Shown: positions 1 through 64,000 of the stretch, one piece after another
Layout of the letters: each line of letters starts with the position of its first letter
Position numbering within the stretch: the first letter of the stretch is position 1
NCBI RefSeq assembly: GCF_001543245.1
Contig: NZ_CP014163.1
Span: forward strand, 1,098,387-1,162,386
Source of the DNA: Aerococcus urinaehominis
GTDB lineage: Bacteria > Bacillota > Bacilli > Lactobacillales > Aerococcaceae
Direction: 5' to 3'
Length of the DNA: 64,000 nucleotides
Program-made: the position numbers and the translations under genes
The notes under the pieces: generated by a model
Database searches by the model: none
Told to the model about the DNA's origin: nothing
Seen by the model: only the letters and a program-made list of their open reading frames with translations

Positions 1-320
1 CGGCAGGCCATTATCAAATGACCGATTTTCTGCAAAAATTATCAACTTTAGCAGTTAAGCCTCACTTTATCAGTCCTGATTACGCTAACTTTGCTGACCT
101 AATCACGCAAAATTTTACTGAGGCCAGCTATAGTGTCCAAAAGCCAGCTTTTAGCTTGATTTCGACTGCTAGATTAGCTGAACTGACTTGGCAGGCTGAA
201 GATCCTCATACTTTTACGCCTCAGTACTATAAACTAGCAGAGGCTGAAGAAAATTGGCAGGCTGATCATCCTGATTTAGCCCAGCAAGCAGGAGCGGATT
301 TTGTTGAAAGAACCGATTAA
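1..320 (+). CDS. tsaB: TsaB, tRNA threonylcarbamoyladenosine biosynthesis protein (3' end only)
   Basis: Only the last ~105 codons lie in the window; the frame is already open at base 3, so the ATG at 18 is internal. TsaB is the scaffold partner of TsaD in forming N6-threonylcarbamoyladenosine at A37 of ANN-decoding tRNAs, in the cytoplasm. The visible tail has the family ending YYKLAEAEENW, which matches the C terminus of Firmicutes TsaB (YdiC). The next two frames are RimI-like acetyltransferases and then tsaD, the standard order, and the stop codon overlaps the next gene by 20 bases, so this is one operon. The identification rests on the tail motif and context, because the ATPase-like N-terminal fold is outside the window. 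Confidence 0.85.
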   Translation, partial: AGHYQMTDFLQKLSTLAVKPHFISPDYANFADLITQNFTEASYSVQKPAFSLISTARLAELTWQAEDPHTFTPQYYKLAEAEENWQADHPDLAQQAGADFVERTD

Positions 321-897
321 TTATTTATTTAGTTACCTGCGGTCACTATGGTTGTTTGATAATTTCGACCAGGATGTGACTCAAAAAATAAGAGTGGCGG
401 CAGACCATTTACAATTAGCTGGGCACTGCTTCTCAATCCATATTTCAGATATAAGTTTATGCAGTGCTATGGTTGAGCTGGAGCTAGCTGCTTACCAGGG
501 CAAGAAGGCCTGGGACTACCAAGATTTTCTGTTTGATATTAAAGATAATCCCAATAGTTTTTACTTGCAGGTTTGCCAAGCTGACCGACTGGTAGCCTTT
601 ATTGGTTGTCGGCGCGATGCAAGCGATGTACATATTTCTAACTTCATGACCCACCCTGAATACCAAGGATTGGGTATTGGTCGTTACCTCCTAAATCAAC
701 TAGCCCGTATTAGTCAGGATCTAGATCGCCAGCAGATTAGTCTCGAGGTCAGGCAGTCTAACCACCAGGCTAGAGATTTTTATTTAAACCGTGGTTTTAA
801 GATAATCCGGTTAGTATCAGGCTATTATCGGGATAATGGAGAGGATGCCTATTATATGGTCTGGGACTTAGTGGGGAGTCAAGATGCTGAACATTAA
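301..897 (+). CDS. RimI-like GNAT N-acetyltransferase, first of two
   Basis: 198 residues, starting at a TTG preceded by GGAG at 291-294; it begins inside the tsaB 3' end. The GNAT acetyl-CoA motif A is visible as YQGLGIGRYLL. The end GYYRDNGEDAYYM is the RimI-type C-terminal signature, in which the Tyr serves as general acid. RimI acetylates the N-terminal alanine of ribosomal protein S18. This copy is longer than usual RimI (about 150 residues) because of some 45 extra N-terminal residues rich in hydrophobic and aromatic positions. Its C-terminal signature is closer to textbook RimI than that of the following paralogue. A different protein substrate is possible. Confidence 0.8.
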   Translation: MLKEPINYLFSYLRSLWLFDNFDQDVTQKIRVAADHLQLAGHCFSIHISDISLCSAMVELELAAYQGKKAWDYQDFLFDIKDNPNSFYLQVCQADRLVAFIGCRRDASDVHISNFMTHPEYQGLGIGRYLLNQLARISQDLDRQQISLEVRQSNHQARDFYLNRGFKIIRLVSGYYRDNGEDAYYMVWDLVGSQDAEH

Positions 898-1330
898 GTT
901 AATAAATCCAGACCAGACTGGGCTAGCTCACCAAGTTTTTAGCCAGGCCTACCAGGGTAATTACCAGCTTAGTCCTAGTGACTTGAATCGTTTATTGGCT
1001 GATGATAATCAAGCCATATTTGGGCTTTGGCACGGAGAAGAGCTATTAGCTTTGGCTCACTTTCAGCTTGTCTTAGACCAGGCTGATTTGATTGACCTTG
1101 CTGTCCGTCCTGACCGCCAAGGTCAGGGATACGGTTATTACTTGTTGTCCAGATGTTTGCAGATTTTATCCCTTAGCCAGGTCTATCTAGAAGTAAGAGA
1201 CAGTAACCAGGTGGCAATTAGCCTCTATGAGAAACTCGGCTTTGTTTATTTAAGTTGCCGTAAAAATTATTACAGCCAGCCCAGCCAGGATGCTTGGGTA
1301 TATATTTGGAAGGAGGATGCTGATGACTAA
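884..1330 (+). CDS. rimI: RimI-like GNAT N-acetyltransferase, second of two
   Basis: 148 residues, the usual RimI size, starting at ATG 884 inside the end of the preceding acetyltransferase and overlapping tsaD by 8 bases (ATGACTAA). The acetyl-CoA motif is [14 protein letters not shown], followed by the [18 protein letters not shown] strand-helix typical of GNATs. The C-terminal YY...DA signature is degenerate ([13 protein letters not shown]). The tight overlaps imply translational coupling with tsaD. By position this is the rimI slot, but two RimI-like genes sit side by side and the sequence alone does not say which one modifies S18. The symbol is therefore tentative. Confidence 0.72.
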
Positions 1331-2333
1331 TATTTTAGCGATTGAATCATCGTGTGATGAGACCAGTGCAGCGATTGTGACTGATGGGCGTCAACTCGTA
1401 ACGAATGTGGTTGCTAGTCAGATTAAAAGTCACATGCGTTTTGGTGGGGTGGTGCCAGAAATTGCCAGTCGCCACCATGTAGAGCAGATAAGCCAAGTCG
1501 TAGAGACTGCTCTAGTCGAAAGCGGTATGGACTGGTCTGATATTGATGCGATTGCGGTTACCCAAGGGCCAGGGTTAGTAGGGTCGCTGTTGATTGGTAT
1601 TACAGCAGCTAAAACTTTAGCTTGGGCTCAGAATAAGCCTTTAATTGGTGTTAATCATATAGCTGGACATATTGCTGCCGCTCAACTAGATCATGATCTG
1701 ACCTATCCCTTGCTAGCTTTAGTTGTTTCTGGTGGACATACTGAGCTGGTTTATATGGCAGCGGCTGGGGACTACCAGGTTATTGGCGATACCCGCGATG
1801 ACGCAGTGGGTGAAGCTTATGATAAGGTGGGACGTTTACTAGACCTGCCTTATCCTGGTGGTAAAAAAATGGATGAGTTGGCCCAAGTTGGCCAGGTCGT
1901 GTATGATTATCCCCGAGCTATGATTAAAGAGGATAATTTTGATTTTTCTTTCTCAGGCTTAAAATCAGCCGTCATCAACCATCTTCATAATACCCAACAG
2001 CGGGGAGAATCTTATCAGATTGAAGATGTAGCCGCCAGCTTTCAAGCTGCAGCCATAGAGGTGTTGGTAGCTAAAACTATGCGGGCTCTAGCTGCTTATC
2101 CCGTTTCGCAATTAGTAGTAGCTGGAGGAGTAGCAGCTAACTCGGGACTGCGTCAGCAGCTCCAAGCAGCAGTTGCGGCCCAGCAACCAGAATTAGAGTT
2201 GATTTTTCCACCACTTAAATTATGTGGTGACAATGCTGCTATGATTGGTGCAGCCGCTCAAATTCAGTATGATCAAGAAGATTTTGCTGGTTTAGACTTA
2301 GATGCCAAGCCGGGGCTCGCAATTGATGATTAA
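1323..2333 (+). CDS. tsaD: TsaD, tRNA N6-adenosine threonylcarbamoyltransferase
   Basis: Catalytic subunit that transfers the threonylcarbamoyl group from threonylcarbamoyl-AMP to A37 of tRNA, working with TsaB and TsaE. 336 residues from ATG 1323, chosen because AAGGAGG at 1310-1316 sits 6 bases upstream and an in-frame ATG at 1290 lacks a site. It opens with [16 protein letters not shown], the ASKHA phosphate-1 loop. The metal-binding histidines are in NHIAGH (H112, H116), and a C-terminal [11 protein letters not shown] loop holds the third metal ligand Asp. The length is normal. It is the last gene of the tsaB operon and is followed by a strong terminator. Confidence 0.96.
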
Positions 2334-2340
2334 TAAATTT

Positions 2341-2386
2341 AGTAACCAAAAAGACCTCATGTGTGTATGAGGTCTTTTTGGTTACT
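2341..2386. terminator. Bidirectional rho-independent terminator
   Basis: A perfect 20-bp inverted repeat: arm AGTAACCAAAAAGACCTCAT at 2341-2360, loop GTGTGT, complementary arm 2367-2386. A-rich and T-rich tracts lie within the arms, so the hairpin reads as a terminator from both sides. It separates convergent tsaD (+) and the ABC-F gene (-), whose stop codon overlaps its last bases. Confidence 0.9.
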
Positions 2387-4337
2387 ACTCTTCATAGGTT
2401 GCGAGGTCAAGCGCACGTGCTTCCCAAATCAACATTTTCTCTTCCTGGAGCTCTTTTTTCTCTTGTAAGCTGGTATTAAGCTTGTTGAGTTCATAGGAAT
2501 CATTGAAAATATCAGGATTAGTCATAGCGAGCTCAATCGCTGCAATTTCTTGGTCAAGCTGGTTGATGTCTGTTTCTAATTGGTCTACTTCTCTTTTGAG
2601 GCGGCGGATTTCTTTTTGGTTCTTTTTCTGAGCCTGGTAATCTATCTGGCCTTGGGAGCTGGTTGGTTTTTCAGCAGCTGTTTGCTGGTCTTGGGCCGCC
2701 TTGAGTCGGTCGCGCTCTTGGATTTCAGCTTTTTTCTGGCTATAGTAATCGTAGTCTCCTAGATAGAGGGTAGATCCTTCAGGAGAAATTTCTAAAACTT
2801 GGGTAGCAATGCGGTTGATAAAGTAGCGGTCATGGCTGACAAAAATCAAGCTACCGTTGTATTCAATCAAAGCATTTTCCAGAACTTCCTTGGAATCGAT
2901 ATCCAGGTGGTTGGTCGGCTCATCTAGGACTAAAAAATTATCGTGGTCTAAGGCTAACTTAGCTAGTTCTAACCGAGCTTTTTCACCCCCACTGAGGTTA
3001 GTTACAGATTTGTTAACATCATCGCCAGTAAATAGGAAGGAACCCAAAATAGTGCGAATATCTTGCTCACGCATCTGGGGGTGGGCATCCCAAAGTTCAT
3101 GGAGCACATCTTTTTTAGAGTGGCGATTACCTAACTCTTGGTCATAGTAGCCTAGGCTAACTCCAGTCCCATATTCGATATGACCAGCTAGGGCGGGGAT
3201 TTCCTTGATTAGGGTTTTAAGCAGGGTAGATTTACCGACCCCGTTAGGGCCAACCACAGCAATGGCTTCTTGCTTGCGTAGGTCCAAGTTGATATTTTGA
3301 GCCAAGATTTCTTGGTCATAACCTATCGCTAAGTCCTCAGCAATCACAACGATATTACCTGATTCCTTGTCAGCGACAAATTGGATGCGGGCCGACCGGT
3401 CATCGGCCTGAGGCTTACTCAAACGGGTCATCTTTTCTAATTGCTTGCGACGAGACTGGGCCATTTTAGTTGTTGACGCGCGAACAAGGTTTCTTTGGAC
3501 ATAATCTTCTAAACGGGCAATCTCAGCTTGTTGCTTGTCATAGGCTTTTTGCGCCAGAGCTAGCCGTTGGGATTTTTCCTGGAGATAGAAGCTGTAGTTG
3601 CCGGCATAATGATAGCTTTTTCCTTGGGTCATTTCATAGGTTTCATTGGTGACACTATCTAAGAAGTAGCGGTCGTGACTAACAATGAGTAGGGCTCCTG
3701 GATACTTGGGTAGGTATGCCTCTAACCAGGTGAGGGTATCGATATCCAAGTGGTTGGTCGGCTCATCGAGAATTAAGAGGTCTTTTTTCTCTAAAAGTAA
3801 TTTAGCCAAGGCTAAGCGGGTTCGTTGCCCGCCTGAGAGGTGGGCAACGGGTTTATCGTAGTCGGCTTGGTCAAATTGAAAACCTGCTAATACCATCTTG
3901 ATTTCAGATTCATAACCGTATGCATTATGTCGGTTGAGGTCTTCTTGCAGGCGGTCGTATTGGGCCAGGGCTTCTTGATAACGGTCTGGATCAGCCATAA
4001 TTTCTGGGTCGGCCAGTAGATTAGCACTTTGTTCAGCTTGGTCTAGTAACTTAAGGACTGGATCAAAAACAGCCAACATTTCGCCATAAATGGTCCGGTC
4101 AGAGTCGACAGCTGAATGCTGGTCCAGGTAGCCAATTGTTAATCCCTTGGCTTTGGATATACTGCCTGCATCGGGCTCTTCTAAGCCTGTTAGCATTTTA
4201 AGTAGGGTAGATTTACCGCTACCATTGCGGCCAACTAGAGCAATCCGACTCTTATCCTGGATTGTAATGTTGACATCTTCAAAAAGGGCTAAGCCGGCAA
4301 AGCGCCGAGCTAGTTGAGAACCTTGTAAAATAATCAT
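2385..4337 (-). CDS. ydiF: ABC-F family ATPase, YdiF-like
   Basis: 650 residues with two ABC cassettes and no membrane segment, the hallmark of ABC-F proteins, which act on the ribosome. Cassette 1 has Walker A GRNGSGKST near 37-45, signature LSGGQRTRLALAK and Walker B LLILDEPTNHLDI. Cassette 2 has GPNGVGKST, LSGGEKARLELAK and LVLDEPTNHLDID. A linker with charged helices (the P-site tRNA interaction motif region) lies between them. A C-terminal coiled coil covers roughly 545-640 (EIRRLKREVDQLETDINQL). Both length and position, next to tsaD and rex, match Bacillus YdiF. No antibiotic-resistance subtype can be assigned from sequence reading. Confidence 0.9.
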   Translation of the reverse strand: MIILQGSQLARRFAGLALFEDVNITIQDKSRIALVGRNGSGKSTLLKMLTGLEEPDAGSISKAKGLTIGYLDQHSAVDSDRTIYGEMLAVFDPVLKLLDQAEQSANLLADPEIMADPDRYQEALAQYDRLQEDLNRHNAYGYESEIKMVLAGFQFDQADYDKPVAHLSGGQRTRLALAKLLLEKKDLLILDEPTNHLDIDTLTWLEAYLPKYPGALLIVSHDRYFLDSVTNETYEMTQGKSYHYAGNYSFYLQEKSQRLALAQKAYDKQQAEIARLEDYVQRNLVRASTTKMAQSRRKQLEKMTRLSKPQADDRSARIQFVADKESGNIVVIAEDLAIGYDQEILAQNINLDLRKQEAIAVVGPNGVGKSTLLKTLIKEIPALAGHIEYGTGVSLGYYDQELGNRHSKKDVLHELWDAHPQMREQDIRTILGSFLFTGDDVNKSVTNLSGGEKARLELAKLALDHDNFLVLDEPTNHLDIDSKEVLENALIEYNGSLIFVSHDRYFINRIATQVLEISPEGSTLYLGDYDYYSQKKAEIQERDRLKAAQDQQTAAEKPTSSQGQIDYQAQKKNQKEIRRLKREVDQLETDINQLDQEIAAIELAMTNPDIFNDSYELNKLNTSLQEKKELQEEKMLIWEARALDLATYEE

Positions 4338-4417
4338 CGGGGAAGTCCTTTCAAATATATTGGTTTTAGTTTAGCATATTTAGTACGAGGGGCTGTGAAT
4401 GGTTTGACTAGCAATGT

Positions 4418-4437
4418 TTGTGAAATTGTGAAACAAT
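4418..4437 (+). promoter_or_regulatory. Candidate Rex operator upstream of rex
   Basis: TTGTGAAATTGTGAAACAA at 4418-4436 begins with the Rex half-site TTGTGAA. It also contains a perfect palindrome, ATTGT-GAA-ACAAT (4425-4437). The Rex consensus is TTGTGAAN4TTCACAA; the right half here is imperfect. It lies just upstream of the putative -35 element of rex, which suggests autoregulation by the NADH/NAD+ ratio. Confidence 0.5.
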
Positions 4438-4441
4438 AGGC

Positions 4442-4471
4442 TTGAGAAGTAGCAGCTTACTCTGCTAGAAT
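4442..4471 (+). promoter_or_regulatory. Promoter of rex
   Basis: A TTGAGA -35 box at 4442-4447 and a TAGAAT -10 box at 4466-4471, separated by 18 bases. The rex start codon follows 39 bases downstream, with AAAGAAAGAGGA as ribosome-binding region. Confidence 0.55.
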
Positions 4472-4510
4472 AGGAAAAAAACAAGTTAAATAAAAGAAAG
4501 AGGATACTTC

Positions 4511-5134
4511 ATGATCGATATTCCAAAAGCAACAGCAAAACGGTTACCCTTATACCACCGTTACCTGCAATTCTTCAAAAATATGGGTAAGGACCGCATT
4601 TCTTCCAATGAATTAAGTGAGGCCGTTAAGGTGGATTCCGCGACGATTCGTCGGGACTTTTCTTATTTTGGTGCTCTTGGTAAGCGGGGCTATGGTTATG
4701 ATATTGCCTATTTACTAGATTTTTTTGGCAAAACGTTGAGCCAGGACAAGTTAACGACTATTATCCTGGTGGGCGCTGGTAATCTAGGAAATGCCCTAAT
4801 TAACTATAATTTTAGGCAGAGTAATAATACGCATATCGGCGCAGCCTTTGACGTGGATGAGAGCCTGGTAGGCGAAGAGCGTAATGGGGTCCAGATTTAT
4901 CCACTGAGCCAGATGAGTGACTACATTAAGGACAATCAAGTTGATATTGCCATTTTAACAGTCCCAAGTGACCATGCTCAAAATGTGGCTGATGACTTAG
5001 TGGCAGCAGGTATCGCTGGTATTTTAAACTTTACCCCGGTCCGGTTGGATATTCCTAGTCATGTCAGGGTGCAAAATGTAGATTTAACCAATGAATTACA
5101 GACCCTAATCTACTTTATTAGTAAAGAAAATTAG
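4511..5134 (+). CDS. rex: Rex, redox-sensing transcriptional repressor
   Basis: 207 residues, normal for Rex. The N-terminal winged helix covers roughly 10-75, with recognition region [22 protein letters not shown]. It is followed by a Rossmann domain whose NAD(H)-binding loop is VGAGNLG (87-93). A C-terminal swapped helix ends in [11 protein letters not shown]. Rex represses fermentative and NADH-recycling genes when NAD+ is high and lets go on NADH binding. A candidate operator lies in its own promoter region. It is monocistronic, followed by a repeat-associated hairpin. The Bacillus neighbours moaC and tatAC are absent here, while ydiK is retained. Confidence 0.95.
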
Positions 5135-5149
5135 TGTTTTAAGCGGAAA

Positions 5150-5407
5150 AAGAGCCTGGGGCATATGCCCCGGGCTCTTGCTATTATACGAAGATTAGCA
5201 GCTTAGTTGGGCTCCAGCATAGCATACTATATCCGTACGCATTGGAAATGCTACGGCTACAGCAAAGAAGCTGAACTAAGGTCGTTTCACTAGGCTGGCG
5301 CAATATCTTTCAGATATTGGTCTGCCTAGCTCCAACGATTCAGTTCAGGGCGCTTCTTGTCGCACCCTTTAGTTGTTTTCAGTTCTAAGCGTCATCTCTC
5401 GCACCCT
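5150..5407 (-). repeat. Structured 3'-UTR repeat, copy A (behind ydiK)
   Basis: Fills the gap between convergent rex and ydiK. Read on the minus strand it starts AAGGGTGCGAGAG right behind the ydiK stop. It contains a collapsed module (about 5368-5406), then a full module (about 5201-5367) and a conserved linker holding TTCGTATAATAG. It ends in the hairpin AAGAGCCCGGGGCAT/ATGCCCCAGGCTCTT (5150-5179) followed by T residues. The full module is about 97 percent identical to that in copy B at 23102-23270. On the plus strand the same hairpin lies behind rex and could help terminate it. I do not recognise a named family. Confidence 0.8.
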
Positions 5408-5408
5408 T

Positions 5409-5597
5409 TTATTTTAACCGCCGGTAAAGGCGGAATATGTTGATAGCTTGAACAATGTCAGAGCTAGCAAAGGCCAGGGCGAGGAGGGCAAAAAAAGTCC
5501 AACCATTGTCTAACACGATACTGTAGGCCAGGTAGACAAAGGCAATGGCAAAAATAAGTTTAAAAATAATATTTGAGATAAAAGTTGTCTTAGGCAT
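5409..5597 (-). CDS. ydiK: YdiK-like small membrane protein (DUF4305)
   Basis: 62 residues with a good AGGAGG ribosome-binding site 6 bases before the ATG. Two hydrophobic segments are visible, roughly residues 9-28 (IIFKLIFAIAFVYLAYSIV) and 33-52 (WTFFALLALAFASSDIVQAI), followed by a basic tail RLYRRLK, so it is a small two-pass membrane protein. Size and location next to groES match YdiK of Bacillus subtilis. The function is not known. The gene is immediately followed by repeat copy A, which would form its 3' untranslated region and terminator. Confidence 0.72.
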   Translation of the reverse strand: MPKTTFISNIIFKLIFAIAFVYLAYSIVLDNGWTFFALLALAFASSDIVQAINIFRLYRRLK

Positions 5598-5723
5598 TCG
5601 GTTCCTCCTGACTAAAAGACTCTATTTAATCTTAACTAAATTTAGGCACTTATGCAATATATACTAGGAGGAGAGGCTAATAAGCCTTGCCAGTATTGCT
5701 TTTTGGCCAGGCTATGATAAAAA

Positions 5724-5740
5724 GGTCAAAAAAAGTCAAC
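5724..5740 (+). promoter_or_regulatory. CtsR operator upstream of groES
   Basis: GGTCAAA (5724-5730), AAA spacer, AGTCAAC (5734-5740). This matches the CtsR heptad repeat RGTCAAANANRGTCAAA except for the last base. It lies directly upstream of the -35 box of groESL. Together with the CIRCE element downstream it predicts dual control by CtsR and HrcA. Confidence 0.75.
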
Positions 5741-5747
5741 AAAATAC

Positions 5748-5776
5748 TTGCAATCCCCTCATAGATTGTTTATGAT
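5748..5776 (+). promoter_or_regulatory. SigA-type promoter of groESL
   Basis: TTGCAA at 5748-5753 and TATGAT at 5771-5776 with a 17-base spacer. The promoter is flanked by the CtsR box upstream and the CIRCE element downstream. Confidence 0.7.
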
Positions 5777-5787
5777 AATAAATGTAG

Positions 5788-5814
5788 TTAGCACTCTAAT
5801 GCCAAGAGTGCTAA
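5788..5814 (+). promoter_or_regulatory. CIRCE element (HrcA operator)
   Basis: A perfect TTAGCACTC (5788-5796), 9-base spacer, GAGTGCTAA (5806-5814). This is the full consensus for the HrcA repressor, placed in the groESL leader just after the promoter. Confidence 0.97.
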
Positions 5815-5849
5815 AATCTAAATTGCTTTGGTTTATGGAGGGATTTTAT

Positions 5850-6119
5850 ATGCTAAAACCACTTAACGAACGTGTTGTTATCCAAGTCGAAGAAGCTGAA
5901 GAGAAAACTGCTTCAGGTATTGTATTGCCATCATCTGCTAAAGAAAAATCACAAATTGGCCGTGTGGTGGCTGTATCTGATGATAGTTCAGACTTTTCTA
6001 GTCAACTATCGGCTGGTGACCGTGTTATTTTTGAAAAATATGCCGGTTCTGAAGTGAGCTATGAAGGTCAAGACTACCTAATTGTTAAAGAAAAGGATAT
6101 CGCTGCCGTTATTAAGTAG
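5850..6119 (+). CDS. groES: GroES, co-chaperonin
   Basis: 89 residues from ATG 5850, chosen because GGAGGG sits at 5838-5843 and the product starts [12 protein letters not shown] as in the family. Seven copies form the lid of the GroEL chamber. The mobile loop region [19 protein letters not shown] and the C-terminal strand [13 protein letters not shown] are present, so it is full length. It is the first gene of a groES-groEL operon, 47 bases before groEL, under CIRCE and a CtsR-type box. Confidence 0.96.
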
Positions 6120-6151
6120 CGATTAAGCATAACTAAAAGGAAAGAACTTAA

Positions 6152-7795
<1,644 letters not shown>

Positions 7796-7810
7796 TCAGT
7801 CTAAAAAATC

Positions 7811-7838
7811 AAAAAGGTGGCCCCAGCCACCTTTTTTG
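7811..7838 (+). terminator. Rho-independent terminator of groESL
   Basis: AAAAAGGTGGC, loop CCCA, GCCACCTTTTTT: an 11-bp stem followed by six T residues, 16 bases behind the groEL stop. Confidence 0.9.
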
Positions 7839-7850
7839 TTGGATCTTAAA

Positions 7851-7898
7851 TAATTCGAAACCGTAACACTTGATAATTCGAAACTGAAGTGTTATAGT
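7851..7898 (+). promoter_or_regulatory. Promoter with overlapping repeats before the FMN reductase gene
   Basis: The promoter is TTGATA (7870-7875) and TATAGT (7893-7898), 17-base spacer. Two identical 11-mers TAATTCGAAAC at 7851-7861 and 7874-7884 lie 23 bases apart, about two helical turns. An inverted repeat TAACACTT (7864-7871) / AAGTGTTA (7887-7894) spans the -35 to -10 region. The arrangement looks like a repressor operator, perhaps for a redox-sensing MarR/HxlR-type protein. The regulator is not identified. Confidence 0.5.
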
Positions 7899-7953
7899 AA
7901 AAGGGTAGACAAGAAGTGAAAGTATTGAATTTTAAAAAAGGAGTGCTTATTAA

Positions 7954-8493
7954 ATGACTAAATTTGGTGTTGTTGTCGGTTCAATCCGTCAAAACTCATA
8001 CTCAGAAGCTGTAGCCAAAGGTATTGTGGCTGGTTTGCCTAGCGATGCTGAAGTGACTTTCCTAGAAATCGCTAATTTACCATTATATAACCAAGATTAC
8101 GATGAAAATTCACCGGTAGAATATACTAACTTCCGTGACCAAGTAGCTGCTCAAGATGCGATTATCTTCGTAACGCCTGAGCACAATCGGTCAATTCCAG
8201 CTGCTCTTAAAAATGCCTTAGATGTGGCTTCACGTCCTTGGGGTGAAAATGTTTGGGCTGGTAAACCTGCTTTAGCAGTATCTCAATCTATCTCAGCTAT
8301 GGCTGGTATTTTAGCCAACCATACCCTACGTCAATCATTAGTATTCTTAGACATGCCAACCATGCAACAGCCAGAATTATACATTAATTCGAGTGAAGCT
8401 GTTAAAGAAGATGGCAGCATTGCTGAAGAATCAGTGGACTTCTTGAAAGATGCGGGTGCCCAATTCGCAGAGTTTGCTAAGAAATTTATCTAA
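7954..8493 (+). CDS. NAD(P)H-dependent FMN reductase / oxidoreductase
   Basis: 179 residues with the flavodoxin-like fold of the NADPH-dependent FMN reductase family. The phosphate-binding start is VVVGSIRQNSYSEAVA and the flavin-contact motif is TPEHNRSIPAALKNALD (PEYN variant). AAAGGAGTG sits just before the ATG at 7954. Members reduce flavins, quinones or azo compounds using NAD(P)H in the cytoplasm. The gene stands alone between terminators, with a promoter that carries direct and inverted repeats. Inducible expression by electrophiles or oxidants is an inference from those repeats; the physiological substrate cannot be read from the sequence. Confidence 0.85.
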   Translation: MTKFGVVVGSIRQNSYSEAVAKGIVAGLPSDAEVTFLEIANLPLYNQDYDENSPVEYTNFRDQVAAQDAIIFVTPEHNRSIPAALKNALDVASRPWGENVWAGKPALAVSQSISAMAGILANHTLRQSLVFLDMPTMQQPELYINSSEAVKEDGSIAEESVDFLKDAGAQFAEFAKKFI

Positions 8494-8510
8494 TTAAATA
8501 TGCGACTAGT

Positions 8511-8542
8511 AAAAGCCTGGCGACGATTCGCCAGGCTTTTTT
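8511..8542. terminator. Bidirectional rho-independent terminator
   Basis: AAAAGCCTGGCG (8511-8522), loop ACGATT, CGCCAGGCTTTTTT (8529-8542). Arms with A- and T-tails on each side serve the convergent FMN reductase and transporter genes. The GCCTGG core resembles the head hairpin of the structured repeats, but no repeat body is attached. Confidence 0.88.
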
Positions 8543-8558
8543 GTTAGCTATTTATTAC

Positions 8559-10043
8559 TTAATATCTTTGGTTCATTTTTCCTTCTATGTGACCCAAGAA
8601 CTTAGACAGGCTAAAGGTCATGATAAAGTAAATCAGCATAGAAATTGTCAGCGGTACTAGACCTTGGTAGGTCAGACTAGTAACCGCCCGGGTTTGGAAG
8701 GTTAGTTCAGCAATACCAATGGTGGAGACAATAGAAGTTTCTTTAATTAAAGAGATAAACTCGTTGCCTAAAGCAGGCCAAATGGCTCTTAAGGATTGTG
8801 GAAAAACCACCTTTTGCATGGTCGGCCAATAGCCTAAACCAAGTGATCGGGCTGCTTCCGTCTGGCCAGAATCAACAGCATTAATGCCGCCCCGGATAAC
8901 CTCACAGATATAGGCAGCTGAATTTAGTGACACAGCGATGAGACCGGCTGTTAACGCTGACAGATTAAAAATAGCACCTAGGCCCAAGAAAGCGAAGAGC
9001 ACTTGGACCATGAGTGGCGTACCCCGGATGAACTCTACATAGATAGTGGCAGGAAGTTGTAGCCAGGGAAAATCCGATAAGCGCATCAGTGCCAGCAGGC
9101 TACCTAAAATAATACCGGCTAGCATGGCGACTAGGGAAATCAACAAGGTCATCTTGATGCCGTCCCAGAAGTAGGGCCAGTAAGCCAGCCAAGAATCACC
9201 CTGTTCAGCCTCGATTAGGTCATAGGCGTCTTGAATCCAGTTATCAACTTGGTCGGTGGCCAAGGCCTCTTCGATGGTTTGGTCTATAGCTGCTAAGAGG
9301 TCAGCTTGGTTGTTAGCAATCAAGAAAGATTTACCCGATTCGCCCACATCCAGCTGGCTAGCCACGGTAGTCAGGTCATCTTGCTGGGCAGCATAGGCAC
9401 CGGCAACAATTTCATCCATGAGGACGCCATCAACCTGGCCAGCTTGGAGAGCAGAAATTAGATCAGTAAAGGACTTCATACTAGTTAATTGAACATTTTT
9501 GATATGGTCCTTGGCAAAATTTTCTTGGATAGTGCCAGCATAGACCCCCAGGGTTAATTGCCCATTATCAAAGGCATGATAGTCGGTGATGGTCTCTTGG
9601 TCTTGTTGGCGGATAACAAAGGATTGGTCTTCCACAACATAGGGAATGGAGAAATCGCCTGATTTTTCCCGTTCTTCCGTAGCAGTTAGGCCAGCAGCAG
9701 CGATGTCGATAGTGCCGGTTTCAAGGGCTGGAATCAAAGAGTCAAAGTCCATATCAATGACTTCTAATTCTACGCCTAGCTTGTCAGCAATGGCTTGGGA
9801 GAGAGAAACATCGAGACCAACCACCTTATTTTGACCATCCTCTAGAATAGTAAATTCATATGGGGGATAACCTGAAGTTGTCCCCACCCGGAGCACACCG
9901 CGGTCTTTAATCTCCTGGAGGGCATTGTGGGCTGGATCTTGTTGGCTCGTCTGTGCATGGACACTAGGGTTAGATAGGGCTAACTGGCCAAGACATAGGC
10001 AGGCTAGGATGAGGATGGAAAAGGTTCTTTTAAATAGCGACAT
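8559..10043 (-). CDS. Amino-acid ABC transporter, substrate-binding protein fused to permease (copy 1)
   Basis: 494 residues from the ATG at 10043, which has AAAGGAG 7 bases upstream. A signal peptide (about 1-31, ending SVHAQ) is followed by a family-3 substrate-binding domain. This shows YPPYEF, the carboxylate-binding Arg in TATEERE and the amino-group Asp in LMDEIV, all typical for alpha-amino acids. From about 280 on, a HisM/GlnP-type permease carries the EAA loop EAARSLGLGYWPTMQKVVFPQSLR. No ATPase is encoded nearby, so it must borrow one. A T-box with an Arg CGC specifier controls it, which predicts arginine, citrulline or a related substrate. Confidence 0.88.
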   Translation of the reverse strand: MSLFKRTFSILILACLCLGQLALSNPSVHAQTSQQDPAHNALQEIKDRGVLRVGTTSGYPPYEFTILEDGQNKVVGLDVSLSQAIADKLGVELEVIDMDFDSLIPALETGTIDIAAAGLTATEEREKSGDFSIPYVVEDQSFVIRQQDQETITDYHAFDNGQLTLGVYAGTIQENFAKDHIKNVQLTSMKSFTDLISALQAGQVDGVLMDEIVAGAYAAQQDDLTTVASQLDVGESGKSFLIANNQADLLAAIDQTIEEALATDQVDNWIQDAYDLIEAEQGDSWLAYWPYFWDGIKMTLLISLVAMLAGIILGSLLALMRLSDFPWLQLPATIYVEFIRGTPLMVQVLFAFLGLGAIFNLSALTAGLIAVSLNSAAYICEVIRGGINAVDSGQTEAARSLGLGYWPTMQKVVFPQSLRAIWPALGNEFISLIKETSIVSTIGIAELTFQTRAVTSLTYQGLVPLTISMLIYFIMTFSLSKFLGHIEGKMNQRY

Positions 10044-10073
10044 GATGATGCTCCTTTCTATCTGGGAAAACAA

Positions 10074-10281
10074 AAGACCCCCACCTCTAAGAGGCGGGGG
10101 TCCACGGTACCACTCTTTTTCATAGTAAACACTATACTCAAACTGATAACGCTAGTGGGCGAACTTGGCTACTAGATTCACCAAATTATCCAAGCAAGGC
10201 GGTTCATAAAAGGACTAGGGAAGCTTCCACCAAATCTTCCTCGCTAGGCTAGTTAGCTTTTACTACTCTTTGCTTCATCGA
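10074..10281 (-). promoter_or_regulatory. T-box riboswitch, specifier CGC (Arg), before transporter copy 1
   Basis: Minus-strand leader. The Stem I start GAAGCAAAGAGTAGT ends near 10279. The specifier loop 3' side is GAAC-CGC-C with CGC at 10199-10201, flanked by the base-stem strand TTGCTT. The T-box sequence AAGAGTGGTACCGTGG is at 10102-10117. The terminator GACCCCCACCTC / GAGGCGGGGGTC is at 10076-10102. The UGGU of the T-box pairs with an ACCA tRNA end, so the predicted ligand is uncharged tRNA-Arg with A73. Starvation for arginine would allow read-through into the transporter gene. Between the start codon and the promoter this leader fills the gap. Confidence 0.93.
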
Positions 10282-10300
10282 CAAGTATAAAGTTTGTATT

Positions 10301-10330
10301 ATTATAAGCATTAAATACGAAAAAGTGCAA
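10301..10330 (-). promoter_or_regulatory. Promoter of T-box/transporter copy 1
   Basis: Minus strand -35 TTGCAC (complement of 10325-10330) and -10 TATAAT (complement of 10301-10306), spacer 18. The leader begins about 20 bases further on. Confidence 0.65.
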
Positions 10331-10372
10331 GTTGATTTTTCGGTTATTTGTTATCGAAAAAAACTATCAGGG

Positions 10373-11140
10373 CTAAAAACGAAGCGACAAACAGCTTAAG
10401 CCGCCATCGATTTTACGAAATTCAGAGGTATCTACTTCGATAATCTGGTAACCCAGTTGGGCAATTTTTTCTCTAGTTTTAGGATAGCCAGCAGGAACTA
10501 AAACATAATCGTTAATCCAAACACTGTTAGCCGCATAGGCCTCATCTTCTTCAATTAAAATTTGTTTGAAGTCAGCAAACTCAGGACGGTCTTGAAATTC
10601 ACCTGCAACTAAGACTGTATTTTCAGGAATGAAATTTACCCCAGTTTTTAAGTGAAGCATTTCATCCATGGCTACTACGGAACCGGATAGGCCATATTCT
10701 TCTAAGAGGCTAATCATTTGGTCAGCACCTGCCTGGTTAGTCCGGTCTGATAGACCGATATAGTAGTGATTACCAACCATCATGATGTCACCACCTTCGA
10801 TGGTACCGGGCGCTTGAATTTCCTCGACGTGGTCATAAAAATGGTGGAGGGCTCGGCGCATATCACTTAGTTGGCTTTCATCCTGGCGGCTAGCCGCACC
10901 AGGTCGGGTAATAATGGCGCATTCACTGGTACAGAGAGCAACATCCTCCACAAAACAGGCGTCAGGAAAGTCATTTTGGGCTTCTAAGACTGTGACATCG
11001 ACCCCAGTTTCTTTAAGCGCTTGGACATATTTTTCATGCTGGGCAAGTGCCTTTTGATAGTCGGGTTGACCTAGATTGGCACTGCTAATCCCTTGGCTAA
11101 TACTAGGACTGGGTTTGCGAACAATAGTATGTTTGAACAT
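10373..11140 (-). CDS. ddaH: DdaH, N-omega,N-omega-dimethylarginine dimethylaminohydrolase
   Basis: 255 residues, the standard length of bacterial DDAH. The sequence follows the Pseudomonas enzyme closely along its whole length, including FPDACFVEDVA, the metal-free active-site His in MLHLKTG (H163), AGYPKTREKIAQLGY and the C-terminal DGGLSCLSLRF with nucleophile Cys250. The reaction converts mono- or dimethylarginine plus water into citrulline plus methylamine or dimethylamine. It sits on the same strand as transporter copy 1 and in one cluster with argG and argH, which turn citrulline into arginine. This suggests salvage of methylated arginine. The ribosome-binding site (AGTAGGTT) is weak. 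Some relatives act on other guanidino compounds. Confidence 0.92.
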   Translation of the reverse strand: MFKHTIVRKPSPSISQGISSANLGQPDYQKALAQHEKYVQALKETGVDVTVLEAQNDFPDACFVEDVALCTSECAIITRPGAASRQDESQLSDMRRALHHFYDHVEEIQAPGTIEGGDIMMVGNHYYIGLSDRTNQAGADQMISLLEEYGLSGSVVAMDEMLHLKTGVNFIPENTVLVAGEFQDRPEFADFKQILIEEDEAYAANSVWINDYVLVPAGYPKTREKIAQLGYQIIEVDTSEFRKIDGGLSCLSLRF

Positions 11141-11187
11141 GGGCTAACCTACTTTCTGAATCTGTTGAATTAATTTTTATTGGTTAG

Positions 11188-11193
11188 ATTATA
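11188..11193 (-). promoter_or_regulatory. Candidate -10 box for ddaH
   Basis: TATAAT on the minus strand (complement of 11188-11193), 48 bases before the ddaH start. A -35 at the usual distance is poor. No T-box or other leader fits in the short untranslated region, unlike the other units of this island. Confidence 0.4.
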
Positions 11194-11209
11194 GCACATA
11201 AAATAAAAA

Positions 11210-11238
11210 TTGACTTTTCAAGGCCCCAACTCTATAAT
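11210..11238 (+). promoter_or_regulatory. Promoter of T-box/transporter copy 2-argH
   Basis: TTGACT at 11210-11215 and TATAAT at 11233-11238, spacer 17: near-consensus SigA promoter, divergent from ddaH. Confidence 0.8.
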
Positions 11239-11265
11239 TAATGCAATCTTAATATTTATAAAGTC

Positions 11266-11489
11266 TATGAAGCAAAGAGTAGTTAATGGCGCTGGTTTAG
11301 CGAGAGGTGTTGGTGGAAGGCCTCCTGGTAAAATTAATGAACCGCATTGCTTAGATGGTTAGCTGAAATCTTTTAGGTTAACCCGCTGATAGCGTTACGC
11401 AAATGAGATGATTGGTTAATTAGTTTAACCTATCAAGTAGAGTGGTATCGTGGATTAGTCCGCCTCTTAACAAGAGGCGGACTTTTTTT
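11266..11489 (+). promoter_or_regulatory. T-box riboswitch, specifier CGC (Arg), before transporter copy 2-argH
   Basis: Stem I opens with ATGAAGCAAAGAGTAG (11268 on), whose AAGCAA pairs with TTGCTT at 11347-11352. The specifier loop 3' side is GAAC-CGC-A with CGC at 11343-11345. The T-box sequence AGAGTGGTATCGTGG is at 11439-11453. The terminator TCCGCCTCTT / AAGAGGCGGA plus T7 is at about 11458-11489. The predicted ligand is tRNA-Arg reading CGC, with an A at position 73 because of UGGU. It occupies most of the gap between ddaH and the transporter gene. Confidence 0.95.
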
Positions 11490-11518
11490 GTGACATAGAT
11501 ATAGAAAGGATGATAACC

Positions 11519-12997
11519 ATGGTGAAGTTAAAGAAGATTATTATTTGGTTAGCCCTAGTGGCAACGGTGGTACAGGGAGTATTTTTGGCTAGCCGACCTG
11601 TTCAAGCCCAGGAAAACAACTTATTAGCTGAAATTAAAGACCGGGGTAGCCTGCGTTATGGGACAGCACCTGGTTATGCACCTTATGAGTTCACGGTGTT
11701 AGAAAATGGTGAAAACAAGGTAGTCGGTCTAGATATTTTCCTGGGCCAGGCTATTGCCGATGAATTAGGTGTCCAGTTAGAAATTGTACCCATGGAGTTT
11801 GATTCTCTGATTCCGGCCTTAGAGTCTGGATCGATTGATATGATTGGGTCAGGCCTAAGCGCAACAGAGGAACGGAAAAAGTCCGGTGATTTTTCTATCC
11901 CCTATGTCAAAGAGCCTCAAGCCATTGTTATTCGTAAGGGTGAAGAGGAACAAATCTCAGACTATCAGGCTTTTAATCAAAAGCATTTAAAAATGGGTGT
12001 TATGGTTGGCACCTTGCAAGAAAATTTGGTTAAAACCTATATGCCTGAGGCCGAAATGGTAGTACTCCGGTCTTGGGCTGACTTAATTTCATCTCTCCAG
12101 GCTGGCAATATCGATGGCGTCCTTATGGATACTTCGGTATCAGGTGCCTATGTTGCCGAACATGATAATTTGGCTGCCGTGGCTTCTGGCATAGAAGATG
12201 AAGATACCCTAGTTGGCGTTTCCTTGATGACAAAAAAAGACCAATCTGACTTAGTCGCGGTCATGGACCAAGTAATTGGTGATAGTCTGGCTTCTGGACA
12301 AATTGATCAGTGGCTAGAAGATGCTTATCAATTGATTCGTGACAACCAGGAAAACACCTGGCTAGCCTATGCGCCTTATTTCTGGGATGGATTAAAGATG
12401 ACCCTCTTAGTTTCGGCAGTCTCTGTGCTGGCCGGCTCTATTTTAGGTGTCGGCCTGGCTCTAGCCCGGCTCTCTCAATTAAAAATCTTACAGGGCTTGG
12501 CAAGTGCCTATGTTGCCTTTATTCGAGGGACGCCACTGATGGTACAAGTTCTTTTTGCTTTTTTAGGTCTAGGTGGCCTATTTGGTTGGTCACCGCTTGT
12601 GGCGGGACTAATCGCAATTTCTCTCAATGCGGGGGCCTATATTTGCGAAATTATTAGAGGTGGCATTAATGGAGTGGATGCTGGCCAGGCAGAATCAGCC
12701 CGGTCCTTGGGTTTAGGTTATTGGCCGACCATGAAAAAGGTGGTATTCCCGCAATCCTTAAGAGCAATTTGGCCGGCCCTGGCTAATGAGTTTATTACTT
12801 TGATTAAAGAATCATCCTTAGTTTCAACTATCGGTATTGCGGAGTTGACCTTCCAAACCCGGGCGGTTACCAGTTTGACTTACCAGGGGATTATTCCCTT
12901 ACTAATCGCTATGGTAATTTATTTTATCCTAACCTTTACCTTAGGGCGTCTAGTAGCGCTTTTAGAGAAGCGAGATCAGAGTAAGTACCGGGCTTAA
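11519..12997 (+). CDS. Amino-acid ABC transporter, substrate-binding protein fused to permease (copy 2)
   Basis: 492 residues from ATG 11519, preferred over ATG 11510 because AAAGGA (11506-11511) is 7 bases away. A signal peptide ends near residue 32 (SRPVQAQ). The binding domain has YAPYEF, the Arg in SATEERKK and the Asp in LMDTSV. The permease domain has the EAA loop ESARSLGLGYWPTMKKVVFPQSLR. It is very similar to copy 1, and both lie in the same island in opposite directions, which points to gene duplication. It is preceded by an Arg T-box and followed by argH 70 bases on, so uptake and argininosuccinate lyase are probably co-expressed. No ATPase partner is encoded here. Confidence 0.88.
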   Translation: MVKLKKIIIWLALVATVVQGVFLASRPVQAQENNLLAEIKDRGSLRYGTAPGYAPYEFTVLENGENKVVGLDIFLGQAIADELGVQLEIVPMEFDSLIPALESGSIDMIGSGLSATEERKKSGDFSIPYVKEPQAIVIRKGEEEQISDYQAFNQKHLKMGVMVGTLQENLVKTYMPEAEMVVLRSWADLISSLQAGNIDGVLMDTSVSGAYVAEHDNLAAVASGIEDEDTLVGVSLMTKKDQSDLVAVMDQVIGDSLASGQIDQWLEDAYQLIRDNQENTWLAYAPYFWDGLKMTLLVSAVSVLAGSILGVGLALARLSQLKILQGLASAYVAFIRGTPLMVQVLFAFLGLGGLFGWSPLVAGLIAISLNAGAYICEIIRGGINGVDAGQAESARSLGLGYWPTMKKVVFPQSLRAIWPALANEFITLIKESSLVSTIGIAELTFQTRAVTSLTYQGIIPLLIAMVIYFILTFTLGRLVALLEKRDQSKYRA

Positions 12998-13067
12998 CCT
13001 AGCTTTGTTTTACCGAGAAGATTTGCTAAAATAAGAAAAATAATTGATTTTTAAAGGAGTGGCACAA

Positions 13068-14459
13068 TTGGCAATTTGGTCTAATAAATTTCATGATGCA
13101 ATGTCCAACCAGGCTTATAATTTCAACCAGTCGATCCACATCGATGACCGACTCTTGGATGCTGACCTACGTGGGAGTATGGCACATGCTGAGATGCTGG
13201 GGCGCCAGCAAATTATTCTACAAGAGGAGGCAGAAGACCTGCTTCAAGAATTGCGCAAAATGCGTAAGGAATATGCAGAAGGCCAGTTAGCCATTGACTA
13301 TGATGAAGAGGATATCCATAGCTTTATTGAAGCAGAACTCACTAGACGGCTAGGATCAACTGGTAAAAAAATTCATACCGGCCGGTCACGTAATGATCAG
13401 GTAGCAACTGCGCTTAAGATTTATTGCATGGATGAAATTGATATCTTGTCAGAAAAATTATCTGATGCCATTTTAGCCTTTTGTGATAAGGCTAACCATC
13501 ATTTAGAGACCATTATGCCAGGCTATACCCACCTACAGAGGGCGCAACCGATTACTTATGCGCATTATTTAATGGCTTATGTGGAGATGCTCTTTCGAGA
13601 TTATGACCGCCTCCAAGATGTTAAAAAACGGATTTCAGCGGGTATGCCTTTAGGAGCAGGGGCCCTGGCTACTTCCACCTTTCCTTTAGATCGTGACTTT
13701 ACCGCTTTTTCGCTAGGTTTTACTGACTATGCTGATAATTCTTTGGATGCAGTATCTGATCGCGATTACTCAATCGAGCTCTTATCAGCCTTGTCAATCA
13801 TGAGTATGCACCTGAGTCGCTATGCGGAAGAAACAATTATTTGGACCTCACAAGAGTTTAATTTTATTAGCCTCAAGGATACTTTTTCAACAGGGTCTTC
13901 GATTATGCCTCAGAAGAAGAATGCTGACATTCATGAGTTGATGCGGGGCAAAACAGGTCGGGTCTTTGGCGACCTGATGGCAGTTTTAACCATCATGAAG
14001 GGGATTCCTTTAGCCTATAACAAAGATATTCAAGAAGAAAAAGAGCGGCTTTTTGATGGGATTGATACTATGAAAGCCATGATTTCCCTAATTCCAGCGA
14101 TGCTGGCAGAAACAGTCGTTAATGAGGATGTGATGTATGCAGCAGCGGGACAAGGTTTCATCAATGCGACAGACTGTGCTGACTATCTAGCGGCCAAGGG
14201 TGTACCGTTTAGAGATGCTTACCAGCAAACCGGTGACATTATCCAATACTGTATTGAAAATGATGAGACTTTGGAGAGTTTAAGTGTGGCTGAGTACAAG
14301 CAATTCAATCGTCAATTTGAGGAAGATATTTATGATGCCATTGATCTGAAGAATTGCACTTTTCGTCGTAATGTGCCAGGTGGACCAGCCCCAGAGCGGG
14401 TCAAGGACCATATTAAGGCAGTCACAAGTTATTTTGGCCTTGATTTGAGCCAGCAATAA
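13068..14459 (+). CDS. argH: ArgH, argininosuccinate lyase
   Basis: 463 residues from a TTG at 13068, chosen because AAAGGAG (13053-13059) is 8 bases upstream and the product then starts MAIWSNKF as in the family. ArgH splits argininosuccinate into arginine and fumarate as a cytosolic tetramer. The fumarase-superfamily signature GSSIMPQKKN with the catalytic Ser is present, as are TGRSRNDQVAT and GYTHLQRAQP, which carry further active-site residues. It is the second gene of the T-box-controlled transporter unit. The usual argGH order is split here: argG has its own T-box downstream. Confidence 0.96.
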   Translation: MAIWSNKFHDAMSNQAYNFNQSIHIDDRLLDADLRGSMAHAEMLGRQQIILQEEAEDLLQELRKMRKEYAEGQLAIDYDEEDIHSFIEAELTRRLGSTGKKIHTGRSRNDQVATALKIYCMDEIDILSEKLSDAILAFCDKANHHLETIMPGYTHLQRAQPITYAHYLMAYVEMLFRDYDRLQDVKKRISAGMPLGAGALATSTFPLDRDFTAFSLGFTDYADNSLDAVSDRDYSIELLSALSIMSMHLSRYAEETIIWTSQEFNFISLKDTFSTGSSIMPQKKNADIHELMRGKTGRVFGDLMAVLTIMKGIPLAYNKDIQEEKERLFDGIDTMKAMISLIPAMLAETVVNEDVMYAAAGQGFINATDCADYLAAKGVPFRDAYQQTGDIIQYCIENDETLESLSVAEYKQFNRQFEEDIYDAIDLKNCTFRRNVPGGPAPERVKDHIKAVTSYFGLDLSQQ

Positions 14460-14473
14460 AGTTGCTCCCAGGC

Positions 14474-14503
14474 TTGACTTTTTAAGGAAAGCTAAACTAT
14501 AAT
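14474..14503 (+). promoter_or_regulatory. Promoter of T-box/argG
   Basis: TTGACT at 14474-14479 and TATAAT at 14498-14503, spacer 18, just behind the argH stop. The first half resembles the promoter of the other plus-strand T-box unit (TTGACTTTT...AAGG). Confidence 0.8.
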
Positions 14504-14522
14504 CAGACATATAAATATTGAA

Positions 14523-14744
14523 CATCTATGAAGCAAAGAGTAGCAGGCGTCAACTCGATTAGCGAGGTAAGGACTGGTGAGAGCTTACCCAGAGCGTTTG
14601 TGAACTGCATTGTGGAGATGGTCCGGTCAAATCATAGCCGGATTCGCAGAAATGCGTTAAAATTTTCGAGATTATAGGCCTAGTGTCTATAAACAAGAGT
14701 GGTATCGTGGGAAGAACCCGCCTCTTATTGAGGGGGTTCTTTTT
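14523..14744 (+). promoter_or_regulatory. T-box riboswitch before argG, specifier position reads TGC
   Basis: Stem I starts CATCTATGAAGCAAAGAGTA. The specifier loop 3' side is GAAC-TGC-A with TGC at 14606-14608, aligned with CGC in the two other T-boxes of the island. The T-box sequence AAGAGTGGTATCGTGG is at 14695-14710. The terminator GAACCCGCCTC / GAGGGGGTTC plus T5 is at 14714-14744. The UGGU expects tRNA with A73, which does not fit tRNA-Cys (U73 in bacteria). The ligand is therefore probably still tRNA-Arg, with a wobble in the first codon position. The base stem is also degenerate compared with the others (GCAA/TTGT only). Confidence 0.9.
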
Positions 14745-14775
14745 GTATATAAAAGAGAAAACGGAGGAAGTAACC

Positions 14776-16005
14776 ATGACTAAGAAACAATTTAAAAAAG
14801 TATTATTAGCCTATTCAGGCGGTTTAGACACATCTGTCATTATTCCTTGGTTAAAGGAAAATTATGGTGACTGTGAAGTGATTGGTATGACTGGTAATGT
14901 CGGCCAGGAAGAAGATTGGGCTGCTGTTGAAGAAAAGGCCCACAATTCAGGTGCTAGCAAACTTTATATTGAAGATTTACGCCAAGAATTTATTGAAGAC
15001 TATATCTTCCCAGCTATGCAAGCCGGTGCTAAATATGAGGGGACTTACTTATTAGGAACTGCTTACGCACGTCCTTTAATTGCTAAACGGATGGTAGAAA
15101 TCGCCCACCAAGAGGGCTGTGATGCCATTGCCCACGGTTGCACTGGGAAGGGTAATGACCAAGTGCGTTTCGAGTTAGGAATCCGTGAGTTTGATCCAAG
15201 TATGCCTATTATTGCTCCTTGGCGGGAGTGGGATCTTAAGTCTCGGGAAGATGAATTTAAATATGCTGAAGCTCATAACATTCCGCTACCGATTACGCGG
15301 GAAACCAACTATTCTAAGGATGAAAATCTTTGGCACTTATCTCATGAAGGGCTAGATTTAGAAGACCCAAGTAAGCAACCTAGCTATGAAAAAATCCTTG
15401 AACTTGGTGTGTCACCAAAACAAGCACCTGATGAGTCAGCCTATGTGACCATTGATTTTGAACAAGGCATCCCAGTTGCCCTAGATGGTCAAAAATTATC
15501 GGCCTTAGAATTAGTAGAAAGCCTCAATGAGCTAGGTGGTAAATACGGAATTGGTATCCTCGATATTGTTGAAAATCGCTTGGTTGGTATGAAGTCACGG
15601 GGGGTTTATGAAACACCTGGTGGTACTATCCTCTACCATGCCCACCAAAAATTAGAACAAATTGTCTTAGATCGTGATACCATGCACTACAAACAACAAG
15701 TGGCCCTGAAGTATGCAGAGTTAGTCTATAATGGCCTGTGGTTCTCGCCATTACGGCAAGCTCTTCAAGCCTTTGTTGACCAGACTCAGGTTAATATGAC
15801 TGGCCAAGTGAAATTAGAGCTCTACAAGGGTAATATTATTGATGCTGGGGTGACCAGCCCATATTCTCTTTATAGTGAAGAACTAGCGACCTTCGATGAA
15901 GATGATATCTATGCTCAAGATGATGCTGAAGGCTTTATTAAATTATTTGGTCTGCCGCAATCAGCCCGGGCCATGAAGGAACAGACCTGGAAAGGACAAA
16001 AATAA
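14776..16005 (+). CDS. argG: ArgG, argininosuccinate synthase
   Basis: 409 residues from ATG 14776, with GGAGG at 14763-14767. ArgG condenses citrulline and aspartate, using ATP, to argininosuccinate. The N-type ATP pyrophosphatase P-loop AYSGGLDTS is near residues 11-19. Citrulline/aspartate-binding stretches [16 protein letters not shown] and [15 protein letters not shown] are intact. It is transcribed behind a T-box and followed after 2 bases by transporter copy 3. No carAB, argF or argCJBD is present in the window, so citrulline must come from import or from DdaH. Confidence 0.96.
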
Positions 16006-16007
16006 GT

Positions 16008-17504
16008 ATGAAGCGTATCATTAATAAATTAGGACTAGTTGTCTTAGTAGTGAGCTTGGTGTTTGCTTGGCTAAGTCTTAGTATTAGTCAACAAGTCCAA
16101 GCGAGTGAGACTAGCAGCCAGGCCCAATCAGGTAATTTATTAGAAGACATAAAAAAACGTGGCGTTATTCGGATGGGCTTATCACCTGACTACCCACCTT
16201 ATGAGTTTATCGTCCAAGAAAATGGTAAAAATACTGTTAAAGGGATCGATGTCTCAGTTGGACAAAAAATTGCTGATGATTTAGGGGTTAAGCTGGAAAT
16301 TGTTGAGATGGAGTTCTCATCTTTACTTTCTTCTTTAGAAGCGGGCAATATCGATATGATTATCTCTGGTATGTCAGTGACACCAGAGCGGCAAAAATCA
16401 GTGGATTTCTCTAAGGTCTACGAAGTTTCTCCCCAAGTTTTTGTTATCCGTAAAAGTGACCAAGACAAGTTTCCCAATGGCGATGCTTTTGCATCAGGCG
16501 ACCTGGTAATTGGTGTCCAACAGGGAACTATGCAAGAGCAGCTGGTTAAAGACCAGATGCCTCAAGCAGAAGTCTTTGTCATGTCTCAAGTCCCAGACTT
16601 AATTAATGCCCTGAGTACCGGCCAAATTGACGGTGTCCTGATGGATGAAACAGTCGGTGGGGCTCATGCGGCTGAACAGGATAACCTAGCAACCGTGCTA
16701 ACCGATATTGATGTTGATGAAAATAACGGTAAGGCAGTGGTTGCCCCTAAAGGGGAAAGTGAGTTAGTGGCAGCTATCAATCAGTCGATTGATGAAATCC
16801 ATGAAAATAATTTAATTGATGTTTATATGGAAGATGCTTTTGCGGCTATTGCTGATAGCCAGCAAACCTCTTGGTTAGACTATTGGCCTTACTTCTGGTC
16901 AGGATTAAAGACAACCCTTTTTGTCTCGCTCATTGGTATCCTAGTGGGTACTGTCTTAGGTAGCCTGGTTGCTATTCTACGCTTAGCTCAGATACCGGTG
17001 GCTAGCCAACTAGCAACCTTCATGGTGGAATTTATCCGCGGGACTCCACTAATGATTCAAGTGCTCTTTATGTTCTTAGGGGTCGGAGGTTTCTTCGGAA
17101 TATCAGCTTTGACAGCTGGTTTGATTGCAATTTCAATTAATTCTGGGGCCTATGTGTCTGAGATTATTCGGGGTGGCTTGCAGGCGGTTGATAAGGGACA
17201 GACTGAGGCAGCCCGGTCACTTGGTCTAAATCAAAAGACTACCATGCAGAAGATTATTTTCCCGCAAGCACTGCGGTCCATCTGGCCTTCTCTTGGTAAT
17301 GAATTTATTACCTTAATTAAAGAATCTTCTATTATATCAACGATTGGGGTAGCGGAACTAACCTTCCAGACCCGGGCGGTAACTTCAATTTCCTACCGCG
17401 GGATTATCCCACTCTTGATCTCTATGGTACTTTACTTTATTCTTACCTTCCTCTTAGGTAAGCTGCTTAACCATTATGAGCGGCGCATGAATGCCAAATA
17501 TTAA
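16008..17504 (+). CDS. Amino-acid ABC transporter, substrate-binding protein fused to permease (copy 3)
   Basis: 498 residues. A signal peptide (about 1-33, ending QQVQAS) is followed by a binding domain with YPPYEF, the Arg in SVTPERQK and the Asp in LMDETV. The permease domain has the EAA loop EAARSLGLNQKTTMQKIIFPQALR. It starts 2 bases behind argG, so it is part of the same T-box unit and is translationally coupled. It is more diverged from copies 1 and 2 than they are from each other, which allows a different but related substrate, citrulline being an attractive guess. No ATPase gene follows. The 3' untranslated region is structured repeat copy C. Confidence 0.88.
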   Translation: MKRIINKLGLVVLVVSLVFAWLSLSISQQVQASETSSQAQSGNLLEDIKKRGVIRMGLSPDYPPYEFIVQENGKNTVKGIDVSVGQKIADDLGVKLEIVEMEFSSLLSSLEAGNIDMIISGMSVTPERQKSVDFSKVYEVSPQVFVIRKSDQDKFPNGDAFASGDLVIGVQQGTMQEQLVKDQMPQAEVFVMSQVPDLINALSTGQIDGVLMDETVGGAHAAEQDNLATVLTDIDVDENNGKAVVAPKGESELVAAINQSIDEIHENNLIDVYMEDAFAAIADSQQTSWLDYWPYFWSGLKTTLFVSLIGILVGTVLGSLVAILRLAQIPVASQLATFMVEFIRGTPLMIQVLFMFLGVGGFFGISALTAGLIAISINSGAYVSEIIRGGLQAVDKGQTEAARSLGLNQKTTMQKIIFPQALRSIWPSLGNEFITLIKESSIISTIGVAELTFQTRAVTSISYRGIIPLLISMVLYFILTFLLGKLLNHYERRMNAKY

Positions 17505-17515
17505 TATAGTTAGAA

Positions 17516-17687
17516 GAGGGTGAGAGACTTGGCATTCAGGAATGAATCATTGGGAGGAGTTAGGCCAATATCTGCAAGTTATTGAAACTAATTTCTGAAG
17601 TTACTTCAGTCCTGCCAAAGCGAACCCGACTACACTGCTAACTTCGTATCATAACGAGAGCCTGGGACTTATGCCCCAGGCTTTTTT
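17516..17687 (+). repeat. Structured 3'-UTR repeat, copy C (behind transporter copy 3)
   Basis: Starts GAGGGTGAGAGACTTGGC 11 bases behind the stop codon. The body has outer arms GGCATTCAGGA / TCCTGCC and an apical stem CAATATC / TTATTG. A conserved block, CCCGACTACACTGCTAAC followed by TTCGTATCAT, is next. It ends in the hairpin AGCCTGGG (17659-17666) / CCCAGGCT (17675-17682) plus six T residues, so it doubles as terminator of the argG operon. The remaining 150 bases up to the next gene are AT-rich, with only a weak promoter. Confidence 0.8.
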
Positions 17688-17775
17688 AAATTTACTAATA
17701 TTTTAGCTTAGTCAGTGGTAAACTAGCTTGTCTCTTTTTAATCCAAGTATCACAACTAATCCCACCCTAAAAAGC

Positions 17776-17804
17776 TTTTACTTTTTACTTTTACAAGGTA
17801 CAAT
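17776..17804 (+). promoter_or_regulatory. Weak candidate promoter for the coiled-coil protein gene
   Basis: TTTTAC (17776-17781) and TACAAT (17799-17804), spacer 17. TTTTAC occurs three times in a row with about 7-base steps upstream of the -10 box, which may be a regulatory tract or chance in AT-rich DNA. Confidence 0.35.
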
Positions 17805-17839
17805 ATAGGAGATAAAAATTTGAATAGGAGTGAACATGA

Positions 17840-19051
17840 ATGGCTAAAAGAAAAAAGGCCAACCGTGGATTGGTTATTATCATGGGGATTTTGGCTGTTG
17901 TCGTCATTGCCTCAGTGGGTGTTTATGCCTCGCGGGTAATTAATGTCGACAAGAATGCCGGCTTGGTCCAAACTGATAAATATGCTGAACTACGTGATCG
18001 TTTAGATAGTCTTTACTATGATGAATCGAAAGTCTTTCTTAAGGAGAATATTACTGCTGATGAGATCGAAGCAGTTGGTAAAGAAGTAGCTAAGGCAGAT
18101 GATAAGGAACTTAAAGACCAGTTTGCGGATTTAGAGACACGTTTTGATGCACTCAGCCAAACAAATAATTTATTTGATAAAATTGATGGTCAAGTACCTT
18201 TGAATGGCGCCACCATGCTAGAGTATGTCCGTTTAAAAGATAACGCTACCGAAAAAGATATTAAAAAAGTAGAAAAAGCTTTTGCTAAGCAGTTGAAAGA
18301 TACTGATGAGGATGGTTTCTATAAAGTTATCGCTAGTCTTTTAGACCAAGCTAAGCAACAAGAAGCGCTCTTTACTGAGGTTAACAAGCAAATCGAAGAC
18401 CTGAAGAAGAATAAGGACCTGACTTATGAGGACTTGGCTGACCAATTAGCCGACCTGCGCCAAGAAATCAACAAAATGGATAATAATTATGTTAAGGCAC
18501 GTTTGCTACGTCTTCTCGGTGAAGCAGACCGTGACTTGACTAAGCTAATCGGTGAGCGAGAAGTTAAGGAAGCTGAAGACCGCGGCTTATCTAAAGAAGA
18601 AGTTGAAAAACGACGCCAGGAAGCTGAAGCACGTGCTCGTCAAGCTGAAAATCGCCAAAGAGAATTGAACCAGCAAAGTCAAACAGTGGAAAGTCAGGCA
18701 CCGGTTCAATCTAGCCAGCAGCCTAGCTTGCGGCCAAGCCAGCCTGCCAGTCGGAGAAACAGCCAATCGCAAGCACCGGCTAATCGTCCTTCACAGGCTA
18801 GTCCAAGCACTAGTAGCCAGGCAAGCAGTCAGGAACAGCCACCGACGCCCGCGCCAGAGCCATCACCGAGCAATGAGCCACCGGCTGATAGTTTGAAAGA
18901 AATTGAGCTACCTGAAGCGAGCCAACCGACTGAGCCTAGTCAACCGCAACCACCAGCAGCTGATTCAGGTGAATCAGCCCCAGCCCCAGACTCAGGAGCT
19001 GGTGAGGCACCAGCAGGTGGGGAAACATCAACAGGCGAAGCAGCTGAATAG
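17840..19051 (+). CDS. Membrane-anchored coiled-coil protein with Ser/Pro/Gln-rich tail, function unknown
   Basis: 403 residues. The ATG at 17840 has AGGAG 9 bases upstream. A basic start (MAKRKKANRG) precedes one membrane segment (about 10-31), so the rest probably faces outward. Residues about 45-240 are highly charged and helical; the stretch LYYDESKVFLKENITADEIEAVGKEV recalls modules called Cry1Ac domain D-VI-related in Gram-positive surface proteins, a low-certainty comparison. A Lys/Glu/Arg-rich coiled coil follows (about 240-275). The last 125 residues are low complexity, rich in Ser, Pro, Gln, Ala and Glu. There is no LPXTG motif. A role in wall spanning or envelope scaffolding is conceivable but not shown. 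Confidence 0.8.
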   Translation: MAKRKKANRGLVIIMGILAVVVIASVGVYASRVINVDKNAGLVQTDKYAELRDRLDSLYYDESKVFLKENITADEIEAVGKEVAKADDKELKDQFADLETRFDALSQTNNLFDKIDGQVPLNGATMLEYVRLKDNATEKDIKKVEKAFAKQLKDTDEDGFYKVIASLLDQAKQQEALFTEVNKQIEDLKKNKDLTYEDLADQLADLRQEINKMDNNYVKARLLRLLGEADRDLTKLIGEREVKEAEDRGLSKEEVEKRRQEAEARARQAENRQRELNQQSQTVESQAPVQSSQQPSLRPSQPASRRNSQSQAPANRPSQASPSTSSQASSQEQPPTPAPEPSPSNEPPADSLKEIELPEASQPTEPSQPQPPAADSGESAPAPDSGAGEAPAGGETSTGEAAE

Positions 19052-19117
19052 AAACTTAAGTGAATTTTATAAGTCATTTAGTTAATCAGGCTAATAGCTA
19101 TGCTAGACTAAATGAAA

Positions 19118-19150
19118 GGGACAAGGATGGGTTTTGCCCATCCTTGTCCC
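19118..19150 (+). terminator. Perfect hairpin between the coiled-coil and sugar transferase genes
   Basis: GGGACAAGGATGGG (19118-19131), loop TTTTG, CCCATCCTTGTCCC (19137-19150): a perfect 14-bp GC-rich stem 67 bases behind the stop. No run of T follows (GTATTATTAG), so intrinsic termination may be inefficient. It could instead stabilise the upstream message or be a protein-binding palindrome. Confidence 0.55.
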
Positions 19151-19187
19151 GTATTATTAGACTTTGAATAGTAGGGAGCTGATTTAT

Positions 19188-20582
19188 ATGCAAAAAGATG
19201 GTGGGTGGACAAATTGGTACCGAGTAGCCATTGCTGGTCTAGAGGCCTTCTTACTCTTTATTTCCTATATTTTGTCCTTCTTCCTGCGTTACGGACGATA
19301 TGTACCAGCCCGTAATTTTGATGCCTTTCAGGGGGCCATTGGTTGGATTTTGATAGTTTTTATTATCTTTAACCTCTTATTTGGCGTTTATATTCTTTAT
19401 AACAAAACCCATGCTGACCTCTTCTTTATTACCGTCATTATTCAGGGCTTGCTGGCTGTTTTTACCATGGTACTCAGTTTTGCTGGCCGCTGGCTAGCCT
19501 TTCCGCGGACGGTAATCTTGATTGACTTTTTTGTTTCAATCATCATCCTTTTTTGTTTCCGGGCTATGGTCTTTAATATCTATCGCCGCTATACCTCGAC
19601 TAAACGGGTTATGATTGTCGGTGTGGAAGATGAGGTCTTTCCGGCCATCTTTAATTTTAAATCTTCCAAGTCAACCCGACATATTGTCACCCATGTCGTT
19701 TTGTCAGATTATTACGAGAATGTTAAAGCCCGCTTGGATGAATTTGATATTGTTTACCTAGCTTCCCAGATTGATGAGGATGAGAAGCTAAAGATTTATG
19801 ACCTCTTAATGCGGGAAAATAAAAAACTCTTCTTAAACTCTAAGTTTGAAAACTTGGTAATGGTTAATCCCAATATCATGAACTTCGAGGATGAATCGAT
19901 TATTGAAACATCTGATTTTGCGATTCCAGCAGACCAAGAACTCATCAAACGGGGACTGGATATCCTAATGGCCCTTGCCATTCTGATTGTCGCTTCCCCA
20001 ATTATGTTAGTGACGGCCCTTCTAGTAAAATTGACCTCGCCTGGACCGGTATTTTACCGACAAACTCGGATTACTAAGGGCGGGGAGGAATTTGAAATCC
20101 TTAAATTCAGATCGATGTCCGCTACAGCCGAGGACAAGTCGGGGCCAGTTATTGCCACTAAAAATGACTCCCGGGTAACCTCCGTTGGTAAATTTATTCG
20201 AGCGACCCGGATTGATGAATTGCCTCAGGTGATCAATGTCCTTAAAGGGGAAATGTCCATGATTGGCCCCAGACCTGAACGGCCTTTCTTTGTTGACCAG
20301 TTCCAGGCCCAAAACCCCCACTACTATCTCCGCCATAATGTCCGGGCTGGGATTACGGGTTATGCCCAAGTTTATGGCAAGTATGCCAGCGATTTTAACT
20401 CTAAATTGAATTTTGACTTGATTTATATTAAGAAGTATCATTTGATTTTAGATTTTAAGATTCTCTTGCAGACCATTAAAATCCTTTTTGATAAGGTTTC
20501 TTCATCAGGGATTGATGAAAATGCTAAACCAACTGTCACTAGAGAAGAAATTAATAATATGCGGATTGAATTAGTTGAATAG
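19188..20582 (+). CDS. Polyprenyl-phosphate sugar-1-phosphate transferase (priming glycosyltransferase, WbaP type)
   Basis: 464 residues from ATG 19188, with AGGGAG 9 bases upstream. Four to five membrane segments occupy about 10-130. A degenerate Rossmann-like cytosolic domain follows (RVMIVGVEDEVFP), then a reentrant segment near 255 and the catalytic bacterial sugar transferase domain. That domain has PVFYRQTRITKGGEEFEILKFRSM cut here to its key parts VFYRQTR and KFRSM, RIDELPQVINVLKGEMSMIGPRPE and RAGITGYAQVYGKY. Such enzymes put the first sugar-phosphate on undecaprenyl phosphate to start capsule, exopolysaccharide or glycoprotein glycan assembly. No other glycan genes are nearby, so it is an orphan. 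Confidence 0.88.
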   Translation: MQKDGGWTNWYRVAIAGLEAFLLFISYILSFFLRYGRYVPARNFDAFQGAIGWILIVFIIFNLLFGVYILYNKTHADLFFITVIIQGLLAVFTMVLSFAGRWLAFPRTVILIDFFVSIIILFCFRAMVFNIYRRYTSTKRVMIVGVEDEVFPAIFNFKSSKSTRHIVTHVVLSDYYENVKARLDEFDIVYLASQIDEDEKLKIYDLLMRENKKLFLNSKFENLVMVNPNIMNFEDESIIETSDFAIPADQELIKRGLDILMALAILIVASPIMLVTALLVKLTSPGPVFYRQTRITKGGEEFEILKFRSMSATAEDKSGPVIATKNDSRVTSVGKFIRATRIDELPQVINVLKGEMSMIGPRPERPFFVDQFQAQNPHYYLRHNVRAGITGYAQVYGKYASDFNSKLNFDLIYIKKYHLILDFKILLQTIKILFDKVSSSGIDENAKPTVTREEINNMRIELVE

Positions 20583-20616
20583 TTAGTGACTTTTTAGATT
20601 AATTTAGTTCATCAAG

Positions 20617-20650
20617 ACAGAGCTTAGCGATACAGCCAGGCTCTGTTTTT
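20617..20650 (+). terminator. Rho-independent terminator
   Basis: ACAGAGC (20617-20623) pairs with GCTCTGT (20640-20646), followed by a T run. It closes the sugar transferase unit before the pncB promoter. Confidence 0.7.
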
Positions 20651-20671
20651 ATTTTGCCGTAGCACTTTCTT

Positions 20672-20698
20672 TTGACTAAACCGCTTTAGTGATATAAT
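20672..20698 (+). promoter_or_regulatory. Promoter of pncB-nadE
   Basis: TTGACT at 20672-20677 and TATAAT at 20693-20698 with a short 15-base spacer. The leader to the pncB ATG is about 35 bases and contains GAGAGGAAG as ribosome-binding site. Confidence 0.55.
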
Positions 20699-20741
20699 AA
20701 CCAGTAATAAGTCGTTCCCTAAGAGAGGAAGTTAGAGGATT

Positions 20742-22211
20742 ATGGAAAAAAATTTAGCCTTACATACAGACTTGTATGAAATAAATATGATGAAAGTATA
20801 CTGGGATGCTGGTAATATGGACCAACGTGCCATTTTTGAAGTGTATTTCAGAAAACATCCCTTTGAAAATGGCTATGCGATTTATGCTGGTTTAGAACAT
20901 GTGATTGATTACTTGAATAATCTGTCTTTTACTGACCAGGATATTGCTTACTTACGTCAGACCCAGGATTATCCAGAAGATTTCCTGCAATATTTAGCAG
21001 ATTTTAAATTTGAAGGCACGGTCCGGTCTATGCAAGAAGGTCAGGTTTGCTATGCTAATGAGCCCTTGTTACAGGTAGAAGGGAAACTAGCGGAATGCCA
21101 ACTCGTAGAGACCGCTATTTTAAATATTATTAACTTCCAGACCCTGATTGCTACTAAGGCCTCGCGCATTCGCAATGTTTGTGGTAGTGATAGTCTAGCT
21201 GAGTTTGGTGCACGCCGAGCCCAAGAGCTTGATGCCGCCATTTGGGGGTCACGAGCTGCTTATATTGGTGGTTTTGATTCAACGTCCAATGTCCGGGCGG
21301 GCAAGATTTTCGGGGTGCCGATTTCCGGGACCCATGCCCACGCTATGGTCCAAGCTTATCGGTCTGACTATGAGGCTTTCAAACACTATGCTGAGTCTCA
21401 CCGTGATTGTGTCTTTTTGGTTGATACTTACGATACACTCCGTTCCGGTGTGCCTAATGCTATCCGGGTAGCCAAAGAAATGGGCGATAAGATTAACTTT
21501 ATTGGTGTCCGGATTGATTCCGGTGATATTACTTATCTCTCTAAGCGTATTCGGACCATGTTGGATGATGCCGGATTTGAAGATGCCATTATTGTGGCCT
21601 CTAATGACTTAGATGAAAAAACCATTCTTAATCTGAAGATGCAGGGGGCCAAGGTAGATTCTTGGGGGGTCGGCACCCAATTAATTACTGCCTATGATCA
21701 ACCAGCCTTGGGAGCAGTATATAAGTTAGTCGCTATTGAGGATGATAATGGTGACTTAGTGCCGACAATGAAGGTGTCTTCATCACCAGAAAAGACAACC
21801 ACCCCTGGTAAAAAACAAGTGTGGCGGATCCATGGCCACAATGTTCCTAAATTAGAAGGGGACTTGATTTGCTTAGATGGTGAAGACCCTAATGACTTAG
21901 AGGAGCTCTTCATGTTCCACCCAACTTACCCATATATTAATAAAACCGTTGAGAACTTTACAGCAGAGCCTTTATTGGTGACTATTTTTGACCAGGGTGA
22001 ATTGGTATACGATCAACCAGGCCTTGATCAAATTAGGGCGGACTCCCAAGCAGAATTAGCGCGGCATTGGGATGAGACTAAACGTTTATTGAATCCAGAG
22101 CCCTTCCCGGTTGATTTGTCACAACAGCTCTATGATCTGAAGATGGATTCTATCGCTCAGGTCCGCCAAGAAGTCCAGGCGACTGTTGAGCGGATGACCA
22201 AAGGAGAGTAG
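20742..22211 (+). CDS. pncB: PncB, nicotinate phosphoribosyltransferase
   Basis: 489 residues, usual for Firmicutes PncB. It makes nicotinate mononucleotide from nicotinate and PRPP with ATP hydrolysis, the first step of the Preiss-Handler NAD salvage route. The start [15 protein letters not shown] and the substrate region [20 protein letters not shown] are characteristic. The phosphorylatable active-site His lies in SGTHAHAMV, and [18 protein letters not shown] and RIDSGDI form the PRPP and base pocket. nadE follows after 1 base, so the two form one operon that covers the first and last steps; nadD is not in the window. Confidence 0.95.
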
Positions 22212-22212
22212 T

Positions 22213-23040
22213 ATGTCTAAACAAGCGGAAATTATTGAAGCCCTGAAGGTCGCACCGACCATTAATCCTGGCCAAGAGGTTAGGCGGTCAATCGATTTTT
22301 TAAAGGCATATATTAAGTCGGTTCCTGGTATAAAGAGTCTCGTGCTGGGCATTTCCGGTGGTCAGGACTCTACCTTAGCGGGTAAATTATCACAGATGGC
22401 TATTAGCGAACTCCGCCAGGAAACAGGGGATGCTAGCTATCAATTCATTGCTGTCCGCCTCCCCTATGGCCAGCAAGTGGACGCCCAGGATGCCCGGGAT
22501 GCGGTTGCCTTTATCCAGGCTGATCAAGATTTTGAAGTCAATATCAAGCCGGCGGTTGATAGTCAGGTTGCTTCTTTAGAGGCAGCCGGTCTATCAGTTT
22601 CCGATTTTAACAAGGGGAATATCAAGGCCCGCCAACGGATGGTGAGTCAGTTTGCCATTGCGGGAGAGTGCCACGGTTTGGTAGTTGGATCTGATCATGC
22701 TGCCGAAGCAGTCACTGGATTTTATACCAAATTTGGTGATGGGGCTGCTGATATTATGCCTTTGTGGCGTTTAAACAAGCGTCAGGGTAAAGAAATGCTG
22801 ATTTATCTTAACTGCCCAGCCCACTTGTATGAAAAGATACCGATTGCCGACTTAGAAGAGGAAAAACCCCAACAAGCTGATGAAGATGCCCTAGGGGTTA
22901 GTTACCAAGCCATCGATGATTATTTAGAAGGTCAAGAAGTGGCAGACAAGGATCGAGACCGCATTGAACACCTTTATCGCATTAGCGAGCACAAGCGCCA
23001 GCTACCGGTTAACATTTATATGGACTGGTGGCAATATTAA
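22213..23040 (+). CDS. nadE: NadE, NH3-dependent NAD+ synthetase
   Basis: 275 residues, single-domain ammonia-dependent type with no nitrilase domain. It amidates nicotinic acid adenine dinucleotide to NAD+ in the cytoplasm using ATP and ammonia. The PP-loop is [15 protein letters not shown], and the deamido-NAD and ammonia site region is [30 protein letters not shown] is 6 bases before the ATG and overlaps the pncB 3' end. The C-terminal [13 protein letters not shown] is intact. Behind it lies repeat copy B, whose head hairpin on this strand could also act as terminator. Confidence 0.96.
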
Positions 23041-23051
23041 ACTATTAAGAA

Positions 23052-23628
23052 AAGAGCCTGGGACAATGAGTCTCAGGCTCTTGCATTTATAGGAATATTG
23101 GCAGCATAGTTGGGCTCCAGCATAGCATACTATATCCGTGCGCATTGGAAATGCTACGGCTACAGCAAAGAAGCTGAACTAAAGTCGTTTCACTAGGCTG
23201 ACGCAATATCTTTCAGATATTGGTCTGCCTAGCTCCAACGATTCAGTTCAGGGCGCTTCTTGTCGCACCCTTAGTCGGGTTCGTTTTGGCAGACCAGGCG
23301 TCCTTTCGCAGAATTCAAGACAATATCTGACGATATTGCTTGTCTTCTGCTCCAAGGATCCTGGTCTAAGCGCCAAAGTTCACACCCTGTTTAGTCGGGT
23401 TCGCTTTGGCAGACCAGGCGTCCTTTCGCAGAATTCAAGACAATATCTGACGATATTGCTTGTCTTCTGCTCCAAGGATCCTGGTCTAAGCGCCAACGCT
23501 CGCACCATGTTTAGTTGGGTTCGGTCTGGCAGAACTGAAGCCCTTTCATAAAACCCGACACCATATCTGCGATATTGGTCGTCTTTTATTCTAAGGCCCC
23601 AGTTCTAAGGGCCAGCCCTCATACTCTC
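23052..23628 (-). repeat. Structured 3'-UTR repeat, copy B, tandemly expanded (behind yigZ)
   Basis: Fills almost the whole 589-base gap between convergent nadE and yigZ. On the minus strand it begins TGAGAGTATGAGGG at the yigZ stop. It runs through module 4 (23511-23628), two near-identical 120-bp modules (23391-23510 and 23271-23390, about six differences), module 1 (about 23102-23270, with a ~45-base insertion as in copy A), then the head hairpin AAGAGCCTG.../...CAGGCTCTT (23052-23082) and a T tract. Each module is a nested hairpin: in the 120-bp modules AGACCAGG/CCTGGTCT, GCAGA/TCTGC and CAATATC/GATATTG. An apparent 71-residue frame inside is only the repeat read twice. Confidence 0.88.
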
Positions 23629-23629
23629 A

Positions 23630-24268
23630 TTATTTATAAGGAATATCGACATCGACATAAACTTGGTCACCAATTTTAAAATTTGCTTGATCATTAGTTA
23701 GATCAACAAGTTCAGCTTGGACCGTGTCGACTTGACTACTTGGAATACCTAAATGATAGGTCATCTCTTCTAGATATGTGGTATCTAGGAGGATGTAGGG
23801 GGACTGTTCTACCCAGTAGGTCATATTACCAGTCAGGTTGTAGGGAATGGTAACAGCTAGCTCGGTTTGTAACTGGCGTTCAACTAGCCCCACCGCCTTG
23901 AGCCCTTCACTGACAGCGGTACTATAAGCGCGGATAAGCCCGCCAGCGCCCAGTTTGGTGCCGCCAAAATAACGGGTGACGATTGTAATGACATTGTGGA
24001 GATCATTTTGTTTGAGTACTTCCAACATCGGTACGCCCGCTGTCCCACTGGGTTCACCATCATCTAAGGCCCGCTGTATTTCATGATTGTCGCCAATTTG
24101 GTAGGCGACACAGTTGTGGGTGGCCTTGTAATGTTCTTTATTTATCTTAGCTATAAAGTCCTTGGCCTCTTCCTCGGAAAAGACCCGGGCCAGGTGGCAG
24201 ATGAACTGCGATCCCCGTACATCAATTTCATGTTGGCCTGGGCCTTTAATCGTTTTATATTCAATCAA
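23630..24268 (-). CDS. yigZ: YigZ/IMPACT family protein
   Basis: 212 residues. The N-terminal UPF0029/IMPACT domain (about 1-115) contains SQFICHLARV, THNCVAYQIG, DDGEPSGTAGVPML and TRYFGGTKLGAGGLIRAYS, all family hallmarks. A C-terminal DUF1949 domain (about 140-205) has a ferredoxin-like fold. The eukaryotic relative IMPACT binds Gcn1; a bacterial role is not settled, with ribosome-related and peptidase proposals. Firmicutes usually carry it (YvyE) beside degV and comFA, as here, though on the opposite strand. The ATG at 24268 has AGGAGGAGAC upstream. Its 3' untranslated region would be repeat copy B. Confidence 0.92.
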   Translation of the reverse strand: MIEYKTIKGPGQHEIDVRGSQFICHLARVFSEEEAKDFIAKINKEHYKATHNCVAYQIGDNHEIQRALDDGEPSGTAGVPMLEVLKQNDLHNVITIVTRYFGGTKLGAGGLIRAYSTAVSEGLKAVGLVERQLQTELAVTIPYNLTGNMTYWVEQSPYILLDTTYLEEMTYHLGIPSSQVDTVQAELVDLTNDQANFKIGDQVYVDVDIPYK

Positions 24269-24355
24269 GTTGTCTCCTCCTCATCAAATTTATTGTATAG
24301 TATTTGTTCTGATTATGCTAATATAGGAATATCGAGATTGAGAGAAGGTGAGTGA

Positions 24356-25207
24356 ATGGCACTTGCAATTGTGTCTGATTCAACTGCAGGTTTATCAAAG
24401 GAATTTATTGAGGCAAACGATATCAGTATCCTGCCTTTAAGCATTAATTTTTCTGATGCTAGCTACCAAGAAGGCCAAGATCTTGCTGCTAGTGAAATTT
24501 ATCAAAAATTAGCAAGTTCGAGCGAGCAGGCTTCAACCTCTCAGCCTAGTGCAGGCTTAGTTAGCCAGGTTTATGAAGATTTAGCTAGCGAATATGATGA
24601 AATTTTGGTTATTACCTTATCAAAAAAATTATCTGGCACCTTCCAAACCGCACAAATGCTGAGTCAAGATTATGATCAGGTCAATATAGTAGTTTTTGAT
24701 AGTCAAACAGCTACTCAGGCTCATGCTTGGTTAGTGGAAGCGGCTGTGAACTTACGTCAACAGGGTAAGGAGCTGGCTGAAATTTTGCCTGTATTAGAAA
24801 AAATGGCGGCAACGAGTCAGATTTACTTTGTTGTTGATGATTTATCTTATTTGGTCAAGGGCGGCCGGTTAAGTCCAACAGCAGCAGCTCTGGGTAACTT
24901 ACTATCGGTGAAACCGCTCATTACGATTACGGATGGCGAAATTCAAGTTAAGGAAAAAATCCGCTCGGTGCGCAAAGTCAACCAGAAAATTATAGATATT
25001 GCACGTCAAAGTTTGGCCGACTACCCGGTTAAACTAGCTTTCTTAGAGGTTGCGCCTAGTTCAGCCTCGCAACAGCTTTATACTGATTTAAAGGGTCAAT
25101 TTCCTGATTATGTAATTGAAAAAAGAATGATTACGCCAGTAATCGGCACCCATGTCGGCCCATCTGCTTATGGATTAGCCTTGATAGCTGATCTGGAAGA
25201 AGTCTAG
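24356..25207 (+). CDS. degV: DegV family fatty-acid-binding protein
   Basis: 283 residues with the two-domain EDD fold of DegV. Family motifs are IVSDSTAGLSKEF at the N terminus, STSQPSAG, which holds the fatty-acid carboxylate Ser/Thr, SGTFQTAQM, and the C-terminal RVIGTHVGPSAYGLA-type sequence (here VIGTHVGPSAYGLAL). DegV/FakB proteins present a fatty acid to the kinase FakA so that it enters phospholipid synthesis. No FakA homologue is adjacent. AGAAGGTGA lies 7 bases before the ATG. It is followed by a hairpin that overlaps the comFA ribosome-binding site. Confidence 0.92.
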   Translation: MALAIVSDSTAGLSKEFIEANDISILPLSINFSDASYQEGQDLAASEIYQKLASSSEQASTSQPSAGLVSQVYEDLASEYDEILVITLSKKLSGTFQTAQMLSQDYDQVNIVVFDSQTATQAHAWLVEAAVNLRQQGKELAEILPVLEKMAATSQIYFVVDDLSYLVKGGRLSPTAAALGNLLSVKPLITITDGEIQVKEKIRSVRKVNQKIIDIARQSLADYPVKLAFLEVAPSSASQQLYTDLKGQFPDYVIEKRMITPVIGTHVGPSAYGLALIADLEEV

Positions 25208-25230
25208 CATTTATTATATTTTATTTCGGT

Positions 25231-25276
25231 AAAAACCTGCTCAACTTACGTATCTGTAAGTGGAGGAGGTTTTTTT
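25231..25276 (+). terminator. Hairpin behind degV that contains the comFA ribosome-binding site
   Basis: AAAAACCT-G-CTC (25231-25242) pairs with GAG-G-AGGTTTTT (25263-25274) around an inner stem CTTAC / GTAAG, followed by a T run. It ends only 2-3 bases before the comFA ATG, and the 3' arm GGAGGAGG is the only Shine-Dalgarno sequence of comFA. It can act as terminator for degV and can mask comFA initiation in read-through RNA. Confidence 0.75.
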
Positions 25277-25278
25277 CT

Positions 25279-26628
25279 ATGACCAAATTTATTGGACGTC
25301 TACATTTGGCCAAGCAGCTAGACCAGGCTGATATAAATCAGAATGACAAAATCATTCGTATCGCCGCCATAAAAAGAACTAAAGGGGGCTATGTTTGTCA
25401 GCGCTGTTTAAATCAGGATCAAAATCAGTTTGCAGCTAATTTTTGTGACTGTCAGACCGAGTGTGTTTATTGCCTAGCTTGCTTGTCATTTGGCAAGATT
25501 AGGTCTTGTGATTACTTTTATTATCAACCAGCTTTAGACTATTATGATTGGGGTCAAGCAGCTAGCTACTGCCAATGGCCTGGAAAATTATCAGCCCAAC
25601 AAGACCAGGGGGCCCAGGATTTATTGCGAGCCTGGAAGCAGCAGAATAATCACCTGGTCTGGGCTGTGACAGGAGCAGGGAAGACCGAGATGACCTTCCC
25701 CTTGATTGATCAAGTGATTTGCCAGGGATTAAGGGTAGTGATTGCTACACCACGTATCGATGTTGCTAATGAATTGTTTCCTCGTATCCAAGCTGCTTTT
25801 CCTGACCTGGATATTTTATTAGCACATAGCCAAAGTGATATGGCCTATCGTTTAGCCCCAATTACGGTGTGCGCCACCCATCAATTAGTCCATTTTAAGG
25901 CGGCTTTTGACCTAGTTATTATTGATGAAATTGATGCTTTTCCCTTCCATGGGAATCCCATGCTACAGGCTTGGGCTAGACGCAGTCAAACGGCAGTAGG
26001 AGTAACAGTTTGGTTAACGGCGACACCAAGTGATGACATGATTCGAGCAGCCAAATCAGGTCGCTTGTCTCACTCTATTTTGCCAGCCCGTTACCACCGG
26101 CATGCCTTGCCTGTGCCTCGTCACATATGGCTAGGTGACTGGCGGCAACAAGTTAGTCGTGGCCGACTCCCTGGCTTACTTTATCGTTTGATTGAAGCAA
26201 AATTAGCAGCTCAAAGACGTTTCCTAATCTTTTTCCCCCATATCCAGCTAATGAGTCAGGCAGAAGCCATCTTGCATCGGTATTTTCCTCAGGCTAAATT
26301 TACCAGCGTTTCCTCAAAGGATACCAAGCGTGCGGATAAGGTGCAGACGATGCGAGATGAAGGCTATGATTTCATGCTGACAACTATGATTTTAGAGCGA
26401 GGGGTCACCTTCGTGGCTATTGATGTGCTGATTGTTGGTAGCGAGGACCGGACCTTTACTCAATCTTCTCTGGTCCAAATTGCTGGCCGCGTGGGCCGCA
26501 AACCCAGTGCGCCGACTGGCCAGGTTTATTTTTTACATTATGGAAAGACCCGGGCTAGTCGTGGGGCTATCAAACAAATTACGGCAATGAACCGATTAGC
26601 CAGGCAAAGGGGGCTAATTGATGACTAA
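25279..26628 (+). CDS. comFA: ComFA, DNA uptake helicase of the competence machinery
   Basis: 449 residues, normal for ComFA. An N-terminal zinc finger holds cysteines at 40, 43, 56, 58, 62, 65 and 68. It is followed by a DEAD-box-like ATPase: Walker A TGAGKTE (131-137), VIIDEIDAF, WLTATPS, and the C-terminal helicase lobe with QIAGRVGRKPSAPTG. ComFA is a cytosolic, membrane-associated motor that pulls transforming DNA in together with ComEC and ComFC. comFC overlaps by 8 bases. The ribosome-binding site is buried in a hairpin. No cin-box or ComK-type site was found in front of it by eye. Confidence 0.94.
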   Translation: MTKFIGRLHLAKQLDQADINQNDKIIRIAAIKRTKGGYVCQRCLNQDQNQFAANFCDCQTECVYCLACLSFGKIRSCDYFYYQPALDYYDWGQAASYCQWPGKLSAQQDQGAQDLLRAWKQQNNHLVWAVTGAGKTEMTFPLIDQVICQGLRVVIATPRIDVANELFPRIQAAFPDLDILLAHSQSDMAYRLAPITVCATHQLVHFKAAFDLVIIDEIDAFPFHGNPMLQAWARRSQTAVGVTVWLTATPSDDMIRAAKSGRLSHSILPARYHRHALPVPRHIWLGDWRQQVSRGRLPGLLYRLIEAKLAAQRRFLIFFPHIQLMSQAEAILHRYFPQAKFTSVSSKDTKRADKVQTMRDEGYDFMLTTMILERGVTFVAIDVLIVGSEDRTFTQSSLVQIAGRVGRKPSAPTGQVYFLHYGKTRASRGAIKQITAMNRLARQRGLIDD

Positions 26629-27295
26629 TTGCTTACTGTGCCAAGAAGCAATTAGCCAAGTCACTGGCTTAAAAGAAATCTTAAGTTGGTCTTTAGCTAA
26701 ACCTTCTTTGATATGTGACTATTGCCAAACAGCTTTGCAGTCTATAACAGGACCCTGTTGTCCCCAGTGTGGACGGTCCCACCAAGGTTTGTGTATGGAT
26801 TGTCGTCGTTGGCAGGACCAGGGCTGGTACTTCAAAAATCAAGCCCTCTATGCTTACAATGATACCTTTCGAGCTTGGGTCACCCTACTAAAGGCTAAGG
26901 GAGACCAGCGATTAGCTGGTTATTTTGGCCCTCAGCTACAGCAGGTTTTTCAAAAATATCCGGGCTTTTGTCTGGTGCCCATTCCTTCTCAACCTTTAAA
27001 TCGCGCTAAACGTGGCTTTAACCAGACCGAGGCTATTTTAAACTTCTCCAAGTTGGCATATCAGCCCCTCTTGGTCGGTTGTAGTCAGCAGACAGGCAAA
27101 CAAGCGCTCAAAACTCGTCATGAGCGCCTACACCAGGCTCAGCCTTTTAAATTAGCTGGTAATATCCAAGGTTTGCCAGATAAAGTCCTTTTATTTGATG
27201 ATATTTATACTACTGGAGCTACCCTATATCAAGCTAGCCAATGTTTGCGTCAAGCTGGGGTAGTTGAAGTATCAGGATTGACCTTAGCCCGTTAG
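26621..27295 (+). CDS. comFC: ComFC, phosphoribosyltransferase-like competence protein
   Basis: 224 residues from ATG 26621, which overlaps the comFA stop (ATGACTAA) and follows AAAGGGGG. An N-terminal zinc ribbon has four CxxC-type pairs (CLLC, CDYC, CCPQC, CMDC), then a type-I phosphoribosyltransferase domain with the PRPP loop LLFDDIYTTGATL near 195-207. ComFC works with ComFA in uptake of single-stranded DNA; the catalytic activity, if any, is unclear. The conserved RAKRGFNQTE motif is present. The gene is complete, so at least this competence operon looks functional. Confidence 0.94.
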   Translation: MTNCLLCQEAISQVTGLKEILSWSLAKPSLICDYCQTALQSITGPCCPQCGRSHQGLCMDCRRWQDQGWYFKNQALYAYNDTFRAWVTLLKAKGDQRLAGYFGPQLQQVFQKYPGFCLVPIPSQPLNRAKRGFNQTEAILNFSKLAYQPLLVGCSQQTGKQALKTRHERLHQAQPFKLAGNIQGLPDKVLLFDDIYTTGATLYQASQCLRQAGVVEVSGLTLAR

Positions 27296-27302
27296 CTTTC
27301 AT

Positions 27303-27331
27303 TTGAAAATGTAACCGATTTCGTGTATACT
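27303..27331 (+). promoter_or_regulatory. Promoter of hpf
   Basis: TTGAAA at 27303-27308 and TATACT at 27326-27331 with a 17-base spacer; the start codon follows 73 bases later. Confidence 0.7.
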
Positions 27332-27404
27332 ATAAGTAGATTAAGAGGTAACTAGTTAGTTGCCTCAGCAGGCTGAGGCTTGCTAATAGAAAGGATGAGT
27401 AAGT

Positions 27405-27965
27405 ATGTTTACATATAATATCCGAGGAGAAAATATTGAGATTACTCCGGCTATCAGGGAATATGCTGAGAAGAAAATCGGTAAATTGGAAAAATATTTC
27501 CAAGGTGAACCTGATGGTACTGTTTACGTAAACGCTAAGATTTATCCTAACCGTGATGCTAAGGCAGAGGTAACCATTCCCCTGAATCGTCTGACTTTAC
27601 GGGCTGAAGAAACCAGCCAGGACTTGTACGGCAGTATCGACTTAGTAGTTGATAAGTTAGAGCGTCAAGTACGTAAATATAAAACAAAAATCAACCGTAA
27701 AGCACGGGAAGGTGGCAATGAAGACTTAATTTTTGCTGCTGGAGCAGATGAAGAGGTTGAAGAGCAAGACGTGGATATCGAAATTGTTCGGACCAAGCGA
27801 ATTGGTGTAAAACCAATGTCTGCTGAGGAAGCTGTCTTACAGATGGAAATGTTAGGTCACGATTTCTTTATCTTTGAAGATGCTGAAGAAGGCAATTTAT
27901 CACTAGTTTATGCACGTGCTAACGGTAAGTATGGCTTGATTGAAATTGATGGGGAAATTGTCTAA
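27405..27965 (+). CDS. hpf: Hpf, long-form ribosome hibernation promoting factor
   Basis: 186 residues. An N-terminal RaiA/S30AE domain (about 1-100, MFTYNIRGENIEITPAIREY) binds in the mRNA/tRNA channel of the 30S subunit. A linker and a C-terminal domain follow (about 125-186, with MSAEEAVLQMEMLGHDFFIF), the part that dimerises 70S ribosomes to 100S. This is the long form typical of Firmicutes, so no separate Rmf is needed. It has its own promoter and terminator and lies before secA, as in Bacillus and other Lactobacillales. Confidence 0.96.
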   Translation: MFTYNIRGENIEITPAIREYAEKKIGKLEKYFQGEPDGTVYVNAKIYPNRDAKAEVTIPLNRLTLRAEETSQDLYGSIDLVVDKLERQVRKYKTKINRKAREGGNEDLIFAAGADEEVEEQDVDIEIVRTKRIGVKPMSAEEAVLQMEMLGHDFFIFEDAEEGNLSLVYARANGKYGLIEIDGEIV

Positions 27966-27983
27966 ATAAGTAAATATATATTT

Positions 27984-28017
27984 AATCCGGCTGGCCTAGG
28001 CTAGCCGGATTTTTTTG
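27984..28017 (+). terminator. Rho-independent terminator of hpf
   Basis: AATCCGGCT (27984-27992), loop GGCCTAGGCT, AGCCGGATT plus a run of seven T residues. Confidence 0.9.
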
Positions 28018-28126
28018 TTCTGCAAATAAATCTAAGAGAATACGGATTAATTAAACGACACGGTTTCCTATTTGTTATAATTAATGATAATATAAGAGGG
28101 ATTAAATTGTTTAGAGGAGAGTCAAA

Positions 28127-30505
28127 GTGGCTAATTTATTAAAGAAAATATTTGATAACGATAAGAAAGAGCTCAAGCGTTTTGACAAACTGGCTAAGGA
28201 AGTAGAAGCACTTGAGGATAAGTATGCAGCTTATACTGATGACCAATTACGTGATCGGACAGAAGCTTTTCAGGACCGTCTGCAATACGGAGAAACTTTA
28301 GATGATGTCCTAGTAGAGGCCTTTGCAACTGTTCGTGAAGCGGCCCGCCGGGTATTAGGGCTATTTCCTTACCATGTTCAGATTATGGGGGGCTTAGCCC
28401 TACATTATGGTAATATCGCTGAAATGAAAACGGGTGAAGGTAAAACCTTAACAGAGACCATGCCCGTGTATCTTAATGCCCTAACAGGTAAGGGTGTTCA
28501 TGTGGTGACAGTTAACGAATACCTAGCTAAGCGTGATGCTGAAGATATGGGTGAGGTTTTCCGCTTTTTAGGTTTGACAGTTGGCCTTAATACTAATGAT
28601 ATGACCCCAGAGCAGAAAAAAGCAGCCTACAACTGTGACGTCACTTATTCAACCAACAACGAATTAGGCTTTGACTACTTGCGTGATAATATGGTCGTTT
28701 ATGAAAAAGACATGGTGCAACGGCCTCTGTTCTATGCGGTAGTCGATGAGGTTGACTCTATCTTGATTGATGAGGCTCGGACACCATTAATTATTTCTGG
28801 TCAGGCTGAGCAGTCTACAGCCCTTTATCAAAAGGCTGATTATTTTGTTAAGAGTTTGGTAGCCGATGAGGATTACACGATTGATGTATCTTCTAAAACG
28901 ATTGCGCTATCAGAAGAGGGAATTGAAAAGGCTGAAGCTGCTTTCCATTTGGACAACCTTTATGATGTGGAAAATGGTAGTTTAATTCACCATATCGATA
29001 CAGCCTTGCGTGCCAATTACATCATGATTCGTGATATCGACTATGTAGTACAGGATGGCGAAGTGAAAATTGTTGATGGTTTTACCGGTCGGATTATGGA
29101 TGGCCGCCGCTACTCAGATGGCCTCCATCAAGCGATTGAGGCCAAGGAAAATGTCGAGATTCAAAATGAGTCTAAAACGATGGCTACTATTACCTTCCAG
29201 AATTATTTCCGTATGTATGAAAAGTTAGCAGGGATGACTGGTACGGCTAAAACAGAAGAGCAGGAGTTCCGGGAAATTTATAATATGGATGTTATTCAAA
29301 TCCCAACTAACCGGCCTGTCCAACGCTTGGATGAAAATGACCTCTTGTACCCTAATTTGCATGCTAAGTTTAATGCTGTTGTGGCCGAGATTCAGGACCG
29401 TCATGACCAGGGTCAACCAGTTTTAGTAGGTACAGTAGCTGTTGAAACCTCAGAATTACTTTCACGGAAATTAACCGAGTTAGGCATTCCTCATAATGTA
29501 TTGAATGCCAAGAATCATGAGCGTGAGGCGGAGATTGTTCAAAATGCGGGGCAACCTGGTGCAGTGACTATTGCCACTAATATGGCTGGTCGGGGTACTG
29601 ATATCAAGTTAGGTCCAGGCGTTAAAGAGAACGGCGGTCTAGCTGTTATCGGTACCGAACGTCACGAGTCACGTCGGATTGATGACCAGTTACGGGGCCG
29701 GGCCGGTCGCCAAGGGGACCCTGGTTACTCTCGTTTCTATTTATCGCTTGAAGATGACTTAATGCGTCGCTTCGGTTCCGAACGGATTCAAAGCTTGTGG
29801 GAGAGCCTGAATGTTGATGGGGAAGAAGATGATTTGGTAATCGAAAACCGGATGATTTCTCGCCAAGTAGAATCAGCCCAACGTCGGGTTGAGGGTAACA
29901 ACTATGACACCCGTAAAAATGTCTTGGAGTACGATGAGGTCATGCGGGAGCAAAGAGAAATTATCTACAAGCAGCGTCACCAAATTATCACCGAGACTGA
30001 GTCCCTAGATGGTATTATGTGGGCCATGATTGACCGGACGATTGACCGGGTGGTAGACCAATACACAGAGGGCAACAAGTCTGAGTGGAATTTGCAAGCT
30101 ATTTTAGATTTTGCTCAAACTTCACTGGTACATCCTGACGATATTAGCCTAGGAAGCTTGGAGAATAAGAATGCCAAGGAGATTAACCAGTATATTACTG
30201 ACTTAGCCGAAGATCGCTTCCATGAAAAATTAACCGAGATGAATAATCCAGAAATGGTTATGGAATTTGAAAAAGTTGTGATTCTCCGGGCAGTTGACTC
30301 TAATTGGACAGACCACATTGATGCGATGGATCAATTGCGTCAAGGGGTTGGTTTACGCGCCTATGCCCAAAATAATCCTTTGGTAGAGTATCAGACAGAA
30401 GGTTTCGAGCGCTTTAATGAGATGATTGCTGGTATTGAGTATGATGCGACCCGTCTCTTTATGAAATCACAAGTACGTCAAAACTTAGAACGGCAACAAG
30501 TTTAA
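28127..30505 (+). CDS. secA: SecA, preprotein translocase ATPase
   Basis: 792 residues from a GTG with GAGGAGAG just upstream. Motor motifs: Walker A KTGEGKT (101-107), [15 protein letters not shown], the preprotein cross-linking region, [16 protein letters not shown] and [13 protein letters not shown] in NBD2, then the helical wing/scaffold. SecA pushes secretory proteins through SecYEG at the membrane. The C-terminal zinc-binding Cys/His tail seen in E. coli and Bacillus is absent; the protein ends QNLERQQV, as in many lactic acid bacteria, so it is not a truncation. prfB follows after 16 bases. Confidence 0.98.
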
Positions 30506-30521
30506 TAGTGAAGGTGAATAG

Positions 30522-31626
30522 ATGGAATTACATGAAATTCGCAAACAATTAGATGATAACCGTGACCAATTAAATAGCTTTAGGGGGTCTCTTTGACTTA
30601 GAGGCCCTAGAAGCTGATATTGCTGATTATGAAGACCAGATGCTGGCCCCTGATTTCTGGGATGACCAGACCCAGGCCCAGGCTACTATTGCTGATTTAA
30701 ATGCTGCTAAGGCATCTTACCAAATCCTTAAAGATCTCTTAACGGGTTGGGAAGATCTTGATGCCATGTACGAGCTAGTCAAGGAAGAGGATGACCAAGA
30801 GTTGGCTCAAGAACTGAGTCAGGCCACCCAAGACTTCCAAGGGCAGATGGCCGCTTATGAGCGTCAAATGCTCCTAAGCGGTGATTACGACCATAATGAT
30901 TGCTATTTAGAAATTCATCCAGGTGCTGGTGGGACTGAATCCCAAGATTGGGCAGCCATACTCTTGCGTATGTATCAGCGCTGGGCTGACCAGCATGGTT
31001 ATCGGGCTAATATGCTAGACTACCAGGATGGGGATGAGGCAGGTCTTAAGAGTGTTACTCTGGAAATTAAGGGTGACTATGCTTACGGTATGATGAAGTC
31101 TGAGCATGGTGTCCACCGTTTGGTCCGGATTTCCCCCTTCGATTCCAATAGTCGTCGCCATACCTCTTTTGCCTCAGTCGAGGTCATGCCGGTGCTAGAC
31201 CAGACCACTGAAATTGATATTAATGAAGATGATATCAAGATGGATGTTTTCCGGGCTTCTGGAGCTGGGGGCCAACATATTAATAAAACCTCCTCAGCTG
31301 TCCGTTTAACCCATATACCAACTGGTATTGTCGTTGCCTCACAAAGTCAGCGTTCCCAATTTCAAAATAGGGACACAGCCATGAAGATGTTGCAAGCTAA
31401 GTTAGCTCGCCTTTTAGAGGAGAAAAATGCCCAGGAACTGGATGAAATCCGTGGCGTTAAAAGTGAAATTGCTTGGGGATCACAGATAAGGTCCTATGTC
31501 TTCCACCCATACAGCATGGTCAAGGACCATCGCACTGATTATGAGGTGGGTAACGCTCAGTCGGTAGTGGATGGGGACTTAGATGGCTTTATCGATGCTT
31601 ATTTAAAAGACCAATTAAGTGATTAG
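30522..31626 (+). CDS. prfB: PrfB, peptide chain release factor 2 (programmed +1 frameshift)
   Basis: Encoded in two frames: 24 codons from ATG 30522 to the in-frame TGA at 30594-30596, then a +1 shift (T30594 skipped) into the 343-codon main frame starting GAC at 30595. The combined 367 residues match RF2. The main part has the stop-codon recognition tripeptide SPF (in RISPFDS) for UGA/UAA and the catalytic GGQ in GAGGQHINKTSSAV. RF2 ends translation at UGA and UAA and limits its own synthesis through the shift site. Start follows GAAGGTGA. Probably co-transcribed with secA; the response regulator gene follows after 26 bases. Confidence 0.97.
30582..30597 (+). promoter_or_regulatory. RF2 autoregulatory frameshift site
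   Basis: AGGGGG TCT CTT TGA C: a Shine-Dalgarno-like AGGGGG three bases before the slippery CTT, then in-frame TGA followed by C, the poor termination context. The canonical RF2 site differs only in the TAT/TCT codon. When RF2 is scarce the ribosome slips from CTT to TTT and continues. Confidence 0.97.
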
Positions 31627-31652
31627 ATGCGTAAAGTGATGGAGGAAGAATG

Positions 31653-32381
31653 ATGGATCAACGCGTTTTAGTTGTTGATGATGAGGCGTCAATCAGGACG
31701 TTATTAGAATACAATCTAAAAAAAGAAGGTTACCAAGTAGACTTGGCTGTTGACGGTCAGGAAGGTTTGGATAAAGCCTTAAATCAGCGCTATGATTTTA
31801 TTATTTTAGATTTAATGCTACCTAAGATGGATGGAGCAGACGTTTGTAAGGCAATCAGAGCTAAAGATATCGATGTGCCAATAATGATGCTGACTGCTAA
31901 GGATGATGAGACGGACAAGGTTGTTGGTCTAGAAATTGGAGCAGACGATTACATGGTTAAGCCTTTCAGTCCACGAGAATTAACGGCTCGGATGAAGGCA
32001 ATTCGTCGCCGCTATCGTAAAAACCAACAGGACCATAATAAGGACAGCCAGCCAACTGAGGATGAAAGTTCTGAGTGCCTCAAGGTCGGAGATATTGAGA
32101 TTTATTATGGTGATTACGAGGTCTTCGTCAGGGGTGAGGCGGTGGATATGACCCCTAAAGAATTTGAGCTCCTTTACTATATGGCTAACCGGGTTAATCG
32201 CACCCTATCACGTGAGCAACTCTTGCAGAAAATTTGGGAATTTGACTATAACGGTGGCACTCGCATTGTTGATGTCCATATCTCTCATCTGCGAGAGAAA
32301 ATTGAACGCAACACAAAAAAACCTGAGTACATTATCACGGTTCGCGGCTTCGGCTATAAATTTGAGGTGCCGGATTCGTGA
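31653..32381 (+). CDS. phoP: PhoP-type response regulator (OmpR family)
   Basis: 242 residues from ATG 31653 (an adjacent ATG at 31650 is closer to GGAGG at 31641-31645). The receiver domain has the acidic pair DD near 9-10, phospho-acceptor D53 in ILDLMLP, and Lys in MVKPFSP. A Ser/Asp/Gln-rich linker leads to the winged-helix DNA-binding domain with TPKEFELLYYM and the recognition helix REQLLQKIWEFDYNGGTRIVDVHI. It overlaps the kinase gene by 4 bases. The direct neighbourhood to pstSCAB and the Pho box there argue for the phosphate-starvation regulator; a general WalR/ResD-like regulator is the alternative. Confidence 0.88.
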   Translation: MDQRVLVVDDEASIRTLLEYNLKKEGYQVDLAVDGQEGLDKALNQRYDFIILDLMLPKMDGADVCKAIRAKDIDVPIMMLTAKDDETDKVVGLEIGADDYMVKPFSPRELTARMKAIRRRYRKNQQDHNKDSQPTEDESSECLKVGDIEIYYGDYEVFVRGEAVDMTPKEFELLYYMANRVNRTLSREQLLQKIWEFDYNGGTRIVDVHISHLREKIERNTKKPEYIITVRGFGYKFEVPDS

Positions 32382-34180
32382 AGAAATTAACACTCTATAT
32401 AACAACAGTCTTCGCGCTGTTGTTTATTTTATATAGTTTTATATTTGCGTATTATACCAACCAAGTGGTTGAAAATATGGTCCAGCAAGAAACCCAAGCT
32501 AACCTTTTAGAACGGGCTGATAGTTTACGTCCTAGTTTTAGGAGCTTGGCATTAGCAGATGTGGCCAATGACAGCCAAAAATGGCAGGATACGCGCTATA
32601 ATATGCTTGCTTTGATAAATCCTCAGGAGCGGGTCGTTGTCTATGATCCTGCTGGCCAGGAACGTTTTGCAGCTGGTAAGGGAGGGCTCAAAAACTTTCA
32701 ACTTCAGGCCCGAGACCTGCCAACTTTAGATGATAAAGGTCGAGAATTTGATGTGGTCCAGGTGTCTGACCAAGACCATGACAAGGAACTCCATATTTAT
32801 GCTGAGCCTTTACGGAATAGCCAGGGGGAAATGCTCGGTTACCTGCAAATTATCCGGCAGGTGCCTGATATTCATCCGATTCAAAACCGACTTTTTCGTT
32901 TAGCGACGACGACCTCGGTGCTAGCTGTTATTATCTTATTGGCCCTCTTGTACTTTTATTTTCGTCGGATTAATATGCCTATTCAAACGATTAATTACCA
33001 GTTAGCTCGGATTGCCCAGCATGATTACAACCAACCCTACCGTCCTATGCAGTTGGCAGAATTTGATGAAATCGGTCATAGTATTAATCGATTGGCTGAA
33101 AATTTACAAGCCCAGGAAGTGCAATTATCTATCCAAGACCACCGCATGGCTACCCTGGTTGATTATCTAATCATTGGTGTCGTACTAATTGATGAAGATC
33201 GGAAAATCCAAATTGTGAATAATGCTTTCTTAAACATCCTTGATATTAAGGAAGATATTATGAATAAAGATTATCGTCAGGTGATTGAAGGCTATCGTCT
33301 CATCCAGTTAATTGATCGAGCTTACCAGGATAAGGTGAATGTTAGTGATGAAATTTACCTTTATTTTCCGCGTGAACTGGTTCTTGATGTTAATGTGCTC
33401 TATATAAAAGAAGACGGTTTGGCAGATGATTTTAACGACCAAGTCATTATGTTGGTCTATGACATTACGGAAATCCGTCGTTTGGAGAAAGTTCGGAGCG
33501 ACTTTATTTCTAATGCTTCTCACGAATTGAAAACACCAGTGACAGCCCTGCAAGGTTTTACAGAAACACTTTTAGATGGGGCAATTGATGATAAAGAGAC
33601 AACGATTGGTTTCGTTAAAATCATGCAAAAAGAGAGCAATCGCCTGTCGGCCTTGATTACCGATATCTTGGACCTGGCTCGCATTGAGCAAGACCAGGTT
33701 AGTCATCGTCAGGAACGTGTTAACGCTAATGACTTGGTGGAAGATATTGTTATACATCTAAGCCCTCAAGCCCAAAATAAGTCGATAGCGGTCAATGTCA
33801 ATTCGCCTCTGGAGCGCCCTGTCTATTTTAATGGTGACTATGGTCGGGTGAGTCAGGTTTTAACTAATTTGCTGGTTAATGCGATTAACTATACACCTCA
33901 AAATGGTCAGGTTGATATCGTCGTCGATACGATTGATGATGCTTTTGTTGTTTTCAAGGTTCAAGATAACGGTATCGGGATTCCTCGAGAAGATTTGGGT
34001 CGTATTTTCGAGCGTTTTTATCGGGTATCTAAATCACGGTCTACCGATTCTGGGGGAACCGGTCTAGGCCTGGCAATTGTTAAAAATTTAGTAAAAGTCA
34101 TGAATGGGCGTATTGAAGTGACCAGTGAATTAGGGACAGGTTCGACTTTTACGGTCTACTTGCCTATAAATGATAACTAG
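32378..34180 (+). CDS. phoR: PhoR-type sensor histidine kinase
   Basis: 600 residues from a GTG overlapping the regulator stop. TM1 is at about 5-27, an extracytoplasmic domain of about 145 residues follows, and TM2 is at about 175-196. Then come HAMP, a PAS domain (about 255-365), the HisKA box FISNASHELKTPVTALQG with H382, and the ATPase domain with N, G1 and G2 boxes (NLLVNAINYTP, DNGIGIPREDLGRIFERFYR, GGTGLGLAIVKNL). It is an integral membrane kinase that phosphorylates the upstream regulator. Domain order and place before pst genes match PhoR/PnpS; the true signal in Gram-positives may come from wall intermediates or the Pst transporter. Confidence 0.88.
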   Translation: MKKLTLYITTVFALLFILYSFIFAYYTNQVVENMVQQETQANLLERADSLRPSFRSLALADVANDSQKWQDTRYNMLALINPQERVVVYDPAGQERFAAGKGGLKNFQLQARDLPTLDDKGREFDVVQVSDQDHDKELHIYAEPLRNSQGEMLGYLQIIRQVPDIHPIQNRLFRLATTTSVLAVIILLALLYFYFRRINMPIQTINYQLARIAQHDYNQPYRPMQLAEFDEIGHSINRLAENLQAQEVQLSIQDHRMATLVDYLIIGVVLIDEDRKIQIVNNAFLNILDIKEDIMNKDYRQVIEGYRLIQLIDRAYQDKVNVSDEIYLYFPRELVLDVNVLYIKEDGLADDFNDQVIMLVYDITEIRRLEKVRSDFISNASHELKTPVTALQGFTETLLDGAIDDKETTIGFVKIMQKESNRLSALITDILDLARIEQDQVSHRQERVNANDLVEDIVIHLSPQAQNKSIAVNVNSPLERPVYFNGDYGRVSQVLTNLLVNAINYTPQNGQVDIVVDTIDDAFVVFKVQDNGIGIPREDLGRIFERFYRVSKSRSTDSGGTGLGLAIVKNLVKVMNGRIEVTSELGTGSTFTVYLPINDN

Positions 34181-34186
34181 TTTTCT

Positions 34187-34227
34187 TTGTAACATGATTG
34201 TAATGGTTTCGTAACGTTATTTTTACA
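34187..34227 (+). promoter_or_regulatory. Candidate Pho box upstream of pstS
   Basis: Four heptads with exact 11-base steps: TTGTAAC (34187), TTGTAAT (34198), TCGTAAC (34209) and TTTTTAC (34220). Direct repeats of 7 bases with 4-base spacers are the classic PhoP binding layout. About 50 bases downstream is a -10-like TATACAAT (34276-34283) without a good -35 box, as expected for an activated promoter. Confidence 0.75.
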
Positions 34228-34331
34228 TAAACCTGACAATTAACTAAAAATTATACACAAAATTTACAATTAAATTATACAATGGTCTTGTGACCTTATC
34301 AGGCATGACAAAAAGAAAAGGTGGTATTTCA

Positions 34332-35183
34332 ATGACATTGAATAAGCTTTCTAAATTAATATTATCGCTAGGTGCGGTAGCAACCTTAGCCGCATGTGGT
34401 GGCGGTAGTGCCCAAGATGGCATTTTCGTTATCTCTCGTGAAGAAGGTTCTGGGACACGTGATGCCTTTACTGAAATCACAGGCGTTTTAGATGAAAATG
34501 ATGTTGATAACACTGACCCTAATGCAACCATTCAAAATGGTACTGACCAAGTAATCACTGCTGTTTCAGAAGATCCTAATGCTATTGGTTATATCTCTTT
34601 AGGTTCTTTAAATGATTCTGTTAAAGCTTTACAAGTTGAAGGTGTAGCGCCATCTGAAGAAGCTGTTGCTGACGGCTCTTATAAGATTGCCCGCCCATTT
34701 AATATTGTTTATAAAGATAATTTAGAGGGTGCTGCTAAAGATTTCCATGATTTCATCTTCTCTGCTGAAGGACAACAAATTGCCTTAGACGAAGGCTACG
34801 TACCAGTTAAATCTGATGCGGCTGCCTACGCAGGTGATGGCTCCCAATCAGGCACAATCAACGTCGTTGGTTCAACTTCAGTAGCACCAGTATTAGAAAA
34901 GATGGCTGAAGAGTATATGAAACTTAACAGCGGTGTGCAAGTAAATATTACTGCTAATGGTTCATCTGCTGGTGTTGAAGCTGCTCAAAATGGTACTGCT
35001 GATATTGGTATGGCTTCTCGGGCCCTATCTGAGGAAGAAGCAGGTAAAGTTACTGGCGAAGCAATCGCTATGGACGGTATCGCTGTTATTGTTAACAACG
35101 ACAACCAAGTATCAAACCTTAGCTTAGACCAAGTTCGTGATATCTTTACTGGTACGATTACTTCATGGACCGAAGTTCAATAA
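34332..35183 (+). CDS. pstS: PstS, phosphate-binding lipoprotein, circularly permuted type
   Basis: 283 residues from ATG 34332 (AAAAGGTGG upstream). Signal peptide with lipobox TLAAC; Cys22 would be lipidated, holding the protein on the outer face of the membrane. Residues 30-160 (ISREEGSGTRDAF, PNAIGYISLGSL, DFIFSAEGQQIA) equal the C-terminal half of canonical PstS. Residues 175-283 (VVGSTSVAPVLEKMAEEY, NGSSAGVEAAQNGTADIGM, IAVIVNN, LSLDQVRDIFTGTITSW) equal its N-terminal half. The phosphate ligands GSTS, SSAG and SGTR are all kept. First gene of pstSCAB, separated from pstC by a hairpin. Confidence 0.92.
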   Translation: MTLNKLSKLILSLGAVATLAACGGGSAQDGIFVISREEGSGTRDAFTEITGVLDENDVDNTDPNATIQNGTDQVITAVSEDPNAIGYISLGSLNDSVKALQVEGVAPSEEAVADGSYKIARPFNIVYKDNLEGAAKDFHDFIFSAEGQQIALDEGYVPVKSDAAAYAGDGSQSGTINVVGSTSVAPVLEKMAEEYMKLNSGVQVNITANGSSAGVEAAQNGTADIGMASRALSEEEAGKVTGEAIAMDGIAVIVNNDNQVSNLSLDQVRDIFTGTITSWTEVQ

Positions 35184-35238
35184 TATAGAAAATAGGGATA
35201 GCTTAGACTAGGCTAGATGCTGATTCTAGGCTATTCTA

Positions 35239-35275
35239 AATAAGAGGTTTGTGCCATCAAACCTCTTATTTTTGA
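35239..35275 (+). terminator. Hairpin between pstS and pstC
   Basis: Perfect 13-bp stem AATAAGAGGTTTG (35239-35251) / CAAACCTCTTATT (35258-35270) plus T residues. Probably a leaky terminator that makes pstS message more abundant than pstCAB, as binding proteins are needed in excess. Confidence 0.8.
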
Positions 35276-35302
35276 GATTTGAAATAAAATGAGGAGTTTA
35301 AG

Positions 35303-36169
35303 ATGAAAAATAATACGCTAGAGAGCGTTATGAAGTGGGTATTCTTCTTGTCGGCTGCTATGTCGATATTTGCCCTCGCTGCTATTTGTTATTTTATTTT
35401 TGTTGGCGGTATCCCCTTCATGGCTCAATATGGCTTTACTGATTTCTTATTTGGTTCTCAATGGGCGCCAAGAGGTGAAATTTACGGCATTGCCCCGATG
35501 ATTGTTGGTTCGCTTTATGTAACCCTTGGAGCTGTCCTGCTGGGGGTGCCGACTGGGATTTTTACCTCGGTATTTATGGCCTACTATTGTCCTGCTAAGC
35601 TGCATAAAATTTTAAAACCGGCTGTCAATTTAATGGCTGGTATTCCATCGATTGTCTATGGTTATTTTGGTATGGTGGTAATTGTACCGGTTATCCGTAA
35701 CTTTGCTCGTACGATTGGTGCTCGCTCTAACGGTATGGGTATTCTAGCTGCATCCATTGTTTTAGGTATTATGATTTTACCAACTATTATCACTATGTCA
35801 GAGTCATCACTCCGAGCGGTTCCTAAGGCTTACTATCAAGCTTCAGTTGGCTTGGGAGCCACCCATGACCGGACAGCCTATAAAATCATGGTGCCTGCCG
35901 CTAAGTCAGGTATTGTGGCTTCTGTTATCTTAGGTATTGGACGGGCCATTGGTGAGACCATGGCTGTGGTAATGGTTGCTGGAAACCAGGCCATTTTCCC
36001 GAACTCCATTTTCTCAGGTGTCCGGACTATGACCACTAATATTGTTTTGGAAATGGCATATGCTTCTGGCGACCACCAAGCAGCTCTGATTGCAACTGGT
36101 GCAGTGCTCTTCGTCTTTATTTTGATTATCAATTCAATCTTTGCAGTTGTTACCAGAAAGGGGAAATAG
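35303..36169 (+). CDS. pstC: PstC, phosphate ABC transporter permease
   Basis: 288 residues with about six membrane segments: one at 14-38, a short loop, then a PstC/BPD-type core. The motifs AGIPSIVYGYFGMVVIVP and the EAA-like cytoplasmic loop around SVGLGATHDRTAYKIMVPAAKSG contact PstB. GIGRAIGETMAVVMVAGN is the family signature. It forms a heterodimer with PstA as the phosphate channel in the membrane. GAGGAGTTTAAG precedes the ATG, and pstA follows after 3 bases. Confidence 0.96.
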   Translation: MKNNTLESVMKWVFFLSAAMSIFALAAICYFIFVGGIPFMAQYGFTDFLFGSQWAPRGEIYGIAPMIVGSLYVTLGAVLLGVPTGIFTSVFMAYYCPAKLHKILKPAVNLMAGIPSIVYGYFGMVVIVPVIRNFARTIGARSNGMGILAASIVLGIMILPTIITMSESSLRAVPKAYYQASVGLGATHDRTAYKIMVPAAKSGIVASVILGIGRAIGETMAVVMVAGNQAIFPNSIFSGVRTMTTNIVLEMAYASGDHQAALIATGAVLFVFILIINSIFAVVTRKGK

Positions 36170-36172
36170 GAA

Positions 36173-36985
36173 ATGGATAAATTATTACGTGCGCTTACCT
36201 ATTTTTTCACCCTAATCACTTTTGGTTGGTTAGTTTTTATTGTCTTATATATTCTATGGAACGGTATTCCACATTTGTCCTTAGATCTATTTGCTTGGAA
36301 CTATACAACTGACAATGTTTCAATGATGCCATCAATTATTACTACTTTCTATCTAGTAGGGGGTTCCCTGCTTATTGCGGTGCCGTTAGGCGTTTTTGCT
36401 GGCTTCTATCTAGTTGAGTATGCTGGTAAAAATAACAAGTGGGTTGAATTAATCCGAATCGCTACTGATACCCTGACTGGGGTGCCTTCAATTGTTTTCG
36501 GTTTGTTTGGTATGTTGGCCTTCGTTAATGCGGCCGGCTTCCAGTATTCATTGATTTCAGGTATTTTGACGACTGCTATTATGGTCTTACCACTTATTAT
36601 TCGTAATACTGAGGAAGCCTTGATGTCGGTTAAAGATAGCTTACGCCACGGTTCATATGGTCTGGGCGCAGGTAAGCTACGGACAATCTTTAGAATAGTG
36701 CTACCAATTGCCGTTCCGGGGATCTTATCAGGAATTATCTTAGCTGTTGGTCGGATTGTTGGAGAAACTGCTGCTCTTATGTACACCTTAGGGACAGCAA
36801 CTAACTTGCCTAATAGTCTCTTTTCTTCAGGTCGGACCTTGGCGCTCCATATGTATATCCTTTCCTCAGAAGGTTTGCACCGGGACCAAGCCAATGCTAC
36901 AGGTGTCGTATTATTAATTATCGTTTTACTGATTAACGGATTATCAACATGGTTATCTAACCGCTTTGCTAAGGGAGGACAATAG
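36173..36985 (+). CDS. pstA: PstA, phosphate ABC transporter permease
   Basis: 270 residues, six predicted membrane segments. Motifs [17 protein letters not shown], the cytoplasmic loop [20 protein letters not shown] for coupling to PstB, and [14 protein letters not shown] are family typical. It starts 3 bases behind pstC and ends 2 bases before pstB, so the three genes are translationally linked. A long open frame on the opposite strand inside it is a shadow. Confidence 0.96.
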
Positions 36986-36987
36986 TA

Positions 36988-37785
36988 ATGGCTGCTAACA
37001 GCACAAATAAAGTAAAAATGGCTTCAAAGAATATGAGCTTATTTTATGGCGACTTTCAAGCCCTAGATTCAATTGATATGGAAATGTATGAGAACCAAGT
37101 TACTGCCTTAATCGGCCCATCTGGTTCTGGTAAGTCAACCTATCTGAAGAGTTTAAACCGGATGAACGACTTAGTTGAAGGTTGTAAGATTACTGGTGAA
37201 ATTACGCTAGAAGGAAAGAACATTTACGATAAGAGCGTGGATGTGAATGAATTGCGTAAAAATGTTGGCATGGTGTTCCAACAACCTAATCCCTTCCCAA
37301 TGTCAATTTACGACAACATTGCCTATGGTCCGCGTACCCATGGTATCAAGGACAAGGAGACACTCGATGAGTTAGTAGAGACCTCACTCAAAGGGGCAGC
37401 AATTTGGAATGAGGTTAAAGATGACCTTAACAAGAATGCCCAAGCCGTATCTGGTGGTCAGCAACAACGTATTTGTATTGCCCGAGCTCTAGCAGTTAAA
37501 CCAGATGTCTTACTCATGGACGAACCAACTTCTGCGCTTGATCCAATCTCTACTTTAAAGGTTGAGGACCTGGTTCAAGAATTAAAAGAAAAATATACAA
37601 TCGTAATTGTTACCCATAATATGCAGCAATCTGCCCGGGTTTCTGATTACACAGCCTTCTTCTATGCTGATCCTGAGCGGGGAACCGGTAAATCTCGGGT
37701 GATTGAATACGGCCTAACTGAAAAAATCTTTAACAATCCTGATAAAGAACAAACTGCTGATTATGTAGCAGGCCGTTTTGGTTAA
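36988..37785 (+). CDS. pstB: PstB, phosphate ABC transporter ATPase
   Basis: 265 residues with Walker [11 protein letters not shown] near 44-53, Q-loop [20 protein letters not shown], signature [15 protein letters not shown], Walker [16 protein letters not shown] and H-loop [13 protein letters not shown]. It energises PstCA. The motif set NPFPMSI is diagnostic of PstB. AAGGGAGGACAATAGT precedes the ATG. Only one pstB is present, whereas streptococci often have two; no phoU follows, and a terminator closes the operon. Confidence 0.97.
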
Positions 37786-37823
37786 TTATTTTGTCATGCC
37801 TTAACCACCAATTATAAAAACAG

Positions 37824-37857
37824 AAAAAACTTGCCTCAAAGAGGTGAGTTTTTTTAT
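37824..37857 (+). terminator. Rho-independent terminator of pstSCAB
   Basis: AAAAAACTTGCCTC, loop AAA, GAGGTGAGTTTTTTT: stem with two G-U pairs and a long T run, 38 bases behind pstB. Confidence 0.88.
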
Positions 37858-37965
37858 TTTCCTACTCTAGCTAGGCTTTAGCAGTCAATTTTTTGTCTGA
37901 CTTATGATAAACTATACTAGTGTACATATGTTCGGTGTTACTAAAAAGGTCAAGGAGTGACATGT

Positions 37966-40779
37966 TTGAAAGACGCAATTAAGGTTCATGGGGCCCGTTC
38001 CCATAATTTAAAAAATATTGATGTGGAGATTCCCCGTGACAAATTCGTGGTTATTACTGGCCTATCAGGTTCAGGTAAATCCTCCCTAGCCTTTGATACG
38101 CTCTATGCTGAAGGTCAGCGCCGCTATGTGGAAAGTTTATCGGCTTTTGCCCGCCAATTTTTGGGCAACAGTCAAAAGGCTGATGTTGATAGTATCGAGG
38201 GCCTCAGTCCAGCTATTTCTATTGACCAGAAGACAACCAACCGTAATCCGCGCTCAACAGTAGGGACAATTACGGAAGTTAATGATTATCTGCGGTTACT
38301 CTATGCTCGGGTCGGTCATCCTATCTGTCCTAATGATGGGACACCGATTGCTAGTCAAAGTTTGGATCAAATGTTAGAGCGGTTGTTAGCCCTGCCTGAG
38401 CGCAGTCGTATTCAAATTATGGCGCCAATTGTTTATGGCAAAAAGGGCCAGCATAAACGTATCCTGGCTAATGTGCAAAAGCAGGGTTACGTCCGCATCA
38501 GAATTGATGGAGACATGTATGAAATTGATGACTATCCTGAACTAGATAAGAATAAGAAACACAATATTGATATTGTTATCGACCGTCTAGTGATTAAAGA
38601 AGGCATTCGCGCCCGCTTGGCTGATTCTCTGGAAGCAGCGCTGGCTTTGGCAGATGGCTATGCTTTGGTAGATGTCATTGGTGACGAAGAAATTCTCTTT
38701 TCAGAACACTATGCCTGCCCCCATTGTGGTTTTACTGTTGGTGAGCTGGAGCCCCGCCTTTTCTCTTTTAATGCACCGTTTGGGGCTTGCCCGGATTGTG
38801 ATGGCATTGGCTCGCGCTTGGAAGTAAATCTCGACTTAGCCTTGAAGCCCGAAAAAAGTTTGGCGGATGGCGCCTTAGTTCCTTGGGATTCCAAAACGTC
38901 TAATTATTATCCGCAGATGATGACTCAGGCGGCCCAAGCTTTTGGTGTCCCTCTTGATAAGCCTTTCAAAGATTTGACCAAGGACCAGCAAGATCTCATG
39001 CTTTATGGGTCGCAAGGTAAGAAATTTCATTTCCACTATGAGAATGACTTTGGCCGGGTTCGAGATAAGGACATTGTCTTTGAGGGCATGGTTGTTAATG
39101 TGCGCCGGCGTTATGATGAAACGGCTTCTGAGATGATGCGTGAAGGTATGAAAAAATATATGCAGGAGCTCCCTTGTCCGACTTGCCATGGTAAGCGGCT
39201 TAACCAACAAGCATTATCTGTTAAAGTGGCCGGTCTGGATATTGCTGAAATTACTGATATGCCAATCGAACGCTCCCTAGCCTTTTTTGAAGGCCTAGAT
39301 TTATCAAATCAAGATACATTGATTGCCCAACCGATTCTAGCGGAATTGGATTCTCGCCTCCACTTCTTATCAGAAGTTGGTTTAGATTATTTAACCCTGA
39401 GCCGGTCAGCGGCAACCCTATCGGGTGGTGAGGCACAGCGTATCCGGCTGGCTACTCAGATTGGCTCTAACCTATCAGGTATCATGTATGTCTTGGATGA
39501 GCCATCTATTGGCCTTCACCAACGCGACAATGACCGCTTAATCAAGTCTTTAAAACGGATGCGTGATTTAGGTAATACGCTGATTGTGGTTGAGCATGAC
39601 GAGGAAACTATGTTTGAAGCCGACTACCTGATTGATATGGGACCTGGTGCTGGTGACCAAGGGGGCCAAGTGGTTGCTGCTGGTACACCTGACCAGGTAG
39701 CTAGTAACCGGGATTCATTAACAGGTGCCTATCTATCAGGCCGCCAAGCCATTGAAATTCCTAGCCAACGTCGCCAGGAGGATAAGGGTTGGCTTAAGGT
39801 TAGCGGGGCTGCTGAAAATAACCTCAAAGATATTGATGTCGATATTCCGCTAGGGCGTCTGGTTGTTGTGTCAGGAGTATCAGGATCTGGAAAATCTTCT
39901 TTAGTTAACCAAGTCGTACGTAACTATCTCTTAGCTGAGCTTAATCGGGCTCAGGTCAGCCATGGTAAAGTCAAAGAGTTGACTGGTTATGAAAATTTGG
40001 ACAAGGTCATTGATATTGACCAGAGTCCAATCGGGCGGACACCGAGGTCGAATCCGGCTACTTATACTTCAGTTTTCGATGATATTCGTGAGCTCTTTGC
40101 TCAAACTAATGAAGCTAAGTTGCGAGGCTATGGCAAGGGACGCTTCTCTTTCAATGTTAAGGGTGGCCGTTGCGAAGCATGTAAGGGTGATGGTATCTTA
40201 AAAGTTGAGATGCACTTCTTACCTGATGTTTTTGTCCCTTGTGAGGTCTGTCATGGCACCCGGTATAATGCGGAGACCCTGGCGGTTAAGTATAAGGGCT
40301 TAAATATTGCCGAAGTTTTGGAACTCAGAGTGTCAGAGGCCCTAGAATTTTTTGCGGCTGTACCAAAAATTAAACGTAAATTGCAAGCCATCGTAGATGT
40401 AGGCTTGGGCTATATCAGTCTGGGTCAACCGGCTCCAACCCTATCCGGTGGAGAGGCCCAACGGATGAAGTTAGCTTCTGAACTACAACGGGTCGCAACA
40501 GGAAAAACGATTTATATATTGGATGAGCCAACCACCGGTTTGCATGCCCATGATATCAAAAGACTCCTGGCCGTGCTCCAGCGTTTGGTTGATGCCGGGA
40601 ATTCAGTCTTAATTATCGAGCATAACTTGGATGTTATTAAGAGTGCGGACTACCTGATTGATTTAGGTCCTGAAGGCGGCGAAGGCGGGGGCACATTAGT
40701 CGCTGCCGGCACACCAGAAGAGGTGGCTCAGGTTAGCGAATCTTATACCGGTCAGTACTTGAAGAAAATATTGGACTAG
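37966..40779 (+). CDS. uvrA: UvrA, excinuclease ABC subunit A
   Basis: 937 residues from TTG 37966; an in-frame GTG at 37957 overlaps the AAGGAG ribosome-binding site (37952-37957), so TTG with an 8-base gap is better. The product then begins [17 protein letters not shown], as in the family. UvrA finds DNA damage and loads UvrB. Two ABC modules with Walker [10 protein letters not shown] and GVSGSGKSS, zinc fingers CPHCGF...[14 protein letters not shown] and CEACKGDG...[10 protein letters not shown], and signatures [12 protein letters not shown] and [12 protein letters not shown]. The usual uvrB partner is not next to it; a single-gene unit with its own terminator. Confidence 0.97.
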
Positions 40780-40793
40780 TAAGTTTTAAATGA

Positions 40794-40835
40794 AGTCAGA
40801 TGACTGCCTGCTTGCAGGCGGCCAGCTGGCTTTTT
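40794..40835 (+). terminator. Rho-independent terminator of uvrA
   Basis: AGTCAG...GCCTGC, loop TT, GCAGGC...CTGGCTTTTT: a long stem with an imperfect middle, ending in five T residues. Confidence 0.8.
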
Positions 40836-40864
40836 GTCTCATAATCATGTAAAGGGGTGTATCT

Positions 40865-42031
40865 ATGAAAATTATCCATACGGCTGACTGGCATATCGGT
40901 AAGCTGCTTAATGGCTATTCGCTGCTAGCTGACCAGGAAGCCCTGCTTAGGGATTGGTTAAACCAGGTGGTTGCACTAAAACCTGATTTGGTCATTATGA
41001 GTGGCGACCTTTATGACCGGTCTCTGCCCAGTGCTGAAGCTACCCGCTTAGTGAACCAGCTTTTAACGGAAATGACTCAAGTTTTAACTTGTCCTATTTG
41101 TGTCATTGCCGGTAACCACGACTCGGCAGATCGGATTGATTATGCGAGCGACCTGTTAGCCCACCACCAGCTCTATCTGGTCGGCCAGCCTAGTTCTAAG
41201 CCGGTTAAAATTGAGATTGACCAGGCAGATGTTTATCTCTTACCTTACGCATCGACTAGTGCTTTACGACAAGTCTACCCCCAAGCTACTATTAAGAACT
41301 TACAGGATGGCTGCCAGTACCAGCTTGATTTAATTAGAGACCAGTGGGATTCTGGTCGTATCAATATTGTTGCTTATCATGGCTATGTAACAGCAGCGAG
41401 TGGCGACCAGGCCGGGGGAGACTTGACTATGTCAGACTCTGAGCGTCCCTTGGAGATCGGAACTGCTGAATTTGTACCTGTTCAAGCCTTTAAGGGTTTT
41501 GATTATGTAGCTTTGGGTCACCTTCATCAAGCCCAGAAAGTGGCTAATGACCATATTCGTTATGCAGGTTCTCTACTCAAATATTCCAAGTCAGAAGCCT
41601 ACCATAAGAAGCAATTCTTAGAAGTGGACTTGACCAAGGATAACCTTTTAGTGAAGTCTCACTTTTTTAAACCAGTGCGTGATTTAAGAATTATTAGGGC
41701 GAATTTCGCTGAATTACTTAAGGATGGCACTAGTGATTATGTCTTTCTGGAACTAACAGATAAGGTTTTAATTCACGATGCAGTCAATCGGTTACGCCAA
41801 TCATACCCTTACCTGATGGGCATGGAATATATTAACTTAGATTTTAATGAGGAAGTAGCCTTAGAAGCACCTACAATGGCAGAGGTCGATTTAGCAGACC
41901 AGGATTTGCCCAATCTTTTTGGTAAATTTTACCAGCAGGTTGAAGGGCAGGCAATGAGCACTAGACAGCTGGATTTGGTGAAGGAAATTTATCAGGCCAG
42001 CCAAAAGGAGGGACAAGATGAAACCGATTAG
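40865..42031 (+). CDS. sbcD: SbcD, Mre11-type nuclease subunit of SbcCD
   Basis: 388 residues. Calcineurin-like phosphoesterase motifs coordinate two metal ions: HTADWHIGK, SGDLYDRSLPSAEA, AGNHDSADR, VAYHGYV and ALGHLHQAQ. SbcCD cuts hairpins and protein-blocked DNA ends and takes part in break repair. AAAGGGGTG lies just before the ATG. The stop overlaps sbcC by 14 bases, so subunits are co-translated. The capping and SbcC-binding helix region at the C terminus is present, so the gene is complete. Confidence 0.95.
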   Translation: MKIIHTADWHIGKLLNGYSLLADQEALLRDWLNQVVALKPDLVIMSGDLYDRSLPSAEATRLVNQLLTEMTQVLTCPICVIAGNHDSADRIDYASDLLAHHQLYLVGQPSSKPVKIEIDQADVYLLPYASTSALRQVYPQATIKNLQDGCQYQLDLIRDQWDSGRINIVAYHGYVTAASGDQAGGDLTMSDSERPLEIGTAEFVPVQAFKGFDYVALGHLHQAQKVANDHIRYAGSLLKYSKSEAYHKKQFLEVDLTKDNLLVKSHFFKPVRDLRIIRANFAELLKDGTSDYVFLELTDKVLIHDAVNRLRQSYPYLMGMEYINLDFNEEVALEAPTMAEVDLADQDLPNLFGKFYQQVEGQAMSTRQLDLVKEIYQASQKEGQDETD

Positions 42032-45000
42032 CCTAAGTTTTACTGCATTTGGTCCTTATAAAGGGACAGTGACTATTGATTTCGCTGATCTCTATCACCA
42101 CCGTGTTTTCTTGATTAGTGGCCCGACCGGTGGAGGAAAGACCATGATATTTGATGCTATGGTCTATGCCTTATATGGTCAAGCTTCTGGTTCAAGTCGT
42201 CAGACGAATGAGCTGAAATCGCAATATGCATCAGATATCGATTTATGCCGGGTGGTGTTTACTTTTGAAGTTCAAGGTCAGGCCTATACAGTTGAGCGGT
42301 GGCCCAATCAAATGGGCCCGGGTAAGAAAAAGCCAGTTGTCCAAGTGAATGCTGGTGTCAGTCTTGCTCCTTATGAGGGGGATCCTAAGCAAGTGGAAGC
42401 TAAAATACAAAGTTTAGTTGGCCTAACTTATAATCAATTTCGCCAAATTGTCTTGTTGCCCCAAGGAGAATTTAAAAAATTACTAACAGCCAAAACGAGC
42501 GATAAGATGCCTATTTTTCGAAATATCTTCGCCACCGAAGACATAGCTGCTTTTCAAGAAAGTTTGGGTCAACGTTTTAAGTTAGTTAGGCGGGAAGCCG
42601 ACCAGGCCCACCAGGATTTAAGCCAGGCTCAAGACCACTTGTTAGCGCTTTTTGATGACCAAGCTCAAGACCAGTTAAAAAATATTTTTGACCAGGAGGC
42701 TAGTGACCAGGCTTTGGCTTGGTTAGCTCAAGCACAACAAGACTTATCTAAGCAACGACAAGATCTAAACCAAGCTATCAAACTGCGTCAATTAGCCCAA
42801 GACCGCCATCGGGATATCCTCAATCTTTTTAGTGACCAAGATGACTTGGCAAAGCGCCAAGCGCGTTTAGCAGCTGACCAAGCAGCGGTAACAGACCAAA
42901 GGGAGGCCTACCAAAATTACCAGGCCAGCCAGCCAGCCTATCAGGCTTATCAAGCCTTTCAAAGGGACCAGCAAGCTTTAGCAAGACAAAATCAAGCCTG
43001 GCAGCATTTACAACAAGACCAGGAAAAATATGACCAAGATAAAAAGGCCTATCAAGCAGAACAAGATCGCCAGCAAGCAGCCCTGGCAACTTTAGCCAGT
43101 GACCAGGATAAATTGACCCAATTAGGTCAAGATATCGAAGCTGGCCGCCGTTACCAAGATTTACTAGCGCAAGGCCAGGCTAGTAAGCAAAAACTCAGTG
43201 GTCAACTGGCAACTAGTCAAAGCTTAAAGGACCAATTAGCCCAGCAGACTGACCATTTAGCTAGTCATCAGCAGCAATTAAACCAGCTTGAGAGCCAGTT
43301 GATTGACATGGAGGCCCTCTACCGAGACAAGGACCAATTAAGCCACCGGGATCATCATCTGAGCCAAGTTAAAGACCGGTTAGCTAGTTATCAAAGCTTA
43401 TTAGCAGGTCGTGACCAGGCCAATCACTCTTATCAAGGCCAACGCCAAGCTTATGACCAGGCCAGCCAAAAGCTCAAAGAACTAAGGTTGGATTATTATG
43501 ACAATTTAGCTGGTTACTTGGCCCAAGATTTAGAAGCCGCCCAACCCTGCCCTGTTTGTGGTAGTTTTGACCATCCCAAGCCAGCCCTACTAACTAGCCA
43601 GACTGTCAGCCAGTCTGAGCTAGACCAGGCCGAAAAAAGGCTACAAAAAGAGAAGTCTACTTTGGACCAACTGTCCTTTCAACTATCTCAGTATAACCAG
43701 GATTTGGATCAGTTATTAGTCGAGATGGCTTGGCAGGACTTGGATTTAGACCAAATCAGCAATGATTTAGCCCAGCAATTAGCCCAGCAAAATCAAGCCT
43801 GGCAAGTCTGGGAAGACCAAGTAGCCAGCTACCACCAACAAGAGCAACAACTTAAAAGCTTAAGGTCAGCTTGTCAGAATGACCAAGCCCAATTAAACCA
43901 ACTTAAAGATCAGTTGAGTCAACAGACACACGAATCAGCTCGGATTCAGGCTCAGTTAGAAGCTATTGACCAACAGCTGGCCAGTTATGACCAAAATAAG
44001 GACTGGCACAATTTAGACCAATGGCAGAAAAATTATCAGGAGTTGAGTCAGCGTATCCAGGCTCACCAAGAATTGGCCAAACGCTTAGAAAATTGGCAGC
44101 ACCAGTTAGACCAGGAGGGTGTTCGCTTGGCTAGTCGCTATGAGCTGATTGAGGACCAGAGAGACCAAGCCAAGCAAGCTAGTCAGGCTAGTTATCAGCT
44201 TTATCAGGACCAGCTAGCACAATTGGCTTGGTCTGAAGACCAATTACTAACTCTTCACCAAGCAGATTGCGACTGGCAAGACTTAGGTCAACAGCTCAAA
44301 GAGTTGGACCAGACCGCCTATGCCTTAGCAGAGCAAGCCAAGCACTTAGACAAAAAATTTAGCCAGTTAGCGGTAGACCAAGACCGGGCTAGCTATCAAC
44401 AGAAGGCGGCAGAATTAGCAGCTGAGGCTGACCGACAATCAGAGGCGCTAACGCGGCTAATCGGTCAAGACCAAGCCCTAACTAGGGCAATCAAATCTTG
44501 GCAAATAAGCGATACCAACTACCATCAGTTATCAGGAGATTATAGCTTATTAGCTAGTTTAAACCGAGTCGCTAATGGGGAAGGTCGAGATAAGAAAATC
44601 ACTTTTGAAACCTATATCCTGACCCTATATTTTGAAAAGGTACTGGCAATTGCTAATCTAACCCTCAAACAGTTGACCCAAGGGCGGTACCGCTTTATCA
44701 GACAAAAAGAACTCAGAGGTCGAGGCTACCAAGGGCTTGATGTCGAAGTCATTGATTATTTTACTGGTCAATCACGCAGTGTGGATTCTCTGTCTGGTGG
44801 TGAATCCTTTAAGGCAGCCTTGGCACTGGCCCTAGGACTCAGTGAAGTGATGCAAGCTGTCTCTGGGGGACGAGCTGTCCAACTACTATTTATTGATGAA
44901 GGCTTCGGTAGTCTCGATCAAGAATCCTTACAGCAAGCCTTAGATTGCTTAATAGACCTCCAGCAGAGCTCAGGCCGGTTAATTGGGATTATCTCCCATG

Positions 45001-45089
45001 TGGCGGCCTTAAAAGCACAAATTCCTGCGCAATTACAAGTCACAACCGGACCAGAGGGTAGCCGAGTAAGGACCCTTACCCCTAATTAA
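42018..45089 (+). CDS. sbcC: SbcC, Rad50-type ATPase subunit of SbcCD
   Basis: 1023 residues. N-terminal half ATPase with FGPYKGTVTIDF and Walker A SGPTGGGKTMIFDA. A very long coiled coil folds back at the zinc hook CPVCGSFDHP (near residue 512). The C-terminal half ATPase has DSLSGGESFKAALALALGLS, Walker B LLFIDEGFGSLD and D-loop. The coiled coil is unusually rich in Gln and Asp-Gln pairs. AAAAGGAGG sits inside the sbcD end. SbcC tethers DNA ends and controls SbcD nuclease activity in an ATP-dependent way. Confidence 0.95.
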   Translation: MKPISLSFTAFGPYKGTVTIDFADLYHHRVFLISGPTGGGKTMIFDAMVYALYGQASGSSRQTNELKSQYASDIDLCRVVFTFEVQGQAYTVERWPNQMGPGKKKPVVQVNAGVSLAPYEGDPKQVEAKIQSLVGLTYNQFRQIVLLPQGEFKKLLTAKTSDKMPIFRNIFATEDIAAFQESLGQRFKLVRREADQAHQDLSQAQDHLLALFDDQAQDQLKNIFDQEASDQALAWLAQAQQDLSKQRQDLNQAIKLRQLAQDRHRDILNLFSDQDDLAKRQARLAADQAAVTDQREAYQNYQASQPAYQAYQAFQRDQQALARQNQAWQHLQQDQEKYDQDKKAYQAEQDRQQAALATLASDQDKLTQLGQDIEAGRRYQDLLAQGQASKQKLSGQLATSQSLKDQLAQQTDHLASHQQQLNQLESQLIDMEALYRDKDQLSHRDHHLSQVKDRLASYQSLLAGRDQANHSYQGQRQAYDQASQKLKELRLDYYDNLAGYLAQDLEAAQPCPVCGSFDHPKPALLTSQTVSQSELDQAEKRLQKEKSTLDQLSFQLSQYNQDLDQLLVEMAWQDLDLDQISNDLAQQLAQQNQAWQVWEDQVASYHQQEQQLKSLRSACQNDQAQLNQLKDQLSQQTHESARIQAQLEAIDQQLASYDQNKDWHNLDQWQKNYQELSQRIQAHQELAKRLENWQHQLDQEGVRLASRYELIEDQRDQAKQASQASYQLYQDQLAQLAWSEDQLLTLHQADCDWQDLGQQLKELDQTAYALAEQAKHLDKKFSQLAVDQDRASYQQKAAELAAEADRQSEALTRLIGQDQALTRAIKSWQISDTNYHQLSGDYSLLASLNRVANGEGRDKKITFETYILTLYFEKVLAIANLTLKQLTQGRYRFIRQKELRGRGYQGLDVEVIDYFTGQSRSVDSLSGGESFKAALALALGLSEVMQAVSGGRAVQLLFIDEGFGSLDQESLQQALDCLIDLQQSSGRLIGIISHVAALKAQIPAQLQVTTGPEGSRVRTLTPN

Positions 45090-45158
45090 AATCAGTCTCT
45101 AGGCCCATGACGGTTGAAAAAAAAAGCTTGATAATAGTCTTACAAGGAGGCGACTATT

Positions 45159-46517
45159 GTGCAAGAAAATTACCGCCAAAGAATTTTAGGACTAGTTGAA
45201 TCCGGCAGCCTGAATCAGGCTGAAGCAGATATTCTACTAGCAAATTACCAAGATCAAGTTAATCATGCGAATAATCAAACTGACACGAGCCAAGCGAAAT
45301 CTGAGACTGGTCAGACTAGAGGGCAGTCCAAGCAAGGGTTAGCGGCCCGTTACCAACAGTTGTTGAACCAACGACGTGCTAAACAAGACCAGCTAAACAG
45401 CCTAACCGAAGACTTTCAGGATTATGCTCGTGAGCAATTGGCAGCAGATATTAGCCTTTTAGACCAGCAAATTGCCCAGCTAGCCCAGGACTTGGGTTAT
45501 GTGGACCAAGTAGATGGCCATGGCCAAGACCAAGTTGAGCAAGGACAGACGCAAACAGCTTCCCACAAAGATGGATATCAGAGTGGAGAGCAACCTGGTA
45601 CAGATTGGCGGCAAATGCTGGCAGATGGCCTGGTGACCCTGCGAGACAATGTTCAAAAGACGATTGATTTTGAAAAGACACGCCTAGGTGTCCCCATTCC
45701 TAAATTAATTTCCCACCAATATGACCAGGAGATTATCTATCCTGGGGACCAGGTTAAGATTATCCGGGCCAATGTCGGTAAAGGAAGCATAAAAATAAAT
45801 CGTCATAACCAAGACCAAGTGATTGTTCATGCTTGGGGGAAAATGATTGGTGATTACGCAGAGGAGACAGCTGGGGCTGCTTTCCGTAATCGTAGTCAGC
45901 TTAGCTTGGATGACCAAATTTTAACCATTAGTGGCGATGCTAAGGCGATGAGTATGAACTTAACAATTAGTCTGCCTAACCACTATTTTGACTTAATTGA
46001 TTTATCTATTTGGTCTGGTCCGATTTCGGTTGACCAAGTTGAAGTTGGCGATTTTCAGGTAAAGGCTATTGATGGAGAGATTAGTCTAACTGATATCCAA
46101 GCAAAATTTATTGACATTGACCAAAAACACGGTAGCCAAAACCTAGACCAGGTGGTTGGTCAGACCCAGGTACTCAAGACGCTATCGGGAGATATCCGCC
46201 TAGTCGGTGGTGTACGATCCCTAAAAATGTCGACAATTAATGGCAGCCTGCGTGCTAGCTTAGTTAATGATGATTTAGGCGATATCGCTATGACCAGTAA
46301 AAATGGCCAGGTCAAGCTTAATCTACCCGACCACTTACCGGTTCAAGGTCAGGCCCAAATAAAGAGTGGCCAGTTGCGATTTTACAAAGATGATTTTATC
46401 AGTCAGCTGCTTAGCCAGGATAGTTTCAATAAGCGAGTTAGTTTCAGTCGTAAGGGGCAAGGAGACCTTGTAAATGTTGACTTAGAAACCTTGGCTGGCG
46501 ACATCTGGATTAAATAG
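45159..46517 (+). CDS. yvlB: DUF4097 beta-strand repeat protein, YvlB-like
   Basis: 452 residues from a GTG with AAGGAGG 8 bases upstream. The first ~45 residues form a short helical motif (ILGLVESGSLNQAEADILL) found at the start of SHOCT/YvlB-type proteins. Then a Gln-rich linker and coiled coil (50-140), and from about 190 a beta-helix-like DUF4097 domain with repeated LSGDIRL, INGSLRASL, KNGQVKLNL and ETLAGDIWI turns. There is no signal peptide or membrane segment. It is followed by pspC-like and holin-like genes, as in the Bacillus yvlABCD envelope-stress operon. Molecular function unknown; a role in cell-envelope stress is inferred from relatives. Confidence 0.8.
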   Translation: MQENYRQRILGLVESGSLNQAEADILLANYQDQVNHANNQTDTSQAKSETGQTRGQSKQGLAARYQQLLNQRRAKQDQLNSLTEDFQDYAREQLAADISLLDQQIAQLAQDLGYVDQVDGHGQDQVEQGQTQTASHKDGYQSGEQPGTDWRQMLADGLVTLRDNVQKTIDFEKTRLGVPIPKLISHQYDQEIIYPGDQVKIIRANVGKGSIKINRHNQDQVIVHAWGKMIGDYAEETAGAAFRNRSQLSLDDQILTISGDAKAMSMNLTISLPNHYFDLIDLSIWSGPISVDQVEVGDFQVKAIDGEISLTDIQAKFIDIDQKHGSQNLDQVVGQTQVLKTLSGDIRLVGGVRSLKMSTINGSLRASLVNDDLGDIAMTSKNGQVKLNLPDHLPVQGQAQIKSGQLRFYKDDFISQLLSQDSFNKRVSFSRKGQGDLVNVDLETLAGDIWIK

Positions 46518-46531
46518 AAAGAGGGATGTAG

Positions 46532-46831
46532 ATGAAAGAAAAATTGTATCGATCAGCCTATAACAAAAAAATTGCTGGGGTGTGCGGTGGTATTGCCGAA
46601 TACCTAGGTATTGATGCCGGCTTAGTGCGCTTTATTGCAGTTATTTTACTGCTTTTCGGTCGCACTTTAACCCTTGTTGTTTATGCCTTTTTAGCCTGGC
46701 AATTACCGGTAGATAGTAAGCGTCCCTACGACAGGGTAGATGACCACCGGAAAAAGAATGGCCGGCGCATCTATCAGGCTCGTCCCGCCGATGATGATCC
46801 CCAAAATGATGACCAATGGAGTGACTTTTAA
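46532..46831 (+). CDS. yvlC: PspC-domain membrane protein, YvlC-like
   Basis: 99 residues. PspC domain in the first 60 residues (LYRSAYNKKIAGVCGGIAEYLGIDAGLVRFIAVILLLFG) with one or two membrane segments, then a charged hydrophilic tail rich in Asp and Arg. PspC proteins sense or relay envelope stress in the phage-shock response. AAAGAGGGATG precedes the ATG, and the stop codon overlaps the next gene by one base. Confidence 0.88.
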   Translation: MKEKLYRSAYNKKIAGVCGGIAEYLGIDAGLVRFIAVILLLFGRTLTLVVYAFLAWQLPVDSKRPYDRVDDHRKKNGRRIYQARPADDDPQNDDQWSDF

Positions 46832-47178
46832 TGACCTTTATCCTAAAAATCCTGATTGATGCCTTGGGACTATTTTTATTAGCTATGTTGCTAGCACCCG
46901 ATGTTTATATTGCTAGTTTTGGGACAGCTGTATTAGTTGCAGTTGTCTTAGCTTTTGTTAATCAATTTATTCGCCCAATTGCTAAAATCCTATCTTTTCC
47001 TTTGAATTTACTGAGCCTAGGCCTATTTTCTTGGGTGGTCAATGGTTTTATGCTAGTGATAACGTCCTGGTTTTTTGCCAGTGGTTTCAATTTTACTAGC
47101 TTTGGCTATGCTATTTTAATGGCGATGCTCTTTTCAATCTATCACTGGTTTGTAGACCGCGTGCTTGGACATAGATAG
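46831..47178 (+). CDS. yvlD: Phage-holin-4-family-like membrane protein, YvlD-like
   Basis: 115 residues, four hydrophobic segments covering most of the chain (LIDALGLFLLAMLLAPDVYI, AVLVAVVLAFVNQFI, PLNLLSLGLFSWVVNGFMLVI, YAILMAMLFSIYHWFV). Despite the family name it is a housekeeping membrane protein, not a prophage gene. Start codon overlaps the PspC gene stop (TAATG), so it is coupled. Position before hprK matches Bacillus yvlD. Function unknown, probably envelope integrity. Confidence 0.85.
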   Translation: MTFILKILIDALGLFLLAMLLAPDVYIASFGTAVLVAVVLAFVNQFIRPIAKILSFPLNLLSLGLFSWVVNGFMLVITSWFFASGFNFTSFGYAILMAMLFSIYHWFVDRVLGHR

Positions 47179-47216
47179 TTATTAAGGCCATAAATTAAGA
47201 TAAATATACGCTTCAA

Positions 47217-47260
47217 CCCCTAAAATTTAGTCTATCAGGCTAGCTTTTAGGGGTATTTAT
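47217..47260 (+). terminator. Hairpin between yvlD and hprK
   Basis: CCCCTAAAA (47217-47225) pairs with TTTTAGGGG (47245-47253) around a 19-base loop that can form its own small stem (AGCTAGCC-like). The following sequence is TATTTATATT, so termination strength is moderate. A perfect AAGGAGGTG at 47269-47277 follows but leads to no gene. Confidence 0.55.
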
Positions 47261-47375
47261 ATTAATTAAGGAGGTGTCAGGTATTTTTAGCTTTATCTAG
47301 CCATGCCCCCATGTTTAACCCATCCTGCTTTTATGCTAAAATGATGGAGAATAAGCATAGAGAGTGAGCAAAAAA

Positions 47376-48311
47376 ATGCAGAATGTGACTGTTAGCGATC
47401 TGGTAACAGATTTAGAACTTAAGGTCATCAGTGGTGAAGAATTCTTAAATCGACCCATTACCACTAGTGACATCCAGCGGCCGGGCTTAGAATTAACCGG
47501 TTATTTTAACTATTATCCGGCTGAACGGGTCCAACTCTTTGGCCGGACTGAATACACTTATATGAACAAGATGACTAGTGATGAGCGTTTGCTGATTATG
47601 CGGCGCATGTCACGTGAAGAAACCCCTTGTTTTATTTTTTCTCGTCATTTCCAACCCGAGTATGAGGTTATTCAGGCAGCAGGCGAAAACCAAATTCCGG
47701 TCTTATCAGGAAGAGAAGCAACCACCCAGTTATCTTCGTCTCTAACTAACTATCTTCAGGCTCGTCTGGCTGAGCGTGAATCGGTCCACGGGGTGTTTGT
47801 TGAGGTCTACGGTTTAGGTATTTTGCTGACTGGTTCTTCTGGTGTTGGGAAGTCCGAAACAGCCCTAGAGTTAATTCGTAATGGCCACCGTTTGGTGGCG
47901 GATGACCGCGTTGATCTATTCCAAAGGGATGAGAACACCCTGATGGGCGAAGCACCAGCTATCCTTCAAAATATGATGGAGATTCGGGGGCTAGGTATTA
48001 TTGATGTGATGAATCTTTATGGTGCTGGGGCGGTACGTCAGAGACAACAATTACATATGATTATTGATCTCAAGCGTTGGGAGCCTGGTGAAAAATTTGA
48101 CCGCCTAGGGAATGAACCGGAAATGGTTGACATTTTAGGTGTTCGCGTCAACAAAATTACGCTACCGGTACAGATGGGCCGGAATATTTCGAATATTGTT
48201 GAGGTAGCAGCTATGAACTTTAGGGCGCGGAGCATGGGCTTCGATGCGGCTAAGGCCTTTGAACAGCGGCTTAGTGATTTGATTGCTCAAAATAGCGGAG
48301 GAGATAGATGA
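47376..48311 (+). CDS. hprK: HprK, HPr kinase/phosphorylase
   Basis: 311 residues from ATG 47376; a GTG at 47364 is possible but lacks a well-placed ribosome-binding site. HprK phosphorylates HPr on Ser46 with ATP and removes the phosphate again, controlling catabolite repression through CcpA. The C-terminal catalytic domain has Walker A GSSGVGKSE, catalytic region NGHRLVADDRVDL, signature MEIRGLGIIDV and the K3 loop KITLPVQMGRN. It overlaps lgt by 4 bases. An extended -10-like TGCTAAAAT lies at about 47333-47341. Confidence 0.96.
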   Translation: MQNVTVSDLVTDLELKVISGEEFLNRPITTSDIQRPGLELTGYFNYYPAERVQLFGRTEYTYMNKMTSDERLLIMRRMSREETPCFIFSRHFQPEYEVIQAAGENQIPVLSGREATTQLSSSLTNYLQARLAERESVHGVFVEVYGLGILLTGSSGVGKSETALELIRNGHRLVADDRVDLFQRDENTLMGEAPAILQNMMEIRGLGIIDVMNLYGAGAVRQRQQLHMIIDLKRWEPGEKFDRLGNEPEMVDILGVRVNKITLPVQMGRNISNIVEVAAMNFRARSMGFDAAKAFEQRLSDLIAQNSGGDR

Positions 48312-49138
48312 CAGCTATGCTTACAAGTATGACGATTAATCCGGTAGCTTTTGATATTTTTGGTTGGCCTATTTATTGGTATGGTTTAATTATTGGCCTT
48401 GGCATGTTTATTGGTATTAGTTTGGGGTGTCGGGAATTTAAGTCCAAGCGCTTCAATGAAGACTTTATTTTAAATATGTTAATGTGGGCAATTCCTATCG
48501 GTTTTATCGGAGCCCGCCTTTATTATGTTATTTTTGAATGGGACTATTACCGCCATAATCTCAGTGAAATTGTGCAAATTTGGAACGGTGGGATTGCTAT
48601 ATATGGTGGGATTATTGCTGCTGTGTTAACAATTTATTGGTATTGTCGCCGTCAGGGTATACTCTTTTTATTTATTCTAGATGTGATGGCCCCTTATCTG
48701 CTACTAGTTCAGGCTATCGGTCGTTGGGGTAATTTTGTTAATCAAGAGGCTCATGGGGGTCCGGTATCAGTAGCGTTTTTACGGGAGACCCTTCACCTAC
48801 CTGAATTTATTGTACAAGGGATGTATATAGATGGTACTTACTACCACCCCACTTTTCTTTATGAATCAATTTGGAATTTTGTGGGTTTTGCTGTCCTTAG
48901 TTATTTACGTTCTAAACCGCACCTGCTTAAGGAAGGCGCAACAACGGCTCTTTACTGTATTTGGTACGGTTGTGGCCGATTCTTTATTGAAGGTATGCGG
49001 ACCGATAGTTTAATGCTAGGACCTGTTAGGGTATCGCAAATTCTGTCTTTAATTCTAGTCTTGGCTGGTATTATTGGTTTTATTTATCTACAAAGAGATA
49101 AGTACCGGATATACTACAGCGAAATTAGAGGTTTTTAA
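48308..49138 (+). CDS. lgt: Lgt, prolipoprotein diacylglyceryl transferase
   Basis: 276 residues with about seven membrane segments. It transfers diacylglycerol from phosphatidylglycerol to the lipobox cysteine of prelipoproteins such as the PstS in this window. The signature GRWGNFVNQEAHGGP, the YGLIIGLGMFIGISLG start and the YESIWNFVGF motif are intact. The start ATG overlaps the hprK stop (ATGA). The hprK-lgt pairing is widespread in Firmicutes. Confidence 0.96.
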   Translation: MTAMLTSMTINPVAFDIFGWPIYWYGLIIGLGMFIGISLGCREFKSKRFNEDFILNMLMWAIPIGFIGARLYYVIFEWDYYRHNLSEIVQIWNGGIAIYGGIIAAVLTIYWYCRRQGILFLFILDVMAPYLLLVQAIGRWGNFVNQEAHGGPVSVAFLRETLHLPEFIVQGMYIDGTYYHPTFLYESIWNFVGFAVLSYLRSKPHLLKEGATTALYCIWYGCGRFFIEGMRTDSLMLGPVRVSQILSLILVLAGIIGFIYLQRDKYRIYYSEIRGF

Positions 49139-49157
49139 ATTAGATAAAGGAGCATCT

Positions 49158-50222
49158 ATGTCTAAGCGTGTAAGTATTCTAGGAGCTGGATCTTGGGGCA
49201 CAGCCCTAGCCAGTGTATTAGCTAAAAACAAGCAGGAGGTTTTGCTCTGGTCTAGAGACCAAGGCCAAATTGAGCGCATCCGAGCCACAGGTAAAAATGC
49301 TGACTATCTAGCTGACTATGTTTTACCAGCTAATATTCAATTAAGTGCGGATTTGGCTGCCGCCGTGGATTTTGCTGATATTATCTGTTTTGTAGTGCCG
49401 ACAAAAGCTATTAGAACTTTAGCTAGTCAGGTAGCCAATCTGTTGAAGGACCGAACTAGTGACCGTTCTGTGCCAGTAATTATGCATGCTAGCAAAGGCT
49501 TGGAGCAAGGTAGCCATCTGCGTATCAGTCAGGTTCTAGCTGATAGTTTAGCCGGCCTTGATTATCGTGGTGTGGTGGTCCTTTCGGGTCCTAGTCATGC
49601 TGAAGAAGTGGTTAGGGAGGATATTACTGCGATTACAGCGGCTAGTCAGGATGATGAAGCTGCGCGTTTGATTCAGACTTTATTTTCTAACGATTTCTTC
49701 CGTGTTTACACGAATACCGATGTGATTGGTGTGGAACTAGGTGGCGCCCTCAAAAATATTATTGCTTTGGGGGCGGGAGCCTTAGTTGGTCTCGGTTACG
49801 GGGATAATGCCAAGGCAGCGCTGGTAACTAGGGGGCTGGCTGAAATTTCTCGTTTAGGCGTAGCCATGGGAGCCGACCCGCTAACATTTGCTGGACTATC
49901 GGGTGTGGGAGATTTAGTGGTTACAGCAACCAGCCCCCATTCCCGTAATTGGCAGGCCGGTCGGGCGATTGCCCAAGGTCAAGCTGTTAAAGAAGTTGAG
50001 GGTGGTTCTAGAATGGTCGTTGAAGGGATTTCTACGGCAATTGCCGCTAATGAATTGGCGGCTGAATTAGAGATTGATATGCCCATTACCCAAGCTATCT
50101 ATGATGTGGTTTACTTAGAAAAACCTATCCGCCAGGTGATAAATAACTTGATGCGCCGCAAGGGTAAGGGTGAGGTATCCATGGCTAGTCAACTTGCTGA
50201 TGCTAGCCGCGAAAATAATTAA
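49158..50222 (+). CDS. gpsA: GpsA, glycerol-3-phosphate dehydrogenase [NAD(P)+]
   Basis: 354 residues from ATG 49158 (AAAGGAG 8 bases upstream; earlier in-frame codons lie inside lgt). It reduces dihydroxyacetone phosphate to sn-glycerol-3-phosphate for phospholipid synthesis. N-terminal Rossmann motif [31 protein letters not shown], catalytic Lys in [15 protein letters not shown], and [17 protein letters not shown]. It lies in the hprK-lgt-gpsA-galU-trxB run with short gaps, so it is likely co-transcribed. Confidence 0.96.
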
Positions 50223-50232
50223 GGAGACTGTC

Positions 50233-51105
50233 ATGACAAAAGTAAGAAAAGCCATTATACCAGCAGCGGGTTTAGGGACCCGCTTTTTACCAGCTACTAA
50301 GGCCATGGCCAAAGAAATGCTACCGATTGTGGATCGCCCAACTATTCAATTTATTGTTGAAGAGGCGCTTAAATCAGGGATTGAAGATATCTTGATAATT
50401 ACGGGTAAAAGTAAGCGGCCGATTGAAGATTATTTTGATTCTAATATTGAATTAGAGCACCTGCTAAAGCGGCGTGGTGATATTGAGAAATTAGAGTTAG
50501 TCCAAGAGACAGTCGGTCTTAACTTGTATTTTAAACGCCAAGCTTATCCACGGGGGTTAGGGGATGCTGTCTTGCAAGCCAAAGCCTTTGTAGGTAATGA
50601 GCCTTTTGTGGTAATGTTGGGGGACGACTTGATGGTAGACCAAGAACCTTTAACTAAGCAGCTAATCGGTGCCTATGAGGAAACGCATGCGTCAGCTATT
50701 GCTGTTATGCCAGTACCCCACCAGGACACCGATAAGTATGGTGTGATAGACCCAGAGGGCGAATATCGACCAGGCCTCTATAATGTGCGCCGATTTGTTG
50801 AAAAACCGAATCCAGACCAGGCCCCATCTAACTTAGCAATTATTGGTCGCTATCTCTTAACACCGGAAATTTTCAATTTGCTGGAGGACCAGGAACCTGG
50901 GGCTGGCAATGAAATTCAATTGACTGATGCCATTGACCGCTTAAATAAAACACAGCGGGTCTTTGCTTTAGAGTTTACCGGCCAGCGTTACGATGTCGGG
51001 GACAAACTAGGTTATATGAAAACCATTGTCGAGTATGGTCTGACTAAGCATCCAATTAAGGAAGACTTGGCCGACTACTTATTGAGTTTAGAGGATAGCC
51101 TTTAG
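50233..51105 (+). CDS. galU: GalU, UTP-glucose-1-phosphate uridylyltransferase
   Basis: 290 residues from ATG 50233 with AAGGAG 6 bases upstream. It makes UDP-glucose from UTP and glucose-1-phosphate, the donor for glycolipids, teichoic acid decoration and exopolysaccharide. Nucleotide-binding start [41 protein letters not shown], and GDDLMVD for metal binding are present. It works directly after pgcA (downstream), which supplies glucose-1-phosphate. Confidence 0.97.
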
Positions 51106-51125
51106 GCTAAGAAGGAGGAGTATTA

Positions 51126-52073
51126 GTGACTGAAGCAGAAAAACAATATGATGTCATCGTAATTGGTGCCGGACCTGCAGGTATGACGGCTGCCCTGTAT
51201 GCTTCTCGGGCTAATTTGAATGTATTGATGCTAGAGCGGGGTGTACCCGGTGGTGAGCTGATTAATACCGCTGAAATTGAAAATTATCCTGGCTTTAAGC
51301 ATATTTCTGGACCGGACTTAGCTAATAATATGTACGAGTCAGCAATGCAATTTGGTGTGTCATATGCTTACGGCCAGGTTAAAAACTTTATCCCGGCTGA
51401 TCAAGCTGGTGGTGACCACCAAGTCATCACTGAAAGTGACCAGGTCTACCAAGCCAAGGCCGTTATTATCGCGACGGGATCGGTTCATCGTAACTTGGAT
51501 GTTCCTGGAGAAGAAAAATATAATGGCCGGGGTGTTAGCTACTGTGCTGTTTGTGATGGGGCTTTTTTCCAAGATAAAAATTTAAAAGTAGTCGGTGGTG
51601 GCGATTCAGCAGTTGAAGAAGGCACCTTCCTCACCCAGTACGCGGACACGGTCAATATTGTTCACCGCCGGGACCAATTGCGGGCGCAAAAAATCTTGCA
51701 GGATCGTGCCTTTGCTAACGACAAGGTGTCCTTTAACTGGAACCAGGTGGTTAAGGAAATTAAAGGAGATGACCTGACAGTAACGGGTGTGGTTTTAGAA
51801 GATACACAAACTGGTGAACAACACGAAGAGCCTGCTGACGGTGTTTTCATTTATGTTGGTCTCTTGCCTAATACGGAGCCCTTCCGAGACCTGGGGATTA
51901 CTGATGAAGAAGGCTGGATTATTACTGATGAGAATATGCATACCAAGATTCCTGGTGTATTTGCTGTCGGCGATGTCCGCCAGAAAAAATTACGTCAGGT
52001 ATCCACAGCCGTTGGTGACGGTGGTGCCGGTGGCCAAGAGGCTTACCATTATTTAGAAAGCTTAAAGGATTAG
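51126..52073 (+). CDS. trxB: TrxB, thioredoxin reductase
   Basis: 315 residues from a GTG with AAGGAGGAG upstream. FAD motif IGAGPAGMTAALYASRA, redox-active CAVC in SYCAVCDGAFF, NADPH-binding GGGDSAVEEGTFL and the C-terminal FAVGDVRQKKLRQVSTAVGDG are all intact. The flavoenzyme transfers electrons from NADPH to thioredoxin. It ends the hprK-trxB run and is followed by a terminator. The same gene order occurs in Bacillus and other lactic acid bacteria near yvcJ-yvcK. Confidence 0.97.
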   Translation: MTEAEKQYDVIVIGAGPAGMTAALYASRANLNVLMLERGVPGGELINTAEIENYPGFKHISGPDLANNMYESAMQFGVSYAYGQVKNFIPADQAGGDHQVITESDQVYQAKAVIIATGSVHRNLDVPGEEKYNGRGVSYCAVCDGAFFQDKNLKVVGGGDSAVEEGTFLTQYADTVNIVHRRDQLRAQKILQDRAFANDKVSFNWNQVVKEIKGDDLTVTGVVLEDTQTGEQHEEPADGVFIYVGLLPNTEPFRDLGITDEEGWIITDENMHTKIPGVFAVGDVRQKKLRQVSTAVGDGGAGGQEAYHYLESLKD

Positions 52074-52107
52074 CTGGTGGACCAGCTTATACCCCCAGCG
52101 AGATTTC

Positions 52108-52135
52108 AAGCTAGGACATTTGTCCTAGCTTTTTA
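52108..52135 (+). terminator. Rho-independent terminator of trxB
   Basis: AAGCTAGGACA (52108-52118), loop TT, TGTCCTAGCTT plus a T-rich tail: an 11-bp perfect stem. Confidence 0.9.
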
Positions 52136-52165
52136 TTTTTTAGGGAAGGCAAAAGAGAGGACGTA

Positions 52166-52188
52166 TGCTATAATGAAAGCGTGAACAT
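52166..52188 (+). promoter_or_regulatory. Extended -10 promoter of pgcA overlapped by a cre-like site
   Basis: TGC-TATAAT (52166-52174) is an extended -10 element; the -35 region is poor. ATGAAAGCGTGAACAT at 52173-52188 matches the CcpA site WTGNNARCGNWWWCAW at all but one position and overlaps the -10 box, a location where CcpA binding would repress. Confidence 0.6.
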
Positions 52189-52242
52189 CGTTCGCTAGAG
52201 ATATAAAAAAGCTAAAAGAGACTTAATAAAGGAGTGTTTAAT

Positions 52243-53964
52243 ATGGCATGGCAAGATACCTACCAACATTGGCAAGAAGCTGACCATTTAGATCAAGATA
52301 TCCGTCAGGATTTAGAAAAATTAGCTGAGGATGAAAAGGCGCTAGAGGATGCTTTTTACCAACCCTTAAGTTTTGGTACAGCCGGTATGCGCGGGGTGCT
52401 AGGTGCTGGTATTAACCGCATGAACATTTATACGGTTCGCCAGGCTAGCGAAGGTTTGGCCCAATTGATTGAAAGTTATGGGGATGAAGCTGTGGCAGCT
52501 GGTGTAGCGATTGCCTATGACTCACGCCATATGTCACCTGAATTTGCCATGGAGTCTGCCCGCACCCTAGGCCAGCATGGCATTAAATCTTATGTGTTTG
52601 AAAGCTTACGGTCGACACCTGAACTATCTTTTACAGTTAGAGAAACCGGATCATTTGCTGGCATTATGATTACAGCTAGCCATAATCCGCCTGAATATAA
52701 TGGCTATAAAGTATATGGCGCGGATGGTGGTCAAATGCCGCCAGCTGATGCAGACCGCTTAACAGAATTTGTTAGAAATATCTCTGATCCATTAGCGATT
52801 GAAGTAGGTGACCAAGAGCAATTAATTGCTGCTGACATCATCAATATTATTGGCGAAGAAATTGATGCCAAGTATCTGGAAGCCCTTAAGACTGTCACTA
52901 TTGACCAAGCAGTTATTGATAAGCATAAGGATATCAAGATTGTCTATACACCTCTGCACGGTACCGGCCAAATGATGGCTGAGCGTGCACTAGCACAAGC
53001 AGGTTTCGAAGAGATTATCTATGTTGATGAGCAAAAAGCACCAGATCCTGACTTTTCAACTGTCAAATCACCTAACCCTGAGGAACCCGGCGCTTTTGAA
53101 GTGGCGGAAAAATATGGTGATAAATATGAAGCTGATATCCTAATTGCCACTGACCCAGATGCCGACCGGATGGGGGCAGCTGTCCGCTTGCCTAATGGTG
53201 AATATAAGGTAATTACTGGTAACCAAATTGGTGCCTTAATGACTCACTATATCTTAACCGCCCATAAAGAAGCAGGTAGCCTGCCAGATAATGGTGTCAT
53301 TTTGAAATCAATTGTATCTGGTGAAATGGCTGCCAAAATTGCAGCTAGCTTTGGTGTAGATACTGTTAATGTATTGACCGGGTTCAAATTTATTGCGGAA
53401 AAGATTAAACAGTATGAAGCAGATGGCTCACAAAGCTTCTTGTTTGGTTTTGAAGAATCTTATGGTTACCTAATTAAACCTTTTGTGCGTGATAAGGATG
53501 CTATTCAAGCCCTAGTTTTACTTGCAGAAGTTGCTGCCTATTACAAAGACCAAGGACAGACTGTTTATGATGGTCTAGAAGCCCTTTATCAAGAATACGG
53601 CTATTTCCAAGAGAAAACCATTTCCGTTTCTTTACCAGGTCAAGAAGGTGCTGCTAAGATTAAAGAAGTGATGGATGGGTTACGTCAAGAACCATTAACT
53701 GAATTAGCTGGGGTTGCCATTGAGGTAACGGAAGACTATGCAAGTGCTAAACGCTTTAAGCAAGACGGCACTGAGGAAGATATGGCTATTGACCAGGCTA
53801 ATGTCTTGAAGTACTATCTAGCTGATGGCACTTGGGTAGCGGTACGCCCTTCAGGTACGGAACCAAAAATTAAATTCTATATTGGTACAGTTGGGGAGAG
53901 TCTGGAAGATGCCCAAGCTAAAATTGACCAATATGCTGAGGTGCTAGCCAAATTAATGGATTAA
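52243..53964 (+). CDS. pgcA: PgcA, alpha-phosphoglucomutase (phospho-sugar mutase)
   Basis: 573 residues from ATG 52243 (AAAGGAG at 52229-52234). It interconverts glucose-6-phosphate and glucose-1-phosphate and feeds GalU. Catalytic phosphoserine loop TASHNPPEYNGYKVYG, metal loop ATDPDADRMGAA, sugar-binding FGFEESYGYL and phosphate-binding RPSGTEPKIKFY are present. This is the long, eukaryote-like PgcA type; some relatives act as phosphopentomutase. A cre-like site overlaps its promoter. Confidence 0.95.
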   Translation: MAWQDTYQHWQEADHLDQDIRQDLEKLAEDEKALEDAFYQPLSFGTAGMRGVLGAGINRMNIYTVRQASEGLAQLIESYGDEAVAAGVAIAYDSRHMSPEFAMESARTLGQHGIKSYVFESLRSTPELSFTVRETGSFAGIMITASHNPPEYNGYKVYGADGGQMPPADADRLTEFVRNISDPLAIEVGDQEQLIAADIINIIGEEIDAKYLEALKTVTIDQAVIDKHKDIKIVYTPLHGTGQMMAERALAQAGFEEIIYVDEQKAPDPDFSTVKSPNPEEPGAFEVAEKYGDKYEADILIATDPDADRMGAAVRLPNGEYKVITGNQIGALMTHYILTAHKEAGSLPDNGVILKSIVSGEMAAKIAASFGVDTVNVLTGFKFIAEKIKQYEADGSQSFLFGFEESYGYLIKPFVRDKDAIQALVLLAEVAAYYKDQGQTVYDGLEALYQEYGYFQEKTISVSLPGQEGAAKIKEVMDGLRQEPLTELAGVAIEVTEDYASAKRFKQDGTEEDMAIDQANVLKYYLADGTWVAVRPSGTEPKIKFYIGTVGESLEDAQAKIDQYAEVLAKLMD

Positions 53965-53989
53965 GCCATTTAGTAAGGAAAGATAAAAT

Positions 53990-54883
53990 ATGGCAGTTGA
54001 AAACTTAAGTTTAGTAATTATTACTGGGATGAGCGGGGCCGGCAAGACTGTGGCCCTGCAGTCTTTTGAGGATATGGGTTACTTTTGTGTGGACAACCTG
54101 CCACCGTCGCTTTTGCCCAAATTTTGGGAATTGATTAAGGAATCAGGGAAAATTGCCAAAATTTGCTTGGTTATGGATCTGCGTTCCCGGGATTTCTTTG
54201 ATGAATTGATTGATGTGGTAGCGGGGATGGATAACCGTGCCATGATTCATATGAAGGTGGTCTTTTTAGAAGCAAATGATACTGAGCTAGTGTCCCGTTA
54301 TAAGGAAACCAGGCGTAGCCACCCCTTACAACTAGAAGGTGGCACAATTTTAGAGGGTATCCACCGTGAGTGCGCCCTTTTAGAGGATATTCGTATGCGG
54401 TCACAATTAATCATAGATACCAGTGACCTGTCGCCTCGACAATTGCGCGAGCGCTTGATGGAGGAATTCAAGCAGGCGGATGACCGGTCGTTCATGGTTG
54501 AAGTGATGTCCTTTGGCTTTAAGTACGGCATTCCGATTGATGCTGATATTGTTATGGATGTCCGCTTCTTACCCAACCCCCACTATATAGACGACTTACG
54601 GCCCTTAACTGGTTTGGATAAGCCAGTTTATGATTATGTGATGGCCCAAGAAGATACTGAAGTTTTTTATCGCAAATTTGTTGATCTAGTGGATTTTACC
54701 TTGCCCCGCTATGAACAAGAAGGAAAAAGTTCGGTGACCATTGCTATCGGTTGTACAGGTGGTCAGCACCGGTCGATTGCCCTAACTGAACGCTTGGGCA
54801 ACCATGTGGCTGATTTGGGTTATCGAGTTAATAAAACTCACCGGGACCGGCTCAAACGTAAAGAATCGGTGAACCGGTCATGA
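53990..54883 (+). CDS. rapZ: RapZ/YvcJ, RNase adapter-type nucleotide-binding protein
   Basis: 297 residues. P-loop GMSGAGKT at 13-20, followed by the family block [21 protein letters not shown]. The C-terminal domain has [24 protein letters not shown] and [19 protein letters not shown]. In E. coli RapZ binds GlmZ RNA and recruits RNase E; in Firmicutes YvcJ binds GTP and nucleotide sugars and affects competence gene expression, while the RNA target is unknown. It overlaps yvcK by 4 bases, in the conserved yvcJ-yvcK-whiA order. Confidence 0.94.
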
Positions 54884-55878
54884 TTGCTAATGAAAATGAA
54901 CGTCCGAAGATAACAGTTATCGGCGGAGGTACTGGCCTGCCAGTGCTCTTGTCTGGTTTGAAAGAAGCCAATTGCGATGTGACAGCCATTGTGACAGTTG
55001 CTGATGATGGTGGGTCGAGTGGGGCCATTCGTAATTCAGTTAAAACCATTCCTCCGGGCGACATCCGTAATTGTTTAGTGGCTTTGTCTAATATAGAAGA
55101 TATTTATAAAGATATTTTCCAGTATCGTTTTGCGCCGGAGGACCAAGAATTTTCCGGCCATGCCATTGGCAACCTGATTATCGCAGCTTTGGCAGAAATG
55201 CGGGGAGATGTCTATGCCGCTTTAAAATTGTTGGCGATGATGATGGATGTTCAAGGTCAGGTTCTGCCTGCGGCTGAGGAGCCGCTGGTTCTCCAGGCGC
55301 ATTTCCAAGATGGCAGTTTTATTGAGGGAGAAACTAGTATAGTGGCCAAACGCCAAGCCATTGATAAAATTGGTGTTAGGGTAGTGGATGGTTACGAGGC
55401 CCGCCGCCCCCATGCAGGACGTGGCGTTCTCAAGGCTATTGAGACGGCCGATTTTATCATTCTGGGACCTGGCTCCTTGTATACCTCAATCCTACCCAAC
55501 CTGGTTATTGATGAAATCCGCCAGGCAATTTTAGATACACCTGCCCAGCTACTGTATATTTGTAATATTATGACTCAGATTGGAGAGACAGAACATTTTT
55601 CTGATGCTGATCATGTTAGAGTAATCAATAGCCATCTGGGCCAAAATAGGGTAGACTATATTTTGGCTAATAATGCGGTAGTACCAAAAGCTTATATTAA
55701 TCGACCAGAAACACCTGAATACTTGGTCCAGGTCAGCCATGATAGTGTTGGCCTAGCTGACCAGGGTATTCAGCTGGTTGAGGCTGATTTTTTAGCTCTT
55801 GAGGACAAGGGCGTTTACCATGATCGGCGTAAGTTGGTGAATGAAATTCTAAAAATCTACCGTCGCCACTATAAATAA
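54880..55878 (+). CDS. yvcK: YvcK/GlmR, gluconeogenesis and wall-metabolism factor
   Basis: 332 residues of the CofD-like UPF0052 family. Phosphate-binding start [17 protein letters not shown], then [39 protein letters not shown] and [15 protein letters not shown]. YvcK (GlmR) binds UDP-GlcNAc and stimulates amino-sugar supply for wall synthesis in Firmicutes. Start codon overlaps rapZ (ATGA). The product lacks the deazaflavin function of true CofD by context. Confidence 0.94.
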
Positions 55879-55898
55879 GTTGAGAGGAGCCTGGTCCA

Positions 55899-56837
55899 GT
55901 GTCTTATGCCAGTGATGTTAAGAAGGAATTAACCCAATTGGAGGTAGACAGTGAACATGCTCGGTCTGAGTTGGCGGCTTTGCTGAGGATGAACGGTTTG
56001 ATTAACTTGAGTAATCGTCAGTTGGTTTTAAATGTGCAAACAGAAAATGCCGCGATTGCGCGGCGGATTTATTCTCTGTTAACCAATTTTTTCAATATTG
56101 TTCCGGAAATTTTAATCCGACGGAAGATGAAGTTGAAAAAGAATAATATCTATATTGTCCAGATTCAAGATGATGTAGAGGGTTTACTTAAGGAGATGAA
56201 TATTTTTGGAGATCATTTTATAAATCCGCATATTTCTCCGGAAATTATGGGAAATGATCAAAGAAAGCGATCTTATCTGCGCGGTGCTTTTCTAGCAGGT
56301 GGCTCTGTCAACAATCCAGAAACTTCTTCTTATCATTTAGAGATTTATTCTGACCATAAGCAGCATAATGATGATATTGTGACCATGCTAAATAGTTTTA
56401 ACCTTAATGCGCGAGCGATTGATCGGCGTAATGGATACATTGCCTATTTAAAAGAAGCAGAAAAGATTTCTGAATTTTTAACTCTGGTAGGGGCCACTAA
56501 TGCCATGCTACATTTCGAAGATATTCGCATTTGGCGGGATATGACTAATTCAGTTAATCGTTTAATGAATTGTGATAATGCAAACCTTAATAAGACGGTT
56601 AATGCGGCTAGCCAGCAGTTAGAGAATATTCGTTATTTAGATGAGCGGATTGGACTAGGAGAATTGCCGGATAAGCTCCAGGAAGTCGCCCAGGTTCGGT
56701 TGGAAAATCCTGATGCTTCACTTAAGGAATTGGGGCAGCTTTTACCTAGTGGTCAGGTGTCTAAATCAGGTGTTAACCACCGCTTGCGACGTATTAACCA
56801 GATGGCAGAAAAATTACGAACCCAGGGTTCTTTATAA
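55899..56837 (+). CDS. whiA: WhiA, DNA-binding regulator with LAGLIDADG-like domain
   Basis: 312 residues from a GTG with GAGAGGAG 9 bases upstream. The N-terminal homing-endonuclease-like domain lacks nuclease residues ([26 protein letters not shown]). The C-terminal helix-turn-helix is [30 protein letters not shown]. WhiA influences cell division and chromosome segregation in Firmicutes and sporulation in Streptomyces. Last gene of the rapZ-yvcK-whiA unit, closed by a strong hairpin shared with the convergent SSB gene. Confidence 0.95.
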
Positions 56838-56848
56838 TATAGCAAGTT

Positions 56849-56882
56849 AAGCGGCCGAGACATTTGTCCCGGCCGCTTTTTA
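56849..56882. terminator. Rho-independent terminator between whiA and ssb
   Basis: AAGCGGCCG at 56849-56857 and CGGCCGCTTTTT at 56870-56881 around GAGACATTTGTCC: a GC-rich stem with a T run on the plus strand, mainly for whiA. Confidence 0.88.
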
Positions 56883-56902
56883 TAGGTAACTTACTAGCTA
56901 GT

Positions 56903-57265
56903 CTAGTTAGGATTGCTAACGGTATTGATCGTAATTTCCTGCAAGTTTTCTTGTTTTTTGCGTAAAAATTGTACCTGGCGAACATTGACTTCAACGGTAT
57001 AAACAGTCTGACCTTCTTTATTCTCATAGCTGCGACTTTGTAGGTTGCCGATAATCGCTATTTCATCACCCTTTTTAAGGTAGCGAGCCATCAGCTTGCC
57101 GGTAGCATTCCAAGCAACGATAGGAATAAAATCAGTGCGGTCCTTGTCTTGGTTAAATGAGCGCGGAATCGCTAGGACATTATTTAAAACCGCATTGCCT
57201 GTATTGGAAAATTCTTTGAGGTCGACTTCGCGGGCTAGCCGACCAATCGCTTGAAATTGGTTCAT
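56903..57265 (-). CDS. ssb: Single-stranded DNA-binding protein, short SsbB-like form
   Basis: 120 residues from the ATG at 57265, with AAAGGAGG 6 bases upstream. One OB-fold with NQFQAIGRLAREVDL, FIPIVAWNATGKLMARYLKKGDEIAIIGNLQSRSYENKEGQ cut here to its ends IPIVAWNATG and NLQSRSYENKEGQ. The chain stops soon after the OB-fold with NTVSNPN and has no acidic DDDIPF tip, which recruits repair proteins in the main SSB. Short SSBs of this kind (SsbB/YwpH) coat incoming DNA in competent cells. The essential rpsF-ssb-rpsR copy is presumably elsewhere. Confidence 0.88.
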   Translation of the reverse strand: MNQFQAIGRLAREVDLKEFSNTGNAVLNNVLAIPRSFNQDKDRTDFIPIVAWNATGKLMARYLKKGDEIAIIGNLQSRSYENKEGQTVYTVEVNVRQVQFLRKKQENLQEITINTVSNPN

Positions 57266-57374
57266 ATATTTACCTCCTTTCACTATATAAATACGTAAAA
57301 AAATAGCCTTTTAGCTGCCAAAATTTTATTTGATGATTGAATAGTTTACAATAATAGTAAAGGAGTTTGATGAT

Positions 57375-58100
57375 ATGCATTTGCTAATGATAGAGGATAG
57401 TGAAAGTGTCCAAGAGATGATGGCCATTTTTTTTGATCAGCAGGAGGGCTGGCAAGTTGAGTCCTGTTACGATGGAGAATCTGGCTTGGCCTATTTTGAA
57501 GACCACCAGGATGAGCTAGATATGATTATACTAGATCTTAATCTACCCAAATTGGATGGTATCTCGGTGTGCCAAGCTATTCGCCAACAAAATAAATTGA
57601 TACCGATTATTATGTTGACGGCTAGGGACTCTGAGTCAGACCAAGTGCTCGGTTTTAATGTCGGGGCTGATGATTATGTGACTAAACCTTTTAGCCCGGT
57701 TACCCTATTAGCTCGTATTCAGGCTTTGTACCGGCGCTACCGTAGTCAAATGAACGACGATGGCCAAGCAAATAACCAAGGAGAGGTGCCTGGTATGGTA
57801 AAAACCGGCCAGCTGACAATTAATCCTGCTACCCGGGAGGTTATTTATATGGGGCAGGAAATTGCTAATTTAACACCCAAAGAATTCGAAATCTTAAACT
57901 TATTAGCTAGCCACCCTAAACAAGTCTTTACCCGTGACCATTTACTGAATAGTCTGTGGGAGAGCCCTTTTTACGGTGATGAGCGGACGGTGGATGCACA
58001 TATAAAAAAATTAAGACAGAAGATTGAAAAAATTGGACCGTCCTTAATTCAAACAGTCTGGGGTGTTGGTTATAAGTATGAAGAAGTTGAGGTGGACTAG
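57375..58100 (+). CDS. OmpR-family response regulator
   Basis: 241 residues, ATG 57375 with AAAGGAG 9 bases upstream. Receiver domain with ED near 7-8, phospho-acceptor D54 in IILDLNLPKLDG and Lys in VTKPFSP. The winged-helix domain has LTPKEFEILNLLASHP and recognition region RDHLLNSLWESPFYGDERTVDAHIKKL. The kinase gene begins at the next base. The regulon cannot be read from the window; downstream VanZ-like and methyltransferase genes are possible co-transcribed partners. Confidence 0.9.
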   Translation: MHLLMIEDSESVQEMMAIFFDQQEGWQVESCYDGESGLAYFEDHQDELDMIILDLNLPKLDGISVCQAIRQQNKLIPIIMLTARDSESDQVLGFNVGADDYVTKPFSPVTLLARIQALYRRYRSQMNDDGQANNQGEVPGMVKTGQLTINPATREVIYMGQEIANLTPKEFEILNLLASHPKQVFTRDHLLNSLWESPFYGDERTVDAHIKKLRQKIEKIGPSLIQTVWGVGYKYEEVEVD

Positions 58101-59525
58101 TTGCACTACTTTTTTCGTCAGCTAGCAGCTTTTCTGGTTGTTATTTTAGTAACTGTCATGACGATGGGCTTTTCTTTGGTCAACTTTACTTCGAATGAGA
58201 TTTATGAACGTGAGGAAGCACGCTTGTTAGAGCTGGCTGCTTCTATCATGGTGCAGCCACTCAGTCAGGATTATTTAAGTGATATTGAACTGATTTTACA
58301 GGGCAATAATGTTAAGGTAGCCTACTATGATGCCAGCGATCAGCTAGTCTATCCTGGCTGGGACCAGATTGGTAACGGGCCCCAGAATAATGCTTTGAAT
58401 ACGGGAGAAAGGCTCCGTCTGCGTCAAGGTCGTTATCTAGGCCTTAGAGCCTATGATATGGGGTTTTCTAATGATAATAATGATGCTTGGTCGGTCTTTG
58501 TGCCTATTCGTGATAGCCAAGGCAACTACCAGGGCTATCTTGTTTTGGGGACACCGACTCGCCTAGTAGACAAGTTTTTACTTAATCTACAAGATAATAT
58601 TGTTAAAGGTTTTACTTTAGCAGCGCTAGTGGCAATTGTTTTAAGTGCAGCCTTTGCTCATTACCAGCAGCGCCGATTTAGTGAGTTTTCTCGGGCGACC
58701 AAGGAAATTGCAGCTGGTGATTATGATATTAGTTTGACTAGTAAGGGACGCGATACGATTGATTATTTGGCAGCTGATTTCAATACTATGATTGCTTCTC
58801 TTAAAGCTTCCCAAGCTGAAGTGTTGCGCCAGCAAGACCTGCGCCAACAATTAATGTTAGATGTTGCCCACGAGATGCGGACACCCCTAACAACCATGAA
58901 TGGTATCTTAGAGGGTTTTGCGCATGGTTTAATCAAGGAAGATAAGCGTGAGCAATCCATGCGTCTCCTTTACAATGAGACCAACCGATTAATTCGTTTA
59001 GTTAATGAAAACTTAGACTATGAAAAGATTTTAAACGAAGATGATCCTCTGCACCGACAGGTTTTTAAAGTGCAACCTGTTCTAGCTGATATCCTCTTAC
59101 AAATGGAAAGCATCGCCCAAGACCAGGGCAACCAGATGATATTGGACTGCTCAGAAGAAATTGAAGTCTATGCAGATTTTGATCGCTTTCGGCAAATTTT
59201 TGTCAATTTACTGAAAAATGCCAACCAGTTTACTGAACATGGTAAAATTAAAGTAACGGCTGACTACGATCAGGGCTTGACCAAGATAGCCGTGGCGGAT
59301 ACCGGCATTGGCATGTCCACTGATCAACAAGCTCATATCTTTGAGCGCTTTTATAAGGCGGATGCCTCACGCAAGAATTCTCAATATGGGGAAGCAGGCA
59401 TCGGTCTAGCCTTGGTAGCTAAGCTTTTGGAGCGCCACCAGGCTGATATTATGGTGGACAGCCAGTTAGGCCAAGGATCAACTTTTACAGTTAGCTTCAA
59501 GTCAGAAAAATTAATTAAAGAATAA
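58101..59525 (+). CDS. Sensor histidine kinase
   Basis: 474 residues from a TTG directly behind the regulator stop, so translation is coupled. TM1 at about 8-28, an extracytoplasmic domain of about 135 residues with the small-ligand or Cache-like look, TM2 at about 167-186, HAMP (RATKEIAAGDYDISL), HisKA box LDVAHEMRTPLTTMNG with H257 and the ATPase domain (NLLKNANQFT, DTGIGMSTDQQAHIFERFYK, GEAGIGLALVAKLL). Resembles BaeS/VanS-type kinases. The stimulus is unknown; the VanZ-family gene behind it hints at envelope-active compounds, only as an inference. Confidence 0.9.
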   Translation: MHYFFRQLAAFLVVILVTVMTMGFSLVNFTSNEIYEREEARLLELAASIMVQPLSQDYLSDIELILQGNNVKVAYYDASDQLVYPGWDQIGNGPQNNALNTGERLRLRQGRYLGLRAYDMGFSNDNNDAWSVFVPIRDSQGNYQGYLVLGTPTRLVDKFLLNLQDNIVKGFTLAALVAIVLSAAFAHYQQRRFSEFSRATKEIAAGDYDISLTSKGRDTIDYLAADFNTMIASLKASQAEVLRQQDLRQQLMLDVAHEMRTPLTTMNGILEGFAHGLIKEDKREQSMRLLYNETNRLIRLVNENLDYEKILNEDDPLHRQVFKVQPVLADILLQMESIAQDQGNQMILDCSEEIEVYADFDRFRQIFVNLLKNANQFTEHGKIKVTADYDQGLTKIAVADTGIGMSTDQQAHIFERFYKADASRKNSQYGEAGIGLALVAKLLERHQADIMVDSQLGQGSTFTVSFKSEKLIKE

Positions 59526-59537
59526 GAAAGTGTTTGT

Positions 59538-60173
59538 ATGATATTTTTAGGTTGGTTACAAGAGCTAGTTGCCCTTATTTTTGAAGGCCGTGTTAACCAT
59601 TATCCCTTGCTACAATTAATTATCTTCAGTTTGGATAAGACGCTAATCTACCTGGGTTGCTATCTCTTAGGGCGTTGGCTCTGGCTTAAATATGTTAAGG
59701 GGCAGTCCTTTGGTCAGACTAATTGGTGGCGGGAAAGTTTAATTTTTATCAGTTTAGCCTACGCCTTGATGCTAATCCATTTAACTGTCCTACGCTATGA
59801 TTGGCAATGGTGGCAGTTGACTTGGTATGTTGACCGGTCGTGGTCAGATTTTCATTGGCTACCCTTAGTCGATACGGTTAAGTTACTCGATGGGGATTCA
59901 CGTTTTTCTTACTGGTATAACTTTTTTGGCAATGTCCTCTGGTTTATCCCGCTTGGCTTTTTATGGCCTTTATTTAGTAAAAGACGCCACCTCATGTTTT
60001 CAACCCTAACCTTTGGACTAGCAGTGAGTTGCTTGATTGAGATCTTGCAGTTTTATTTTTATACTGGGGTTTCCCATGTTGATGATATTATTTTTAATTG
60101 TGCTGGTACGGTCTTAGGTTATCTACTATATGATCTAGGGCAGTTGGTTATTAGCTATCAAAAGGAGCATTAA
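59538..60173 (+). CDS. VanZ-family membrane protein
   Basis: 211 residues with five hydrophobic segments. VanZ-domain marks: NFFGNVLWFIPLGFLWPL, SCLIEILQFYFY and DDIIFNCAGTVLGYLLY. The family is named after the teicoplanin-resistance gene vanZ but most members are uncharacterised membrane proteins. It begins 12 bases behind the histidine kinase with a weak ribosome-binding site and is followed at once by the methyltransferase gene, so it is probably in the same transcript. No vanHAX genes are present, hence no reason to call glycopeptide resistance. Confidence 0.85.
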   Translation: MIFLGWLQELVALIFEGRVNHYPLLQLIIFSLDKTLIYLGCYLLGRWLWLKYVKGQSFGQTNWWRESLIFISLAYALMLIHLTVLRYDWQWWQLTWYVDRSWSDFHWLPLVDTVKLLDGDSRFSYWYNFFGNVLWFIPLGFLWPLFSKRRHLMFSTLTFGLAVSCLIEILQFYFYTGVSHVDDIIFNCAGTVLGYLLYDLGQLVISYQKEH

Positions 60174-60174
60174 T

Positions 60175-61359
60175 TTGGCAATTTATAAGTTAAAAAAAGC
60201 GGCTAGCCAGGCTTTAAGGGCTGGTCGTCAATTGTTAAAGCCTGAGGATTTTAGTCAGTTGGCTGACTACCAGGATGGTGATTTGGTTGATCTAGTCGAC
60301 CACCGGGGCCAATTTCTGGGTCGGGCCTATTTGTCTCAGCAAAATAAAGGGTTGGGTTGGGTTTTTAGTAAGCAGCCAGGTCAAAATATGAACCAAGCTT
60401 TCTTTACCCATCTTTTTGACCAGGCCAAGCAGAAACGGGCAGCACTCTTTGCTGACCCCTTGACTACAGCCTTTAGAGTTTTTAATGGTGATGGGGACGG
60501 CTTAGGTGGTCTATCTATCGATTATTATGCTGGTTACTTGCTGATTCAATGGTATTCTACTGGAATTTACAGCTATCGTGACCAGATTTTAGCGGCTCTG
60601 GCGGCAGTTTATCCTCAGGCTCGCGCTGTGATTGGTAAAAACCGCTTTGACCAGGCTGGTCTAGCCATCAGTGAAGTATTGGTTGGCCAGGAGCCCGCCA
60701 GTGATTTGCTAGTTTTGGAGAATGGGATTAATTATCTTGTGAACTTAAACGAAGGTTGGATGACTGGGATTTTCTTGGACCAAAGAGATGTCAGACTGTT
60801 TATTCAGACAGAATTGGCGGCCGGACGGCGTCTATTGAATACTTTTTCTTATACTGGTGCTTTTGGCGTGGCAGCGGCTATGGGCGGGGCAATTACGACG
60901 ACAAATGTCGATGTAGCCAACCGGTCCCAAGCCCTAACTGAGTCTCAGTACCAAGCAAATGGACTAGATTTAGGAGCCATGCGGGTTTATACCATGGATG
61001 TCTTTTCATACTTTGATTATGCAGCTAAACACGGTGAAAGCTACGATATTATTGTGATGGATCCGCCAAGCTTTGCTCGCCATAAAAAAGGTACCTTTAA
61101 GGCAACCAGGGATTACCGTCAGTTGGTCAGTGAGGCTCTGACAATTTTAGCACCGCAAGGCTATCTGGTCTGCTCGACCAATGCTAGCAACTATCGACCA
61201 GAGGACTTTTTGGCTGACATCAAGGCTGGCGCAAAAGATCAAGCCACTAAAATTAGTCTATTACAAAGCTTTAGCCTACCAAGTGATTTTCCAGTACCAG
61301 CCAGTAGCCCGGAGAGCGATTATTTGAAGGTTAATGTATTTAAGAAAGAGAGGGTGTGA
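60175..61359 (+). CDS. rlmI: RlmI-like class I rRNA methyltransferase
   Basis: 394 residues from a TTG with AAAGGAG 8 bases upstream. The N-terminal PUA domain (about 1-75) binds RNA; the middle RlmI/EEHEP region and the C-terminal Rossmann methyltransferase follow with GIFLDQRDVR, SAM loop NTFSYTGAFGVAAAMGGA and catalytic VMDPPSFARHKKG. E. coli RlmI makes m5C1962 in 23S rRNA; site specificity here is inferred. The final codons AGG GTG TGA lie within the first bases of repeat copy D (GAGAGGGTGTGAGA), so the very C terminus may have been reshaped by the repeat. Confidence 0.85.
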   Translation: MAIYKLKKAASQALRAGRQLLKPEDFSQLADYQDGDLVDLVDHRGQFLGRAYLSQQNKGLGWVFSKQPGQNMNQAFFTHLFDQAKQKRAALFADPLTTAFRVFNGDGDGLGGLSIDYYAGYLLIQWYSTGIYSYRDQILAALAAVYPQARAVIGKNRFDQAGLAISEVLVGQEPASDLLVLENGINYLVNLNEGWMTGIFLDQRDVRLFIQTELAAGRRLLNTFSYTGAFGVAAAMGGAITTTNVDVANRSQALTESQYQANGLDLGAMRVYTMDVFSYFDYAAKHGESYDIIVMDPPSFARHKKGTFKATRDYRQLVSEALTILAPQGYLVCSTNASNYRPEDFLADIKAGAKDQATKISLLQSFSLPSDFPVPASSPESDYLKVNVFKKERV

Positions 61360-61520
61360 GACTCGGCGATCAGGCATAGACCACTGGAAGGAAGCTGACC
61401 AACAGCTGTAAGCTATTGAGTCAGGTTCCTGAAGTGGCGACCTGCCTGCTGAGTCGATCCCAACTATGCTGATAACATTCGTATAATAGTAGGAGCCTGG
61501 GACTTATGAGCCAGGCTTTG
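61348..61520 (+). repeat. Structured 3'-UTR repeat, copy D (behind the rlmI-like gene)
   Basis: Begins GAGAGGGTGTGAGACTCGGC, overlapping the stop codon (61357-61359). Nested arms on this strand: TCAGGC/GCCTGC, CCACTGGAAGGAA/TTCCTGAAGTGG (imperfect), CTGAC/GTCAG and an apical CCAACAGCTG/TTATTG-like stem. A conserved block CCCAACTATGCTGATAAC and TTCGTATAATAG follows, then the hairpin AGCCTGG (61494-61500) / CCAGGCT (61511-61517). The T run is short (CTTTGG), so this is the weakest terminator of the four. Confidence 0.78.
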
Positions 61521-61565
61521 GAGAGGGAAGAGTTGGATGGGCCAGCTCTTTTTATTTTCACTAAA

Positions 61566-61596
61566 TAAAAAATGCCAGGACAAATGTCACTGGCAT
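61566..61596 (-). terminator. Rho-independent terminator of the flavoprotein gene
   Basis: On the minus strand ATGCCAGTGACA / TGTCCTGGCAT is followed by TTTTTTATTT. It lies 14 bases behind the stop of the 61610-62878 gene. Confidence 0.85.
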
Positions 61597-61609
61597 CGTG
61601 AATTATAAA

Positions 61610-62878
61610 TTAGCTCATAGACATCCAGGCAGCATTTTGTCCGGCAGTATAACCGGTTACAAAGGCGGCAGTGATATTATAACCACCGGTGTAGCCATTA
61701 ATGTCTAGGAGTTCGCCACAGATAAAGAGGTGGGGGTTAAGTTTGGATTGCATGGCGTGGGGCCAAATCTCTTTAAGGTTAACACCACCGCCGGTAACAA
61801 AGCCTTTTTCAATTGGCCAGGTACCAGTTACCTTGAAGCTATAAGCTTTGATAGCCTGGCAGAGCTTTTCAATCTGTTGGTTGGAGAGGTCATGAGCTGA
61901 GCGGTCTTGGGAAATCTGGCATTGGTCTAAGAGGAATTTAGCATAGCGTTCAGGCATCCATTGCTTAAGTAATTTAGTTAGACTGCCGGGATAATTATCC
62001 TCCCGGGCGTGGACAAAAGCCTGGCGTAGGTCTTGGTAACTCAAGTCAGGTTGGCAGTCCAGGCTCATCGTGACTTCTTTTTCGCTATCCTGGCTCAAGC
62101 TTTGATTAACAAACATGGAGCAACGTAGGGCAGCTGGACCGGAGATACCGAAGTGGGTGAAAATCATATCCATGCGGTGGTTGATAATTGTCTTACCAGC
62201 TGGATTCAGTACTTTTAAATCAATGTCACGCAGGGTCAATCCCTGGAGGGTCTTGTCTTTTATAAAGCCTTCCTCAGAAGTAATTGGAGCTTCGGTAGGG
62301 TAAAGCGGGGTGATGTGGTGGCCAGCTTGCTTAGCCAGCTTGTAGCCATCTCCAGTGGTACCGGTTCTAGGATAGGACTTGCCGCCAACAGCTAGAATAA
62401 GCGTCCTAGCCATTTCAACCTGACCACCATCTAAAACCACGCCAATTTGCTTGTCTTGATCTAGGACGAGGGATTTAACCTGAACCTTGGTCTGGACTTC
62501 GATTTTAGCTTGCTTGATCTCCTCAATAAAGACATTGAGGATGGTTTTGGCCGAGTCAGTAGTGGGAAACATGCGTCCGTGGTCTTCTTCCTTGAGCGCT
62601 ACGCCCCGGTCAGTGAAAAAGGCCATAATGTCGTAGTTGTCAAAATTAGAAAAAGCGGAGTATAAAAATTTTCCGTTACCGGGAATGTGACGAATGACCT
62701 CATCGGCAGGCCGGTTGTTGGTGACATTACAACGGGTGCCACCCGTTAAAAGTAACTTTTTACCTAGACTGGGATTTTTTTCAATAATTTTAATGGATTG
62801 AGCGCCATTGAGACTGGCAGAAACTGCGGCCATCAGGCCACTGGTGCCGCCACCAATGACAAGTACATCGTAGATCAT
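61610..62878 (-). CDS. NAD(P)/FAD-dependent oxidoreductase of the HI0933/BaiN family
   Basis: 422 residues from the ATG at 62878, which has AAAGGAGG 5 bases upstream; in-frame codons further out lack a site. FAD-binding start YDVLVIGGGTSGLMAAVSA, family signature KKLLLTGGTRCNVTNN, GRMFPTTDSA and the C-terminal FVTGGGVNLKEI...ICGELLDINGYTGGYN blocks are complete. Members of this family (YtfP/YhiN/BaiN) are flavoproteins of largely unknown cellular role; one clostridial relative takes part in bile acid dehydroxylation. Divergent from the ABC ATPase gene. No substrate can be proposed. Confidence 0.9.
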   Translation of the reverse strand: MIYDVLVIGGGTSGLMAAVSASLNGAQSIKIIEKNPSLGKKLLLTGGTRCNVTNNRPADEVIRHIPGNGKFLYSAFSNFDNYDIMAFFTDRGVALKEEDHGRMFPTTDSAKTILNVFIEEIKQAKIEVQTKVQVKSLVLDQDKQIGVVLDGGQVEMARTLILAVGGKSYPRTGTTGDGYKLAKQAGHHITPLYPTEAPITSEEGFIKDKTLQGLTLRDIDLKVLNPAGKTIINHRMDMIFTHFGISGPAALRCSMFVNQSLSQDSEKEVTMSLDCQPDLSYQDLRQAFVHAREDNYPGSLTKLLKQWMPERYAKFLLDQCQISQDRSAHDLSNQQIEKLCQAIKAYSFKVTGTWPIEKGFVTGGGVNLKEIWPHAMQSKLNPHLFICGELLDINGYTGGYNITAAFVTGYTAGQNAAWMSMS

Positions 62879-62998
62879 AGGAGCCTCCTTTATTTCCCAA
62901 AGTATAGCATGACCAGAAATTTTTTTAAATAAGCTCTGGTTCATTAAAAGTTCAAAGAAAGATGGTAGACTATAGAAAACAAGAGAAAGGGGCATGAC

Positions 62999-63697
62999 AT
63001 GTATATTGAGCTAAAAGATGTCGTTAAGACCTATGGGGAGGGTCGGTCCCAGGTTGTGGCGAATGACCATATCTCCTTTGGTATTAACCAGGGAGAGTTT
63101 GTCGTCATTCTAGGGCCATCAGGCGCCGGTAAGTCAACGACCTTAAATATTTTAGGGGGCATGGATAAGCCAACCGCTGGTGAGATTTGGGTGGCTGGCC
63201 AAGACATCAGCCAATTAGATGATAAAGGTCTAACCAAATATCGCCGCGATAAGGTAGGCTTTGTTTTTCAATTCTATAATTTGCTACCTAACTTAACGGC
63301 ACTGGAAAATGTAGAAATGAGTGAACAAATTGCTCAAGACCCGATTGCTGCCGACCAAGCCTTGGCGTCAGTCGGTTTGGACCATCGGGCTAGCAATTTC
63401 CCGGCCCAATTATCAGGAGGCGAGCAGCAAAGGGTGTCGATTGCTCGAGCTTTAGCCAAGAATCCAGACCTCCTGCTCTGTGATGAACCAACTGGGGCCC
63501 TAGATAGTGAAACAGGCCGGCAGGTGTTGGATATCTTGCAACAGCAAAGCCGCCAACATCATACGACGGTAGTTGTGATTACCCACAACCAGACCATTGC
63601 CCAGATGGCGGATCGGGTTATCCATATTAATAATGCTAGGGTTGCGAATATTGAAGAAAATAGTCAGCCTAAGTCAGTTGCAGAGATTGAGTGGTAG
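62999..63697 (+). CDS. ABC transporter ATPase, MacB/LolD type
   Basis: 232 residues. Walker [11 protein letters not shown] near 38-47, Q-loop [16 protein letters not shown], signature [16 protein letters not shown], Walker [17 protein letters not shown] and H-loop [13 protein letters not shown]. The Q-loop and GALD pattern place it with ATPases that pair with FtsX/MacB-type permeases, and such a permease begins 2 bases downstream. GAGAAAGGGG precedes the ATG. Likely exports or extracts an amphiphilic compound or peptide; the cargo cannot be told. Confidence 0.92.
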
Positions 63698-63699
63698 TA

Positions 63700-64000
63700 A
63701 TGACTAAGAAAACTTTATGGAAAGATAACTTTAGAGAGATATCGCGTAATTTATCACGTTTTATTGCCTTGATGGCTATTATTATCCTAGGTACTGGTTT
63801 TTTCGTAGGTATTCGCGCAGCGGCACCGGATATGAAGGCTACTGCTGACCAATACTTTAGCCAACAATATTTACAAGACCTAGATATTCAGTCAACAGCT
63901 GGTCTCTATCAAGCAGATCTTGACCGCTTGGAAGAAGTAGAGGGTGTGGATTGGTATCCCTATGCCAGTGTTGACCGAGAGATTGCGGGTAGCCAAGAAC
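63700..64000 (+). CDS. FtsX-like ABC transporter permease (5' end only)
   Basis: Only the first 100 codons are in the window and the frame is open at the edge. It starts MTKKTLWKDNFREISRNLSRF, a basic cytosolic lead, then a membrane segment (about 22-41, IALMAIIILGTGFFVGIRAA) and the start of a large extracytoplasmic domain (LDIQSTAGLYQADLDRLEEVEG). This layout is that of large FtsX-domain permeases with two big outer loops. The overlap of context with the ATPase (2-base gap) makes them one transporter. Confidence 0.88.
   Translation, partial: MTKKTLWKDNFREISRNLSRFIALMAIIILGTGFFVGIRAAAPDMKATADQYFSQQYLQDLDIQSTAGLYQADLDRLEEVEGVDWYPYASVDREIAGSQE

Follow-up and report, generated by a model that had tools for sequence, protein, structure and literature searches.

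Structured, protein-less repeats at gene ends in Aerococcus and other Bacilli: a candidate superfamily of mobile 3′-end elements

Enterococci carry a short repeat, EFAR, of reportedly about 170 bp, which is said to fold into an L-shaped double stem-loop and to insert into stem-loops, most of the target sequence being lost on integration. The available portion of PMC3733652 lists EFAR as a MITE of enterococci and cites De Gregorio et al. (2009, FEMS Microbiol Lett 292:7-12). For E. faecalis, the accessible part of the description of Efa-1 gives a 163 nt model with 65 copies (18 of them complete) that are intergenic and form paired adjacent stem-loops (Cozzuto et al., 2008; PMC2267715). The targets of another small repeat, YPAL, span or adjoin dyad symmetry, according to the part of PMC2229807 at hand. 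In this study, we followed up structured elements behind stop codons in a stretch of Aerococcus urinaehominis DNA of 64,000 nucleotides (the window, to which plain coordinates refer; the own genome is the whole genome of this organism, 1,831,400 bases).

An earlier note on this DNA had described four related elements at gene ends, and direct reading found all four in place, at the 5150, 17516, 23052 and 61348 loci, to which a covariance model also confines the units within the window. The array behind YigZ, on the minus strand, has four rod units, at 23512-23626 (unit 1; 97.1 bits), 23392-23507 (unit 2; 122.9 bits), 23272-23387 (unit 3; 123.6 bits and 96% identical to unit 2 over 120 nt) and 23107-23270 (unit 4; model match 23152-23270, 65.9 bits), the 3′ arm of the last ending in CCCAACTA at 23107 and being broken by a nested hairpin of ~45 nt at about 23125-23170. 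A linker and a palindromic hairpin with a T run follow at 23048-23106 (minus strand; hairpin at about 23054-23080, by reading), and the other end of this hairpin faces the NadE stop (23040); a simple terminator scan of 22900-23800 reported a terminator-like site on the plus strand and none on the minus strand. The other loci hold one unit each. At the locus of the gene that the earlier note named ydiK, here ydiK-like, a truncated unit directly behind the stop (5369-5406, minus strand, by eye) precedes a rod at 5204-5367 (minus; model match 5249-5367, 60.9 bits; 3′ arm end CCCAACTA at 5204), whose 3′ arm is likewise broken by the nested hairpin (about 5220-5265), and then the linker TTCGTATAATAG with the terminator hairpin (5147-5203, minus, by reading and self-comparison). 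The copy at 5173-5369 is 95% identical to unit 4 of the YigZ array over 197 nt. On the plus strand, a rod behind an amino-acid ABC permease gene (17518-17632, 94.1 bits) is followed by the linker TTCGTATCATAA and a terminator hairpin (17633-17688, by reading), and a rod at an RlmI-like gene (61352-61466, 90.2 bits), the 5′ end of which supplies the TGA of the gene (61357-61359), is followed by the linker TTCGTATAATAG and a terminator hairpin (61467-61520, by reading and by fold). The linker ahead of the terminator, for example at 61478-61489, contains TATAAT, a −10-like hexamer directly before the hairpin.

The conserved 3′ block and the hairpin of the GAGCC(T/C)G(G/A)G type that had been described are in all four elements, and the host genes were, as claimed, functionally unrelated among those tested. 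The earlier note placed each element within 0-12 nt of its stop; measured from the stop to GGGTG, the distance is 2 nt at the ydiK-like gene (counted by reading, truncated unit first), 3 nt at YigZ, 13 nt at the permease gene and −8 nt at the RlmI-like gene. Three of the four elements (5150, 23052 and 61348) sit between convergent genes, so that any orientation there is sense to one neighbour.

The family is much larger than these loci. BLAST with the 61348-61520 copy gave 49 matches in the own genome, itself included, the next best at 1.3e-44, and with further queries the ~115-nt unit was seen to repeat head to tail in arrays. Covariance models searched through the own genome and relatives, as the earlier note had proposed, recovered a large family; the own genome alone has 52 arrays with a total of 91 units, each a bulged rod hairpin of ~115 nt (150 of 755 candidates scored). 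A complete copy of about 172 nt consists of a rod whose internal loops are conserved, followed by a short linker that contains TTCGTATAATAG and by a palindromic terminator; the hairpin, GAGCCTGGG, is a predicted terminator and may mark the transcript end. The linker and terminator module of the family was found in 35 of the 52 arrays by local alignment against shuffles, a few of the scores being near the cut, and both parts were also seen by eye downstream of rods in another family of this order (for example L233). A copied, structured 3′-end module with a common terminator is supported; that each copy brings its own terminator applies to these 35 arrays and fails for the other 17, several of which end, by eye, in a 3′-truncated unit and then an unrelated terminator-like hairpin. 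Arrays are clustered in the own genome (gap-variance permutation P 0.001), at 690-830 kb and at 1.57-1.82 Mb, with array-free gaps of 258 and 281 kb, and the 1.57-1.82 Mb cluster holds 13 of the 17 that have no family terminator.

The nested ~45-nt hairpin (GTAGCATT...AATGCGTACGGATATAGTATGC) that splits the 3′ arm of some rods also lies near 75 kb, 619 kb, 752 kb and 1374 kb of the own genome. Its exact pattern was found at 13 of 304 loci, which represent five distinct places; the copy at 23125 is one base off and not among them. At 1374 kb (L051, L224), two adjacent partial matches occur with no rod detected, suggesting that the nested hairpin may be a second, independent small repeat.

Comparative evidence for the fold is strong. 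For the own genome we used an alignment (A1) of 41 full units, made with MAFFT and without the model, 42 having been extracted by pattern and one of 98 nt excluded. RNAalifold folded it into a single rod of 38 pairs, 25 with compensatory changes, and covariation reached 0.433 against 0.168 in shuffled and at most 0.089 in slid alignments. Order-wide, 72 units (66 distinct) reached 0.800, compared with 0.200 for shuffled and no more than 0.124 for slid alignments, with both-side changes at all 38 pairs, in an alignment that was fitted to the model and so leans towards structure. Five single units fold 6.1 to 8.5 standard deviations below their shuffles (z −6.1 to −8.5), the 173-nt copy at 61348 folds as a rod plus a terminator hairpin, and the ends of the rod pair by 4 bp. 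G-U cells outnumber A-C cells in every set, at 47:19 (A1), 147:47 (85 own units), 136:74 (multi-genus) and 109:45 (order-wide). Folding of both DNA strands as a cruciform would give equal numbers, and thus the sense strand of the element appears to be under folding constraint. Units located antisense (assigned by 12 loci) have the same bias, with 34 G-U and 10 A-C cells, so that the constraint seems to follow the element rather than transcription of the host gene, with the caveat that the bias could be inherited from master copies. Distant copies have the blocks GUUUAG, CACUGGA/GAAGUG and CUGCC in common, by eye and among matches of a kind that the models favour. A kink-turn at the P1/P2 junction was considered by eye and is not claimed, because own units fit one only if a 2-nt bulge is allowed and the tandem GA of other lineages looks symmetric.

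Closeness to stop codons held up genome-wide. Of the 52 own arrays, 33 begin −10 to +30 nt from a sense-gene stop; the chance expectation is 11.6%, taken from random intergenic positions and strands within the window (4,101 nt) with genes from a simple caller. In other genomes the same range holds 34 of 72 loci, which are best-scoring hits after exclusion of loci truncated at contig ends and of repeats of one array, and at some of which hidden upstream units make the distance too long. The further claim that the elements are always sense to the gene in front of them did not survive, since 12 of the 52 own arrays and 17 of the 72 loci elsewhere (by the caller) lie antisense to the genes on both sides. 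For the own arrays, the caller gave 20 sense between genes of the same direction, 15 convergent, 13 antisense to both, 3 divergent and 1 unclear; with two corrected by hand, the numbers are 21, 16, 12, 2 and 1. The corrections concern array 718994, which starts 5 nt behind a 250-aa ORF, and the ydiK copy of the window, which the caller had put among the 13 but which is sense on direct reading and belongs to a gene of 63 codons, under the size limit of the caller. No credible sense gene lies just upstream of the remaining twelve antisense arrays among ORFs listed down to 45 codons. The loci elsewhere (n=72) comprise 25 sense between same-direction genes, 22 convergent, 17 antisense to both, 5 divergent and 3 unclear. 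Between same-direction genes, sense to antisense is thus 21:12 in the own genome (20:13 uncorrected) and 25:17 in the others. These counts indicate that contact with a stop is general, that strict sense orientation is not, and that divergent gaps are rarely used. In five antisense copies measured by eye, the hairpin of the family terminator ends roughly 0-24 nt from the stop of the neighbour.

Sense elements start at a median of 5 nt from the stop (n=33, selected by the −10 to +30 range), closer than native terminator-like hairpins, for which the median is 20 nt (quartiles 15 and 34; n=41). The stop is TAA in 28 of the 33 sense host genes and in 84 of 142 other genes (P 0.0015). The junction inside arrays, GAC-TAA-AACA-GGGTG, resembles the junction with the gene, TAA-AACA-GGGTG, and an A stands at −1 in all 33 internal units and in 32 of the 33 first ones (66 units examined out of 91). 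Because the copies share ancestry, binomial values at the level of cells overstate the significance. Some copies lie in operon-like gaps directly before the apparent next ribosome-binding site (L178, L185, L192, L200).

Filled and empty sites were seen between relatives. Segments of the own genome were compared with loci of Aerococcus sp. HMSC062A02, A. suis and the metagenome genome UBA6277, giving 44 reciprocal-best gene pairs, and the 3′ gaps of ten pairs were compared. Three of these ten sites are empty in the own genome and filled elsewhere. In two of them (window 20582 versus L116 and 7795 versus L098) the element lies between the stop and a terminator-like hairpin; in the third (L114) it is antisense and a long way downstream of the stop. 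An element or a remnant is present in both species at the NadE gap (L116), at 692 kb (L096) and at 772 kb (L118); the element at L110 is that of the convergent gene. At L209 an array follows a gene end that by eye resembles the ydiK-like one, which suggests that some sites are common to genomes. One genome, G194, has nine equal-scoring matches, and the three that were read are identical. Another short tandem pattern, GCAAGTTGCGAATGG-like, occupies the gap behind a gene at L099 (about 3990-4156) of Aerococcus sp. HMSC062A02; behind the counterpart of this gene in the own genome it is missing.

The family is widespread and patchy. Within the family, the covariance model R1 matched at least 28 of 60 genomes (9 of 21 genera), and within the order at least 43 of 295 (20 of 75 genera, six families), the own genome included in both. 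In the class, R3 matched at least 37 of 398 genomes, of which 33 belong to five families beyond the order. All are lower bounds owing to strict filters and to the scoring of at most 61, 12 and 9 candidates per genome in the family, order and class searches. Copies from three of these five families were inspected (f11, f17, f18); the matches in the other two, f40 and f47, are weaker. Besides the 91 units of the own genome, high copy numbers were found in two relatives (97 and 140), in another family (114) and elsewhere (58), and one genome of the same genus, G005 (99% complete), gave no match with 12 of 458 candidates scored. A close sequence pattern hit 57 stretches of named genomes, 56 from Aerococcus and one from a record called Streptococcus sp. 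263_SSPC (L108). This record has the repeat at the same coordinates as G073 C46, which is filed in the Aerococcus family, so that its name is probably wrong. Sequence-specific searches gave no match in viral contigs for the patterns of two lineages and none in phages by BLAST for one lineage; in plasmid records, a search specific in the same way matched only Aerococcus tenax CP127381, besides a 34-nt terminator match in S. salivarius NZ_CP018188. CP127381 (L258) is a 591-kb circular A. tenax "plasmid" with rpsF, ssb, rpsR, rplI and dnaB, and by this gene content it looks like a chromosome part or a chromid.

We think it rather probable that these repeats form a superfamily of miniature, protein-less, non-autonomous mobile elements across Bacilli, of the EFAR type, that land between stop codon and terminator. 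In such a scheme, a factor recognising the folded sense strand, as RNA or single-stranded DNA, would move copies into the A-rich spacer that separates the stop codon, mostly TAA, from the terminator. The 3′ end of the element, CTAA-A, would recreate the landing site, and we propose that further copies stack in tandem for this reason. The outcome for the host gene would be a stable structured mRNA tail and a terminator able to serve both strands. The patchy occurrence, with matches in 28 of 60 family genomes and none in G005, would count for mobility. Against it, tandem junctions could come from unequal recombination, compensatory changes over such distances could equally mean a cellular function, and near-absence from phage, viral and plasmid records, as far as sequence-specific searches tell, is odd for a mobile element; the antisense filled site far behind its stop (L114) also fits poorly. 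We know of no transposase, reverse transcriptase or autonomous copy for these elements, the search for a mover having covered Y1 transposases. A more far-reaching version, in which class-wide stop-targeting elements of a new mobile type are copied from a folded transcript or captured as sense single-stranded DNA, land flush behind TAA and stack themselves through CTAA, seems unlikely to us; if true, it would make this a self-stacking 3′-UTR element of a new mobile type.

The main rival to mobility is a selected function in the 3′-UTR, whereby the rod binds a conserved protein or blocks exonucleases, is maintained by selection on the host gene and is spread by recombination. Very strong compensatory change (0.800 order-wide), loops (GUUUAG, CACUGGA/GAAGUG) conserved to the eye in distant families, the excess of G-U over A-C on the sense strand and the copies before the apparent next ribosome-binding site of operon-like gaps would all suit such an RNA. 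It accords less well with the lack of a match in G005 among the 12 of 458 candidates scored, with orthologous genes that differ in the presence of the element, with host genes unrelated among those tested, and with antisense copies that keep the bias (34:10), and as an explanation in its own right we find it doubtful. Mobility and a selected function can both hold, if the element is tolerated for replacing or reinforcing the end of a gene.

Two further explanations fare worse. REP-like elements mobilised by an IS200/IS605-type Y1 transposase (RAYT) would account for hairpin DNA in high copy number and for stop contact, GTAG REPs often supplying a TAG stop in the available text of PMC3733652, and Y1 transposase genes are found in the many-copy genomes G042, G067 and G041. 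However, PF01797 is absent from seven of ten high-copy genomes (G000, G001, G002, G010, G014, G211 and G164, each with a dozen copies or more, the own genome among them) and present in three of eight genomes without an R1 match (G020, G043 and G054, the first two with internal stops), which makes a Y1 transposase unlikely as the mover. The 115-nt rod is moreover far longer than a REP of 20-40 nt. On length and on the pattern of Y1 transposases across genomes, we rejected identity with REP/RAYT, and this explanation is largely refuted and very improbable. Ordinary terminators and chance hairpins, with similar 3′ ends evolved independently, might be expected from stem-loops that frequently lie near stop codons in low-GC Firmicutes (PMC1590033, in the part available), but 95% identity over 197 nt between two loci, 91 model matches in the own genome and covariation far above shuffles refute this, and we give it practically no weight. 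Non-autonomous mobile elements remain our preferred reading. One structured repeat, absent from Rfam 15, stands at dozens of gene ends in some Bacilli; the family would tie isolated Enterococcus reports to a class-wide one and provides covariance models for annotation. It also opens to testing how small hairpins find gene ends and multiply without an evident transposase, and whether they determine the 3′ ends and the stability of mRNAs across operons.

The earlier note had recognised no described family. No Rfam 15 family reached its gathering score over any element, in the window or at 20 loci of other genomes; the matches that did (T-box, THF, TPP, Ref66, rli28) all lie outside the elements, and weak matches to VrrA and rli42 fall on the terminator hairpin and were not accepted as identity. 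The T-box leaders of the window, at 10087-10287 (minus), 11258-11470 (plus) and 14519-14728 (plus), adjoin an inverted duplication (8612-9042 / 12508-12938, 74%) in a region where argH and a gene for an amino-acid ABC permease also lie. The kind of element, by contrast, is known, as homologous repeats of E. faecalis fit Efa-1/EFAR. Genome G311 is E. faecalis-like, being the sole genome of 395 over the cut-off for RF02637 (E. faecalis sRNA; 450 bits). De novo self-comparison of 400 kb of it yielded a repeat about 175-183 nt long, with a single copy of 226 nt; five copies are longer and one is partial, and one of them forms two hairpins when folded (z −9.7). R3, whose 72 source sequences include none from G311 or E. 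faecalis, recovered five of these six repeats in 403,415 bases of G311, in register with the rod (E 4.6e-8 to 3.3e-4), and these were its only hits below E 0.01, a further one at E 0.28 lying elsewhere. R2 gave no match across the whole of G311 at the genome-wide cut-off, and E 0.0012 and 3.4e-4 on stretches. On this recovery and the description of Efa-1, we treat the window elements as homologues of the G311 repeats and, very likely, of Efa-1/EFAR, with which the G311 repeats agree in species, size and double hairpin.

It is useful to set the Aerococcus elements beside the known families. For the Aerococcus or the class-wide family itself, we recognised no description in the titles and abstract openings that the literature search covered, most subscription papers lying outside it. 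High-copy extragenic palindromes near gene ends, some supplying stops, are a likeness to REP, BIME and REPIN elements (PMC3733652, available portion); however, the rod is about three to five times longer than a REP, the arrays run head to tail in contrast to the alternating layout of BIMEs (PMC2817692, available portion), and by eye no REP-type terminal GTAG or CGTC tag was seen on the 115-nt rod. Like the MITEs RUP, NEMIS/Correia and YPAL, as the accessible text of PMC2229807 presents them, the elements are short, non-coding, structured and near genes; they differ in that no parent insertion sequence is known for them and by eye no clear target-site duplication was seen in their flanks. With regard to the target loss ascribed to EFAR, two filled sites (L116 and L098) keep a terminator-like hairpin behind the element. 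As far as the available descriptions go, Efa-1 resembles the Aerococcus elements most closely in being dispersed and intergenic, with tens of copies, a length of 163 versus 173 nt and two adjacent stem-loops, whereas the Aerococcus family differs from Efa-1/EFAR in its primary sequence, its regular tandem arrays of ~120-nt units and its class-wide spread.
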